Assembly (NCBI GenBank): GCA_024663395.1
Contig: JANFAH010000006.1
Location: 1,054,001-1,118,000 of the forward strand
DNA: 64,000 nucleotides
Reading direction: 5' to 3'
From: Pisolithus tinctorius
Taxonomy: Eukaryota > Basidiomycota > Agaricomycetes > Boletales > Pisolithaceae
Of this stretch, positions 1 through 64,000 are shown piece by piece (position 1 is the first letter of the stretch; each line of letters starts with the position of its first letter). The position numbers and the translations under genes were made by a program. The notes below the pieces were generated by a model. The model worked only from the letters and a program-made list of their open reading frames with translations, was not told the DNA's origin and did no database searches.

Positions 1-1321
1 CAGTGCAAGCTTTGGCCTTCCTGGCTTTCTTGGGACACTTATCTGCAAAATGTCTGGTGCCCCCACAGAACATGCAAAGGTTGTTGTCTCCACAACACTT
101 GTGCTCCTCCAGTGTCAGCTTGCCATCTTTGCCCAACTTGCTTGAGTCTGGCTTGGGTGTGTTAGAGCTGGTCTGACTGGTTGAGGCAGGTTTGGATGAG
201 GGCTGGCTACCAGAGTTGCCATTTCTGGAATTATTGCCAGTTTTGGATTTCCCTTGACCAGGCTTGGACTGAGTGCTGTGACCAGGGTTGGGAGTCAACT
301 TGTTACCAGAGGATGACTCCTGGTGCTTACTGGACTGCTGAATCTCCCCTTTGCATTCCCAGTAGTGCATGTCAATTTCCTGAGCTAGGTGGTGAAGCTT
401 GTGCAGGGTTCTTGGTTTGCCAACCCAGCAGACCTCATCTTTGATGTGGTCAGGAAGACCAGTGTAGAAGAAGTGGAACAGGGCACCATCACCATATCCC
501 TGGACCTGGGAGGCAAGCCAGTTGAACTCGACCATGTACTTGTTGACCCAGTGGTTATCTTTCATTTGGAGGTGGTCTAGCTGGCTTTCAGCATCAGCCA
601 CTGGGTCATGAGGTCCAAAGGTGGTTTGGAGCTCTATAACAAACTCCTTCCAAGAGTCCATCCAATAAGGCTGGTCCTCCAGGTCATCAGTCCCAAGTAG
701 GTCCAGTTTGAACCAGTTGAGGGCCATCCCTTTCAGGAATGACTGTGCAAAAGTGACTTTGGCTTGGTCACTTTGAAAGGCCCAGGGCTTGTCCCAGAAG
801 TTGAGTTCACACTGGACAAGGAATGCATGCAGCTTCTTTGGGTCTGTCCCATCAAAGGTGTCTGGTTTGTGTGACTCGGTTCTAGAAGAGGATTCAGAAC
901 TGGTGCAAGCATTGCACATGAGAAGCTCAATGGCTTTAGCAAGGTTGTCAAGCACAGTTACCCCAGGCTTGACATCATCTTCTGGGAGGGGTTCTTCATC
1001 ATCATTGTCCAGTTCATCTCCTGGCCTGTCATCACCAGGACTGTCATCACTGGGGTCATCACCACCAGGGTTGAAGTCATCTGGTTTGTCTGGGTCCAGT
1101 TCATCATTTGGATCATTAGTGGGTGTGGGAGGTTGATTAGAAGTGGGAGTGGTAGATTTGCAGGCTGAGAAGCCCCTGAAGTTGTTGACTTCACCAGGTG
1201 ACCTTCTGGCTGTCCCTAAGGACACCAGGGCAGCAGCATGGCACAAGTTGACTGCTGAGGTGGAATCTGGATTGGTGGTAGCATGTGCCCATGCTGCTTG
1301 AGTTCTGGTCTGGGTAGGCAT
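1..1321 (-). CDS. Gypsy (chromovirus) Gag, 5' part, open to window edge
   Basis: The minus-strand frame begins with the ATG at 1321-1319. Every stretch of it I translated was open, and the phase is preserved through 440 codons to the left edge, so the frame appears not to be interrupted; its stop lies outside the window. The protein starts with a Ser/Thr/Pro-rich part, then an acidic Asp/Pro/Gly linker (about 1000-1130). The central capsid-like region has the phrases DTFDGTDPKKLHAF, FLKGMALNWF and TTFGPHDP. A Ser/Asn/Lys-rich stretch follows, then a zinc knuckle of CX2CX4HX4C form near 40-80. It is clearly homologous to the decayed Gag at 60573-61964, where one conserved codon has become TGA. 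Gag assembles the cytoplasmic retrotransposon particle. The 5' LTR lies upstream at 1389-1789 plus 9948-10132. Intactness suggests a fairly young element. Confidence 0.85.
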   Translation of the reverse strand, partial: MPTQTRTQAAWAHATTNPDSTSAVNLCHAAALVSLGTARRSPGEVNNFRGFSACKSTTPTSNQPPTPTNDPNDELDPDKPDDFNPGGDDPSDDSPGDDRPGDELDNDDEEPLPEDDVKPGVTVLDNLAKAIELLMCNACTSSESSSRTESHKPDTFDGTDPKKLHAFLVQCELNFWDKPWAFQSDQAKVTFAQSFLKGMALNWFKLDLLGTDDLEDQPYWMDSWKEFVIELQTTFGPHDPVADAESQLDHLQMKDNHWVNKYMVEFNWLASQVQGYGDGALFHFFYTGLPDHIKDEVCWVGKPRTLHKLHHLAQEIDMHYWECKGEIQQSSKHQESSSGNKLTPNPGHSTQSKPGQGKSKTGNNSRNGNSGSQPSSKPASTSQTSSNTPKPDSSKLGKDGKLTLEEHKCCGDNNLCMFCGGTRHFADKCPKKARKAKACT

Positions 1322-1373
1322 GCTGAGGGTGTGATACTGGGGGTTGGACAAAAGGGTAGTGACCCACACAAGT

Positions 1374-1388
1374 GTGAGTCTGAAATAC
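1374..1388 (-). promoter_or_regulatory. Candidate self-priming primer-binding site of the minus-strand Gypsy
   Basis: Directly after the LTR end (minus strand ...AACA) the sequence reads GT then ATTTCAGACT (1386-1377). These ten bases are the exact reverse complement of AGTCTGAAAT, which lies in the same LTR at 1596-1587, just downstream of its TATTTAAG box. This is the arrangement known from Tf1/sushi elements, in which the mRNA 5' end folds back to prime minus-strand DNA. No tRNA 3'-end complement starting TGG is present here. Confidence 0.55.
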
Positions 1389-1789
1389 TGTTAAGTCTGG
1401 GTCTTCACCAGTCCAAAGCCAGTCCAGAGTCCAGTCAGGGGTCAGAGGGTAGACAAGAAACTAGAGGGTTGGACTGTTGGACTTAGCAACTGAAGGTGCA
1501 GTGCTATTCTCTTGCATGGGCCATAGTCTGGTCAAGAGGCAGGAGACAGAGAACAGAGGGGACTGGGTTATGACAAGACTAAGTTGATTTCAGACTGAGG
1601 CTAAACAGATTATCCTATGGCTTAAATACTAGAGGTAACCTAAGTGTAACATAGCACCAGAGACTGGTCTGCACTAGTACAGTGATGGTTGGTAAACTGA
1701 TTGATAAGTAATGTTACAAAGAATATTATCAAGCAAGACTATGAACAAAGGATTACCAGGAACTGGGGCAGGACTAGTGGCTGGGCCAG
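1389..1789 (-). repeat. Gypsy LTR-F, distal part (5' LTR of minus-strand Gypsy)
   Basis: This is the promoter-distal part of the LTR in minus orientation; the first 185 bp are at 9948-10132, separated by the LARD insertion. It contains TATTTAAG and the transcript-start candidate AGTCTGAAAT. It matches the plus-strand LTR-F at 15902-18362 in the same order. Confidence 0.8.
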
Positions 1790-2249
1790 TGTAGGGAATG
1801 AGTTTGAGTTCCCTAGGAGAATGTGTCTTGGTCAGGAGTTTAGGGGTTGAGGGACTTGTTTTGTTTCTTGCTTTTGTTTTCATGTTTGTATCACTGGACT
1901 TGGTGGTGAGCAGCTGCATTGCTGACTAAGCATGCATGCTGTGTTTGTGCAAGTTCAGTTTACCATACAACCAGTTCATGTCACAGGCCCTCAGTAGCAG
2001 GGTGATTTTGTCTCGCATTTTGGCAAGTTTTTGAAGTTAGAATTATTAATTTGGGGAGTACCCAAAGGGCCAGGAGGACTGGCAAGAGGTATTGGACAGA
2101 CAGAGCTAAGTAGTCTTTTAGTCCGCAATTTTTACACTTTTACTCCACTTCATTTCTCCAAAACAGGATCTCCCTTTTGGGTCGAGCACATACTCACCCA
2201 TTACTGACTAATTACTATTTCTAGGTAATATCTATTACCTATTCCTACA
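1790..2249 (+). repeat. LARD 5' LTR
   Basis: 460 bp, TGTAGGGAA...TTCCTACA with imperfect inverted ends. It is a direct repeat of 9488-9947, and the first 30 bp of a third copy in opposite orientation begin at 63971. Confidence 0.8.
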
Positions 2250-2251
2250 TC

Positions 2252-2268
2252 TGGAGCCCACTGCAAGG
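2252..2268 (+). promoter_or_regulatory. Candidate tRNA-type primer-binding site of LARD
   Basis: TGGAGCCCACTGCAAGG lies two bases after the 5' LTR. It starts with TGG, complementary to a tRNA 3' CCA. The primer tRNA was not identified. Confidence 0.45.
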
Positions 2269-2619
2269 GGGGTTCTGTTCATTTTGGGGAAAGAAGCCAC
2301 CACTTTATCACCACATGAAAGTTTTTCTGGATTAGGCTTGGACAAGCTAAGTGTTCAGAATTTCGATTCTAGTTACAGTCTACACTCAGGAATTTAGGAA
2401 ATTTTCATAGCTATTTTTCAAGCAGCAAATGTTGAGCAAGCATCTAAGCTGAAGATCCCTCAGGTCAAGAAACAAACCTGAAGGCAAATTAATAGTCAAT
2501 TTTCTGCGAAGAAGCCATGTGAATGTGCCAGAAGAACTTGAGGGAATGCCACTGAGGCATTTGAGGGATGCACCATGGTTCTTGGGGTGTGCATCTGACC
2601 TTTTTAGGTATTTCAAAGA

Positions 2620-3150
2620 GGTTTGAAGTCTTTGTGAGCATGAGAAATGCTTTGATGACCAAGAATGGGCAAAATGGGCTTGCTGGTATGCAGGTGGCGA
2701 AGTCTCTGACTCATGGTATGAATTTGTTGAAGATCAGTTGAATTGGCCCAAATTTGTGGTGGCCATCTCATGTTTGAATCCTGGGTCATGGAGGTTGGGC
2801 CAGCAGCACTCAAAGGATGATCTTTACAGCCTCATTGACAGCTGAGCAAGGAGAGAAATTCATACAGAGGAAGAACTGATAATCTACAGGCTTTATTTTC
2901 TAGATTTAGCAATGTATCTATGGGTTTTGAGGCAACTTGAGGCTGACAAACTCAAAGACCTTTATTTGCAAGGCTTTGATAAAGAATTTTGGTGCAAAAT
3001 CTTGTGGAAAATGCGACACAATGATCGATGGCAACATTCCGACAACCCATGGCCCTTGGAACAAGTAACAGCTGTGGCTACAAAATTGCCACAGAAAGGA
3101 TTTTGCTTGGAGCGACCTCAGACAAGCACAGAACATTACATTTGACTACA
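2620..3150 (+). pseudogene. Gag-like remnant inside LARD
   Basis: Conceptual plus-strand translation gives a stretch with TEEELIIYRLYFLDLAMYL, then LYLQGFDKEFWCKIL, then DNPWPLEQVTAVA. The order and spacing resemble the capsid region of basidiomycete Gypsy Gag proteins (EEEL...YYRxFL...LYLQGF...PWxIEQV). It has stops and no proper start. No protease, RT or integrase follows. It is the only coding trace I recognise inside the LARD; the assignment is by recognition only. Confidence 0.45.
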
Positions 3151-4249
3151 AAGTGACCCAGAATCAAGTTCAGACAAGCAATGACTACCTACAAAGTGTT
3201 TTCCAACTATGCCTACACATGACTCGCTGACAACCAATATGCAGGGATCTACAGATTTACCAGGATACATAGAATGTGAGAAAGTCCCAAAAGTAGCATC
3301 AACAAGTTGTGTGCAGCCATGCAGTCCATCTGAGAAAGTAAATAATGAACACCAAAGTCCTGGCAGGCTTGTCAAAGCAGCAGCAGCTGTTTCAAGACAA
3401 AAGAGTTTTCTTCAAGTATGAACAAAATACTGACTACCAAGTTACAGGAAGCACCAAAGCTCCAGCAAGTTGAACCTGTTATAGTGGAAGAACTACTCAT
3501 GATGAAGGTGCCAGTTGAATTTGAGGTGAGTGAGCATGCTCAAGGGGGTTTTTCATTTCATTCTCACTGAGTTTCTCAACTAGCTACTGATACTTTCAGT
3601 TTAAGATGTTGAAGTCTCAAAGAAAACACCATCAAGGTTCCCACAGTCAGCAAAGAGGTTCAGCAATTGGCAGATGAGCCACTTGTGTCGAAGATTCCAC
3701 TCAAATTCAAAGCAGAAAGGCTCAAAGAACAGGGTGAAGCCCACAAGTGTCAAAGCTGAAGAGCTTGAAATGCTCACAGGCAGTCCCAAAGTGAAAAGGT
3801 TAGCAGACAAAGAGGTTGTTGACTCACACAGGATGCCACAGCACATGAATCACACCAAGTCAAGGGTTATTGCAAGAAGAATTAGGATCAAGGAGCCATC
3901 AAGGCTTGTCATGCAAAGGAAGCTGCTGGAAGAAATTCTGCAAGTTGAGATGTTGAAGCATGTGGCAAGGGTGGACAGCCTCACACTCAAAATGTTCTGC
4001 AACCATGCAGTGCCAGCAATATATATTTTATTCAGGAATTCGTTGAGAGTATCAACATGCACACTCAGTATTAGGACTTGTAGAGAAAGTCCAGCAATGT
4101 TGACTAAGCAAAGTCATGTGACCACTCTGTGTGTCATGGCTGTGTGCACACAAGTAATACTGCACACTGATGACTCTAGTGTTATAGGCCAACTGTGCAA
4201 GATCACAGCGATCAAAGGATACAAAGAATGGGGTGAACAAGGTACCATA

Positions 4250-7200
4250 TGGGAGCTACCATGACTATGAGCAACAGCAACCATGACAAGAGCAACAATG
4301 GCAGCAAATAGCAAGATAGCAACAATGACAATGATCAGACTCAGTGCAGACCAATGGCCTGGCAAGGTTGGATGTGCCATTCTGTGGAGACAAGGCATGA
4401 GGAGCACAAATGTGGGGCATGAAGACTCAAAGGTCGGTTTTGATTTCAGAACACTTTACTTACATCTGCCTTGTTCTAGGAAAGCTGGATATCTACAATG
4501 GACAACAATTGTGATACAAAGAACAACAACAACAATGATGCTTGGCACAGATCAAAGGCCACACAAGGCTAGAACAGCTGTTCAATGGGAACAAGGTGCA
4601 ACGAGCACAGGTACTGGGCTTGACAGCCTAAGGTTTCATTTTGATTCCATGGTGTTTTACTTACAGTTACACTATTCTAGGGAAAATAGCTATATACAAC
4701 AGAGACTGAAGGGCATCCAGGTGATCACAGTACAAGGCATGATGGCAACAGCACTGGGTGTGTCATGGTGGCTGCATGACACTAGATCAGCCATTCTATG
4801 GAGACAGGGAGTGAAGAATGCAGACACTGAGCTTGACAGCTCACAGGTTTGTTTTGAATTTGGAACATCTTACTTATGTTGGTTCTACACTGGGAAAAAT
4901 GACTATATGAGATGACATCCAAGCAACATCCAAGCCACCACAATGCAAGGAACTATGACCATCTACAAGGAAACACAGCAGAGCATCAAGGAGAAGCCCT
5001 GCGACATGATATGATGGCACTGCATCAGACTGGGTGAGTGGTCATGACGAGCTGAAGGCTCGAAACTAGTGACAGTGACAGCTACAAGAATGACAATGGT
5101 AACTCAAGTATGAGCAACAGCAATGACTGGCACAACAGTGATGATGACAACAAGACTTGACACCAGTTGGCAGACATGCAAGGCTAGAATGGCTATTCTG
5201 TGGAAATGGGGTGCAAGGAGCACAGATACTGAGCACTACAGCTCAAGAAAGACTAGCACGACAACTGTGGTTCAACCTACAGCAGTGATCTTCAAGGATA
5301 CGGGGTCTGATGAGCATGGATACTGAGCACAATGGTACAAGCTTTTGTTTTGGATCTGTGACTTTATACTTGCAGCTACATTATTCTAGAGTAGACAATG
5401 GTGTTGAAGAAAGAACATATTGATATACTGAGCAACAACTACAACTACAAAATGCCCGAAGAGAGGCATTCAAGGGGGTTTTACAGACTTACTTGCAAGA
5501 ACAGCTATGAATCATGGTACCACAGTGAATTTCAGAGTCACATCAAGGTGCAGGTTTGGCAGAGAGCATCAAGAACATGCCAAGTGGGCTTGAAGGCCCA
5601 AGTCCTAGTCATTTCTTTGAAGTGTTTTACTTAAGGCTATGTCATCTCAGGGAATACAAGTTTTCACAAGGCATTGACAGACCATCAAGCAGCAAATTGC
5701 CTTCAGTACAAAGGCTTGCATTAAGACCAATGACCATCCCCCTTCAAGTTGAAGATGCCTATCTTGTCTTTGGTCAAAGCCACTCTGTAGGTCGACATGT
5801 TGTCAAACAGTCAGCAAAGGGAGATGCCATCTCCATGCTGGATACCATGCAGAGACATGGTGGTGTCTTGTTCTGTAGAGCCAGGATCACAGATGAACAA
5901 GATGTGTTGGATATTGTGCAGAGACATGGCAGTGTCTCGTTTAGTTTGGGAAACATCACAGATGAATGGGAGGCATTGGATATATCAAACAAGGCAGATG
6001 CTACATGTGTCATATGGGCAGTTTTACTAGAGCCAGGCATGGAAGACCCCTCTGTCTTCATCAAGCCCAACATCAAGGGCACCTGGATCACAGCTGGCAT
6101 CCATATGCTCATCTGCATGAGTGCTGTGAGCATTGTGTTTATTGGCACTGACATTGTGAATATTGACAAGTGAGTACCCTATCTGGAGAAACCATTTGAT
6201 GTGTATAAGAGTGTTAAGTTTGTGACTAGGACGGGGGTCGAAGGCTGAAGGCCAAGCACTGGGTGCAACAACCCTTGGTCTTAGCTCATGTGCTAGACCC
6301 TTGTGCAAGCCGGGTTGAAGTCAGAGAAAGCTGAGGGGGGGTCAGGATCAAAAGCCGAGAGTCAACTTGGGCTTAAGCTGGGAACTTGGGATGAACTAAG
6401 TTGATATTCAGACTGAGGAGCTAAGTACAATCTACATAGAGTATATATACCCAAGACTGGCAACCCGAAAGCCAAGGTTACCAGTGAGGACTAAATAGCT
6501 GTGCAAGGGACTAACTAAAGGTTAGATGAGGAGGCAGGGATCGGAAATCTGAAGACAGACACTGCCTTGGCACAAGTGAGGGCAGTACAAAAGCTAACTA
6601 GAAAAGTATAGTAAGGAACAGAGTTCATTTTGGTGTTCAGCATTGGCTCAGTGCTCAGAACCTAAGACCAAGCTGTGGGCATCCCAGCATATGACAAAGA
6701 GGGCCCAAGAGGTGTTTGAGCCCAGAGACATACTGATTGATGGCAGCAAAAATCTGTTCAATTATACCTATGTTGGGAACATTGCATGCACAGTCATACT
6801 CACAGGGGATGGGCTTGCTGCTCATCCTTCTTACTCCCCTACCATGTCAAGTGAACCTCTACACTGCACTCTCCCTCCCATATGTGCCACAACTGAGTGT
6901 CACTGCATGACACACAGCTCTGTGCAGCTACTTGGTCCCTATGTCACACCTGCACCCAACGCAGAACCCATCCTATCTGTGTTCAACACCCCATGTGACC
7001 CATGTGAACTTTCAGACTCTGTTGTCCATCCTCAGGCTGATGGACAAGCATTCTTCATCTCAAGCAGAGAGTCAGTTGACTTCTTGGACTTTACAGGAGT
7101 ATGCAATGAGTATGAGTGAAGGCTACAGAGCCCAAAGGCACAGGGTATACATGAACAACTATGTGAAGTGACAAGGGCTCAAATTATCACTGAACAATGG

Positions 7201-8640
7201 TCATTCAAAGCAACAGTGAGCCTTCAATTGAGGAGAGACATAGTAGAATCACACACTGAGCTCAATGGCCCATACCTTCTCCTTTGCTTGTGTCATTCCA
7301 CTCACAGCTGCATTATGATAGGAAAACCCAGTATCTACAATGGAGTACAGTGACATATGAGGAGATATGGTGTACTGAAGAGTCAAAGTTGCATGAGGCA
7401 ACTCAACAGTACTACTATGAATGGGGCGAGTGAGCAGGATACAGTGAAAGGGTACCCGATGCCAGGTTTCAAGTAGATAAGCAGTGTAGCCATGCATCAA
7501 AGTTTGTGGCAAGGGAATGCCTGACAGAACAACAACAACATGTGCAAAGTGTACCAAGTGACATGAGTTCATGCACTGAGCCCAAGTGCTCATTTTTGTC
7601 TTTGGTTTTCATGACATTTTACTTGGGGATCTACAGTGCTAAGATATATGATGAAGTGCAGAACCACTTCCAACTCACTACTTTAATTGGTTTCATGGCA
7701 ACTACTGTAGCCTGGTTCAGTGTGCGACTGCAGACATCTGAAGGAGAAGAAGATGGTGCAAGTTCAAGTAGACAAGAGGGTGTGCAGTGTGTGAGAAGCA
7801 TCCAAGTCATGCAGAGCAAGCACAACAGCTCAATGTTCAGCTTTTACTTTGAGCTGCTTTACTTATGACTTCTTTATTCTAGAATATGCAAAGGACTGCG
7901 AAGTATGGGCAAAGTTTTAAGTCACCTCAATGTGAATCAACTGCCAGATAAACAAAGTAGCACTTGACACATTTGAAGCGACATGAATTCACACCCAGAG
8001 CCTGAGCACTCTTCATCCCCTTTCATTTTTGTGACAAGATGAATGTTTAGTGTTAAGGTATTCAATGAGTGTGAACATGAACAGTCAGCTATGATCAAGG
8101 GAGACTACCAAGTTGTGAAGACAAGCATCAACCATGAAAGCTTCTTGGGGCCAGTGTTGAATGAAGCAGAGGCAGAGTCCCTCGAAGATGGAGGGGAGAA
8201 CCTTGCATGCCATGAAAGGTTGCTATGGGAGCAATATGTAGAGCTGGGATGAGCCTGATGGGGTGCAGACCCAAGGATGGCTGCACAGGAAGAGAAGCTC
8301 AGCAAAGGAGCTCACAGGTTCAAGGTGACCAGTTCTGTTTTGTTTTGAACATGCTCTACTGTGAAGTACAGCATCCCTGGCATGAAGGGAAAGGTGATCA
8401 ACAGGGGTGGATGGCTTGAAGCTGTTCATCAGCACTTAGTATCAAGACTCCATCTGCCCGACTGTGAGGTTGAAGGCTGAAGCTTAGGGTCAAAAGAAGT
8501 CAGTGCCTACACCCATCAGGGTCGAAGACCTATCACCAAAGAGAGCTTGAGGATCTACAGACTTAAGGTGACAGCTTTTATTTTAGTTCAGACATGTGCT
8601 ACTTTGAGGTATTTTGTTTCTAGCAGTGAACAAGTGGTAA
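4250..8640 (+). repeat. Degenerate long tandem array inside LARD
   Basis: A diverged block recurs about every 200-240 bp (for example near 4425, 4620, 4845) and less regularly near 5330, 5600, 7280, 7590, 7830 and 8560. The recurring pattern is a CA-rich stretch with GAGCACA or ACTGAGC, then GACAGCTCAAAGGTTTG-like sequence, TTTTGATTT, TTTACTTACAG, a pyrimidine-rich stretch and TATTCTAGG. No reading frame is conserved between units, so the plus-strand ORFs here look accidental. Confidence 0.5.
6180..6640 (-). repeat. Decayed Gypsy LTR fragment (D/C type) inside LARD
   Basis: Short shared phrases in the order seen in LTR-D and LTR-C: CTTAGCTCATGTGCTAGACCC, CTTGTGCAAGC, AAGTTGATATTCAGACTGAGG and a TATATA box. 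The ends are not clear and no TSD was found. Confidence 0.4.
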
Positions 8641-9487
8641 ACAAAGATGGGCAACTCAAGGTTGCTCAGCAACACATGGCATGAGGGCTTTGGCCACCAG
8701 ACAAAGTACTGATCAAAGTACAAGAAGTCAAGTGCATGTGCATGCACAGAGTTGATGGTACAAGAATGAGAAGGACAGTATAGAGAAGGACCTGGTGAGA
8801 GTATTGATATATAGTTTTTCCTTACCAGGATGTGTTGCTTCATGCAACATTGCTCAACCAAGTTGTGCCAGCCTTTGGGTGATTCTACTCACCCTGACTT
8901 ATAATTTTGAGTTCCATTGTTTATCTTGGTGCTAAGTCGTCTTAAGGACAAGCAATGATTGAGAGCACATGCATATAAGGATAGTAAATACACCACTGAT
9001 TGGGAGTCTTTTTCTTTAGGTACATATATGTATTTGAGATTCTTTGTAGAGGGCCGAAAACTGTGCCTCGAGGAGCAGCTGCTACTCTACTCTGCATGTG
9101 GTTTATTACTCACTTGTTTGCATGCTCAGAGTTACCTCTGTGGTCATTCAGTTCAAGGAGTTTGGGGGCTGTGGAGCAATTGAGGGTCGAAGGGGTCATC
9201 TGCAAGGAGGGTGAGGAGTTCAAGAAGCAGGGTGCATGCTTGAGAGGCCAGGTGGTGGTTCTGGGTGGAAGGAGATGTGTTCAGAGGCAAGAGGTTGAGA
9301 GGGTTGAGAGGGTTGATCTGCAAGGTCAGGAGTGTGTCTTGGGAAAGGAGGGGGTTGTGTTTGAAGGGTGCAAGGTTAGAGAGCAAAGGATATGTGGTGA
9401 GGTCAAGGGGAGCAAGTGCAAGGATGAGGGCATCTGTGTGAGGAGAAGAGTGACCAAGGATGGTCAAATTCTAAACTGCCCCTTGGA
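8641..9487. other. LARD internal 3' part, no gene recognised
   Basis: Purine-rich on the plus strand from 9180 to 9450, with irregular AGGTCAGG and GGTTGAGAGGGTTGAG repeats. The ORFs here are products of this composition. No convincing polypurine tract abuts the right LTR. Confidence 0.4.
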
Positions 9488-9947
9488 TGTAGGGAACAAG
9501 TTTGAGTTCCCTAGGAGAATTTGTCTTGGTCAGGAGTTTAGGGGTTGAGGGACTTGTTTTGTTTCTTGCTTTTGTTTTCATGTTTGTATCACTGGACTTG
9601 GTGGTGAGCAGCTGCATTGCTGACTAAGCATGCATGCTGTGTTTGTGCAAGTTCAGTTTACCATACAACCAGTTCATGTCACAGGCCCTCAGTAGCAGGG
9701 TGATTTTGTCTCACATTTTGGCAAGTTTTTGAAGTTAGAATGATTACTTTGGGGAGTACCCAAAGGGCCAGGAGGACTGGCAAGAGATATTGGACAGACA
9801 GAGCCAAGTAGTCTTTTAGTTCGCAATTTTTACACTTTTACTCCACTTCCTTTCTCCAAAACAGGATCTCCCTTTTGGGTCAAGTGCATACTCACCTGTT
9901 ACTGACTAATTACTATTTCTAGGTAATATCTATTACCTATTCCTACA
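9488..9947 (+). repeat. LARD 3' LTR
   Basis: Direct repeat of 1790-2249. Right flank CCAG (9948-9951) matches the left flank at 1786-1789. Confidence 0.8.
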
Positions 9948-10132
9948 CCAGGTACTACACCAGCCCAGTACCAACTGAGCAAACAACTCAATTGGGCACT
10001 GCCTTGCAGTGCCTCATGAGCTAACACATTTCTAGGTCAAAGGGTTAAGGCCAGGACTGGGGCAAGGGTTGGATGAGACCAGTTGAGACCAGGGTAGAGC
10101 TGGTCTAGGGTGGTCTAGTCATGGTTGTGACA
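9948..10132 (-). repeat. Gypsy LTR-F, proximal part
   Basis: In minus orientation this begins TGTCACAACCATGACTAG and matches the start of the plus-strand LTR-F at 15902. It is the first 185 bp of the LTR whose remainder is 1389-1789. Confidence 0.75.
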
Positions 10133-10560
10133 ATTCTCCATGTCATGTTGGAGATTCTCCATGGCCTGTGGAGATTCTCCATGTCAAGGATGGGGATTCT
10201 CCATGCCATGTTGGGGATTCTCCATGTCAAGGGTGGGGATCCTCCATACCATGTTGGGGATTCTCCATGCCACATTGGGGATTCTCCATGACATGTTGGA
10301 TATTCTCCTTGTCAAGGGTGGGGATTCTCCATACCATGTTGGGGATTCTCCATGGCCCACTGGGGATTCTCCATGCCATGTTGGAGATTTTCCATGTCAA
10401 AGGTGGGGATTCTCCATGGCCCACTGGTGATTCTCCATGTCAAGGGTGGAGATTCTTCATGTCATGTTGGGGATTCTCCATGATTTAGCTGGGGATTCCC
10501 CATGGCCCACTGGGGATTCTCCATGTCAAGTTGGAGATTTTCTATCCTTGACATGGCAGA
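10133..10560. repeat. Minisatellite, 21-22 bp unit
   Basis: Roughly twenty units of the type GGGGATTCTCCATGCCATGTT alternate with a TCAAGGGT variant. It begins at the very edge of Gypsy LTR-F. The ORFs across it follow the repeat and are not considered genes. Confidence 0.9.
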
Positions 10561-10734
10561 TCCCTACCCTTGACATCAATCACCTAGCATACCCATAAGC
10601 CTTCTGGCCATCCCTGGATGCCACAAATGCCCACCTTGATATGGTACAGGCAGTACAACAACATCAATACAAGCATGCAAGGAGTGTCATACATATAATT
10701 AATGATCATCGCAGGTGTGCCAGCAGGTGTAGGA

Positions 10735-11895
10735 GGTCCACATTTCCTGCTGAGTTCATCATCACCTAGCACAGCCAGGAGCTTCTCCAGGAGTTGGTGG
10801 ACTTGGTTGACAATGTATCCTGGTTCAAGGTTGCTAGGCTTGCAGTGCTCAATGTGGAAGATCTGAACAGCATTGTGAATGATATTTTGCAACTTGACCA
10901 GCATGCAGTGGGGAGTAATCAATACCAATCTGCAGAACTCCAGCATGGAAGCCACCCTTCTTGCCTGTAACATCAACACAGTACTTGTGCTTGAACTCCC
11001 TGCACAATGAGGTAATGTCCAATGGTGGAAGCTGAATGGTATACACTTTCCTTCCACTCTGCTGCCCAACACAGACAGCCATCTGCAAGACATTGATATA
11101 TGAACATTTTGATCCTGCAGTAACCATCTGCTTGACATTGTTGTCCTCCTTCAAGTGCTCCTGCACATATCAACCAGAATGGTCACAATCAAGGTTAAAT
11201 TCACACTCAACCATACTTTTGAAGGATTCTAGGATAGTCATGCTAGCCATGGCCTTCAAGTGGTTGTGATATGCATCATCAATAATCTCCTGGACCCTCT
11301 GCTTCCTTTCTGCAATTTTCTTTGGTGATGAAGCTTGTCACTTTCAGTCCAGCAATAGATCACCTTTGCTGATACTGAACCCATTATGGAAAAGCCAGTA
11401 GTTGATGACCATTTGTATACCAGTGAAGACCTGACACATGGCAGGACCTTTCTTGCAGAAGACAATATGTATCAGACTGCCCTGGGTCACACCAACCATC
11501 TTTTTGTACATGAACTGGATGAGGTCACCCAATGGATCATGCACCACACTGCCATAGTAGACCATGACATCCTCCAGCATCTTGATGAGACATCATTGGA
11601 TATAGCCTGTCTCCCCCATTGACAACAGTATCAATGAGAGCTTCTTGACCAACCATGGCATGGAAACAGAACTCCTGCAGGGTCAGCCCACACAGGTATG
11701 GTTCTCCATCAATCCACTCACCTCTGAACTGAAGTCATCCTTGGTAAAGTGAGGTAACATCCAATGGTGGAAGCTAAATGGTATACACTTTCCTACTACA
11801 ACTCTGCCACCTGACACAGGTGGATATCTGACATTTGCATCATGTTTGTCACTGTGAGACTGCACTAGTACTGGCAAAGTGGACAGCACAAACAA
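10735..11895 (-). pseudogene. RPB1: Scrambled pseudogene of RNA polymerase II largest subunit
   Basis: Minus-strand translation shows blocks typical of RPB1: LPHFTKDDFS (about 11750), FHAMVGQEALIDT (about 11660), DPLGDLIQFMY (about 11520), GSLIHIVFCKKGP (about 11480), FTGIQMVINYWLFHNGFSI (about 11400), [18 protein letters not shown] (about 11110), then [19 protein letters not shown] and LLAVLGDDELSRK (about 10870-10745). Normally VTAGSKGS and GKRIPFGF come before LPHFTKDDFS. Here the KDDFS-to-IQFMY block precedes the HNGFSI-to-VTAGSK block, and the [10 protein letters not shown] phrase occurs twice (near 11790 and 11020). So it is a rearranged, partly duplicated copy with stops and frame changes. 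The functional gene must lie elsewhere. Capture by a transposon is plausible but unproven. Confidence 0.85.
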
Positions 11896-12249
11896 GGGAT
11901 GTAGTCATGCACATCAGCCCCTCTACAAATCATGAATCATCAGACACCTCCCAAAAAAACAATGGGCAGGTCAGACCATGCCACAGATATATTGAAACCT
12001 ATAGCCTACCTCAGTAGGTGCGAAACTACTGAGGGAATGGTGAAGGGAATGTATCACTATGTATGCTCTAAGGTGATTATGTAAGCATGGCTGAAGCGCA
12101 CCTAAGTCACAACCACACTGGCACTTTATAATCTCCAACAAGATAGGTGTCACCAGTCCAGCAAAAACACACAGGACAAACCAAATTTCAGACTGGACTT
12201 TGAGGCATCCAGCATCACATTATGTAAGGCAACACACTGTAAGATTAAA

Positions 12250-12735
12250 CAAAGCCTTTGACTCTGTATCTACAGTATTAATGAATGGGAAGTACAAGGG
12301 TAGGAAGGGTATCATTGGCAAACACTGGGCCATGTATAGAATTGGTGGGGATGAAGTCTTTGACTCCATATCTACAGTGTTGATGAATGGGAAGTATGAG
12401 GGTAGGAAAGGGTACCATTGGTGAATGCTGGGCCATGTATAGAATCAGTGGGGATGAAGTCTTTGACTCTGTATCTACAGTGTTAATGAATGGGAAGTAC
12501 GAGGGTAGCAAGGGTATCATTGGTGAGCAACTGGGCCATGCATAGAATCAGTGGGGATGAGATGGTAATTGATGTGCATATGACATACCTCCACAGCAAT
12601 GGCCATGTGGGGTGGTGCTTGCTGAAAGGTAAGGATCAGTGTCCATAGTACTAATGAATGGGGAGGGGGGTATCATCAATGAGCACTGGGTTATGCATGT
12701 AATCAGTGAAGATGGGGGAATGTAACAGAGGTGTA
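12250..12735. repeat. Tandem repeat, 102-103 bp unit
   Basis: CTTTGACTC recurs at 12256, 12358 and 12461, with the same following text (TCTACAGTRTTRATGAATGG ... GGGCCATGTATAGAAT). A fourth, decayed unit lies at about 12635-12735. No coding role seen. Confidence 0.85.
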
Positions 12736-13285
12736 CAGGGGTAGCCATCTTCATCATCAGATGGATAGTGGTGTCTCTTGTGTGGGGGGCTCCAATAAAC
12801 ATACTCAACCACACTGCATTGGGTCAGTATAATGCATTCAGGTCAGACTAACAGCATACCTGTGATGGGACCTTCCCTGTGATGGGCCTGCATCATTCTT
12901 GCTTCCATCTTCTGGATATTCTTGACAATGCTTCCATGATCAGTGGCAGGGGCAGTGGTGGGAGTGCAGGGTTGGAGAGTGGCTGTGGGAGGCACCATGT
13001 TGTAGATGACATGCTACCAGAGCAGGATCATGCATAGCTTGTGGAGGAGATGAGCAAGGTGAGTTCTCAGGCAGTGATGAGGGAGGAAGAGGTGAATACT
13101 TGGATGCTGGAGGGGGTCGATGAGCATTGCAGGTGTTTGGTGCTGCACAGCCTCGTGTGTGGGTGGGGTTGTGCTTTGGCTGGGGGTGGGGGGAGACAAG
13201 GGGCTGCCTCCTGGTCAGGGCCCTTTTGGTGCATTGTTGGGGGGAGTGCTTTGACAAATGCTTGTGAGTTGAAACAAGGCAAAAG
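12736..13285. other. No recognisable gene
   Basis: CpG-poor sequence between the tandem repeat and the Gypsy integrase. The ORF that continues into the integrase shows no homology I recognise before about 13286, and the minus-strand Pro/His-rich ORFs are compositional. Confidence 0.4.
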
Positions 13286-14536
13286 GAGTGATGAAGCATA
13301 TTCACTACTAATGGAATATACCTGGCCCAGCCTAAGGACATTTGTCAAAGACTATGTCCAGTCCTGTACTACCTGTGCCCAGGCCAAGGTACCCCACCAC
13401 TGGCCTTATGGCCTGCTCAAGCAGCTCCCTGTGCCAGAGAAGCCATGGAATTCCATCTTGATGGATTTCATAGAGCAACTCCTGGCCTCAACCAGCTTTA
13501 CTGCCATCCTTGTCATGGTCAACTGGCTTTCAAAGAAAGCCATTTTCATACCTACTCACGACACCATCACATCCCCTGAGCTTGCCAAGCTCTTCCTCAT
13601 GCATGTATTCTCCAAGCATGGTGTACCAACCCATGTGACCTCAGACCAGGGATCAGAGTTCATATCCCACTTCTTCCAGTCTCTTGGTAAGGCTCTGGAC
13701 ATGCATCTACACTTCACCTCTGGGTACCACCCAGAGTGGGATGGTCAGACAGAGTGCACCAATCAGACCCTCAAACAGTATCTCTGGGTCTACTGCAATT
13801 ATCAGCAGGAAAACTGGGCTGAACTACTACCACTAGCTGAATTCACCTACAACAACACACCCAACACTATGACTGGGATATCACCCTTCTTTGCTAATAA
13901 GGGTTACCACCCTAATATCTCAGTCTTCCCTGAGCATGACCTCACATCTAACTGGGCTTGTGATTATGCAGTCAACTTAGACTCACTGCACCAGTACCTT
14001 TGTGAAGAAATGGCTCTTGCCCAGCAATGCTACCAAGGACTGGCAGATGCTAAGCACATGCTGGCCCTGGACTTCAAAGTGGGCAACAATGTCTATGTAA
14101 AAGCCAAATATTTCCAGTTGACCTGGCCCTCCAAGAAGTTGAGCAAGAAGAACCTTGGGCCATACCCCATAATAGCCCAGGTTGGTTCTCACTCATTCAC
14201 CCTATGCTTACCAGACTCAATGCATGCTTATACCTGGTCTTCCACATATCCCAACTCAAACTGGCCATCCCAAATACCATACCCAACTGGACTCAACCTC
14301 CACCCCCACCAGTAGATGTCAATGGCAACTTAGAATTCAAAGTAGCAGAGATGCTCAATTCAAAGGTCAACCAGTGCAGAAAGTGTTGGTTGCAGTACCT
14401 GGTCTGGTGGACCAGCTATGAGGAAACTGATGGAGAAACTACCTGGGTACTAGCAACAGAGCTGGACAATGCCTCAGAACTCATTCAAGAGTATCATGAC
14501 CAGTACCCAGACAAACCCGGTCCTTTCAAGAAATAG
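13286..14536 (+). pseudogene. Gypsy chromovirus integrase with chromodomain, 5'-truncated
   Basis: The retained part starts in the integrase zinc region (YTWPSLRTFVKDYVQSC, CTTCAQAK). The catalytic core has the three acidic residues: D in ILMDFIEQL (about 13460), D in TSDQGSEF (about 13645), E in GQTECTNQTLKQYL (about 13750). A GPYPI/VGSHSF beta region follows. One frameshift near 14200-14230 moves the frame. The C-terminal chromodomain-like stretch (EFKVAEML, LQYLVWW, ETTWVLATEL, YPDKPGP) then ends at a TAG at 14534-14536. Chromodomains steer chromovirus integration toward heterochromatin. RT and RNase H are missing upstream. Downstream are the antisense gene, a polypurine tract and the 3' LTR, so this is the 3' half of one plus-strand element. 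Confidence 0.85.
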
Positions 14537-14719
14537 CCAAGAACCAGTCTCAAGTTTTCTTTTTTTTCCCTATCTGATTCACCTATCTTGTAGTTACCAT
14601 GTCTTGATTTCCCTTACTCTTCTTTTGTTTGTTTTCTTTCATACTTTAGAGCCAGAACTGGGAAATGGCATTCACAGGCATATGCATACAAGAAGGAACA
14701 CTACTCTATGCATGTGATG

Positions 14720-15770
14720 TCAGACTTGGGACCCAGTAGAACTGGCAACAGCTTGGTCACCAGACTCAGACTGGGACCAGCTTTCCCCTTCCTCCTCCCT
14801 CAGCCCCTCCAACTCTTTGTTGAGCCCTCCAATGTCCTTGTCCTCCTCATCAGTGGTGTCCCAGTCTGAAGGCAGGTCTGGCACCAAAAACTCAAAGTGC
14901 TCTTTGATGTAGGTCTCATACAACTGGGAAAACCAGTAAAAGTTTCAGGAGACTTCTTTTTGTGCCATTGCAAGACCAGCCATGTTGTCAGCAATGTGCT
15001 TTACCACTTTGATCAAGCACTCCATTTGGGCACTGGTCACCAGACTGGCCTTGACCTCAGCACCAGTCTTCTTCAATGTCAAAGGCCCTCACCTATGTCA
15101 TCCTCCTCATCACCCATTCCCTTGAGTACTTTGGTGGATGGCTGCCTCAACCTCTTCTTCTTCTCCCCAGCACAAGGGGAGGTCATGTCAGACTTCCTCT
15201 TCCCCTTGTCCACAGCCAGGTGAACACCTGGACCAGTCTCACCCTTGACCAGACACTGGCAATGCTCCTTGAGCTCATTGCACCGGTTGCAAGTCATGCA
15301 CTTCTTTTTTCTGTCTGTGCTGCATGCACAGGTTGTGTTGGTCTGAGTGCATTGAAGGCAGCTGGTAAAGTGTTAGTCAAAGAGCACTGGTGATGACCAT
15401 AATAAGACTTACCAAGGGTTCATCACATCAATGTTGGACCCAGCCCCAGGTGAACTACCCACTGGCTCTGCTCTGCCTTCCTGGCCTCTTCAGCCCTGCA
15501 TGCAGCCTCTAACCTCTGTGCCTCAGCCTCTGTGCACACCCTCTCTTCCTCAAGCCAGGCCTGCTCCTGCCTTTCAGCCTCCAACTGGGCTTCCTCAGCC
15601 AGCTGGGCTTCTTCTTGCAGCTTCACCTTGCACCTCTTGCATTCAGCCAGTTTCCCCTGGATGGCCTGCTTGTCATCATCACTGCCTACCTGCAGCTCGA
15701 CACTTGTCACCCAGGTTAGGTTGGGCAGTAGGTCTTGGTCATAGGGTGTTTGGGACTGGCAAATAGACAT
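14720..15770 (-). pseudogene. Antisense Cys-cluster accessory gene within Gypsy, decayed
   Basis: Exon 1 (15770-15413) encodes an N-terminal part and a Glu/Ala/Arg-rich coiled coil with EEAQL and AEARR-like heptads. A probable 51-bp intron follows (15412-15362, GTAAGT ... CTAAC ... ACCAG). The next exon encodes a cysteine cluster (CLQCTQTNTTCACS, KKKCMTCNRCNELKEHCQC) and a basic, nuclear-localisation-like stretch (GEKKKRLRQP), then acidic DEEDD. The last part (about 15050-14720) includes YETYIKEHFEF and acidic residues. A stop before the intron, a frame change near 15070 and a TGA near 14948 disrupt it. Many Agaricomycete genomes carry proteins of this layout (coiled coil, two CXXC groups, basic patch, acidic tail). 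Its position between integrase and 3' LTR on the opposite strand shows it is retrotransposon cargo. Function unknown. Confidence 0.6.
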
Positions 15771-15887
15771 GTTGTAGTGAGGAACCAGGCTGGAGGTTGA
15801 CTGGTCTTAAGTCCACCAGTTTTCAAGGTCAGACACCAAGGTTTCATTCTCAGCATTGTCCTCATTGGAGCCTCATGGGCTTTGCGC

Positions 15888-15901
15888 CAAGAGGGGGATA
15901 C
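15888..15901 (+). promoter_or_regulatory. Polypurine tract of plus-strand Gypsy
   Basis: AAGAGGGGGATAC directly precedes the 3' LTR (TGTCATGACC). The same motif recurs in the decayed Gypsy near 63697. It primes plus-strand DNA synthesis. Confidence 0.7.
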
Positions 15902-16112
15902 TGTCATGACCATGTCTAGACCACCCTAGACTGGCTCTACCCCAGTCTTGACCAGTCTCACCCAACCACTGCCCCAGTCCTGGCCTTAACCCTTCAACCT
16001 AGAAATGTGTTGGCTTGTGAGGCACTGCAAGGCAGTGCCCAGTCGAGTTGTCCACTCAGTTGGTACTGGACTGGTGTAATACCTGGCCCAGCCACTGGTC
16101 CTGCCCCAGTTC

Positions 16113-17006
16113 TGTCAAGTACAGATTTACCCTCAGGTGACCAGGCTTCAAGACCGGGTGATAGGGGCTAAGTCTGAGTGGCCAGAGTCAAGGCCAGGAG
16201 ACAGGGGCCAAGTCCAATTGGACCAGAGTTAGGGCTGGAGGTCAGGGGCTAAGTCTGGAGGACCAGACTTAAGGCCAGGAGTGCAGGAATAAGACCAGTA
16301 GCATGGGAAACCAACTGGTCTTGGGGTGCACACAGGGGGAAGCCGGTCTGGGGTTGGATCTACCTCCCTTGGTCTCAGCTTATGTGCTGTACCCTTATGC
16401 AAGCTGGGGAGAGGTCCAGGGCAGGGGCCAGGGATAGCTTAAGGCTCAGCCTTAGCTATAGAGTAGACTTGGAGAGTAGTACAGGGTTGAGGGTAATACT
16501 AAATTGATATTCTGACTGGAGTACTATGAAGTATGTACATGGGTTAAATACATGAGGCCAGTCCAGGGTAATGAACATGAAGCTGGACTTGTGAATAAGC
16601 TATTAGCAAGAGTGTGGACAGCCATAGGGGCTGTGCTGAGGCTAATAGTCAAAGTCCAGGGGACTGGCATAACTGGAGTCAGACACAGGTCTGTACAGTA
16701 AGCAAGATCAGCAAAGGGGACTAGGCTAAATATAGTACAAACAAAGGAAAACAGACCAGAGTTATGTCCGGGTCACCTGGACATGGACCTGGGAGGACCA
16801 GGGTGGAGCAGTGCAAGGCAAGAATGGACCAGAGATAGGGGTAAAAGGGACTTGAGTTACTTAGGCCTGAGTTGGGTTATCTAGGACCAGAGTTGTGTTC
16901 TCTAGGCTGGGATTAGGTTTTCTAGGCCAGACTAGGACCGGAGTTGACCAGAGTTAGGGGCTAGGGGTCCGGACTGGACCAGGATTGAGTCCAAGAGTCA
17001 TGGACA
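16113..17006 (-). repeat. Solo LTR-D, CpG-depleted copy
   Basis: 894 bp, TG...CA, flanked by AGTTC on both sides (16108-16112 and 17007-17011). Collinear on the opposite strand with LTR-D at 20134-21036, but where that copy has CCGG or CG this one mostly has CTGG, CAG or TG. Confidence 0.9.
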
Positions 17007-17070
17007 AGTTCCCAGTAAATCCTTTGTTCATAGTTTGCTTGATAATATTCTTTTTAACATTACTTACCAA

Positions 17071-17804
17071 TGTCATAACCATGCATTCACTCTAAGTCCT
17101 TACTCACTCCACACCCTCTTCCACCGGTCATTCACTCACTCCACACCAACTCCACCCAACTTCTGATGGTTACAAACCACCTCTGCTCTGACTGCTGTCT
17201 GACTTGTGTTGCTCTCCTACCAGACTGAGCAGACTGTTCTCTGAGGGGTCATGTGACTACCTTCAGACTTCTCCCTGACAGTGCGCAGTCAGGTACTCCA
17301 CAGTGCATGCACCACATGGTCTAGCACCTGGACTGTTTCCTTTTCTGGATGTTCTATGTTACCTGTTCATATGTCCTCCATCTACCCTTCATTTGTCATC
17401 TAGGAAGTTTTACTTGAAATTTTCTGGGTCTCCATATGTCAGTTCTGGTTCTGTTTACTGTACCTCCATAGTAGTATAACAGCATGTATCATACTCTGCC
17501 ATTCCTCAGTACGAACATCAACTTAGTTCCTACTCCCTCTGTCTCTGTCTTCTGCCTGTCAGAGTTACCTCCAACATTCCATCTGTACTCTCCCTCTGAA
17601 ATATGAAGGCTGAGATTGTGCAAGGGGGTAGCACATGAGCTAAACCCAATGCCCTCACTCCACTCTGCCTTTGTCTCAGTGGACTTTGTTCCTGCCAACA
17701 CTCTGCCAGTCAGAGTTCTGCTTTCTTGTGTTGGACTTGCTTCCAAACCCTTCTCCAGAGCTTGTCTAGCATTGGAGTTGGTCAGAGTAGGCCCAGACTT
17801 GACA
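17071..17804 (+). repeat. Solo LTR-C, CpG-depleted copy
   Basis: 734 bp, TGTCATAACC...GACTTGACA, flanked by ACCAA (17066-17070 and 17805-17809). Its CpG-rich sister is at 48814-49526. Confidence 0.9.
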
Positions 17805-17843
17805 ACCAATCAGTTTACCAACCATTGCTGTACTGGTGCAAAC

Positions 17844-18078
17844 TGTTCAATTAACCCAACCTGGAGGCCTTGTGCCCAGTGTCAGAGACTGAAGAGAAAA
17901 TACACTGGGCACACAGAACTGCTAAGTGTGCAAAAATGATAAACAAGGGAAAACAGACAGTCACAACACACCACAACACTGTATAGTGTAGGAATGCGAA
18001 CCTAGACCATATTAGTGTAGCTAATGACAATAGAATAAGTGAAAATGCGAACAGAGGTGCAGAGGCACCACTGTAACA
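17844..18078 (-). repeat. Solo Copia LTR-A
   Basis: 235 bp, flanked by CAAAC (17839-17843 and 18079-18083). Same family as the LTRs of Copia-1. Confidence 0.95.
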
Positions 18079-18362
18079 CAAACTGGTCTCCAGTGCTACA
18101 TTACACTTACTATACCCTTGGTATTTAAGTTGTAGGATAATCTGTTTTAGCCTCAGTCTGAAATCAACTTAGTCTCATCTTAACCTGGTCCTCTCTGTCC
18201 TTTTCCTTCTGCCTCTTGACCAGACTATGGCCCATGCAAGGGAATAGCACTGTGCCCTCAGTCACTAAGTCCAACAGTCCAACCCTCTAGTATCTCATCT
18301 ACCCTCTGACCCCTGACTTGACTCCAGACTGGCTTTGGACTGGCAACAAACTGGACTTAACC

Positions 18363-18678
18363 AAGTCAAAAATTTTGCAAATGTGGTGTCAGTACTCTTG
18401 CATCTCAGGATTTCCATCAGGCCATCTGCCTCTTGTCTGAAATAGAATGGCTGCCATGCAATGTCCCACCAACACCTCCAATAATTGGCAAATGCATCTA
18501 ACAGACTGTGTTTGCAAGTACATGACAGCCAGACTGCATGAAGAGATAGTGGATAGCCCACATGCCCTCCCAGCAATATCAATTCCAATGAAAATAGCTT
18601 GTGAGGTGGACCACATTGTAGCTGTCATCATACAAGCATATCAAGAATGTGGTGAGTACACTAGATATGCCAAATGAA
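18363..18678. other. Old flank, no gene recognised
   Basis: CpG-poor sequence between Gypsy LTR-F and the Helitron-like element. The CpG content changes abruptly at its right end. Confidence 0.5.
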
Positions 18679-18690
18679 CTAGAAGATAGG

Positions 18691-18705
18691 GCCGTCAGGG
18701 ACGGC
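18691..18705. other. Terminal hairpin of the Helitron-like element
   Basis: GCCGTC-AGG-GACGGC, a perfect 6-bp stem with 3-nt loop, eight bases from the CTAG end. Confidence 0.6.
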
Positions 18706-18708
18706 AGG

Positions 18709-18722
18709 CACCTTGTTTACAA
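18709..18722. repeat. Subterminal inverted repeat, left
   Basis: CACCTTGTTTACAA, the exact reverse complement of 29772-29785. Confidence 0.75.
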
Positions 18723-18900
18723 ATGCGACATAAAAGCCAAACACAGAACAACGTCACTAAGACTATCATTTACATGCCAGAACTGGATAGGTAAACGCCA
18801 TAAAACCGCATTGCCCCAACTATCTCAGCCAGCATCCGCACCCCCCTTGTGCTCGCACTCACTATTCCCCAAAATACCACCACATCAATCTTAAATTTCT

Positions 18901-19923
18901 TCACTTCCAATGAAACGGCCATCTGAGAGAAGTTCACTTTGGAAAATGAGCTTCGTTGCACACAGTAGACGATAACAAACTTACATGTCGTTGTTGAACA
19001 CCAATGAGTAGCCGTCTGTGAATGCAGGATAAGCACCACACACGTACCCCCCCAGCAACCACACGATGTTGATAACACCCAAGCAATTGAAGGTGTCAGC
19101 AGCACTTACGAGGTCACAAGTCAGGTCAGTAACCTGAACCCAGAAACAGCCCCCATCAGTCAGGGACCGAGGCATTGACCGGCAAATGTGAGGCAACTGA
19201 TGGACGTCTTCACATGGAATGAAGTCGAAACCATGTGAGTTATATTTTTGGAGGGCAGCCATCGTCTTGGATCTGAGAGAACCAGAATAAATGGGATATG
19301 CATTAATCAGTGCACACCCATGGAGGGTCAAGCCAGGATATGCGCAAAAAATGCTGTCTGCGCTAATAAAATTCATTACTGCTGTGCTGTGGAACTGAAA
19401 CAATGGTGAGATGGCGGTCATCGTCTTGGACACAACAACATCAATGTAGTGAGAACCATTGGAGAATGTGAGGATGTTGCGAACAGCAGCAGTGCTGTAA
19501 GCGCTGGCATCGATGCGCGACTGGTGAATGATGTAGTAACCTGCAGCTGGCCAGTCAATGGACATTTTTGCGAGATAACCTCGAGAGATTAATACCTTCG
19601 CATTCGAGTTTCATACACAAGTAACACATATGACACAAAGGGACGTAGAGATCCAGATCAGTCGGCATCCATGTGCAGGTGTTTGCAGGCAATACCATGT
19701 GGAGCGCAAAGGAACCAGAGACGACGGCTTCGCAAGAACGCAACATTTCTAGCAACACATTGCAGTTGGAAAAGAAAGGAGCTGTCCTCATAGTGAGGCA
19801 GTAGCAGAGATATTCATGCGCAAGTGCTGCAGCCCTAGGAGAAGATTTGGCAAAGTTAGCTATGTCATGAATGTTGCAATAGCCAAGGATGTGATGTCGA
19901 AGTTCTGTTGGCAATCGAAACAT
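18901..19923 (-). CDS. F-box-like protein of basidiomycete type
   Basis: Proposed exons on the minus strand: 19923-19596, 19546-18985 and 18922-18901. Introns are 49 bp (GTATTAA...GGCCAG) and 62 bp (GTAAGT...CTCTCAG), and phases match, giving about 303 residues. Without the last intron the frame simply ends at 18981 (297 residues). The start MFRLPTELRHHILGY with FAKSSPRAAALAHEY resembles an F-box. Then comes VVSGSFALHMVLP with PTDLDLYVP, a phrase found in many Agaricomycete proteins and resembling a nucleotidyltransferase-type GS...DxD motif. The C-terminal half has FHSTAVMNFISADSIFCAYP. F-box proteins recruit substrates to SCF ubiquitin ligases; the NTase-like part has no known role. It lies inside the Helitron-like element. 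Codons are free of premature stops, so it may be expressed. Confidence 0.65.
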
Positions 19924-20133
19924 ACTTGGAAGATGAGAGCAACCTCAGCAGCAGCATGGATGCGAGATTTATAGTACAGTATAGTTTAAGGGGTTGAGGG
20001 GCCTAAGGGGTGAGAAGGATGGTGACCAATGTAACATCCACTAAGTATGGGGGGCCCGAGGCAAAAATCATATGACTTAATGTAGTTGGTTGGTTGAGGG
20101 TTAATGAGCAACACACGACTCAGGTAGTGAGTA

Positions 20134-21036
20134 TGTCATATCCATGACTCTCGGACTCGGACTCAGCCCAGTCCGGACCCCTAGCCCCTATCTCCAGTCA
20201 AGTCCGGTCCTAGTCCAGCCTAGAAAACCCAATCCTGGCCCTAGATAACTCAACTCTGGCTTGCATAACTCAAGTCCGGTGTTTTACCCCTATCTCCGGT
20301 CCGTTTCGGCCTCCCGGCCTTGTGCTGCTCCACCCCAGTCCTCCTAGGTCTATGTCTGGGTCACCTGGACATAACTCCGGTCTGTTTCCCTTTGTTTGTA
20401 CTATATTTAGTCTAGCCCATTCATCTGACTCTGCTTACTGTACAAATCCTGTGTCTGACCCCGGTATGCCAGTCACCCGGACTTGGGCTATTAGCCTCGG
20501 CACAGCCACTGTGGCTATCCACTCTCTTGCTAATCATCTTGCTAATAGCTTATTCACAAGTCCGGCTTCATGTTCGTTATCCCGGACCGGCCTCATGTAT
20601 TTAACCCCTGTACATACTTCATAGCACCCTCAGTCAGAATATCAACTTAGTATTACCCTCAACTCCGTATTACCTCTCGAGACTACTCTATAGCTAAGGC
20701 CGAGCCTTAAGCTATCCCTGACCCCTGTCCTGGACCTCTCCCCGGCTTGCATAAGGGTACAGCACATAAGCTGAGACCAGGGGAGGTAGATCCAACCCCG
20801 GACCGGCTTCCCCTTGTGCGCACTCCAACACCGGTCGGTTTCCCACGCTACCGGCCTTGTTCCCACGCTCCCGGTCTTAAGTCTGGTCCTCCGGACTTAG
20901 CCCCTAACCTCCGGCCTCAACTCCGGTCTAACTGGACTTGGCCCCTGTCTCTCGGCCTTGACTTTGGCCACTCGGACTTAACCCCTGTCACCCAGTCTTG
21001 AAGCCTGGTCACCCGAGGGTAAACCCATACTTCACA
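20134..21036 (+). repeat. Solo LTR-D, CpG-rich copy
   Basis: 903 bp, TGTCATATCC...ACTTCACA, flanked by GAGTA (20129-20133 and 21037-21041). It lies inside the Helitron-like element, between two minus-strand genes. It has many CCGG and CG sites, so it is a younger or less methylated copy than 16113-17006. Confidence 0.95.
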
Positions 21037-21176
21037 GAGTAAGGCTTGGTGCGTCATGCTGCAAGGGCGAAACGTGGCAAACTGTAGCACAGCCTCACAA
21101 GCATACATAATATTGCAATAACACAGGCACCATTTACATAGAACATTTGTTATGTGTCAAAAGAATGCAGAGTAAA

Positions 21177-21650
21177 TCACCCAACACAGCTAAGATTCAG
21201 GAGTGGCAGAGGACGCAGACACAGAAATTGGGAAATGTCTCGCCAAGCTGATACACTGTTAGTGTGTAGCCGCTGTTGATGCATACAAAACACGCACACA
21301 AGAAGGACATTCATGATGTCCTGGAGGTTGTCCTCTGCACGAATGTGCATAGGACGTTGATGGCCAGGGAGGATCCTGACGAAAATGTATGTTGCGTTTT
21401 CTCGATCGTTTTGGTGATGCTGTTGATCAAAGAACGCGATGTATAGCCTGTGTTGAACATGGACACACGCAGAGGTGATTGAGCTGTCTTCAGGAAAAAG
21501 GAACTGATTTCCACTGATTGTCATAGTGCCAGTATTGTCAATGCAGATGCTCAGTCTGCGAGGACCAGAGCTTCTGCCAAACAGGAAACCCCATACAGTA
21601 TAAAGGGTGTTGTCCTCTTCGGCAGCAACAGATTGCTGTCCACTATCCAT
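21177..21650 (-). CDS. Unknown protein, 157 aa, Helitron cargo
   Basis: A single open frame, starting MDSGQQSVAAEEDN, with WGFLFGRSSGPRRLSICIDN, a FFDQQHHQNDREN segment, and a C-terminal stretch rich in Leu and Cys. I recognise no family. Codon use and CpG content match the flanking Helitron genes. It has no signal peptide and no clear membrane segment. Upstream about 100 bp is free of genes. Introns that would extend it were not resolved, so both ends may be incomplete. It could be a real gene or an old captured fragment. Confidence 0.45.
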   Translation of the reverse strand: MDSGQQSVAAEEDNTLYTVWGFLFGRSSGPRRLSICIDNTGTMTISGNQFLFPEDSSITSACVHVQHRLYIAFFDQQHHQNDRENATYIFVRILPGHQRPMHIRAEDNLQDIMNVLLVCVFCMHQQRLHTNSVSAWRDISQFLCLRPLPLLNLSCVG

Positions 21651-22234
21651 TGTCTGTAGAGAGGAAAAACCGTATGAGAAATAGTTGAAGATGTAGGTGG
21701 TACCTACATGTAGTTTGAAAGTTGGGAGTGAGGCAGCATGTCATGCAACATAGACACTTAAATATGCAAGGGGAGGGGCTACCCCTTTACGATCGAGACA
21801 CGATAGTGACTCGATAAATAACAAGGGGGCCCTCCTAACAATCAGCAATTGGCAGCATAAATCCACAGGAGGTCTTACCTTGCGAGAAGTCGAAGGGAAA
21901 ACATTCGTCAGCTGCGCGATTCTGATTAAAGTGTCTCATCTAACGGTGGGGGTCGATATCAGTGTCAAAGGCCACTAGGAGACACTAAGGCAACATAAAA
22001 TGAACTTATGCCACAATACAAACACAGCTCAGCCAGATGTGGTGGGCGAATACGTGTATTCCCAATGTACATAATCAGATGGCCACATTCGCATAATGGT
22101 TTGCCTTTCCAGCTACGACAACACAGAGACAATTTTTAACACATCCAAATTTCCAGCAATGTGTCAGGCACTCCGCTTTCAGCAACCAGGTGGCTGTTAG
22201 GCCTGAAACAGACATCAGCAAATGATGGTTGCAG
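21651..22234. other. Intergenic within the Helitron-like element
   Basis: CpG-containing, no convincing frame. Probably the 5' flank of the 157-aa gene and the 3' flank of the next gene, which is also on the minus strand. Confidence 0.5.
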
Positions 22235-23308
22235 CTATTTGCCTGAGAAGCATACCAGGCGATTTTTCTTGAAGGATGGTGTGTGGGTGAACGATGGTCC
22301 TTCACTGTCAAGAGACCTTTTCAGAGGGTTGGTAGGTGGAGGCAGTGGATTGCGTAAGACCACCATTTCGCGCACTATTCCGCTGAAAACAGATTTCTTG
22401 TCCTGTCTGAAATAGTAGTGGACTAAGGCAAAATGTGCGATGATGACAGCTCCATATAGTTTCTGATGATAATCAGAGGGCGCAATGCTTTCATGATTCT
22501 GATCAAATGCAGGCAAGGGACAAATGACATGTGTCAGCGCAGCACGTTCTAAGGCTCCCTTGGTACGTTCTTGAACAGGCCAATCCAAAGTTCGGGTCTC
22601 TGTGAAGCATAAATTGTCTCAATGTGGACCAGAATAAGTAGAGGAAATCGATACCATCATGGTAAGCGGTGTCTGGGTCCGCATTCTCATCTTTCCTCTG
22701 AGGAGTGCGAGTGTAAGCCACCATACACATGAAGTCGAGGGGTTTTCAGGACGTACCATGAACAGAGAGTGGCTAAGACGGATGGACGCCACGCCATCTA
22801 CCTCATGTACGCATGAAACCAAGGTTGCCCCCTTCTTGGACAGAATAAGCTTTTCGAGAGCCTTGACATTGCTCACAATAGCACCGAAGTCAGCCCTAGC
22901 TGTGTCAAAGGCAGCATCTCTCTGAACAGGAATAAGTTGGCAGCTCAGTTTTGTTTCCAAGAACTCCCGCTTGAAAGAACTCAATGGCGTGTACCCTCCC
23001 TCTGGACCCAAGAAAAAGTTTTGGCGATCAATCTGAAAAATCCCACTGATGAGCAGTTCCGTCATGTCATCACCACTGTCTTTCACCACTGCGATGTCCC
23101 CAGAAAAGCCGCCTTGGAAGAACTCAGTGCGAGAGGCAAGCAGTGGAGTTGTGCCATAGAAACCAATGGCACTTGTTTTCAGCATGTGTATGATGTTGTC
23201 TACCTCGTCCGAGTTGTCCTGCCGTCTTTGCCCATCCTCGGAGAAAGAACATGTGCCGCTGGATATAGTGGTTGAGCCCATAGGAGGCACAGCATCAGTG
23301 GCATGCAA
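22235..23308 (-). CDS. Unknown spliced gene, 319 aa, Helitron cargo
   Basis: Three exons fit without frame breaks: 23308-22757, 22697-22655 and 22599-22235. Introns are 59 bp (GTACGT...CTCCTCAG) and 55 bp (GTATCG...TTCACAG). The product has a Ser/Thr-rich start, a central part with FLGPEGGYTPLSSF and VKALEKLILSKKG, and then VICPLPAFDQNHESIAPSDYH followed by LYGAVIIAHFALVHYYF. It ends in a Pro/Ser/Lys-rich tail. The PAFD...LYGAVI... phrase resembles hypothetical proteins that recur in Agaricomycete repeat DNA, but I cannot give a function. It is divergent from the Rep-helicase gene, with about 240 bp between the two starts, so they may share a bidirectional promoter. Confidence 0.65.
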
Positions 23309-23551
23309 ATGCTCTGTTGGTGATGATAGACTCTCGACGGATTCGTGTTCTGTGGTACGACAACCAGTAGCCAGTCAAAAAGCACAAGCGGGCAGTAGGG
23401 ACTACCACCAACCTGTAGTGGCCAACAGCGTTCTCTGTTTATTGTTCGAGGAATGGGGGGCCATGGTTGTTTGAGTGGAAGGGACAAAGGACAGTCCCCT
23501 AGAGGACCGAGGTATTTTAAAGGGACATGAAAAAAGGGGGATAGGGGTGCC

Positions 23552-26500
23552 ATGTGGAGTCAATACGACAACTTGTGGCAAGTAAAGAAAAGACGCACCG
23601 GCAGAGGACAAAACGCACCATCGATGCGAGATCTTTGGGGACAACTTACACAGCAAGAAGTTTACGATTGCATCCCACCCGGGTCACTGCCGCAAGGACT
23701 CCGGACATGGGCGCAGCTCAGACCTGCTATAAGCCAACTGCCAGTCGATGTTCAGCAACATATACAGGTGGTTGCTGCTGAAAAGGAGCGAACTAAGAAG
23801 CAGCGAAAGTGTGAAGCAGACAGGGCATACCAAGCGAAACGGCGAACATTAATGCGGCTCAGACAGTCGATACCAAAGGCTGGTCAGTCTTCAACACAAG
23901 ATACATTCCAAGTTGGCATGTGGGAGGCCGAGTACCTGAAATTACCTTCGCACGAAGAAGTACGGGCCTGTGTCACATCATTCATTAAGGCAACTGGCAA
24001 TGCAGCATTACGTCAGTGTGTATGTGTTGTGTGCGCACACGAGCTGATGAGCAGTGAAGGTTAGATTTCGCAGTCATGAATATTATAACCTTTAATTATG
24101 ATGACAGGGAAAGAACAGGTTATTAAAAACATACCCAATGTTGAATGCCATCTCATGCCCGAAGTTGAGCATCACGCGCACAATTTATGGCAAGGCCTAT
24201 TGCTGTTGAAGGCACACATGGACGAGACTGGGACGGGATGGGTGTGTGTGGACTGCCTTCGAGCCTTGAGTGGCGACAGAATGCCGAAGCTAGCACTAAA
24301 CAATAACATGTGGTTGGGAGATGCACCACTGGTACTGCGAAAATTGACCTTCGCAGAAACGCTTTTGGTGGCACGGCATTATCCTTGCTGCTACATTTTC
24401 AAGTTATACCCCAAAGACGGTTCACATGGATATAATCCCGCTCACCTTCAACGTGGCATGGCTGGCAACGTCACATTGTACGAGGTCAATACGTTGGCGA
24501 TTGCGAACATGGTGGAAGGCAGTATGATGCCGCAAGAGGTCACAACGCTCAGCAATGTTATCGCAATCACATTCATGGGAACGAGGACGTTGCCAAAGAA
24601 TTGGATGTCGCACACCTTTCAGGCGCGCCGGGAAGCAGTTCATGAAGCATTACTCTGGCTGAAAGCAAACAATCATCTTTACCATGATATTACGATATCC
24701 ACACAGCGACTGATGACACTACCTGACGATGAAATTCTGGTCGAAATAGAAGCCATTATCCAGTGCAAGGATGATGCTGCAGTCGCAGCGCAAGAGAACG
24801 AAGGTTATGTCCAGGATAGCATAGACAATGAAATGGGTATGATTTTCATATAACAGACAACGGTGACTTACAATTCATGACGTTGACAGAGACCACTGAT
24901 GAAGTAAACAAGGATGATATTGATGTTGCAGTGAACAGTGATTGTGGTTCCGCCGGTGTTGATGACGAAACCAAAGATGACGGTGAGAAGTTGCATGGAC
25001 TGTATACAACTCTTAGCAGCGTCTGAACCAACGACGTATAGAAGCAGATGTCATACCTCTGCATGCTCTCGGCGTCACGGATACCGATCTCGCAAGGGTC
25101 TCTTCTTCGGAGCTCATGATGTACGTGCTCGCCAACCTGATGGACGCGACACAGGAAGGAGGATACGTGGTGCGCCACAGTGTCAGGCCTATAGGAGACT
25201 TTGGCAAGAACACAATAGAAAACGGTACTCCCAATCCGCTTGCAGCAGCCTTCCCGTGCTTGTTTCCTTATGGACTCGGTGGTGTTGAGGCCGAACACTC
25301 GATTAATGTCAGCCTCTGCGAACATGCTAGGTGGGCAATGCAGTATTACGACCACCATTTTGTCATCCACCATGCATTCCCCTTCGTGATCTTTGCTATG
25401 ATCCAAAAGCAGGATGCGATGCAGTCCACTCATCTGCAGATGCAGAGAAAAGACTTTGAACAAGATGCCCTGGTGCTGTCTTGCCTGACTGTCGTGGACT
25501 TACGGAAGGCAGAAGAGGAGGAAGGCAGAAAAGCGAAGATTAGCAATCCAAGGGTACAAGCATTGCAAAAACATGTAGTCACTGCGAACAGTAAGGTTGA
25601 GGGCTCTGACAATGCCCGCACTCAGTATCGGGGAATGATATGGGGAACCTGTCTTTTTCTGGGTGGACCTATGATATGGATGACCATCAATCCTGCAGAT
25701 GTACACGATCTGATCGCTCAAGTCTTGGCTGGAGAGGCAATCAATCTCGATAAATTCGACGTTCTTGGTGGTCCTGATAGTCATCAGCACGCGATCAATA
25801 TTGCTAGCAACCCATACGCAGCTGCCAAATTTTTCAATCTCTTGATTGAAAGCACGTTGGAGTGTTTGCTGGGTATTAAAAGGCGGCTGTCGCAAACCAC
25901 TAGTGAGATGGGCATTCTTGGTGAACTGTCCGGGTATTTCAGTGTGGTGGAGGCGCAAGGCAGAGGTACATTACACGTGCACATGCTGCTATGGTTGGCT
26001 GGCAACCCCAACCCAGAAGAAATGCAGCAGCTCTTGCAAACACCAGCATTCTGCGAGAAAATTCGAGAATACATCTGGGAGAACATACGGGCCCATCTGG
26101 ACGACATTACGGAAGAGGATTTGAAGACGATGCCTTGAAACTTGCAAATAGCATATTCGCAGCCACCTGACCCCGCTGCAGATGATTGGGCAAAAGAAAG
26201 TCACACGCTCGAGCGACAGCTTCTGCGATCTCAACAGCTTCACACCTGTTCCCACTCTACATGTCTTCAGGTCCAAAACGGGCAACTTCTATGTAAATGA
26301 CATGCACCCTGGCCTCTCAGTGAAGAAGTCTACATTGATGAAAAGGGGAACTGGAGACCAAAGAGAACCCATGGGTATATCAACAATTATTGTCCATTGA
26401 TACTAACAAATTTGCGATGCAACAACGACATTAAGATTAACACCAATGGCGAGGATACGAAGGACGTTACATTTTATGTTACTGCATATGCCACGAAGAA

Positions 26501-29500
26501 ACAAAAAAGGTCTCATAACCTTTCCGCACTAATGGCATCGGTGTTGGCCTACCATGAAAACAATCCTCAGTATGAGGACCTACGGGAACGCAACCGACTG
26601 CTACTATATCACTGTATCAACGTCATCAACCGTGAGGCGGAATTGTCAGGACCGCAGGTGGTGTCCTACATCATGGGTTATGGGGATACATTCAGGTCAC
26701 ACAGTTACACACCGTTATACACCAGTGCGCTGTTCTCAGCCATCAGATGAATGTTTCCAAACCTTTCAACTGCAAAAGTTGACAGGTAAGTATGGAGCCA
26801 TGTATGATATTGGGACCGAATACTCATCTCCCTGCGATCAGAACTGCGGAGGGGTGCACAGATTCATGCAACATGGAGCGCATTACAGATGACGTCGAAC
26901 CTGATGACGCCAAACTGCCAGAGGTTAGCAGAAACAGAGATGTAAGCTCAGCACAATCAAATGAGGCACATTAATGACGAATGTATTCAGGAGGATGGCG
27001 AGATGGTCACACTTCATGCCAATGAACGTGGCGATGTTTATACATGTTCACAGCTCAATGATTATCTTTACCGTGGCTCGGAAATGTACCATTGCAGCCT
27101 TTTAGCATTTGTAGTCAATACATGGGAAGAAACTTATACACCACTCATTGCGCATGAACAGATGGAGCATGTCACCCCTAAACGAGGCCGGCCAGCTCAT
27201 GTGCGATCGCATTACATGAACAATCATCCAAGAAAAGACACACACCATCATGTTTTTCGAGCCCAAGGTCACAACACACTACCACAAATATCAGGGCTGT
27301 GGTTCCCTCGAGTGGACACCAGTAATGAATTCTACTGCACGTGTATGCTTGCTCTTTTGAAACCATGGCGGACTGCTGAAGACCTCAAACGTAATACAGC
27401 ATCTTGGATTGAAGAGTTCGACTCGTTTAAGGCACAGATGGGGCCTTGCCATAGATGGATTCTGGCAGGAATACAATTCTATTATGATTCAAGAGCTGCA
27501 TGCGACACCACATTAATGGAGGCATCAATGTTTCCAAGGCAAAATACACGAGTACCTCGAGATGGCTTACCCTTAGATGAGGACGGGGACCTGTGTATGG
27601 AAGAATCGCGCATCCCTTTAACACACGCCGACCTCATACAGTTCAAACGCGATCAAGTGTCGCGGAATGAGGAGAGGCATGCGGAAGAGGCAATCATCAT
27701 CGGTATGAGCCGTGGTTTCTTTACGATGTCAGAACCACGAGCAGCTTCAAATCTGGTCAGCTACCATATAGCCCATGGGGATGATCATACATGCCTTCTG
27801 AGATGGCTCAAAACCATGCATACAATGGCTTCAAAGATGACGGGCACGGTTGACTCACAAACAGAGACTATCTTCGACGGTGCAACGAGTGTCGAGAACA
27901 GCATTAGCAACCTCACCAGTGCACTCATGGAAAGCGACCACGGAGACACAGCCCTACTCAGTGTGCTGACCAGGGACATCAATGTCCTGAAATCTGTACC
28001 TGTTGCTGAGCTGTTGGATGATCAGCGGCGTGCATACGACATCATTGATTGGCATTTACAATGCCATCTGTCAGGGCACAACCCTCCACAATTGCGAATG
28101 GTCATTCCAGGCGAAGCCGGCGTTGGGAAATCGAAGACAATTCAGACCATCACCGACAACTTTCGCTCACGCAGAGTACAGCACTTACTGGTGAAAGCAG
28201 CCTACACTGGAATTGCAGCATCAACCATAGACGGACAAACGCTGCATTACATCGTGATGATACCTCTTCATGGTGGGAAGCAGTCAGCAAAAACCAAGAA
28301 GGCTCTGGAAACATACTGGCGAAATAAAGAGTATCTTATTATAGACGAGATTTCCATGGTGTCCCGTTCATTCTTCACGATGCTTTCCGACACCATCAGT
28401 CACGCCCGGACTGGTGAGGCCTCTACAACAGATGAGCCCTTTGGAGGGCTGAACATTATCCTTGTTGGCGACTTTCACCAATTCCCTCCAGTTGCCAGCA
28501 AAGCGTCGGCACCATTGTATTGGCCATCCAACGCGGAGAAGGATACCGACCTTGAAATGCTAGGCCACAAGCTATACAAACAGTTCGATGTTGTCGTGCG
28601 CCTGAAAACTCAAGTCAGGGTCACTGATACTGAATGGATAGAACTCCTACAACACGTCCATCATGGTAACTGCAAAGAGAAACACATCTCTATGCTTCGT
28701 AGCCTGGTACTTACTAATGAGCAGTGCGCTCTGGTTGACTTCATGCAGCTCCCATGGAGCAATGCTCTTTTGGTGACGCCATGTCATGCAGTGCGCATAA
28801 AGTGGAATGAAATGACAGCAAAGGCGTGTACACACGCACAGGGCACGACACTCTTTACAAGTCCAGCTTTCGACACAATAGACGGCAGGGGTTTAACGTT
28901 GGAGGAGCAATTTGCAGTTGCTGCGAAACCGAAAGGGTCCCAGGGTCGTAAGTGGCAAGAGCGCGGTGGCCTTGCTGATGAGGTTGTCCTTGCTGTTGGC
29001 ATGGAGGTTATGGTAACATTTAACATTTGGACCAGTTTGGACATGGCAAATGGCGCCTGCGGACACATTGAAGAAATTGTATTGGATGCGAGAGAGGAGA
29101 CAACAAAACTTGGTACGCACTGCGTCGACTTGCAATATCCTCCTTGCTACGTTTTGGTCCGCATGAGCCGAACGAAAGCTGAGGGGCTGGATGGCTTACC
29201 ACAAGGCGTTCTTCCAATTGCACCGCTTTTGAGAACCTTTACAATTGTGACTGAAAATGGCGAGAAAAAGACAGTGACAAGACAGCAATTACCTGTGACA
29301 CCTGCATACGCATTCACAGATTATCGATCACAGGTGCAGACGATTGAATATTGTATTGTCGACATCGGCACGCCACCATCTGGGGGTCTTACACCGTTCA
29401 ATGCATACGTGGCGTTGTCGCGCAGCTGCGGCAGAGACACAATTCAACTGTTGCACGACTTTGATGAAAGGTTATTCACTCAACATCCAAGTGAATATCT

Positions 29501-29576
29501 CCGGCAGGAGGATCAGCGGCTGGCAACTCTTGATCGCAAGACGTATGTGGACTGGGAAAAAGTGAAAGCAGCATAA
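23552..29576 (+). CDS. Helitron Rep-helicase transposase, three premature TGA
   Basis: A six-exon model keeps phase throughout: 23552-24059, 24108-24836, 24890-24982, 25042-26785, 26842-26941 and 26991-29576, with introns of 48-59 bp (1920 codons). It begins with a basic N-terminus. A Cys pair follows (CVVCAHEL, CVDCLRAL). The Rep part has TINPADVHD (about 25685), the HxH motif TLHVHMLLW (about 25970) and the paired tyrosines FYVTAYATKK (about 26475). The Pif1-like superfamily 1 helicase has Walker A GEAGVGKSKT (about 28115), Walker B LIIDEISMV (about 28340), VGDFHQFPPV (about 28465) and VALSRSCGRD near the end. This enzyme nicks and unwinds DNA for rolling-circle transposition. In-frame TGA codons at 26136, 26298 and 26748 sit where Arg (CGA) would be expected, so this copy is probably inactive. 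No frameshift was needed. Confidence 0.88.
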
Positions 29577-29786
29577 AATCCGGTACAACATCCATTAGAA
29601 TTGAGAATCACATTCCAATAAAACATCGTCTCGTGTATCTCTTGTGTGTAAACATTGTCAGGTACCTAGCATCACGTGTTAACGTTTAACCCCGTGAGCT
29701 GAATCGGAGTTTGTTTTCGGGTGGATCACAGTTGACAAAAAATGCGTGACGAATTTTGGGGGGCAGTGACCTTGTAAACAAGGTGA
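29577..29786. other. Right end of the Helitron-like element
   Basis: AT-rich after the stop, with AATAAAA at 29618 as a possible polyadenylation signal. It ends in the palindrome ACCTTG-TAAA-CAAGGT (29769-29784), which overlaps the inverted repeat TTGTAAACAAGGTG (29772-29785). Confidence 0.55.
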
Positions 29787-29908
29787 AAGTGGTTAAAGCA
29801 TCAACAAGTGACTGGTGACATAAAGTGGGGTGTTCAGACTGACCCAGCCCATTCAAACTATATGGAAATTTTGCATCCTACAGTAGTGATTGACAAGGAT
29901 GTTCATAT

Positions 29909-30142
29909 TGTTAAAATATCCCACAAAGTAGGCCTTGTGCCCAGTGTAAGAGACTGAAGAAAATTTCACTGGGCACAGAGTAATAAGTGTGCTAAAATGA
30001 TAAACAAATGTAAATAATAAATAAAAGCAAACCAAGGACACTTAGAGCGAAGCTAAGTGTCCACTACAAGTCTGTAGAGTTAGAAAAGAACATAATAAAA
30101 GATAAAATGCGAAATGATGTGCACAGGCACCACATATGAACA
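29909..30142 (-). repeat. Copia-3 3' LTR
   Basis: Followed on its inner side by the polypurine tract (minus-strand TTCAGGGGGGAG, 30154-30143). Confidence 0.9.
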
Positions 30143-30156
30143 CTCCCCCCTGAATG

Positions 30157-30336
30157 TGTTGCAATAAATGCAACCAGACAGGGGATTGAACCCTGGACCT
30201 CCCAGGTTTTTCTCGACCGGGTGCTCTAACCACTGAGCTATTTGGTCAAGGTATCTTGGCTTACTTGGTGTGGTTTAACCACCAAGTGCTAGTAGGGACT
30301 AGCGCTGCTGAGTGCTGGAGTACTACACTTGCAACA
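30157..30336 (-). mobile_element. Solo LTR of tRNA-bearing TRIM, 180 bp
   Basis: TGTTGCAA...TTGCAACA, TSD GAATG (30152-30156 and 30337-30341). The tRNA-like part is at 30172-30247 on the minus strand and has four extra bases in the anticodon loop compared with the 176-bp copies. Confidence 0.9.
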
Positions 30337-30540
30337 GAATGTGCACCTCTGCACTCAAGTGCTCCCCCCTGATGTCCCAATTCCAAGGGCCTTGCAGAAC
30401 TCCATGACTTTGGGCTTAGGTAGCGCTTTTGTGAGTAGGTCAGCTGCCTGGGAGGCAGTAGGAACGAAAATGGGCGAAATGAGCTTGTCCTGGACCGCAT
30501 CTCTGAGCCAGTAGTAGCACAAGTCCAACTGCTTCATTCT
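30337..30540 (-). pseudogene. Copia-3 RNase H, C-terminal fragment
   Basis: Minus-strand frame RMKQLDLCYYWLRDAVQ ... LLTKALPKPKVMEFCKALG, the usual C-terminus of Copia Pol. The catalytic residues are missing because the sequence is cut at 30540. Confidence 0.85.
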
Positions 30541-30973
30541 TGTTCAAATATCCCACAGAGTAGGCCTTGTGCCCAGTGTAAGAGACTAATATTGGGGTAA
30601 ATACTACAGACAACATACCTTGTGCCCAGTGTAAGAGACTGAAGAAAATTTCACTGGGCACAGTGCAGTAAGTGCGCAAAAATGATAAACAAATGTAAAT
30701 AATAAACAAAGGCAAACCAGGGACACTTAGAGCGAAGATAAGTGTCCTCTTGAAGTCTGTAGAGTAAGAAGAGAACATAATAAAGTATAACATGCGAAAT
30801 GAGGTGCACAGGCACCACATATGAACACTTCCCCCTGATTGTGCACCTCTGCAGTCAAGAACTTCCCCCTGATGTGCCAAGTCCTAGCAGCTTGCAGAAT
30901 TCAATGACCTTGGGACAAGGCAATACAGTCTCTGACACTGGGCACAAGGCCTTCAGGTTGGGTTATTTGAACA
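30541..30973 (-). mobile_element. Composite fragment replacing Copia-3 RT
   Basis: In order: a complete LTR-B (30541-30827, minus), polypurine tract and Copia RNase H C-terminus (30828-about 30916, minus), then the last 57 bp of an LTR-A in plus orientation (to 30973). Outer junctions lack a TSD, so it looks like a product of recombination or deletion. Confidence 0.7.
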
Positions 30974-32629
30974 CTTCAGGGTAGCCAATAAAGACCAATT
31001 TCTCCATGTGGGGGTCTAGGGGTCACCTCTTGTCCTTCTGGATGTGTACATAGGCTGTACAGCCCCAAACTCGAAGGTGGGAGACATCTGGCTTCCTCCC
31101 ATGCCAGAGCTCATAAGGGGTCGCATTCTGGACTGCTTCAGTGGGACATCTGTTCCAAACATGGACCAGGGAGGCTAGGCACTCGCCCCAGAAGGCCTTA
31201 GGCAGCCCAGACTCATCCAACATCGCTGTAATTCGCTCAGCAAGTAGCCTGTTGGCTTCCTCTGCAACTCCATTCTGCTGAGGTCAGTTTCTGACTGTGT
31301 GCTGGCGCAGGATACCGCACTGGGTGGTAAAATCAGAGAAGGCCTTGCTCATGTACTCCCCTCCTTTGTCATCGCGCAAAATCTTGATTTTTCGCTCTGT
31401 CTGGTTCTCAGCAAAGGCTTTGAACGTTTTGAAGGCCTCAAAGACATCAGACTTCGCTTTTAGAGGCAAAACAAAGCGAAAGCAAGAGAAATCATCAATG
31501 AAAGTGACCCAATACTTGTAGCCAGAGGAGGAGGGATGGCCCACATGGTGTACATCACTGTGGACGAGTTCTAGGGGCTGTGAAGCGCGCCAGGATGAGG
31601 TAGGGAAGGGGTTTGAGTGCATCTTGCCTGCCAAGCAAGGCTCACAGATAGGATCAGGCATAGCTTTCAAGTCTAGGGTCATTCCTGTCACTAGGTTTCG
31701 CTCCAGAAGGGACTTCACACCAGCCAGATGGTGGTGAGCAAGTCTCCTGTGCCATAGGTCGAAATCCAGGGGTAGAGTCGCAGCTGCAGATGCATACTCT
31801 GTGAGGGGAACAGTCTCACCCTCCAGCAAGGCTGAGTTGTTGTCTGAAATTCGTGCAATGAAGAGGGGGTGTCGGAGGCGACGTCTAAAGGCCATCTGCG
31901 AAGAGTTGATGCTCACAGTGAAGCCCTTGGTGCGACAGAGAAATAACACAGATAATAGATTATTTCAAAGTGCAGGGACATGAAGGACATTGCTAAATTC
32001 AATCGGGCGACGCTTTTGACCTCCCACCACAGGTTCAAAGACTACAGACCCAATCCCAGCTGAATAGACGATTTTGTTGTCTGCTAGCTTGATGAGAACG
32101 CATTTTGGGCTGTAATTTCGCAGCCAATGGCGGTGGGGCATCATATGAGCAGTGGCGCCTGAGAGTCTGCGATCCAATGGATGTCAGCATCGAGTTGGAG
32201 AGGGCAGAGAGGGGAGGAGGGCTCAGGGAAGTGAAGACTTGCATTTCCTGTGAATTCTACCGCTTGGGCAGCACTCTGGTTTGAAGCGGGAGTGGTTGGC
32301 GCTGTCCCAGTTGCTGGGGAGGAAGCAGACGACGTTGAAGCCTGATTTGCGGTGGTGGTACTCTTCTTTTCCTTCTTATTCTTCCTAGAGTGATAGAAAG
32401 CCTTTGATCTCTGCATATTTACACACTTGTGGATATAGTGCCCTGGATAATCGCAGGATGCGCAAGTGGACGCAGTTGGGCACTTGCAATTTGTGGAGGA
32501 GGTGTATAACGCGGTCTCCGATGTCCCTGAGTCAGGGCGACGCTTTCGCTGCGATTCTTCGGCCAGGAACGCTTCTTTGAGTTTTTCTTTGTCCAGGGAT
32601 TGGAACAGGAGAAGGGAAGAGGCAAAGTG
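30974..32629 (-). pseudogene. Copia-3 Gag C-terminus, protease and integrase remnant
   Basis: The minus strand contains the part of Gag after the Copia-2 insertion point, including a zinc-knuckle region near 32440, then protease text with WIADS (about 32175) where DSG is disturbed. The integrase N-terminus is LWHRRLAHHHLAGVK (about 31750) with CEPCLAG (about 31640). Core residues are in VHSDVHHVG and LRDDKGGEY. Stops include TGA codons at positions that are CGA in sister copies (VRN-stop-PQQNG near 31286; DKR-stop-PLDP near 31022). The N-terminal part of the same Gag is at 44835-45543. Confidence 0.85.
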
Positions 32630-32916
32630 TGTTTAAATAACCCAATCTGAAGGCCTTGTGCCGAGTGTAAGAGACTAATATTGAAGTAAATACTACAGGA
32701 GACATACCTTGTGCCCAGTGTAAGAGACTGAAGAACATATCACTGGGCACAGAGCAGTAAGTGCGCAAAAATGATAAACAAATGTAAATAGTAAACAAAA
32801 GCAAAGCAAGGACACTTAGAGCGCAGCTAAGTGTCCACTACAAGTCTGAAGAGTGAGAACAGCACATAATAAAAGACAAACTGCGAAATGAGGTGCACAG
32901 GCACCACATATGAACA
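32630..32916 (-). repeat. Copia-2 3' LTR-B
   Basis: Polypurine tract on its inner side (minus-strand AATCAGGGGGAAG, 32929-32917). Confidence 0.92.
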
Positions 32917-32943
32917 CTTCCCCCTGATTGTGCACCTCTGCAG

Positions 32944-35028
32944 TCAAGAACTTCCCCCTGATGCGCCAAGTCCTAGCATCTTGCAGAATTCAATGACCTT
33001 GGGGCAAGGCAGCGCTTTGGTGAGGAGATCTGCAGCCTGGGAGGTGGTAGGAACGAAAACAGGAGAGATAAGACTCTCCTGCACCGCATCTCTGAGCCAG
33101 TAGTGGCAGAGATCAAGTTGCTTCATCCTCCCATGGTGTTCAGGGGTCTTTGCGACAGAAATCGCAGATTGGTTGTCTATGAGCAGAACAGAAGGCCCAG
33201 GGAGTGAAAAACCGATTTCCTGGAGTAGGTTTCGCATCCACTTGATCTCCTTGCCAGCCTGGACAGCTGCCATGTATTCTGCCTCAGTGGTTGATAAAGC
33301 GACGACTCCCTGCAGCTTGGATGACCAGGAGACAGCTCCAGTACCCATCTTGACCACATAACCACCTGTGGAGCGACCAGAATCCTTGCAGCCACCATGA
33401 TCTGCATCAGAGAAGGTGGTAAACAGTTCAGAAGTCGAAGGATCAGGGGAATATGTGAGGCAGTGGTCCAGAGTACCCTTCAAATAGCGCATTAGGTGTT
33501 TGACAGCCAACCAGTGAGCCCAGCCAGGATTAGAATTAAACCTGGCTAGAACTCCAACAGTATATGCGATATCTGGGCGAGTTGTGGTGGCTAGGTACAT
33601 CAAAGCACCTACAGCAGAGAGATAAGGGACTTTGCGCATGGTTTCGACTTCCTCAGGGCTCTGGGGTGACTGCTGGCGCGATAGGCGAAGATTGGGCTCC
33701 ATTGGAGTTGAAATGGGCTTGCAGTCAGCCATTCCAAATCTCTCCAGGATGTCTAGGCAGTATTGGCGCTGAGATAGAGAGATTGAGCGATTGGGGCGGT
33801 CCCTGTCAATTGTGATGCCTAGGAGCTGAGTGGTAGGGCCCAGGTCGCGGATTTTGAAGTGCTGGCTCAGTTGTGAAACGAAGGAGTCGATGGCTTCTGC
33901 AGAGCGCGAGGCAAGGGTCATATCATCGACAAACACAGGTAGGATGATGGTGACATCATTTTGGGAGTATATATAGATGCTGGCATCAGAGTAGGTCTGT
34001 CTGAAGCCAAGGGACTCCAGTACTGAGCGCATCTTCTTATTCCACCGGTTTCCGCCCTGTTTGCTGCCATAAATCGCTTTTTGTAGCAGACACACCTGAG
34101 ATCTGGCATCTCCCTCCACAAATCCCTCTGGTTGTGCCATATAAACTTCGCAATCCATCTCCCCATTCAGATATGCATGGGAGACATCAATGGAGCGAAG
34201 GTGAAGGTCCTGGAGGGCTGCAATAGCCAGGATGACTCTAATGGATGCAAGGTGAGCTGTAGGAGCGAATACTTCGAGATAATCAAAGCCAGGGCGCTGA
34301 TTATAGCCCTTGGCGACCAATCGAGCCTTGTAGCGCTCTATGGATCCATCAGCATTGCGCTTGACCTTGAATACCCACTTGGAGCCAATAACTTTGCTTC
34401 CAGGAGGCCTAGGGACGAGTTTCCATGTCCCATTGCTCTGGTGCGCTGCTAACTCTTCCAGGGCAGCATCTCGCCACTTTTCAGCATCAGGGCGTCGCAT
34501 AGCCTCTGCATATGTGAGTGGCTCATCAGGGAGGGATGCAGACATAGCCAGTTCATCATCACTATCATCCATGTCCTCCACATCATCCAATTGGGCTGGA
34601 GATAGCTTCCACCACTCTCTAGGTTTCTGTCTGCGCCTCCTGGGAAGTCTGGCACCTATTCCGACAGGGCTAGGCGCACGAGGGGGTGGTACAGGTGATG
34701 GGGTGCGAAGAGGAGGTGCAGGAGGTTCTGGGGGAGGGAGCTGAGGCTGAATGGGATCTGGATCAGCACCTATTTGCTCAATATCACCCCCTTGATCCAG
34801 CATGTCATCAGACTCGCTCTCAGAGTCCAGATCTGGAGTGGGGTGGTAGTGGGTGTTCAAATAACCCAACCTTAAGGCCTTGTGCCCAGTGTAAGAGACT
34901 GATATTGAAGTAAATACTACAAGAGACATACCTTGTGCCCAGTGTAAGAGACTGAAGAAAATATCACTGGGCACAGAGCAGTAAGTGCGCAAAAATGATA
35001 AACAAATGTAAATAGTAAACAAAAACAA
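32944..35028 (-). CDS. Copia-2 RT-RNase H ORF with LTR-encoded N-terminus
   Basis: 694 codons, open. About the first 60 residues (to LGYLNT) are read from the solo LTR-B at 34854-35140. The normal Pol linker follows (DLDSESES, PPPRAPSP, RRRRQKPREWWKLSP), then RT. RT has NGTWKLVPRP, SKWVFKVKRNADG, YNQRPGFDYLEVFAPTA, DVSHAYLNGEMD, and the catalytic PVFVDDMTL. RNase H has SDADHGG, STTEAEYMA and LIDNQSAI, the usual acidic residues, and the C-terminus GLGASGGSS. The domain set is complete and uninterrupted, but it is cut from Gag, protease and integrase by the LTR insertion. A restarted protein made from the LTR ATG is possible in principle; there is no evidence of use. Confidence 0.85.
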   Translation of the reverse strand: MFLFTIYICLSFLRTYCSVPSDIFFSLLHWAQGMSLVVFTSISVSYTGHKALRLGYLNTHYHPTPDLDSESESDDMLDQGGDIEQIGADPDPIQPQLPPPEPPAPPLRTPSPVPPPRAPSPVGIGARLPRRRRQKPREWWKLSPAQLDDVEDMDDSDDELAMSASLPDEPLTYAEAMRRPDAEKWRDAALEELAAHQSNGTWKLVPRPPGSKVIGSKWVFKVKRNADGSIERYKARLVAKGYNQRPGFDYLEVFAPTAHLASIRVILAIAALQDLHLRSIDVSHAYLNGEMDCEVYMAQPEGFVEGDARSQVCLLQKAIYGSKQGGNRWNKKMRSVLESLGFRQTYSDASIYIYSQNDVTIILPVFVDDMTLASRSAEAIDSFVSQLSQHFKIRDLGPTTQLLGITIDRDRPNRSISLSQRQYCLDILERFGMADCKPISTPMEPNLRLSRQQSPQSPEEVETMRKVPYLSAVGALMYLATTTRPDIAYTVGVLARFNSNPGWAHWLAVKHLMRYLKGTLDHCLTYSPDPSTSELFTTFSDADHGGCKDSGRSTGGYVVKMGTGAVSWSSKLQGVVALSTTEAEYMAAVQAGKEIKWMRNLLQEIGFSLPGPSVLLIDNQSAISVAKTPEHHGRMKQLDLCHYWLRDAVQESLISPVFVPTTSQAADLLTKALPCPKVIEFCKMLGLGASGGSS

Positions 35029-35140
35029 ACCAAGGACACTTAGAGTGAAGCTAAGTGTCCACTACAAGTCTGTAGAGTGAGAAAAGAACATCATAAAGGA
35101 TAAACTGCGAAATGAGGTGCACAGGCACCACATATGAACA
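34854..35140 (-). repeat. Solo LTR-B in the Pol linker of Copia-2
   Basis: 287 bp, TSD GTGGG (34849-34853 and 35141-35145). Copia-1 has an LTR at the identical position (41308-41594) with the same TSD. Confidence 0.95.
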
Positions 35141-35145
35141 GTGGG

Positions 35146-36423
35146 TGCAATCAGGAGTTGGTGAGGCGATTTGGGGCGCCTTGGGTGGTTCTGGGGTGTC
35201 CAGAGATGGTGTAGAAAGGCGAGTGGATAGAGGGAAGTACCTCTCATCGAAATCAGCCCTCTCAGAGATCAGGGTGCGCTTTGTGGTAGGGTTATAGAAT
35301 TTCCATCCTTTGTAGCCCTCAGGATAACCAATAAACACGCATTTCTCCATGTGGGGATCTAGGGGTCGCCTCTTGTCCTTCTGGATGTGTACATAGGCTG
35401 TACAGCCCCAAACTCGAAGGTGGGACACATCTGGCTTCCTCCCATGCCAGAGCTCATAAGGGGTCGCATTCTGGACCGCTTCAGTAGGTCATCTGTTCCA
35501 AACATGCACCAGGGAGGCGAGGCACTCGCCCCAGAAGGCCTTAGGCAAGCCAGACTCATCCAACATGGCTGTAATTCGCTCTGAAAGTAGTCTGTTGGCT
35601 CGCTCTGCAACTCCATTCTGCTGCGGTCGATTTCTGACTGTGTGCTGGCGCTGGATACCGCATTGGGTGGTGAAATCATCGAAGGCCTTGCTCATGTACT
35701 CCCCTCCTTTGTCATCGCGCAAAATCTTGATTTTTCGCTCTGTCTGGTTCTCAGCAAAGGCTTTGAAGGTTTTGAAGGCCTCAAAGACATCAGACTTCGC
35801 TTTTAGAGGCAAAACAAAGCGAAAGCGAGAGAAATCATCGATGAAAGTGACCCAATACTTGTAGCCAGAGAAGGAGGGGTGGCCTACTTGGTGTACATCA
35901 CTGTGGATGAGTTCTAGAGGCTGTGAAGCGCGCCAGGACGAGGTAGGAAAGGGATTTGCATGCATCTTGCCAGCCAGGCAAGGTTCACAGACAGGGTCAG
36001 GTGTAGACTTTGAGGCTATGGCCATTCCAGTCACCAGTTTTCGCTGTAGGAGTGATTTGACACCAGCCAGATGGTGGTGGGCGAGTCTCCTGTGCCATAG
36101 GTCTTGCAAGATCCAGAGGCAGGGTAGTTGCTGCTGAGGCATACTCAGTGAGGGGAACAGTCTCACCCTCCAGCAAGGCCGAGTTGTTGTCCGAAATTCG
36201 CGCAATGAAGAGGGGATGTCGAGAGCGCAGCCTAAAGTTCATCTGCGAAGAGTTGATGCTCACAGTGAAGTCCCTGGTGCGACAGAGAAATAACACAGAT
36301 AATAGATTATTCCGAAGATCAGGGACATGAAGGACATTGCTAAACTCGACAGCACGACGCTTTTGACCTCCCACCACAGGCTCAAAGAGCACAGACCCCA
36401 TCCCAGCTGAATAGACAATTTTA
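35146..36423 (-). pseudogene. Copia-2 protease C-terminus and integrase
   Basis: On the minus strand: IVYSAGMGSVLFEPVVGGQ (from 36423), the integrase HHCC zinc site (RLAHHHLAGVK, CEPCLAG), and the core with D in IHSDVHQVG, D in LRDDKGGEY and E in NGVAERANR. Then come VWGCTAYVHIQKDKRR and ISERADFDERYFP. One frame change occurs near 36110 (an indel in the DLARP stretch), and a second break near 35490. It is collinear with the intact frame of Copia-1 at 39352-40600. Confidence 0.85.
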
Positions 36424-36769
36424 TGTTGCAATAAATGCGACCAGACAGGGGATTGAACCCTGGACCTCCCAGGTTTCGACCGGGTGCTCTAACCACTGAG
36501 CTATTTGGTCAAGGTATCTTGGCTTACTTGGGGTGGTTTAACCACCAAGTGCTAGTAGGGACTAGCGTTGCTGAGTGCTGGAGTACTACACTTGCAACAG
36601 CCTCCCCTAATCCAGTGCACAGCAACGCTAGTCCCTACTAGCACTTGGTGGTTAAACCACACCAAGTAAGCCAAGATACCTTGACCAAATAGCTCAGTGG
36701 TTAGAGCACCCGGTCGAAACCTGGGAGGTCCAGGGTTCAATCCCCTGTCTGGTCGCATTTATTGCAACA

Positions 36770-36782
36770 GGTTATGAGCCCC
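36770..36782 (+). promoter_or_regulatory. TRIM primer-binding site (initiator-tRNA anticodon arm type)
   Basis: GGTTATGAGCCCC directly follows the LTR. It is complementary to GGGCTCATAACC, the anticodon arm of initiator tRNA-Met, and equals the Copia PBS at 37825 in its first 13 bases. Confidence 0.8.
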
Positions 36783-37052
36783 GGGCGCTTGTGGGATTGT
36801 CCTGATAAGTCCTTTCTGCTTAAGGCAATGGATTCCCATGGTGGGTTTTCGCTGATAAGACCTAGTGGTGCCTGATAAGACCTGGACCGAGGCAACATGT
36901 GTAAGCCCTACCAATTAAGGCAATGGCCCCTGAGCCTCGTAAGACCTTTGCAGGAGGCAACATGCTGTAAGACCTTGGATGAGGCAATGGCTACTTTAGG
37001 CAATGAATTCCCACGCTTGTGCCTTGTTGCTGTGCACTGGATTAGGGGAGGC
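36783..37052 (+). other. TRIM internal region with short repeats
   Basis: Non-coding. A pattern (G/T)AAGNCCT ... GAGGCAAYATG or AGGCAATGG recurs five to six times at 25-35 bp spacing. It ends in GGATTAGGGGAGGC, the probable polypurine tract. Confidence 0.7.
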
Positions 37053-37228
37053 TGTTGCAAGTGTAATACTCCAGCACTCAGCAACGCTAGTCCCTACTAG
37101 CACTTGGTGGTTAAACCACACCAAGTAAGCCTAGATACCTTGACCAAATAGCTCAGTGGTTAGAGCACCCGGTCGAAACCTGGGAGGTCCAGGGTTCAAT
37201 CCCCTGTCTGGTCACATTTATTGCAACA
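37053..37228 (+). repeat. TRIM 3' LTR, 176 bp
   Basis: 8-bp perfect inverted ends TGTTGCAA / TTGCAACA. It contains the tRNA-like sequence at 37142-37213. Confidence 0.92.
37142..37213 (+). tRNA. tRNA-Phe(GAA)-like sequence inside the TRIM LTR
   Basis: 72 nt fold as a full cloverleaf: acceptor GACCAAA/TCTGGTC (6 of 7 pairs), D stem GCTC/GAGC, anticodon stem CCCGG/CTGGG with loop TCGAAAC (anticodon GAA), variable AGGTC, T stem CAGGG/CCCTG (5 of 5) with loop TTCAATC. A box TAGCTCAGTGG and B box GGTTCAATCCC fit the RNA polymerase III consensus. Base 33 is C rather than the universal T, and no T4 terminator lies in the LTR, so a working tRNA is unlikely. Other copies (minus strand) are at 30172-30247, 36439-36510, 45097-45168, 47449-47520 and 51918-51989, plus 36683-36754 on the plus strand. 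Confidence 0.8.
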
Positions 37229-37589
37229 TTTTATTGTCTGCTAGCTTGATAGGAACGCGTTTTGGGCTGTAATTTCGCAGCCAATGGCGATGGGGCGTCA
37301 TATGAGCAGTGGCCCCCGAGTCTGCGATCCAATGGACGTCAGCATCGAGTTGGAGAGGGCAGAGAAGGGAGGAGGGGTCAGGGAAGCGAAGACTTGCATT
37401 TCCTGCGAATTCTACCGCTTGGGCTGCGGCCTTAGACCTTTCCATCCTTTCGCATTTATGGATACAGTGGCCTTGATAATCACAGAACGAGCAAGGGGAC
37501 GAAGTTGGGCACTTGCAATTCGCGAAGGAGGTGAATAACGCGTGGTCCGATCTGCCTGCATCAGGGCGCCGCTTCCGCTGCGATTCTTC
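37229..37589 (-). pseudogene. Copia-2 Gag C-terminus and protease start
   Basis: Minus-strand text: zinc knuckle CSFCDYQGHCIHKC (CX2CX4HX4C), then a deletion of the basic linker (MERSK joined to AAAQAVEF). Protease DSG follows in WIADSGATAHM. It ends where the TRIM is inserted. Confidence 0.85.
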
Positions 37590-37824
37590 TGTTACAGTGG
37601 TGCCTCTGCACCTCTGTCCGCATTTTCACTTGTTCTATTGTTATTAGCTATACTAATATGGTCTAAGTTCGCATTCCTACACTATACAGTGTTGTGGTGT
37701 GTTGTGACTGTTTGTTTTCCCTTGTTTATCATTTTTGCGCACTTAGCAGTTCTGTGTGCCCAGTGTATTTTCTCTTCAGTCTCTGACACTGGGCACAAGG
37801 CCTTCAGGTTGGGTTATTTAAACA
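37590..37824 (+). repeat. Copia-1 5' LTR-A
   Basis: TGTTACAGTGG...TTATTTAAACA. Confidence 0.95.
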
Positions 37825-37841
37825 GGTTATGAGCCCCGCGC
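37825..37841 (+). promoter_or_regulatory. Copia-1 primer-binding site
   Basis: GGTTATGAGCCCCGCGC abuts the LTR. It is complementary to the anticodon stem-loop of initiator tRNA-Met. Copia-type elements are known to prime from such an internal tRNA fragment. The same motif is beside the 5' LTR of Copia-2, -3 and -4. Confidence 0.8.
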
Positions 37842-38007
37842 TCTAGGACTTTCTGGACACGTCATACGACACGTCATCAGTCTCTGCGCGAATTTTCGAC
37901 CCGCTACACCCACTCTCTCGGCCTCTACCGCATTTTCCTTGCACCCAAAACTTCGAGACTCACCCCATCCATTCCCTGCTTGCCCTTTCTGCTCGAAAAT
38001 CGTCCTA

Positions 38008-39063
38008 ATGGCCGAAGACCACTCCCACTCGTCGACCACTGTGTCAAAACTCACCTCCACCAACTATAACACCTGGAAGGGTGAGATGAAGGCTTTCCTT
38101 CGCACCAAGGGCCTCTGGACCATCGTCAGTGGCACTGAGAAGCGCCCTGATGACTCCAAACTCGAAGCTCAGACCAAATGGGACCTCAGAGCGGACAAGG
38201 CAGCTGGAGAACTCTACCTGGCGCTTTCTAGCGAACAAAGGACCCATGTAGACGCTGTACAGGATGATCCTGTACAAATCTGGTCCACCCTGGCTTCCAT
38301 TCACCTCCAACAACGTCCAGGAGCTCGTTTTAATGCCTGGGACGACTTCTTTTCGATCAGGAAGCAGCCAGACGAGTCCCTGAGCTCCCTGATTGCCAGA
38401 ATCGAAGATTCTATGTCCAGGATTCAAGAACTTCGCCCTGGGGATACTTCTAAGCCCTATTCCATCAAGGATCTGGATAATGAGCTTGTCTGTATGGCTA
38501 TGGTGCGCTCCCTGGGTGAGGAATATGCCCATTTTGCGTCATCTTTGCTGCTCTTCCATTCCCTGGACAAGGATAAGCTAAAGGAAGCTTTCCTGGCCGA
38601 AGAATCGCAGCGGAAGCGGCGCCCTGATGCAGGCGGATCGGACCACGCGTTATTCACCTCCTCCGCGAATTGCAAGTGCCCAGCTTTGTCCCCTTGCTCG
38701 TTCTGCGATTATCAAGGGCACTGCATCCATAAATGCGAAAGGATGGAAAGATCTAAGGCTTTCTACCGCTCTAGGAAGAATAAGAAGGACAACAAACCTG
38801 CCAACACCGCAAATCAAGCCTCCTCGCCTCCTGCTTCCTCCCAAGCAACTGGGACAGCGCCAACAACCTCCTCGTCGAGCCAGAGCGCATCCCAAGCGGT
38901 AGAATTCGCAGGAAATGCAAGTCTTCGCTTCCCTGAGCCCTCCTCCCTTCTCTGCCCTCTCCAACTCGATGCTGACGTCCATTGGATCGCAGACTCGGGG
39001 GCCACTGCTCATATGACGCCCCATCGCCATTGGCTGCGAAATTACAGCCCAAAACGCGTTCCT
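38008..39063 (+). CDS. Copia-1 Gag and protease start
   Basis: Starts MAEDHSHSSTTVSKL, the start also used by Copia-2 and -3; the ATG at 37939 in frame is less likely. The Gag part has NTWKGEMKAFLRTKGLW, AAGELYLALSSEQR, PGARFNAWDDFFSIR and SLSSLIARIEDSMS, the UBN2-type capsid region common to Copia elements. The zinc knuckle is CSFCDYQGHCIHKC (about 38700). A Ser/Thr/Pro linker follows, then protease with WIADSGATAHM (DSG active site, about 38990). The frame is cut at 39063 by a solo LTR-B; removal of the LTR and one TTCCT restores the frame into 39352. Confidence 0.88.
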
Positions 39064-39351
39064 TGTTTTAATAACCCAACCTGAAGGCCTTGTGCCCAGT
39101 GTAAGAGACTGATATTGAAGTTAATACTACATGGAGACATACCTTGTGCCCAGTGTAAGAGACTGAAGAAAATATCACTGGGCACAGAGCAGTAAGTGCG
39201 CAAAAATGATAAACAAATGTAAATAGTAAACAAAAGCAAAGCAAGGACACTTAGAGCGCAGCTAAGTGTCCACTACAAGTCTGTAGAGTGAGAACAGCAC
39301 ATAATAAAACACAAATTGCGGAATGAGGTGCACAGGCACCACATATGAACA
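39064..39351 (-). repeat. Solo LTR-B in protease of Copia-1
   Basis: 288 bp, TSD TTCCT (39059-39063 and 39352-39356). Opposite in orientation to the host element. Confidence 0.95.
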
Positions 39352-41186
39352 TTCCTATCAAGCTAGCAGACAATAAAATTGTCTATTCAGCTGGGATTGG
39401 GTCTGTACTCTATGAGCCTGTGGTGGGAGGTCAAAGGCGGCGTGCTGTCGAGTTTAGCAATGTTCTTCATGTCCCTGATCTTCGCAATAATCTACTATCT
39501 GTGTTATTTCTCTGTCGCACCAGGGGCTTCACTGTGAGCATCAACTCTTCGCAGATGGCCTTTAGGCTGCGCTCTCGACATCCCCTCTTCATTGCACGAA
39601 TTTCAGACAACAACTCGGCCTTACTGGAGGGTGAGACTGTTCCCCTCACTGAGTATGCCTCAGCAGCAACTACCCTGCCTCTGGATCTCGACCTATGGCA
39701 CAGGAGACTCGCCCACCATCATCTGGCTGGTGTTAAATCACTCCTACAGCGAAATCTAGTGACTGGCATGGCCATAGACTCAAAGTCTACACCTGACCCT
39801 GTCTGTGAACCTTGCCTGGCTGGCAAGATGCATGCAAATCCCTTTCCTACCTCGTCCTGGCGCGCTTCACGGCCTCTGGAACTCGTCCACAGCGATGTAC
39901 ACCATGTGGGCCACCCCTCCTTCTCTGGCTATAAGTATTGGGTCACTTTCATCGATGATTTCTCTCGCTTTCGCTTTGTTTTGCCTCTAAAAGCGAAGTC
40001 TGATGTCTTTGAGGCCTTCAAAACCTTCAAAGCCTTTGCTGAGAACCAGACAGAGCGAAAAATCAAGATTTTGCGCGATGACAAAGGAGGGGAGTACATG
40101 AGCAAGGCATTCGATGATTTCACCACCCAATGCGGCATCCTGCGCCAGCACACAGTCAGAAACCGACCCCAGCAGAATGGAGTTGCAGAGAGAGCCAACA
40201 GACTACTTTCAGAGCGAATTACAGCCATGTTGGACGAGTCTGGCCTGCCTAAGGCCTTCTGGGGCGAGTGCCTCGCCTCCCTGGTGCATGTGTGGAACAG
40301 ATGCCCTACTGAAGCGGTCCAAAATGCGACTCCTTACGAACTGTGGCATGGGAGGAAACCAGATGTCTCCCACCTTCGAGTTTGGGGCTGTACAGCCTAT
40401 GTACACATCCAGAAGGACAAGAGGCGACCTCTAGACCCCCACATGGAGAAATGTGTCTTTATTGGCTACCCTGAAGGCTACAAAGGCTGGAAGTTCTACA
40501 ATCCCACTACAAAGCGCACAGTGATCTCAGAAAGGGCTGATTTCGATGAGAGGTACTTCCCCATGTCCCTTCGCCCTACTAGCCCCTCTCCAGACATTCC
40601 TGACCTTCCAAATTCACCCCAACCTTCGCCAACACCCATCTCATCGCCCTCATCGACTTCTAGTGATGTGTACTACCACCCTGCTCGAGACCTGGACTCT
40701 GACAGCGAATCTGATGGTGTACTGGATCAAGGGGGAGATGTTGAACCTGTAGGTGCTGATCCAGACCCCATTCAGCCTCCAGTGCCTCTCCCAGAACCTC
40801 CTGCACCTCCTCCTCGCACCCCATCGCCTGTGCCACCTCCAAGAGCTCCCAGCCCTATTGGAATCGGTGCTAGACTCCCTAAGAGGCGCAGACAGAAGCC
40901 TAGAGACTGGTGGAAGCTCTCCCCTGCGCAATTGGATGATGTGGAGGACATGGAAGAGAGTGATGATGAACTGGCTATGTCTGCATCGCTTCCTGATGAG
41001 CCACTCACATTTGCAGAGGCTATGCGACGCCCTGATGCTGAGAAATGGCGAGAAGCTGCCTTGGAGGAGTTAGCAGCGCACCAGAGCAATGGCACTTGGA
41101 AACTGGTCCCTAGGCCAGCTGGGAGCAAAGTTATTGGCTCCAAGTGGGTGTTCAAGGTGAAGCGCAAAGCGCACCCTGATCTCTGA
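39352..41186 (+). CDS. Copia-1 integrase and start of RT
   Basis: The open frame continues protease (IKLADNKIVYSAGIG), then integrase: LWHRRLAHHHLAGVK and CEPCLAG zinc site, D in LVHSDVHHVG, D in LRDDKGGEY, E in NGVAERANR, then WGCTAYVHIQKDKRR. A long Pro/Ser/acidic linker leads to the RT start NGTWKLVPRP and SKWVFKVKR. It breaks off at AAGCGCA (about 41163-41170) and runs four codons to a stop. The frame then restarts from an earlier point in the element (ISERADFDERYFP), showing a partial duplication. The integrase itself looks complete. Confidence 0.88.
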
Positions 41187-41307
41187 GAGGGCTGATTTCG
41201 ATGAGAGGTACTTCCCTCTATCCACTCGCCTTTCTACACCATCTCTGGACACCCCAGAACCACCCAAGGCGCCCCAAATCGCCTCACCAACTCCTGATTG
41301 CACCCAC
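41165..41307 (+). repeat. Duplicated Pol linker segment in Copia-1
   Basis: Repeats the segment ISERADFDERYFP... but in the Copia-2 version (PLSTRLSTPSLDTP, PKAPQIASPTPDCTH) rather than the Copia-1 version found at 40530-40680. Junction at a repeated AAGCGCA. Confidence 0.8.
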
Positions 41308-41594
41308 TGTTCATATGTGGTGCCTGTGCACCTCATTTCGCAGTTTATCCTTTATGATGTTCTTTTCTCACTCTACAGACTTGTAGTGGACACTTAGCTT
41401 CACTCTAAGTGTCCTTGGTTTGTTTTTGTTTACTATTTACATTTGTTTATCATTTTTGCGCACTTACTGCTCTGTGCCCAGTGATATTTTCTTCAGTCTC
41501 TTACACTGGGCACAAGGTATGTCTCTTGTAGTATTTACTTCAATATCAGTCTCTTACACTGGGCACAAGGCCTTAAGGTTGGGTTATTTGAACA
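41308..41594 (+). repeat. Solo LTR-B in the Pol linker of Copia-1
   Basis: 287 bp, TSD CCCAC (41303-41307 and 41595-41599). Same site, same orientation relative to pol and same TSD as 34854-35140. It has a 10-bp stem GGACACTTAG/CTAAGTGTCC and repeated GTGCCCAGTG/CACTGGGCAC. Confidence 0.95.
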
Positions 41595-43504
41595 CCCACT
41601 ACCACCCCACTCCAGATCTGGACTCTGAGAGCGAGTCTGATGACATGCTGGATCAAGGGGGTGATATTGAGCAAATAGGTGCTGATCCAGATCCCATTCA
41701 GCCTCAGCTCCCTCCCCCAGAACCTCCTGCACCTCCTCTTCGCACCCCATCACCTGTACCACCCCCTCGTGCGCCTAGCCCTGTCGGAATAGGTGCCAGA
41801 CTTCCCAGGAGGCGCAGACAGAAACCTAGAGAGTGGTGGAAGCTATCTCCAGCCCAATTGGATGATGTGGAGGACATGGATGATAGTGATGATGAACTGG
41901 CTATGTCTGCATCGCTTCCTGATGAGCCACTCACATTTGCAGAGGCTATGCGACGCCCTGATGCTGAGAAATGGCGAGAAGCTGCCTTGGAGGAGTTAGC
42001 AGCGCACCAGAGCAATGGCACTTGGAAACTGGTCCCTAGGCCAGCTGGGAGCAAAGTTATTGGCTCCAAGTGGGTGTTCAAGGTGAAGCGCAATGCTGAT
42101 GGCTCTATAGACCGATACAAGGCTCGCTTGGTGGCCAAGGGATATAACCAGCGCCCTGGCTTCGACTACCTTGAAGTATTCGCTCCTACAGCTCGCCTTG
42201 CCTCTATCAGAGTCATTCTGGCCTTAGCAGCTCTCCAGGACCTCCATCTTCGCTCAGTTGATGTTTCTCATGCATATCTAAATGGAGAGATGGACTGCAA
42301 GGTGTATATGGCGCAACCCGAAGGATTTGTTGAGGGAGACTCCAGATCCCAGGTGTGTCTGTTACAGAAAGCGATTTATGGCAGTAAACAGGGAGGAAAC
42401 CGCTGGAACAAGAAGATGCGCTCTGTCCTTGAGTCTCTTGGCTTCAGGCAAACCTATTCAGATGCCAGCATCTACATATATTCCCAAAATGATGTTACCA
42501 TCATTCTACCTGTCTTTGTCGATGATATGACCCTCGCCTCGCACTCTGCTGAAGCCATCAACTCCTTCGTCTCACAACTGAGCCAGCACTTCAAAATCCG
42601 CGACCTGGGACCTACCACTCAACTCCTAGGCATCAAAATTGACAGGGACCGCCCCAATCGCTCGATTTCGCTATCCCAGCGCCAATACTGTCTAGATATC
42701 CTCGAGCGATTTGGAATGGCAGACTGTAAGCCCATTTCCACTCCTATGGAGCCCAACCTGCGCCTATCTCGCCAGCAATCCCCAACAACACCTGAGGAGA
42801 TTGAAACTATGCGCACAATCCCCTATCTCTCTGCTGTGGGTGCTCTAATGTACCTAGCCACCACAACTCGCCCAGATATTGCTTATACTGTTGGAGTTCT
42901 GGCCAGATTCAACTCCAACCCAGGCTGGGCTCACTGGCTTGCTGTCAAGCACCTTATGCGCTATCTAAAGGGCACTCTGGACTACTCCATCACCTATGCA
43001 CCTGACCCCTCAAGTTCTGAGCCTTTTACCACCTTCTCTGATGCAGATCATGGTGGATGCGAGGATACTGGTCGCTCTACAGGTGGTTATGTTGTGAAAA
43101 TGGGCACTGGTGTGGTTTCATGGTCCTCCAAGCTGCAGGGAGTTGTTGCCCTGTCCACTACTGAGGCAGAATACATGGCTGCAGTCCAGGCTGGCAAGGA
43201 AATCAAGTGGATGCGAAATCTCCTGCAAGAAATTGGCCTTTCTCTCCCTAACCCTTCTTCCTTGCGCATGGACAACCAGTCTGCGATTTCTGTGGCGAAA
43301 AACCCAGAGCATCATGGGAGGATGAAGCAGCTTGACTTATGCTACTTCTGGCTGAGAGATGCAGTCCAGGCAAACCTGATTTCGCCTGTTTTTGTCTCTA
43401 CAACCGACCAGGCTGCTGATCTCCTCACCAAACCGCTACACCGCGCCAAGGTCATAGAGTTCTGCAAGATGCTGGGACTTGGCGCATCAGGGGGGAGCAC
43501 TTGA
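41420..43504 (+). CDS. Copia-1 RT-RNase H ORF with LTR-encoded N-terminus
   Basis: 694 codons, same length and same LTR-derived start as the Copia-2 ORF. RT motifs: SKWVFKVKRNADG, YNQRPGFDYLEVFAPTA, DVSHAYLNGEMD, PVFVDDMTL (catalytic Asp pair, about 42520) and YLSAVGALMYLATTTRPDI. RNase H: SDADHGG (about 43040), STTEAEYMA (about 43160) and MDNQSAI (about 43270). Ends GLGASGGST, 29 bp before the 3' LTR. No stop interrupts the enzyme part. It converts retrotransposon RNA to DNA and removes the RNA strand. Because it is separated from gag-protease-integrase, this copy cannot make the normal polyprotein. Confidence 0.88.
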   Translation: MFLFTIYICLSFLRTYCSVPSDIFFSLLHWAQGMSLVVFTSISVSYTGHKALRLGYLNTHYHPTPDLDSESESDDMLDQGGDIEQIGADPDPIQPQLPPPEPPAPPLRTPSPVPPPRAPSPVGIGARLPRRRRQKPREWWKLSPAQLDDVEDMDDSDDELAMSASLPDEPLTFAEAMRRPDAEKWREAALEELAAHQSNGTWKLVPRPAGSKVIGSKWVFKVKRNADGSIDRYKARLVAKGYNQRPGFDYLEVFAPTARLASIRVILALAALQDLHLRSVDVSHAYLNGEMDCKVYMAQPEGFVEGDSRSQVCLLQKAIYGSKQGGNRWNKKMRSVLESLGFRQTYSDASIYIYSQNDVTIILPVFVDDMTLASHSAEAINSFVSQLSQHFKIRDLGPTTQLLGIKIDRDRPNRSISLSQRQYCLDILERFGMADCKPISTPMEPNLRLSRQQSPTTPEEIETMRTIPYLSAVGALMYLATTTRPDIAYTVGVLARFNSNPGWAHWLAVKHLMRYLKGTLDYSITYAPDPSSSEPFTTFSDADHGGCEDTGRSTGGYVVKMGTGVVSWSSKLQGVVALSTTEAEYMAAVQAGKEIKWMRNLLQEIGLSLPNPSSLRMDNQSAISVAKNPEHHGRMKQLDLCYFWLRDAVQANLISPVFVSTTDQAADLLTKPLHRAKVIEFCKMLGLGASGGST

Positions 43505-43520
43505 CTCTCCAGAGGTGCAC

Positions 43521-43533
43521 ATTCAGGGGGGAG
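43521..43533 (+). promoter_or_regulatory. Copia-1 polypurine tract
   Basis: TTCAGGGGGGAG directly before the 3' LTR; a second GGGGGGAG lies at about 43491. Confidence 0.75.
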
Positions 43534-43768
43534 TGTTACAGTGGTGCCTCTGCACCTCTGTCCGCATTTTCACTTGTTCTATTGTTATTAGCTATACTAA
43601 TATGGTCTAAGTTCGCATTCCTACACTATACAGTGTTGTGGTGTGTTGTGACTGTTTGTTTTCCCTTGTTTATCATTTTTGCACACTTAGCAGTTCTGTG
43701 TGCCCAGTGTATTTTCTCTTCAGTCTCTGACACTGGGCACAAGGCCTTCAGGTTGGGTTATTTAAACA
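43534..43768 (+). repeat. Copia-1 3' LTR-A
   Basis: One base different from 37590-37824. Confidence 0.95.
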
Positions 43769-44364
43769 TCTTCGGCCAGAAAAGCTTCTTTTAGCTTTTC
43801 CTTGTCCAGGGAGTGGAAGAGCAGGAGTGATGATGCAAAATGGGCATATTCCTCACCCAGGGAGCGCACCATAGCCATACATACAAGCTCATTGTCCAGA
43901 TCCTTGATGGAATAGGGCTTAGAAGTCTCTGTGGGGCGAAGTTCTTGGATTCTAGACATAGAATCTTCGATTCTAGCGATGAGGGAGCTCAGGGACTCGT
44001 CTGGCTGCTTCCTGATCGAAAAGAAGTCGTCCCAGGCATTAAAACGAGCTCCTGGACGTTGTTGGAGGTGGATGGAAGCCAGGGTGGACCAGATTTGTAC
44101 AGGATCATCCTGTACAGCGTCTACATGGGTCCTTTGTTCGCTAGAAAGCGCCAGGTAGAGTTCTCCAGCTGCCTTGTCCGCTCTGAGGTCCCATTTGGTC
44201 TGAGCTTCGAGTTTAGAGTCATCAGGGCGCTTCTCAGTGCCACTGACAATGGTCCAGAGGCCCTTGGTGCGAAGGAAAGCCTTCATCTCGCCCTTCCAGG
44301 TGTTATAGTTGGTGGAGGTGAGTTTTGACACAGTGGTCGACGAGTGCGAGTGGTCTTCGGCCAT
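43769..44364 (-). pseudogene. Copia-2 Gag N-terminal part
   Basis: Starts MAEDHSHSSTTVSKL at 44364 on the minus strand and is open to 43769, where Copia-1 is inserted; it continues at 37589. The protein text is nearly identical to Copia-1 Gag (PTETSKPY in place of PGDTSKPY). Confidence 0.9.
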
Positions 44365-44547
44365 TAGGGCGATTTTCGAGCAGAAAGGGCAAGCAGGGAA
44401 TGGATGGGGTGAGTCTCGAAGTTTTGGGTGTGAGGAAAATGCGGTAGAGGCCGAGGAAGTGGGTGTAGCGGGTCGAAAATATGCGCAGAGACTGATGACG
44501 TCTCGTATGACATGTCCAGAAAGTCCGAGAGCGCGGGGCTCATAACC

Positions 44548-44834
44548 TGTTTAAATAACCCAATCTGAAGGCCTTGTGCCCAGTGTAAGAGACTAATATT
44601 GAAGTAAATACTACAGGAGACATACCTTGTGCCCAGTGTAAGAGACTGAAGAAAATATCACTGGGCACAGAGCAGTAAGTGCGCAAAAATGATAAACAAA
44701 TGTAAATAGTAAACAAAAGCAAAGCAAGGACACTTAGAGCGCAGCTAAGTGTCCACTACAAGTCTGTAGAGTGAGAACAGCACATAATAAAAGACAAACT
44801 GCGAAATGAGGTGCACAGGCACCACATATGAACA
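44548..44834 (-). repeat. Copia-2 5' LTR-B
   Basis: 287 bp; the PBS GGTTATGAGCCCC (minus strand) is at 44547-44535. Confidence 0.93.
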
Positions 44835-45543
44835 AAGTGAGAGTAATCTTCGCCTAGGGAGCACACCATAGCCATACAGACAAGCTCATTGTCCATATCC
44901 TGGATGGAGTAAGGTGTAGCTGAATTCTGAGGGCGCAATTCTTGAATCTTAGACATGGAGTCTTCGATTCTCGCGATTAGGGAGCTTAAGGACTCATCTG
45001 GCTGCTTTCTGATCGAATAGAAATCGTCCCAAGCATTAAAACGAGCTCCAGGGCATTGCTGGAGATGGATGGAGGCTAGAGTGTTGCAATAAATGCGACC
45101 AGACAGGGGATTGAACCCTGGACCTCCCAGGTTTCGACCGGGTGCTCTAACCACTGAGCTATTTGGTCAAGGTATCTAGGCTTACTTGGTGTGGTTTAAC
45201 CACCAAGTGCTAGTAGGGACTAGCATTGCTGAGTGCTGGAGTATTACACTCGCAACATAGAGTGGACCATATCCTCACAGGATCATCCTGTACAGCGTCC
45301 ACATGTGTCCTCTGCTCGCTAGAGAGGGCCAGGTAGAGTTCTCCTGCCGCTTTGTCCGCTCTGAGGTCCCATTTGGCTCTAGCTTCAGTTTTGGACTCAT
45401 CAGGGCGCTTTTCAGTGCCACTGACAATAAGTCCACCGGCCTTTGGTGCGCAGAAAAGCCTTCATTTCGCCTTTCCAGGTGTTATAGTTGGAGGAGGTGA
45501 GTTTGGTCACAGAGAGCGACGAGTGGGAGTGGTCCTCGGCCAT
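44835..45543 (-). pseudogene. Copia-3 Gag N-terminal part
   Basis: Starts MAEDHSHSSLSVTKL at 45543, a frameshift near 45430 follows, and the TRIM LTR (45082-45257) splits it. It continues beyond Copia-2 at 32629. Capsid text SLSSLIARIEDSMSKIQELRP is conserved. Confidence 0.85.
45082..45257 (-). mobile_element. Solo LTR of tRNA-bearing TRIM
   Basis: 176 bp, TSD TAGAG (45077-45081 and 45258-45262). The tRNA-like part is at 45097-45168 on the minus strand. Confidence 0.93.
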
Positions 45544-45725
45544 TGGGGCGATTTTTGCGAGTAGAAGAGGAGCAGGGAATGGATCGGGTGAGTCTCGATG
45601 CTGGGAGGCAAGAAAGTCACAATAGAGGACAAGGGAGTGGGTTTGGCAGGTCAAAAATTTGCGCAGAGGTGGATGACGTGTCGTATGACGTGTCTGGGAA
45701 TTCCTAGAGCGCGGGGCTCATAACC

Positions 45726-46201
45726 TGTTAAAATATCCCACAAAGTAGGCCTTGTGCCCAGTGTAAGAGACTGAAGAAAATTTCACTGGGCACAGAGTAG
45801 TCAGTGCGCTAAAATGATAAAAAAATGTAAATAATAAATAAAAGCAAACCAAGGACACTTAGAGCGAAGCTAAGTGTCCACTACAAGTCTGTAGAGTTAG
45901 AAAAGAACATAATAATGTTCATATGTGGTGCCTGTGCACCTCATTTTCGCATTTTATCTTTTATTATGTTCTCTTCTCACTCTACAGACTTGTAGTGGAC
46001 ACTTAGCTTCACTCTAAGTGTCCTTGGTTTGCTTTTATTTATTATTTACATTTGTTTATCATTTTTGCGCACTTACTGCTCTGTGCCCAGTGTTATTTTC
46101 TTCAGTCTCTTACACTGGGCACAAGGGCCTCAGCAAAGTGGATATTTGAACAAATAAAAGATAAAATGCGAAATGAGGTGCACAGGCACCACATATGAAC
46201 A
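45726..46201 (-). repeat. Copia-3 5' LTR, split by a solo LTR
   Basis: 234 bp after removing 45916-46152 and one AATAA. PBS on the minus strand at 45725-45713. Confidence 0.9.
45916..46152 (+). repeat. Solo LTR-B inside the Copia-3 LTR
   Basis: 237 bp, TSD AATAA (45911-45915 and 46153-46157). Confidence 0.95.
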
Positions 46202-46436
46202 CATATGTGGTGCCTGTGCACCTCATTTCGCAGTTTATCGTTTATTATGTTCTTTTCTCACTCTACAGACTTGTAGTGGACACTTAGCTTCGCTCTAAGT
46301 GTCCTTGGTTTGTTTTTGTTTACTATTTACATTTGTTTATCATTTTTGTGCACTTACTGCTCTGTGCCCAGTGAAATTTTCTTCAGTCTCTGACACTGGG
46401 CACAAGGCCTTGAGGTTGGGTTATTTAAACAAAGGA

Positions 46437-47342
46437 GGGCAACATCCTGCTATGGTATCTTCCAAATGCCATCAGCCAAGCCTATCAGGTTGACCTTCTG
46501 AATTTCAGATTGCTTACAATGGGGGAGCAGTCAGAAGTTTGGAATTCTCTTGGACACTCAGCATTCCACTTCAATGTAGCCTGAAGTCAAATGGAATGGG
46601 AGGATGGCAGAATGATGGGACAAACTTTCACAACAACACAAATCTTAAAGGCACCATCAACCTCTCACCTGCATGGTTTCAACAAGGGTGTGGGGCAGGG
46701 CATACTCTATTCATGCATGGTTCAGGCTCAAATGCAGTTGCAAGCCAAGCAACAATGTGCATCACCCCAAAGTATCACTACTCTGGCTACAAGCCATCCT
46801 ATCAGGTGCACTGCATATCATGCACCTGAAAATGTACCTGCATGGATGGGAGGCAATCACATGACTCAGATCAAAGGCTGCCACATGTCAGGATGAAGAT
46901 ATGGAGGCCATCTTGCCAATGTGGAACTCAGTCTACAGATCCATGTCAGTAATGGTGAATTGCAAGATACAAATGGCTGGAAGGTATGGCTGGATACCTT
47001 GCTTACCATTGGCAACTACCTGTGACTCCACTTCTTGGTCCTGGAGCTCAGAATATAGCTGCAGTACAATCTGGGCACCATAATTGCACTTGCAGGTTTG
47101 GCATTGATTCACCAAGTTGATGGCATAGATGGCAATTGGGCATGCCTGGCATATTACATGTGAGAGAATGTCCATTGATATGTTCAAGTCCCACTATGAG
47201 AGAGGCCACACATATTGGACATAGCAATGGATTTGCAGGCAGTCTGGACATTAAAGACATAGGCATATTAATTTATTGATGCATATCAAAGGATGATTCT
47301 CAATGTTTGGGGTTGTCATTGTGCCAAAATCATGGTTCATTG
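46437..47342. other. Old flank, no gene recognised
   Basis: CpG-poor, continuous with the flank at 29787-29894 once the nest is removed. Minus-strand ORFs at 46933-47266 contain CPICVASL and CNYGAQIVLQLYSELQD, which hint at a decayed coding sequence, but I cannot assign it. Confidence 0.45.
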
Positions 47343-47393
47343 TGTTCATATGTGGTGCCTGTGCACCTCATTTTGCATGTTATACTTTATTAT

Positions 47394-47862
47394 TGTTCAA
47401 ATAACTCAACCTGAAGGCCTTGTGCCCAGTGTATGTTGCAATAAATGCGACCAGACAGGGGATTGAACCCTGGACCTCCCAGGTTTCGACCGGGTGCTCT
47501 AACCACTGAGCTATTTGGTCAAGGTATCTTGGCTTACTTGGTGTGGTATAACCACCAAGTGCTAGTAGGGACTAGCGTTGCTGAGTGCTGGAGTATTACA
47601 TTTGCAACAGTGTAAGAGACTAATATTGAAGTAAATAACTACAGGAGACATACCTTGTGCCCAGTGTAAGAGACTGAAGAAAATGTCTCTGGGCACAGAG
47701 CAGTAAGTGCGCAAAAATGATAAACAAATGTAAATAGTAAACAAAAGCAAAGCAAGGACACTTAGAGCGCAGCTAAGTGTCCACTACAAGTCTGTAGAGT
47801 GAGAAAAGCACATAATAAAAGACAAACTGCGAAATGAGGTGCACAGGCACCACATATGAACA
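47394..47862 (-). repeat. Solo LTR-B, inner, itself split by TRIM
   Basis: TSD ATTAT (47389-47393 and 47863-47867). Confidence 0.93.
47434..47609 (-). mobile_element. Solo LTR of tRNA-bearing TRIM
   Basis: 176 bp, TSD GTGTA (47429-47433 and 47610-47614). The tRNA-like part is at 47449-47520 on the minus strand. Confidence 0.93.
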
Positions 47863-48377
47863 ATTATGTTCTTTTCTCACTCTACAGACTTCTAGAGGAC
47901 ACTTGTCTTCGCTCTAAGTGTCCCTGGTTTGCTTGTGTTTATTATTTACATTTGTTTATCATTTTTGCGCACTTACTGCTCTGTGCCCAGTGAAATTTTC
48001 TTCAGTCTCTTACACTTGGCACAAGGTATGTTGTCTGTAGTATTTCCCTCAATATCAGTCTCTTACACTGGGCACAAGGCCTACTTTGTGGGATATTCCA
48101 ACACATTGCATATCAATCTCTGTCATGCCAGGTGCAGTGGGAGATGATTATGTATATCTACTATACATAAGTACACAATTTGCATCTAGCGCCATCAGTG
48201 TACAATCCCAACATCTGTGCCATGTATGTCAACCGCTCAAATAATTCTTCTACTTGTGCATTAAGGTTGGGAAGTAGTGCCTCTACTCTGCATGCATTGT
48301 TCTTGTACCTCTCCATGTGCAATTCCAACATCCCATGGAGGTAAACCTCGATGGGTGACTTCTCCAATGGCCAAAAG

Positions 48378-48642
48378 TGTTTAAATAACCCAACCTCAAG
48401 GCCTTGTGCCCAGTGTAAGAGACTATATTCAACAGCTAAGTATTGACATTACCTTGTGCCCAGTGTCAGAGACTGAAGAGAAAATACACTGGGCACACAG
48501 AACTGCTAAGTGCACAAAAATGATAAACAAGGGAAAACAAACAGTCACAACACACCACAACACTGTATAGTATAGGAATGCGAAGTTAGACCATATTAGT
48601 GTAGCTAATAACAATAGAATAAGTGAAAATGCGAACAGAGGT
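48378..48642 (-). repeat. Truncated LTR-A
   Basis: Begins TGTTTAAATAACCC and lacks the last 20 bp or so of the U3 end; no TSD was found. It has a doubled CAGTGT block not seen in the other LTR-A copies. Confidence 0.8.
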
Positions 48643-48813
48643 CTAGGTGCTGAATGGCAGTATTGGTGTGGCAGCCCATGTACATGATGATCATGTCCGT
48701 GACCAAATGCCAGACCAGGTATCGAGGTTGTGCTGTGAACTGCTGAAGGCCTATTGCAGTGAATGGGTCATAGAAGTTGTCCAAATCAGTGATTTGATGG
48801 AGGGATCTCTCTG

Positions 48814-49526
48814 TGTCACGACCATGCGTTCATTATAAGTCCCTACACACTCCGCACCATACTCCGCCGGTCATTCACTCACTCCGCACCAACTCCGCCC
48901 AACTTCTGTTGGTTGCGAACCATCTCCGCTCCGACTGCTGTCGGACTTGTGTTTCTCTCCTACCAGACCGAGCGGACCGTTCTCTGAGGGGTCATGTGAC
49001 TACCTTCGCAGTCGGTACTCCACAGTGCGCTCACCGCATGGTCCAGCGCCTGGACTGTTTCCTTTTCTAGATGTTCTGTGTTACCCATTCGTATGTCCTC
49101 CGTCTACCCTTCATTCGTCGTCCAGGAAGTTTTACTTGAAAATTTATGAGTCTCCATATGTCAGTTCCAATTCTGGTTACTGTACCTCCATAGCAGTATA
49201 AAAGCATGTACTGTACTCCACTGTTCTTCAGTACGAATATCAACTTAGTTCCTACTCCCTCTGATTCCGTCTTCTGTCTGTCAGAGTTATCTCTGACTCT
49301 CCATCTGTACTCTCCCTCTGAAATACGAGGGCTGAGATCGTGCAAGGGGGTAGCACACAAGCTAAACCCGACGCCCTCACTCCGCTCCGCCTTTGCCTCG
49401 GCGGTCTTCGTTCCTGCCAACACTCCGCTAGTCAGAATTCTGTCCCTGTGTGTCAGACTTGCTTCCGGACCCTCCTCTGGACCTTGTTAAGCATCGGAGT
49501 TGGTCGGAGTAGGCCTGGACTTGACA
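48814..49526 (+). repeat. Solo LTR-C, CpG-rich copy
   Basis: 713 bp, TGTCACGACC...GACTTGACA, TSD CTCTG (48809-48813 and 49527-49531). The TATA-like TATAAAAG is at 49197 and GAATATCAACTTAG follows. ORFs within it are not considered genes. Confidence 0.95.
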
Positions 49527-49728
49527 CTCTGCTTCCTTGCAGAGGTCCATCTGTCATAGTACCACATAGGTGAAATCTGTTGCCATCCATGCCACTGCAT
49601 CTGCAACTGCTGGATCAAACTGGTCATTCAGGTGGAAAGGGAAATGATACCAGACAGGATGACAGGCAAGCCTAAGCTGATGAATGGCCCAATATACTGC
49701 ATGGGAGTCAGGTGAGGATAGGAACATT

Positions 49729-50022
49729 TGTTCAAATATCCACTTTGCTGAGGCCCTTGTGCCCAGTGTAAGAGACTTTATTCCAGTAAATACTACAGGA
49801 GACATACCTTGTGCCCAGTGTAAGAGACTGAAGAAAATAACACTGGGCACAGAGCAGTAAGTGCGCAAAAATGATAAACAAATGTAAATAATAAATAACA
49901 GCAAACCAAGGAGACTTAGAGCAAAGCTAAGTGTCCACTACAACTTGTGTCTGTAGAGTGAGAAGAGAACATAATAAAGAGTAAAATGCGAAAATGAGGT
50001 GCACAGGCACCACATATGAACA
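49729..50022 (-). repeat. Solo LTR-B
   Basis: 294 bp, TSD ACATT (49724-49728 and 50023-50027). Confidence 0.95.
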
Positions 50023-50027
50023 ACATT

Positions 50028-50487
50028 GTCTGGGGTGCTGACTGGCATGATCAGCTCCTGGATGTATGAAACCATGCACCTCCATTTCCCACTTCTCCTC
50101 ATCAGACAGGTCATGGCCTGTACTGCATCAACCAGCTGAATTAATTGCATTTAATGCAATGAAACTCACCCATCCAGGTGGAATATAGGTGCATAAATTT
50201 CTGTTGCAGTTGGTGCCATTCTGCATGGAAAAAAACATCTGGCTGATCTTCAAGAATTGGCAGCTGGGGATTGCTGATGTCTTCAGCGAAGAATTGGGTG
50301 TCTATACCTATCAATGAGAATTACTGATGGGGTTGAATGGGCCAATGAACACTTACCATTGGATGGGGGTCACAGGGGTAGTTCCAAAGATGTGTCCATG
50401 TCCATCACTGTATTCATCAGATGGGAATCCCAACATGTATAAAATCAACTTGACATATGGGTATCATTCCCATCCAGTGATGTGACT
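50028..50487. other. Old flank, no gene recognised
   Basis: CpG-poor sequence between a solo LTR-B and Copia-4, resembling in composition 46437-47342, 48109-48377, 48643-48808 and 49532-49723. I see no coding frame. Confidence 0.5.
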
Positions 50488-50492
50488 GAATG

Positions 50493-50782
50493 TGTTCAGA
50501 TAACCACAACTTCAGGCCACTTGTGCCCAGTGTAAGAGACTGATATTGAAGTAAATAATACAGGAATCATACCTTGTGCCCAGTGTAAGAGACTGAGGAA
50601 ATTTTCACTGGGCACAGTGCAGTAAGTGCGCAAAAATGATAAACAAATGTAAATAGTAAATAAAAGCAAACCAAGGACACTTAGAGCGAAGCTAAGTGTC
50701 CACTACAAGTCTGTAGAGTGGGAAGAGAACACATTAAAATAGACAATGCGAAAATGAGGTGCACAGGCACCACATGTGAACA
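50493..50782 (-). repeat. Copia-4 3' LTR
   Basis: LTR-B variant ending GGTTATCTGAACA. Confidence 0.95.
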
Positions 50783-50809
50783 CTCCCCCCTGAATGTGCA
50801 CCTCTGCAC

Positions 50810-51902
50810 TCAAGTGCTCCCCCCTGATGTGCCAAGTCCAAGGGCCTTGCAGAATTCCATGACCTTGGGTTTAGGTAGTGCTTTTGTGAGAAGGTCAGCT
50901 GCCTGGGAGGCAGTAGGGATGAAAGTGGGCGAAATCAGCTTCTCTTGGACCGCATCTCTAAGCCAGTAGTAGCACAAGTCCAATTGCTTCATCCTGCCAT
51001 GGTGCTCAGGGTTTTTAGCCACAGAAATTGTGGATTGGTTGTCCATGAGTAGGGTGGATGGTCCAGGAAGTGAGAAACCGATTTCTTTGAGGAGATTTCG
51101 CATCCACTTGATCTCCTTGCCTGCTTGGACAGCTGCCATGTACTCTGCCTCAGTGGTGGACAAAGCGACCACTCCCTGCAGCTTAGAACACCAAGATACT
51201 GCCCCAGTGCCCATCTTTACCACATATCCACCAGTAGATCGCCCAGAATCCTTGCAGCCACCATGATCTGCATCAGTGAAGGTGATGAATGGCTCAGAAC
51301 TCGAAGGATCAGGGGAATAAGTGAGAGAATGGTCAAGGGTACCCTTGAGATAGTGCATAAGGTGTTTCACAGCTAGCCAATGAGCCCAACCTGGATTGGA
51401 GTTGAATCTGGCAAGGACTCCAACAGTATAGGCGATGTCTGGGCGAGTGGTAGTGGCTAGGTACATCAGAGCACCTACAGCAGAGAGATAAGGGACATTG
51501 CGCATAGTTTCGACTTCCTGAGGAGTCTGGGGAGATTGCTGACGAGATAGCCGAAGATTGGGCTCCATTGGAGTCGAAATAGGCTTGCAATCAGCCATTC
51601 CAAATCGCTCCAAGATATCTAGGCAGTACTGGTGCTGGGAGAGCGAAATCGAGCGATTGGGGCGGTCCCTGTCTATTTTAATGCCTAGCAGCTGAGTGGT
51701 AGGGCCCAGATCGCGAATTTTGAAGTGTTGGCTGAGTTGGGAGACAAAGGAGTCAATGGCAGCTTCAGATTTCGATGCAAGAGTCATATCATCGACAAAC
51801 ACTGGGAGGATAATGGTGACACCATTTTTGGAGTAGATGTAGATGCTGGCATCAGAATAAGTTTGTCGGAAGTCGAGGGACTTGAGTACAGCGCGCATCT
51901 TC
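50810..51902 (-). CDS. Copia-4 RT C-terminal half and RNase H
   Basis: Continues the RT frame after the TRIM insertion: FRQTYSDASIYIYS, the catalytic PVFVDDMTL (about 51790), LLGIKIDRDRPNRSISLSQ, ADCKPISTPMEPNLRLS and YLSAVGALMYLATTTRPDI. RNase H follows with TDADHGG, STTEAEYMA and MDNQSTI. It ends GLGTSGGST at 50810. The listed product begins inside TRIM sequence and is therefore only a fragment of the original polyprotein. All catalytic acidic residues of RT and RNase H visible here are present. Confidence 0.88.
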
Positions 51903-52078
51903 TGTTGCAATAAATGTGACCAGACAGGGGATTGAACCCTGGACCTCCCAGGTTTCGACCAGGTGCTCTAACCACTGAGCTATTTGGTCAAGGTATCTTG
52001 GCTTACTTGGTGTGGTTTAACCACCAAGTGCTAGTAGGGACTAGCATTGCTGAGTGCTGGAGTACTACACTCGCAACA
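51903..52078 (-). mobile_element. Solo LTR of tRNA-bearing TRIM in Copia-4 RT
   Basis: 176 bp, TSD TCTTC (51898-51902 and 52079-52083). The tRNA-like part is at 51918-51989 on the minus strand. Confidence 0.95.
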
Positions 52079-53189
52079 TCTTCTTGTTCCAGCGGTTTCC
52101 ACCCTGTTTACTGCCATAAATTGCTTTTTGGAGTAGACACACCTGAGATCTGGGGTTTCCCTCCGCAAATCCTTCTGGTTGTGCCATATAAACTTCGCAA
52201 TCCATCTCTCCATTCAGGTAGGCATGGGAGACATCAACAGATCGCAGGTGGAGGTCCTGTAGTGCAGCAACAGCCAGGATGACTCTGATGGAAGAAAGAC
52301 GAGCTGTAGGGGCAAAAACCTCGAGATAATCGAAGCCAGGGCGTTGGTTATATCCCTTGGCAACTAATTGAGCCTTGTAGCGATCGATGGAGCCATCAGC
52401 ATTGCGCTTGACCTTAAATACCCACTTTGAGCCAATGACCTTGCTCCCAGGAGGCCTGGGGACGAGTTTCCACGTCCCATTGCTCTGGTGCGCAGCTAGC
52501 TCCTCTAGGGCTGCTTCTTGCCATTTCTCTGCATCAGGGCGCTTCATGGCTTCAGCATATGTGAGTGGTTTATCAGGGAGAGCTGCAGACATGGCCAGCT
52601 CATCATCACTGTCATCCTCATCAACTACATCATCCAGCTGTGCAGGGGAGAGCTTCCACCACTCCCTAGGTTTCTGTCTTCGCCTTGGAGGCAATCTAGC
52701 ACCAATTCCGATGGGACTGGGAGGTCTAGGAGGTGGTGTAGGTGATGGAGTGCGAGGAGGCGGTGGGATGAGCTCTGGGATAGCTGCTGGAGGCTGAATG
52801 GGGTCTGGATCACCTGCTGCAAGGTCATCATCTCCCCCTTGATCCAGATCATCATCAGACTCGCTTTCAGAGTCTAGATTGCATTGTGGATGGTAGATAT
52901 CAGTGGCAGGTGGTTTGTGGTTGTCAGGTACAGGTTTGAATGAGGTTGAGGGAGATTTAGGAGGGATAGGCGCAGATAGCGAAGGTGTGGAAGGGCGAGC
53001 AGCTAGAGGGAAGTACCTCTCGTCGAAATCAGCTCTTTCAGAGATCAGTGTGCGCTTGGAGGTGGGATTATAGAATTTCCAGCCCTTGTAGCCATCAGGG
53101 TAGCCAATAAAGACGCATTTCTCCACATGGGAGTCAAGGGGCCGCCTTTTGTCTTTCTGGACATGCACATAGGCAGTACAGCCCCAGAC
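52079..53189 (-). CDS. Copia-4 integrase C-terminus, linker and RT N-terminal half
   Basis: After the TGA at 53192-53190 the frame stays open: VWGCTAYVHVQKDKRR, GYPDGYKGWKFYNP and ISERADFDERYFP. Then the acidic and Pro-rich linker (DSESESDDDLDQGG, RTPSPTPPPRPPSP, RRRQKPREWWKLSP), and RT blocks NGTWKLVPRPPGSKVIG, YNQRPGFDYLEVFAPTA, DVSHAYLNGEMD and KAIYGSKQGGNRWNKKM. It is cut by the TRIM at 52078. Unlike Copia-1, -2 and -5, its linker has no LTR insertion, so it shows the uninterrupted state of this region. Confidence 0.88.
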
Positions 53190-55268
53190 TCAAAGGTGAG
53201 AGAGGTCTGGCTTGTGTCCATGCCATAGTTCATATGGGGTCGCATTTGGGACAGCTTCAGTGGGGCACCTGTTCCATACATGGACCAGGGAAGCGAGACA
53301 TTCTCCCCAGAAGGCTTTGGGGAGTCCAGACTCATCCAGCATCGCAGTAATTCGCTCTGAAAGCACCCTATTAGCTCGTTCAGCAACTCCATTCTGCTGA
53401 GGGCGATTCCTGACAGTGTGCTGGCGCAGGATGCCGCATTGGGTGGTAAAATCGATGAAGGAATTGCTCATATACTCTCCTCCTTTATCATCGCGCAAAA
53501 TCTTGATATTTCGTTCACTTTGGTTCTCTGCAAAGGCCTTAAAGGTCTTGAATGCTTCGAAAACCTCTGATTTAGCTCTGATAGGCAAAACAAAGCGATA
53601 GTGCGAATAATCATCGATGAAAGTGACCCAGTATTTGAATCCAGAGAAGGAGGCATACCCTACAGAGTGTACATCGCTGTGGACGAGTTCTAGGGGTCTG
53701 GAGGCGCGATTTGAGGAGCTGGGGAATGGATTGGCATGCATTTTTCCAGCCAAGCAGGGCTCACAGATGGGGTCAGGAGAGGTTGTTGAGTTTATGGCCA
53801 TCCCAGTGACCAGATTTCGATTTAGTAGCGACTTGACACCTGCCAGATGGTGGTGAGCAAGTCTCCTGTGCCAGAGGTCAAGGTCCAGAGGCAGTGTGGT
53901 CGCTGCAGAGGCATATTCAGTGATGGGGATGGTCTCCCCCTCCAGGAGGGCCGAGTTTTGGTCCGAAATTCGCGCAACGAAGAGGGTATGGCGAGGGCGC
54001 TGCCTGAATGCGATTTGCGAAGAATTGATGCTCACAGTGAAGCCCTTATTGCGACAGAGATATAACACAGAAAGTAAATTATTGCGCAGGTCAGGGACAT
54101 GCAGGACATTTGTAAACTCGATAGGACGACGCTTCTGACCCCCCACTAAAGGATGGAACACCACAGACCCAACTCCAGCTGAATAGACAATTTTGTTGTC
54201 TGCTAACTTCACAGGGACGCATTTTTGGCTGTAATTTCGCAGCCAATGGCGATGAGGCGTCATATGAGCAGTGGCGCCTGTGTCTGCGATCCAAGAAGTG
54301 TCAGCATCGAGCTGGAGAGGGCAGAGAAGCGAGGAGGGGTCAGAGGAACGAAGACTTGCATTTCCTGCGAATTCCACTGCTTGGGAGGCACTCTCCTTCG
54401 GCGAGGAGGTAGAAGGCGGGGTGCCTGTAGCTGGGGTCGACTGGGGCGCGCTGGAGGGCTGATTCGCGGTGTTGGCAGGCTTTTTGTTGCGCTGGCACTT
54501 CTGGGAGAGGTAGATGGACTTCGCTCTTGCCAGGTTTTGGCATTTATGGACACAGTGTCCTAAAAATTCACAGAACGAGCATGGGGTCGAGGTAGAGCAC
54601 CTGCAATTGCTGGAGGAGCTGAATAGCGCGGTTTCGGATGTGTGGGCATCAGGGCGTCGTTTTCGCTGCAATTCCTCAGCCAGGAAGGCTTCTTTTAGTT
54701 TCTCCTTGTCCAGGGATTGGAAGAGGAGTAAGGAGGACGCAAAATGGGAGTATTCTTCGCCCAAGGAGCGAACCATAGCCATGCAAACTAGCTCATTATC
54801 CAAGTCCTTGATGGTGTAGGGACTGGAGGTGCCTTTGGGACGCAATTCCTGGATTTTAGACATGGAATCTTCGATCCTAGCAATCAGAGAGCTCAGAGAC
54901 TCATCTGGTTGCTTTCTAATGGAGAAGAAGTCGTCCCAGGCATTGAAACGAGCACCAGGGCGCTGTTGGAGGTGAATTGAGGCGAGGGTCGACCAGATCT
55001 GGACAGGATCATCCTGAACAGCCTCCACATGGGTCCTCTGTTCGCTAGAAAGCGCCAGATAAAGCTCTCCAGCTGCCCTGTCCGCTCTGAGGTCCCATTT
55101 AGAGCGAGCTTCGGTTTTGGACTCATCTGGGCGCTTTTCAGAGCCATTAACAATGGTCCAGAGGCCTTTAGTGCGCAGGAAGGCCTTCATTTCGCCTTTC
55201 CAGGTATTATAGTTGGAAGATGTGAGTTTGGTGACTGAGAATGACGAGTTGGAGTGTTCTTCAGTCAT
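53190..55268 (-). CDS. Copia-4 Gag-protease-integrase
   Basis: 692 codons, open. Gag starts MTEEHSNSSFSVTKL with NTWKGEMKAFLRTKGLW and the capsid text seen in Copia-1. The zinc knuckle CSFCEFLGHCVHKC is near 54570. The protease has WIADTGATAHM, with DTG as active site (about 54290). The integrase has LWHRRLAHHHLAGVK and CEPCLAG, D in LVHSDVHSVG, D in LRDDKGGEY and E in NGVAERANR. It ends at a TGA that replaces the CGA of SHL-R-VWGC in sister copies. Gag builds the particle, protease processes it, and integrase inserts the cDNA making 5-bp duplications as seen throughout this window. With that single change aside, it is the best preserved coding region of the family here. Confidence 0.93.
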   Translation of the reverse strand: MTEEHSNSSFSVTKLTSSNYNTWKGEMKAFLRTKGLWTIVNGSEKRPDESKTEARSKWDLRADRAAGELYLALSSEQRTHVEAVQDDPVQIWSTLASIHLQQRPGARFNAWDDFFSIRKQPDESLSSLIARIEDSMSKIQELRPKGTSSPYTIKDLDNELVCMAMVRSLGEEYSHFASSLLLFQSLDKEKLKEAFLAEELQRKRRPDAHTSETALFSSSSNCRCSTSTPCSFCEFLGHCVHKCQNLARAKSIYLSQKCQRNKKPANTANQPSSAPQSTPATGTPPSTSSPKESASQAVEFAGNASLRSSDPSSLLCPLQLDADTSWIADTGATAHMTPHRHWLRNYSQKCVPVKLADNKIVYSAGVGSVVFHPLVGGQKRRPIEFTNVLHVPDLRNNLLSVLYLCRNKGFTVSINSSQIAFRQRPRHTLFVARISDQNSALLEGETIPITEYASAATTLPLDLDLWHRRLAHHHLAGVKSLLNRNLVTGMAINSTTSPDPICEPCLAGKMHANPFPSSSNRASRPLELVHSDVHSVGYASFSGFKYWVTFIDDYSHYRFVLPIRAKSEVFEAFKTFKAFAENQSERNIKILRDDKGGEYMSNSFIDFTTQCGILRQHTVRNRPQQNGVAERANRVLSERITAMLDESGLPKAFWGECLASLVHVWNRCPTEAVPNATPYELWHGHKPDLSHL

Positions 55269-55451
55269 GGAAGCGAAATTGGGACAACAAGAATGATTGG
55301 GAGGTGGATGGGGTGAGTCTGGAGGGTGAGAGGGTGAAGAAAAATCGATAGAGGGCGAGAATGTGGTCTGAGGCGGTCGAGATTTTGCGCAGAGGTGGAT
55401 GACGTGGCGAATGGCGCGTCGGGAAAGTCCTAGAGCGCGGGACTCATAACC

Positions 55452-55741
55452 TGTTCAGATAACCACAACTTCAGGCCACTTGTGCCCAGTGTAAGAGACT
55501 GATATTGAAGTAAATAATACAGGAATCATACCTTGTGCCCAGTGTAAGAGACTGAGGAAATTTTCACTGGGCACAGTGCAGTAAGTGCGCAAAAATGATA
55601 AACAAATATAAATAGTAAATAAAAGCAAACCAAGGACACTTAGAGCGAAGCTAAGTGTCCACTACAAGTCTGTAGAGTGAGAAGAGAACACATTAAAATA
55701 GACAATGCGAAAATGAGGTGCACAGGCACCACATGTGAACA
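55452..55741 (-). repeat. Copia-4 5' LTR
   Basis: Two differences from 50493-50782. Confidence 0.95.
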
Positions 55742-55746
55742 GAATG

Positions 55747-56703
55747 GTGGGAGTCAGATTCTTGTGAGGAGGGAGGTGGAGGTGGGATTGGCTCATTTAT
55801 CATCCCTGGGTCATCTGAGGGTGGAGGTGGAGGTGAGATGAGGCCATTGTTGGTCTCATCTTCATCAGACTGTGGTGGGGCGGTTTGCTCCTCACTATCA
55901 TCACTTTCTTCACTAGGTCACAGTGGTGGCACCTCATCAGCCACATCCTCAAGATCATCAGGAGGCAGCAGGGGTGGTGGAATGTCATTGTCAGGAGGCA
56001 GCAGGGGGGTGGAATGTCATCTTCTATTAGTGCAGTGTCCTCACAGGGCAGAGGTGGTGGTGGAATTGGATCAACCATTGATGCGGAAACCTCAGAAAGC
56101 CATGGTGGAGGTGGAAGGTGCTCCAGCATCTGGCTATGTCCACCATGGCTTGTCAACTGTCAGGTGGTTCCCACCTTTTGACCCCTCCTTGAGGGGCCTG
56201 CAGATTGTGGAGGGTCCTCTCCCCTGGCTTCAATGTGGCAAATATGAACTATGAATGATTAATGGAATTGTGGTATGAAATCAAATGAACCTAACCTCTG
56301 GGATTAAAGCATACTCCCTGGGGAATTTGGTCTGCCATAGTGAAACAATTTCACTTGTTGGAAGCCATTGCTGCTCCAAATATCAATGTTCAACACCCAA
56401 CCATGGGAACATCTGCCACAAGGCAGGAGTCATGAATGTCATGTTTCCATGCCTGGTAAGAAAGATAAATGCTGGCCACCTGGCATATAATCTGGTGGAA
56501 ATGCCAACAACTACATGGCAATGGCATGGGTGCCAACAAATGCATGTGTGAGTCAAAATGAAACGATTGAGGCCCTGTGTAACAGGGGTGGGGGATGCCC
56601 CCTGACATGACCATTGCAGCCTGAACTGAATCAATGATTTCATCACCTCTATAATATTATATGTACATGCAGATTGAAACTCCATCTGAGATCACTGCAT
56701 CCT
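55747..56703. other. Old flank, no gene recognised
   Basis: CpG-poor, with GGTGGAGGTGG-rich stretches at 55770-56130. The Pro-rich minus-strand frame is compositional. Confidence 0.45.
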
Positions 56704-56727
56704 TGTCTGGTTGCATTTATTGCAACA
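56704..56727 (+). repeat. TRIM LTR remnant
   Basis: Last 24 bp of the tRNA-bearing LTR (TGTCTGGTTGCATTTATTGCAACA with one base lost). Shows older copies exist outside the Copia nest. Confidence 0.7.
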
Positions 56728-56744
56728 TAAAGTGCAGGAAGAGG

Positions 56745-56866
56745 GAGTGGTGGATGACAGCATGGATGACAGTGCAGATCATAGCATGGATGATAGCACA
56801 GATGATAGTGCAGATTATAGCATAGATGACAGTGTGGATGACAGTTTGGATGATCACAGCAAGGCT
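56745..56866. repeat. Acidic-coding minisatellite, 12-bp unit
   Basis: Units of the type GATGACAGTGCA, about ten copies. Reads as DDS(A/M/T) on the plus strand. No gene context. Confidence 0.75.
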
Positions 56867-56955
56867 GAGGCAAGTGATGTTGGAACAGATGATCCCTCCC
56901 CTAAAGGGGTTTGCCATGTGTAATATTCATGCATGACAGATCAGTGCTAACACAA

Positions 56956-57190
56956 TGTTACAGTGGTGCCTCTGCACCTCTGTTCGCATTTTCATTTATT
57001 CTATTGTTATTAGCTACACTAATATGGTCTAACTTCGCATTCCTACACTATACAGTTTTATGGTGTGTTGTGCCTCTGTATTTTCCTTTGTGTACCATTT
57101 TTGCACACTTAGCAGTTGTGTGTGCCCAGTGTATTGTCTCTTCAGTCTCTGACACAGGGCACAAGGCCTTAAGGTTGGGTGATTTGAACA
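56956..57190 (+). repeat. LTR-A followed by scrambled Copia pieces
   Basis: 235 bp, TGTTACAGTGG...GATTTGAACA, followed by GGTTAT, the start of a Copia PBS, so it was once a 5' LTR. Confidence 0.88.
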
Positions 57191-57193
57191 GGT

Positions 57194-57443
57194 TATTATG
57201 TTCTTTTCTTACTAGTACTACAGACTTCTAGAGGACACTTGTCTTCGCTCTAAGTGTCCCTGGTTTGCTGTTGTTTATTATTTGCATTTGTTTATCATGT
57301 TTGCACACTTACTACTCTGTGCCCAGTGAAATTTTCTTCAGTCTCCTTACACTGGGCACAAGGTATGATATCTGTTGTATTTCCCTCAATATATAGTCTC
57401 TTACACTGGGCACAAGTGGCCTGAAGTTGTGGTTATCTGAACA
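57194..57443 (+). repeat. LTR-B fragment (Copia-4 variant)
   Basis: Lacks the first 45 bp or so and ends GGTTATCTGAACA. Confidence 0.8.
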
Positions 57444-57579
57444 CTCCACTCAAAAATCACCCTGATGGCCGAAGAACACTCCCATGTTCAAATAATCACA
57501 ATTGGAAACCTCTGGTGCCCAGTGTAAGAGACTGATATTGGAGGAAATTGTACATAAGACATACCTGGTGCCCAGTGTA
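57444..57579. other. Scrambled junction: Gag start and LTR piece
   Basis: ATGGCCGAAGAACACTCCCA (57464-57483, a Gag start) abuts the U5 end of a minus-strand LTR-B (57485-57579), which abuts a polypurine tract. Confidence 0.65.
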
Positions 57580-58375
57580 CTCCCCCCTGAATGTGCACCT
57601 CTGCACTCAAGTACTCCCCCCTGATGAGCCAAGTCCCAGCATCTTGCAAAACTCGACGACCTTGGTGCGATGTAGTGGTTTGGTGAGGAGATCAGCTGCT
57701 TGTTTGACTGTAGGGACAAAAATAGGCGAAATAAGGTGTTGCTGGACTGCATCTCTGAGCCAGTAGTAGCATCGGTCCAGTTGCTTCATTCTACCATGAT
57801 GCTCTGGGTTTTTCGCCACTGAGATCGCAGGTTGATTGTCAATACACAAGGAGGAGGGGTTTGGGAGAGAATGGCCAATTTCCTGCAGGAGGTTTCGCAT
57901 CCATTTGATTTCTTTTCCAGCCTGGACTGCAGCCATGTATTCTGCCTCAGTTGTGGACAGTGCGATGACTCCTTGCAACTTGGAGGACCAGGAAACCGCA
58001 CCAGTACCCATTTTGATCACATATCCACCAGTTGATCGCCCAGAATCTTTGCAACCACCATGATCTGCATCAGAATAGGTGATAAATGGCTCAGAAGTCA
58101 AAGGATCAGGGGAATAGGTCAGGGAATAGTCCAGAGTGCCCTTAAGATAGTGCATGAGGTGTTGAACTGCCAACCAATGAGTCCATCCAGGGTTGGAGTT
58201 GAACCTGGCCAGAACTCTGACTGTATAAGCAATGTCTGGACGAGTGGTGGTGGCTAGGTACATCAGGGCACCCACAGCCGACAGGTAAGGGATTTTCCGC
58301 ATGGTTTCGACTTCCTGAGGTGATTGGGGCGATTGCTGACGAGATAGGCGCAGATTTGGCTCCATAGGAGTTGAG
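57580..58375 (-). pseudogene. Copia RT C-terminus and RNase H fragment
   Basis: The minus-strand frame from 58365 to 57607 is open (252 codons): MEPNLRLSRQQSPQ, YLSAVGALMYLATTTRPDI, SDADHGG, STTEAEYMA and a C-terminus GLGSSGGST, then a polypurine tract. It is cut upstream at about 58376, where a different Copia piece in plus orientation begins. The fragment holds complete RNase H and only the last part of RT. Confidence 0.85.
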
Positions 58376-58383
58376 AGGGATAT

Positions 58384-60472
58384 CCTGAAGGCTACAAATG
58401 TTGGAAATTCTATAATCCCACCTCCAAGCGCACCATCATCTCAGAAAGGGCTGACTGTGATGAGAGATACTTCCCACTGGCTAATCGCCCTTCCAAACCT
58501 TCCCTTCTTGTGCCAGTTGCTCCCAACTCGCCCACAATCTCACCCATACCTCTGACCAGCAATTGCCCACCACCTGCTTCTGATTGTTCATATGTGGTGC
58601 CTGTGCACCTCATTTCGCATGTTATACTTTATTATGTTCTTTTCTCACCCTACAGACTTCTAGAGGACACTTGTCTTCGCTCTAAGTGTCCCTGGTTGGC
58701 TTGTGTTTATTATTTACATTTGTTTATCATTTTTGCGCACTTACTGCTCTGTGCCCAGTGAAATTTTCTTCAGTCTCTTACACTGGGCACAAGGTATGTT
58801 GTCTGTAGTATTTCCCTCAATATAAGTCTCTTACACTGGGCACAAGGCCTACTGAGTGGGATATTTAAACACTGATTACTACCATTCCAAACCAGATTTG
58901 GACTCAGAAAGCAAGTCAGATGATGTCCTGGATCAGGGGGGAGATGAAGACCTTGCAGCAGGTGATCCAGAACCCACTCAGCCTCCAGCAGCTATCCCAG
59001 AGCTCGTCCCACCGCCTCCTCACACTCCATCACCTCTACCACCTCCCAGGCCTCCCAGTCCTATCGGAATTGGTGCTAGATTGCCTCCAAGGTGAAGGCA
59101 AAAACCTAGGGAGTGGTGGAAGCTCTCCCCTGCGCAGTTGGATGATGTTGTTGATGAGGATGACAGTGATGATGAACTGGCCATGTCTGCAGCTCTCCCT
59201 GATGAGCCATTGACATATGCTGAAGCCATGAAGTGCCCTGATGCGGAAACATGGCAAGAAGCTGCCCTAGAGGAGTTAGCTGCTCACCAGAGCAATGGCA
59301 CTTGGAAACTTGTCCATAGGCCTCCTGGGAGCAAAGTTATTGGCTCCAAGTGGGTATTTAAGATCAAGCGCAATGCTGATGGCTCCATCGATCGCTACAA
59401 GGCTCGCCTGGTTGCCAAGGGTTATAAGCAGCGCCCTGGCTTCGATTATCTCGAGGTTTTCGCCCCTACAGCTCGTCTTTCATCCATCAGAGTCATTCTG
59501 GCTCTTGCAGCACTCCAGGACCTGCACCTGCGATCAATTGATGTCTCCCATGCCTACCTCAATGGGGAGATGGATTGCGAAGTCTATATGGCCCAACCTG
59601 AGGGATTTGTAGAGGGAGATCCCAAATCACAGGTGTGTCTACTCCAAAAAGCGATCTATGGCAGTAAACAGGGCGGAAATCGCTGGAAGAAGAAAATGCG
59701 CTCAGTTCTTGAATCCCTAGGCTTCAGACAAACATATTCTGATGCCAGTATCTACATCTACTCCCACAATGATGTCACCATCATCCTACCTGTGTTTGTT
59801 GATGATATGACTCTTGCCGCACGCTCTGCAGCTGCCATCGACTCCTTCGTCTCACAATTGGGTCAGCACTTCAAAATCCGTGACCTGGGCCCTACCACTC
59901 AGCTCCTAGGAATAAAAATCGACAGAGACCGCACAAATCACTCCATTTCGCTCTCTCAGCGCCAATACTGCCTAGATGTCTTGGAGCGGTTTGGCATGGC
60001 TGATTGTAAGCCAATCTCGACTCCCATGGAGCCCAACCTTCGCCTATCTCGCCAGCAATCTCCTCAGACCCCTGAGGAAGCTGAAACCATGCGCAAAGTC
60101 CCATATCTATCTGCTGTGGGTGCCCTGATGTATCTAGCAACCACAACTCGTCCAGACATCGCCTATACTGTTGGAGTTCTAGCCAGATTCAATTCTAATC
60201 CTGGCTGGACTCACTGGCTGGCTGTCAAACACCTAATGCGCTATCTGAAGGGCACTCTGGATTATACCATCACATATTCCCCTGATCCTTCGACTTCAGA
60301 ACTGTTTACCACCTTCTCTGATGCAGATCATGGTGGCTGCAAGGATTCTGGTCGTTCCACAGGTGGTTATGTGGTCAAGATGGGTACTGGAGCTGTTTCC
60401 TGGTGCTCTAAGCTACAGGGAGTCGTCGCCTTATCTACCACAGAGGCAGAGTACATGGCAGCTGTCCAACCC
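58384..60472 (+). pseudogene. Copia-5 fragment: Pol linker, RT and part of RNase H
   Basis: Begins in GYPEGYKCWKFYNP, then ISERADCDERYFP. A solo LTR-B (58585-58871) interrupts the linker; DLDSESKSDD and PPPRPPSP follow. A TGA near 59093 replaces CGA (LPPR-stop-RQKPRE). From 59138 the frame is open: NGTWKLVHRPPGS, YKQRPGFDYLEVFAPTA, DVSHAYLNGEMD, PVFVDDMTL (about 59800), SDADHGG and STTEAEYMAAVQ. It ends at 60472, directly joined to the LTR end of a Gypsy element, so RNase H lacks its last part. No LTRs remain. Confidence 0.85.
58585..58871 (+). repeat. Solo LTR-B in the Pol linker of Copia-5
   Basis: 287 bp, TSD CTGAT (58580-58584 and 58872-58876). Independent of the insertion in Copia-1/-2, yet within a few codons of the same place. 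Confidence 0.95.
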
Positions 60473-60534
60473 CTTGGCCTTGCACCTGCTTTGGTCTCCG
60501 GTCTGGCCTCAACCTGGACTCCACAAACTTAACA
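60473..60534 (+). repeat. Gypsy LTR-F end, truncated
   Basis: Ends ...CAAACTTAACA, followed by the self-priming-type PBS (ATTTCAGACT at 60537-60546). Confidence 0.7.
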
Positions 60535-60572
60535 GTATTTCAGACTCACCACTTGTGTGGGTCTAACTTATC

Positions 60573-61964
60573 ATGGCAACCAAAACTTGTTTCCAACCTC
60601 CCTGTGGCCATTCTGCCACCAATCCTGACTCTGCCTCAGCCAGTGGGGCTCACTGCGAAACAGCACTAGCTGCTTTGGGCACCACTAGGAATTCTCCAGG
60701 TCCTGTCAGTCCTTTCAGGGGCTTTTCAGCCTGCACATCCAATACCCCCACACCACATCGCCCCACTGCTCCCATCCCTGAGGGTGACCCTGGCGATGAT
60801 GGGCTGGGCAACAATGATGATAGTAACCCAGATGATGATGACCCTGGCAATGATCCTGATGATAATGGTCCTGGTGATGATAATCTGGATGAGAATGACC
60901 CAGAGGATGAACCAGACTTCCCAGATCTGGACACTGAGCCTGTGATTATGGTCCTGGACAACCTCACAGGGGCCATCAAACTGTTGGCTCGCAATGCCCA
61001 CACTAGTCCTGAGTCCTCAAGCAGGACCAAGTTGCACAAGCCTGACACTTTTGATGGTACTGACCCAAAGAAACTTCATGCTTTCTTCATCCAGTGTGAA
61101 CTTAACTTCCAAGACCATCCCTGGGCTTTTAGGACCAACTGTGCCAAGGTCATCTTCACCCAATCTTACCTCAAGGGCATGGCTCTTGAATGGTTTGAGC
61201 TGGATTTGCTCAGACTCGATGACCCCAGTGACCAGCCTCTCTGGATGGACTCCTGGAGGGAGTTCATCCTGGAGTTACAAACCACCTTTGGCCCCCACAA
61301 TCCGGTCGCTGATGCTGAGAGTCAGCTTGACCACTTATACATGAAAGATAACCAGCACATCAACAAATATGTAGTTGATTTTAATTGGCTTGCTTTGCAA
61401 GTCTGAGGCTACAGAGATGGTGTGCTGCATCACCACTTCTACTCTGGGCTCTCAGACCAGATTAAGGATGAAGTCTGTCAAGTTGGTAAACCCTGGACTC
61501 TACACAAGCTCTGCCACCTCGCCCAGGAGATAGATGCGTGCTATTGGGAGTGCAAGGAAGAAGTCCAAAGGGCAAGTAAGCACCAAAGCTCATCCAACCC
61601 CAGCAACAATAAGTCCGGAGGCTCCGGCAACAATAGTCAATCCAAGACTGGTCAAGAGAAAGCCAAGACCAGCAACAATAACAACTCTGGGTCTTCCCCC
61701 AAGCCAGCCTCATCGAAGCTGGGCAACAATAATAGCAGCAACTCATCCAAGCCCAAGCCTAGCAAACTTGGAAAGGATGGGAAGCTCACCCCAGAAGAAC
61801 ACAAGCGTCACATAGACAGAAACCTCTGCATGTTCTGTGGAGGGTCTGGCCATTTTGCTGACAAATGCCCCAAGAAAGCTGGAAAGGCCAAGGCTTGCAC
61901 TGTGGCTACCACTGAGGCTGCACTGGCCTCGGGCTTGGGTACTACCCCCGAGACAAAAAAATAG
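60573..61964 (+). pseudogene. Gypsy Gag with one premature TGA
   Basis: Starts MATKTCFQPPCG, then an acidic Asp/Pro/Asn linker, the capsid part (DTFDGTDPKKLHAFF, YLKGMALEWFELDL, TTFGPHNP), and a TGA at 61404-61406 in place of the expected Arg or Gln before GYRDG. The frame then continues (HHHFYSGLSDQIKDE) through a Ser/Asn/Lys-rich stretch to the zinc knuckle CMFCGGSGHFADKC (about 61830) and ends at TAG at 61962-61964. It is homologous to the intact Gag at 1-1321. Confidence 0.9.
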
Positions 61965-61989
61965 GTAGCAGCTCCCAGGACTCCACACA

Positions 61990-63678
61990 ATCCAGGAGCT
62001 GTGTTGACTCCAGTTGTGCAAACTTGGAGCCTAGACTCAACGTGTCTGCTCTTTCCAGCCTGAATTCATTAACCCCATATGTCACATTAGAAAACCCAGA
62101 TTTACCTCAGCTTCATACTTTAGTGGACTCTGGTTCCATGCATTGTTTTATAGATAATCAATTTGCTAATCAACATTCATTTACCCCATACTCAGTCTCC
62201 CCAATCTGACTCTGGCTTTTTGATGGAACATCCACCTTTACCATAACCCAAGCAGTAGATGTCAACATCCACTTCATGTCTGGCAATGTCACCCTGGTAA
62301 CCCTGTATCTAGCTCCATTGGATTCTGAGTGTAAAGTAGTTCTTGGGCATAACTGGCTCACCCAATACAATCTGTTGATTGACTGGGTATTGAGCAGTAT
62401 TACTTTCCAGACTCATACACAAGGAATGCCAATCCCATTGACACCCCCTGTAAGCCCAGTTTCCACCAGCCTCCCTGACTCCAGTCCTAGTGACCAACCT
62501 GGCCTTGTGCCATCTGTACCAGTCTCTGACTCCCTGGCTCACACCCCCCTGAAGGCTCCTCTTGTTTCCCTAATCAATGCAGCTGCCTTTGTGCGTGCCT
62601 GCAAACTTGAAGGATCTGTCCAGTTCCAACTTCAGCTCTGCCCCTCAGACTCAGCTCAAGCCCAATCGGCCTCAGCTTCCCCTCCTCCAGCCTTACCCAA
62701 TGTACCAGAAGAGTACCATGATTTCGCTGATGTCTTCGGTAAAGCCAAGGCCTCGGCACTCCCACCTCACTGGGAGTATGACCTGAAAATAGAGCTTGAA
62801 GAAGGAACAACCCTGCCTCTTGGCACCATCTACTTGCTCTCCCCAGTTGAGCTCCAAGCTCTCCAGACTTTCATTGATGAAAACCTCACTACCGGTTTCA
62901 TTTGGCCTACTTCCTCCCCATATGCTGCACCAGTCCTCTTTGTTAAGAAGAAGGACAGCTCCCTCCGGCTTTGTGTAGACTTCCATGGTCTGAACAAAAT
63001 CACTAAGAAGGACCACTACCCACTCCTGCTCATCTCCTACCTATTAGATTCACCAAGCCAAGCCAAGATCTACACTAAGATTGATCTTTGGCATGCCTAC
63101 CATCTTGTCTGGATTGCCCTGGGCGATGAATGGAAGACCACATTCCAGACTCAGTATGGGTCTTATGAGTGGTTAGTAATGCCCTGGCCACCTTCCAGTG
63201 CTTTGTCAACACCATCTTCACAGATATGTTGGACATCTGTGTGGTTGTCTACCTAGATGACATTTTAATCTACTCTGGAGATAAGGAGTCTCATAAGCAG
63301 CATGTCTGAGAAGTCCTCCACCAGCTTCAGCTTCATGGCCTTTATGTGAAGCTGGAGAAATGTGAATTCCACTTGGACTCAGTCAAATATCTCAGTTTCC
63401 ACCTTTCCCCTGCTGGCCTCATGATGTCAAAGGAAAAAGTCCAGACCATCTGCAATTGGCCTGAGCCTTGCAAGGTCAAAGACATTCAATCTTTCCTCAG
63501 CTTCACCAACTTTTACCATTGTTTTATATTCAATTACTCAGGCATTGTCGTACCACTGACTCAGCTTACCTGCAAGGGGGCTCCTTGGAACTTTTCTGAG
63601 GAGTGCCACCAGTCATTCAATAACCTCAAGACCGCCCCTGGTAAGCTCGGGGCTAAGCCTGATGCCCTAACTAGATGA
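61990..63678 (+). pseudogene. Gypsy protease and reverse transcriptase, RNase H deleted
   Basis: Protease has LHTLVDSGSMHCFIDN (DSG active site, about 62115). A TGA at 62207-62209 is followed by more of the protease region (VVLGHNWLTQYN). RT begins YDLKIELEEGTTLPLG, with SPYAAPVLFVKKKD, LRLCVDFHGLNKIT and YTKIDLWHAYHLV. A deletion of about 17 bp at 63181-63185 shifts the frame. The catalytic motif VVYLDDILIYSGDK (YLDD) is at about 63250-63290, and another stop is near 63308. The thumb and connection part runs to SFNNLKTA (about 63630), where it jumps to PGKLGAKPDALTR, so RNase H is missing. Many changes are C-to-T. Confidence 0.88.
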
Positions 63679-63970
63679 TGGGATGTCTACCCCAAAGAGG
63701 GGGATAGTGGCTATGCCCGAGTGAACCTGCAAAATCTGAGACCAGTCTTCACCCAGGAGCAACTAGCGGTCTCCCTTCATGCAACATACCTTGAGTACCC
63801 AGTCTTATGAGCAGTTGCCTTAATGGATGTTGAAAGACTACACAATGATATCCTGACTGCACTGCCAGATGACCAAGTCTCACAAATCTGCCTGTCTGAC
63901 ATGTCTGATCCCTGGTGGTCAGTAGATGACACTGGCTTCCTTCAGCTTGATGGAAGGATCTACATGCCGG
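63679..63970 (+). pseudogene. Gypsy Pol, region between RNase H and integrase
   Basis: Text YPKEGDSGYARVNLQNLRPVF and GFLQLDGRIYMP, normally just before the integrase zinc finger. Stops include TGA after ALTR and at 63807. It ends abruptly where the LARD LTR begins. Confidence 0.7.
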
Positions 63971-64000
63971 TGTAGGAATAGGTAAAATGATGATACCTAG
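63971..64000 (-). repeat. LARD LTR start, cut by window edge
   Basis: TGTAGGAATAGGTAA matches the reverse complement of the end of 1790-2249. It shows a second LARD-family insertion, in a Gypsy pol. Confidence 0.65.

Follow-up and report, generated by a model that had tools for sequence, protein, structure and literature searches.

When a short repeat contains a tRNA-like sequence, the question arises whether it is a tRNA gene, a SINE or part of an LTR retrotransposon, and in the last case how an element without genes is copied. This question is raised by positions 36424 to 37228 of a 64,000-nucleotide stretch of Pisolithus tinctorius DNA (C6:1054001-1118000, in the following called the window). 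The initial annotation had described a 176-bp repeat with TG...CA termini and inverted ends of 8 bp, accompanied at five loci by the target-site duplications (TSDs) GAATG, TTTTA, TAGAG, GTGTA and TCTTC. This description holds: the LTR ends read TGTTGCAA...TTGCAACA, all five duplications are exact, and three copies, one of them truncated, lie within the unit in question, while the other four copies in the window are solo LTRs:

30157..30336, minus strand, solo LTR with TSD GAATG, tRNA part 4 nt longer
45082..45257, minus strand, solo LTR with TSD TAGAG
47434..47609, minus strand, solo LTR with TSD GTGTA
51903..52078, minus strand, solo LTR with TSD TCTTC

A further partial LTR match in the window comprises 27 bp (56701-56727).

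The genome (92.5 Mb, 221 contigs) was searched with the LTR, which gave 105 first-look candidates with the best 40 scored, so that all copy numbers are lower bounds, and with the interior of the element (12 candidates, all scored). From the fetched loci at least 65 full-length LTRs of this family (family A) were taken as the set for the counts below; TG...CA ends are present in 64 of them. Twenty of the 65 belong to units with an interior or a primer binding site (PBS). The other 45 are solo LTRs, 39 with an exact 5-bp TSD and six without, and the widespread lack of TSDs that would have spoken against the initial annotation was not encountered. Furthermore, the LTR-interior-LTR pairs of about 635 bp which it had led one to expect exist outside the window as five canonical miniature LTR retroelements (TRIMs) of 635-636 bp, each with a 5-bp TSD:

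C8:1006906, C3:1219067, C48:74350, C71:88190 and C71:120900, canonical TRIM elements

Their LTR pairs differ at 1, 3, 0, 1 and 2 sites in 176 bp, which indicates that the family moved fairly recently. The empty site was found for two of the five, and none was seen for the other three in the fetched loci. The 12 places with an interior are these five, the window unit, three units with a 5' Copia LTR and three others, namely two with a truncated 5' LTR, seemingly duplicates of each other (on C5 and C103), and a fragment on C49. The LTRs are crowded, since 51/65 lie 1-30 kb from another one (random placement: mean 2.7, maximum 14 in 1000 runs), in part because the fetched flanks expose neighbouring copies. 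A tRNA-derived SINE with coincidental TSDs, to which the tRNA-like head and the short, dispersed copies would be suited, has a practically negligible probability in view of the almost invariant TG...CA ends, the fixed 5-bp TSDs and the units in the order LTR, PBS, interior, polypurine tract (PPT), LTR. A SINE would lack LTRs, PBS and PPT; given the paired LTRs with 5-bp TSDs this candidate was rejected, and the repeat is an LTR, as annotated.

The locus in the window itself contains the parts of a TRIM, as had been stated, but it is a rearranged copy of 805 bp with three LTRs and not a model TRIM:

36419..36423, left target-site duplication TTTTA
36424..37228, plus strand, whole integrated unit, a rearranged TRIM copy of 805 bp (TSD and empty-site matches)
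36424..36599, minus strand, inverted full LTR copy of 176 bp (97.7% identical to 37053-37228 reversed)
36600..36626, minus strand, reversed PPT-side end of the interior, 27 bp (100% identical to interior positions 257-283 reversed)
36608..36769, plus strand, 5'-truncated LTR, aligned positions 15-176 (96.3% identical to 37053-37228)
36770..37052, plus strand, interior of 283 bp, which leaves no room for a retrotransposon gene (found at 12 genomic places)
36770..36790, plus strand, PBS, complementary to 20/21 nt of the 5' half of the presumed host initiator tRNA-Met
37039..37052, plus strand, purine-rich tract preceding the 3' LTR (by reading of the sequence)
37053..37228, plus strand, 3' LTR, reference copy of family A (by LTR comparison)
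37229..37233, right target-site duplication TTTTA

PBS, 283-bp interior and purine tract are thus present as described. The leftmost LTR is inverted and attached via 20-27 bp of reversed PPT-side interior, whose last 7 nt (CAGCAAC, 36620-36626) are common to the LTR and mark the inner junction; the truncated plus-strand LTR is devoid of its first 14 bp. The interior has a single TTTT (36846-36849). When the flanks are joined minus one TSD, the resulting 195 bp match uninterrupted Copia-like DNA without a gap at five places (C24 with 96.4% identity, C1 with 91.3%, C49 with 86.7%, window 54096-54290 with 85.6% and C45 with 84.6%), and therefore the 805 bp arrived in one piece, inside an older Copia. 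A plain 635-bp TRIM at this locus is ruled out by the length of 805 bp and the inverted LTR. We favour reading this copy as the result of an aberrant process in which the minus strand folded back at CAGCAAC before extension and integration. It would have folded back at this 7-nt match, copying its own LTR and PBS, and may then have joined a second minus strand at the PBS, by which route the observed order would be obtained.

Each LTR copy of the unit carries a tRNA-like sequence, within which the boxes of the 3' LTR are listed:

36438..36510, minus strand, tRNA-like sequence of the inverted LTR (Rfam RF00005, 58.3 bits)
36683..36755, plus strand, tRNA-like sequence of the truncated LTR (Rfam, 58.3 bits)
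37142..37214, plus strand, tRNA-like sequence of the 3' LTR with the anticodon-like GAA and C33 (Rfam, 59.7 bits, E 2.1e-10)
37149..37159, plus strand, A box TAGCTCAGTGG, kept in 65/65 full LTRs
37193..37203, plus strand, B box GGTTCAATCCC, with GGTTCAATCC kept in 64/65 full LTRs

The A and B box motifs were used in the form described in the text of PMC10886601. The cloverleaf with both boxes had been annotated from the sequence, and it withstood the check with a covariance model: Rfam and ARAGORN call a tRNA in all seven LTR copies of the window, with Rfam scores of 55.5-59.7 bits for six copies and 47.9 bits for the seventh (cut-off 29), and the anticodon GAA is likewise read by ARAGORN in 6/7. 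A tRNA-arm pattern with up to three mismatches has six matches in the window and 0 in 100 shuffles, which together with the genome-wide recurrence with TSDs excludes chance. Taken by itself, the tRNA part has an ordinary folding energy (z -1.39); the weight rests on the covariance model and on the repetition. A scan of viral contigs with the tRNA part gave 0 matches. For annotation it is of importance that such LTRs inflate tRNA gene counts, as all seven tRNA calls in the window are LTRs.

The designation as tRNA-Phe-like can be kept for the anticodon reading GAA but not as far as a Phe gene is concerned, which is unlikely because position 33 is C in 52/65 full LTRs and T in 13/65. tRNAs carry U at this position. 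The discriminator base is G in 51/65 and A in 14/65. The commonest family A form has 20/21 standard cloverleaf pairs, with a mismatch at the acceptor pair 6-67 that recurs in the four sequences of family A and the four of a second family (B, see below) which were compared. In addition, TTTT is absent from 65/65 full LTRs, in which only 14 nt follow the tRNA part, whereas among ordinary tRNA genes in the fetched loci T4-T8 occurs within 40 bp in 10/10 distinct genes. That the element spreads a working tRNA-Phe gene is thus very improbable, even with Rfam scores of 58-60 bits in 5/7 window copies, the nearly complete cloverleaf of the commonest form and the minority of LTRs with T33. A functional gene, for which U33, a paired acceptor stem and a nearby terminator are to be expected, was rejected as unlikely, the 13 LTRs with T33 having the first of these. 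The tRNA sites that vary in at least four copies all lie within CpG pairs, for which reason the forms with T33 and with discriminator A look like products of CpG decay. At LTR positions 33/34, 118/119, 122/123 and 161/162, family A has shared variants that replace C by T or G by A within CpG, pointing to methylation-linked decay; the shared variants outside CpG include positions 14 and 80.

The second family is represented by LTRs with the ends TGTTGGAGATGG...CATTTTCATCA:

C5:2997807, C12:509016, C44:296367 and C67:109579, family B LTRs

The tRNA part is common to both families (identity of 83-85% at four matches of 78 bp); outside of it their LTRs are alignable nowhere, and their PBSs are of the same kind. 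A comparison of the commonest family A sequence with the C5 sequence of family B shows four stem pairs in which both bases have changed and pairing is retained; one further mismatch exists in 2/4 family B sequences. Either the cloverleaf was kept between the families or two related tRNAs may have been captured. In family B, TTTT stands directly after the tRNA part, in U5.

A role of the tRNA part as RNA polymerase III (Pol III) promoter appears plausible, and an LTR without TTTT fits a promoter that needs read-through. Alternatively, the tRNA part could be a relic without promoter function and the TRIM could be transcribed by Pol II from U3. Within family A it is not clearly more conserved than U3: mean heterozygosity is 0.035 in both, and the shared non-CpG variants (0/73 sites in the tRNA part, 7/89 in U3; p 0.017, post hoc) are reduced to 5/89 in U3 (p 0.065) when two that resemble decayed CpG are subtracted. 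A relic would also agree with the ordinary folding energy of the tRNA part and with the TTTT at position 77-78 in 11/11 full interiors, which as a caution counts against easy Pol III read-through; this TTTT and the one in U5 of family B would hinder Pol III if T4 terminates in this fungus. However, an A box intact in every full LTR, a B box intact in all but one and a second family in the same genome that has the tRNA part in common, with LTRs otherwise unalignable, speak against a relic, and we regard this alternative as unlikely.

TRIMs with tRNA-like LTRs are already in print as Helenus (TRIMp3) from animals, Selaginella and fungi, among them rusts, Agaricus, Coprinopsis and Amylostereum (Kojima 2024, PMC10886601). 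As far as described in the text of that paper, Helenus is a short, gene-less LTR element with tRNA-derived sequence in both LTRs, a PBS and a PPT at the ends of the interior, 5-bp TSDs in fungi and a PBS shared with resident Copia elements, the fungal PBS mostly corresponding to the anticodon loop with the initiator tRNA-Met as dominant type. The elements here are gene-less and 635-636 bp long (five complete copies, 283-bp interior), their LTRs contain a tRNA according to Rfam and ARAGORN, PBS and PPT are in place, 5-bp TSDs flank 39/45 solo LTRs and 5/5 canonical elements, and the first 14 nt of the PBS are identical to those of a resident Copia. From these features a new Helenus family is recognized, accompanied in this genome by a second one. 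The novelty seen by the initial annotation, a parallel invention of the plant TRIM Cassandra in a fungus, has accordingly to be given up in favour of a new member of a published group that includes fungi. Cassandra likewise has the sequence of a Pol III gene inside its LTRs but, as presented in PMC7215508 and PMC10886601, it is a plant element with 5S rRNA instead of tRNA and is described with a terminator. In the window an Rfam scan up to E 0.1 detected tRNA but no 5S rRNA.

The PBS in reverse orientation, AAGCGCCCGGGGCTCATAACC, is identical in 20/21 nt to AAGCGCGCGGGGCTCATAACC, which occurs three times (C1:5124853, C6:382291 and C6:599264) and is preceded by a D-arm that we take to be typical of initiator tRNA-Met; C19:907242 also fits the pattern of the initiator half, with a shorter gap. 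The primer therefore looks like the 5' half of the host initiator tRNA-Met. Priming at the anticodon loop occurs in Drosophila copia and Ty5. Both elements, as cited in PMC10886601, likewise have a PBS for an internal part of a tRNA, but they are autonomous.

The element is most probably a Helenus-type TRIM whose LTR contains a promoter derived from a tRNA and presumably used by Pol III, and which is copied in trans by a resident Copia family. Observed are the anatomy, the TSDs, the PBS match, the empty sites and the PBS common with Copia; Pol III transcription, packaging and primer use of the TRIM are what we infer from them. In the 5' LTR, Pol III would initiate close to the A box and, because the LTR is without TTTT, would read through. 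The promoter idea for tRNA-bearing LTRs is also Kojima's (text of PMC10886601). The TRIM RNA would then enter Copia particles, where the 5' half of the initiator tRNA-Met would prime the first strand at the PBS, with the tRNA-U5 part acting as R for the first jump. The plus strand would afterwards be primed from the PPT, and Copia integrase would insert the product, giving the 5-bp TSDs. TRIMs with promoters of the Pol III type are gene-less, and the partnership of TRIM and Copia could be tested in the cell.

The resident Copia at C49:219286-224354 has two LTRs of 291 bp and the PBS whose first 14 nt agree with the TRIM PBS. It is nested in the PBS of a TRIM (TSD TTATG), and C49:224362, a candidate for a tRNA-bearing LTR on a Copia, was rejected since it is explained by this two-LTR Copia inserted into the TRIM PBS. 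The Copias of the window have Copia domains and LTRs related to those of the C49 element. Among at least 120 matches to the Copia reverse transcriptase, the three that carry organism names belong to Taiwanofungus, Moniliophthora and Trametes, all of them agaricomycetes, in keeping with a probable agaricomycete host. More direct traces of a partnership are units in which both kinds of LTR are combined:

C3:1202222-1202969, hetero unit of 5' Copia LTR, TRIM interior and 3' tRNA-bearing LTR, TSD GTATG

This unit has an empty site of 195 bp without gaps (90.3%), the only one found in the fetched loci for the three Copia-LTR/TRIM units. The same order without a TSD is seen at C38:295743-296491 and C3:1174223-1175149, which may be recombinants. 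The reverse arrangement, a tRNA-bearing LTR followed by Copia PBS and gag, exists at C45:101673 and in a C69 duplicate. The distance from PBS to reverse transcriptase (RT) is shorter in the C49 Copia than in the C45 Copia. The 3' end of the latter was not found within positions 106150-106900, which are still RT, and 107350-108420, which contain neither type of LTR. A short junction pattern, in which eight letters of the LTR follow the Copia PPT and up to two mismatches are tolerated, matched 49 times and its reversed control 12 times; TGTTGCAA is intact in seven of the 49, and one of the seven (C12:195200) proved to be the flank outside a solo LTR. A longer pattern with up to three mismatches had nine matches, eight TRIM PPT ends and one solo LTR with TSD, and thus revealed no Copia PPT joined to a 3' tRNA-bearing LTR, although more diverged LTRs could escape it.

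In the hetero units as well as in the C45/C69 copies the switch of LTRs falls at the PBS shared by TRIM and Copia. Switches at this position are predicted if plus-strand strong-stop DNA anneals to the PBS of the other element, and point to strand transfer between co-packaged templates; in this case TRIM and Copia RNAs would have shared a particle. In our estimation it is an even proposition that entire LTRs, unrelated to each other, are swapped between the TRIM and its Copia helper in this way, plus-strand strong-stop DNA being transferred from one co-packaged template to the other at their common half-tRNA PBS. DNA recombination or gene conversion after insertion, without reverse transcription, is a possible origin of the hetero copies at less than even chance. 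It would be in line with the lack of a TSD in two of the three Copia-LTR/TRIM units, the crowding of the copies and the missing 3' end of the C45 unit, but the TSD GTATG flanks the entire C3:1202222-1202969 unit, the empty site is uninterrupted and, apart from the PBS, no homology was seen at the switch.

Sabot and Schulman are said to have reported template-switched LTR insertions in Triticeae in 2007. For wheat, template switching or gene conversion has been suggested as the way in which LTRs pass from autonomous to non-autonomous elements or the reverse (PMC9744471). Asymmetric proviral LTRs of HIV-1 are proposed in PMC9278108 to arise when plus-strand strong-stop DNA moves to the PBS of the other genome copy; here, in contrast, a TRIM and its presumed helper are concerned and the LTRs are unrelated. 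In the main text of PMC10886601 both 'tRNA-Phe' and 'chimer' occur 0 times, and neither a hetero-LTR unit with Copia nor a unit with an inverted LTR was seen in its text; among the later papers listed by a literature search, none other is, by its title, on TRIMs with tRNA-bearing LTRs. What is added here to the text of PMC10886601 is the traces of LTR exchange with Copia. The helpers of Pol III-type TRIMs were inferred there from shared PBS or interior sequence. Here the PBS is the point at which LTRs of TRIM and Copia meet, in one unit with TSD and empty site, so that the partnership becomes readable from DNA; if strand transfer is true, hetero-LTR insertions would name the helper directly from sequence and provide a route for tRNA-bearing LTRs onto new interiors, gag-pol included.

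Several further arrangements were noticed around both families. At C12:509434-509503 (minus strand), upstream of a family B interior, the tRNA part begins inside the A box and directly follows unrelated DNA containing TATATAAA; this junction may have arisen by chance or reflect a switch of promoter. At least nine mirror-image pairs, 18-39 kb apart and in two cases 2.3 kb, are formed by relatives of family B with interiors that are 78-80% identical and LTRs that are 86-87% identical among the matches listed:

C20:556396/574575, C28:298979/318559, C36:516060/536560, C38:189889/211044 and C2:1046768/1067195, mirror pairs
C6:742764/770479, C15:834798/873745, C108:74935/77261 and C6:2667162/2669483, mirror pairs

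It looks as though a large transposon had taken up an old TRIM into its long terminal inverted repeats; a search of the large pairs for a Maverick polymerase B, run without a positive control, gave no match. The canonical TRIM at C71:120900-121535 is missing from the segment C9:183500-184600, with which its joined flanks agree at 99.5%. A solo LTR with TSD AAGAG lies nearby in each of the two segments; the TRIM may have entered after duplication of the segment. At C9:186000-190200 an inverted repeat (arms of at least 883 bp at 99%, with arrays of repeats of about 65 bp) holds in each arm the same family A solo LTR with mirrored TSD, as if one insertion had been copied onto the opposite arm. 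Within the window, positions 25017-29576 contain an ORF with a Helitron-like N-terminal domain followed by a PIF1-helicase ORF.
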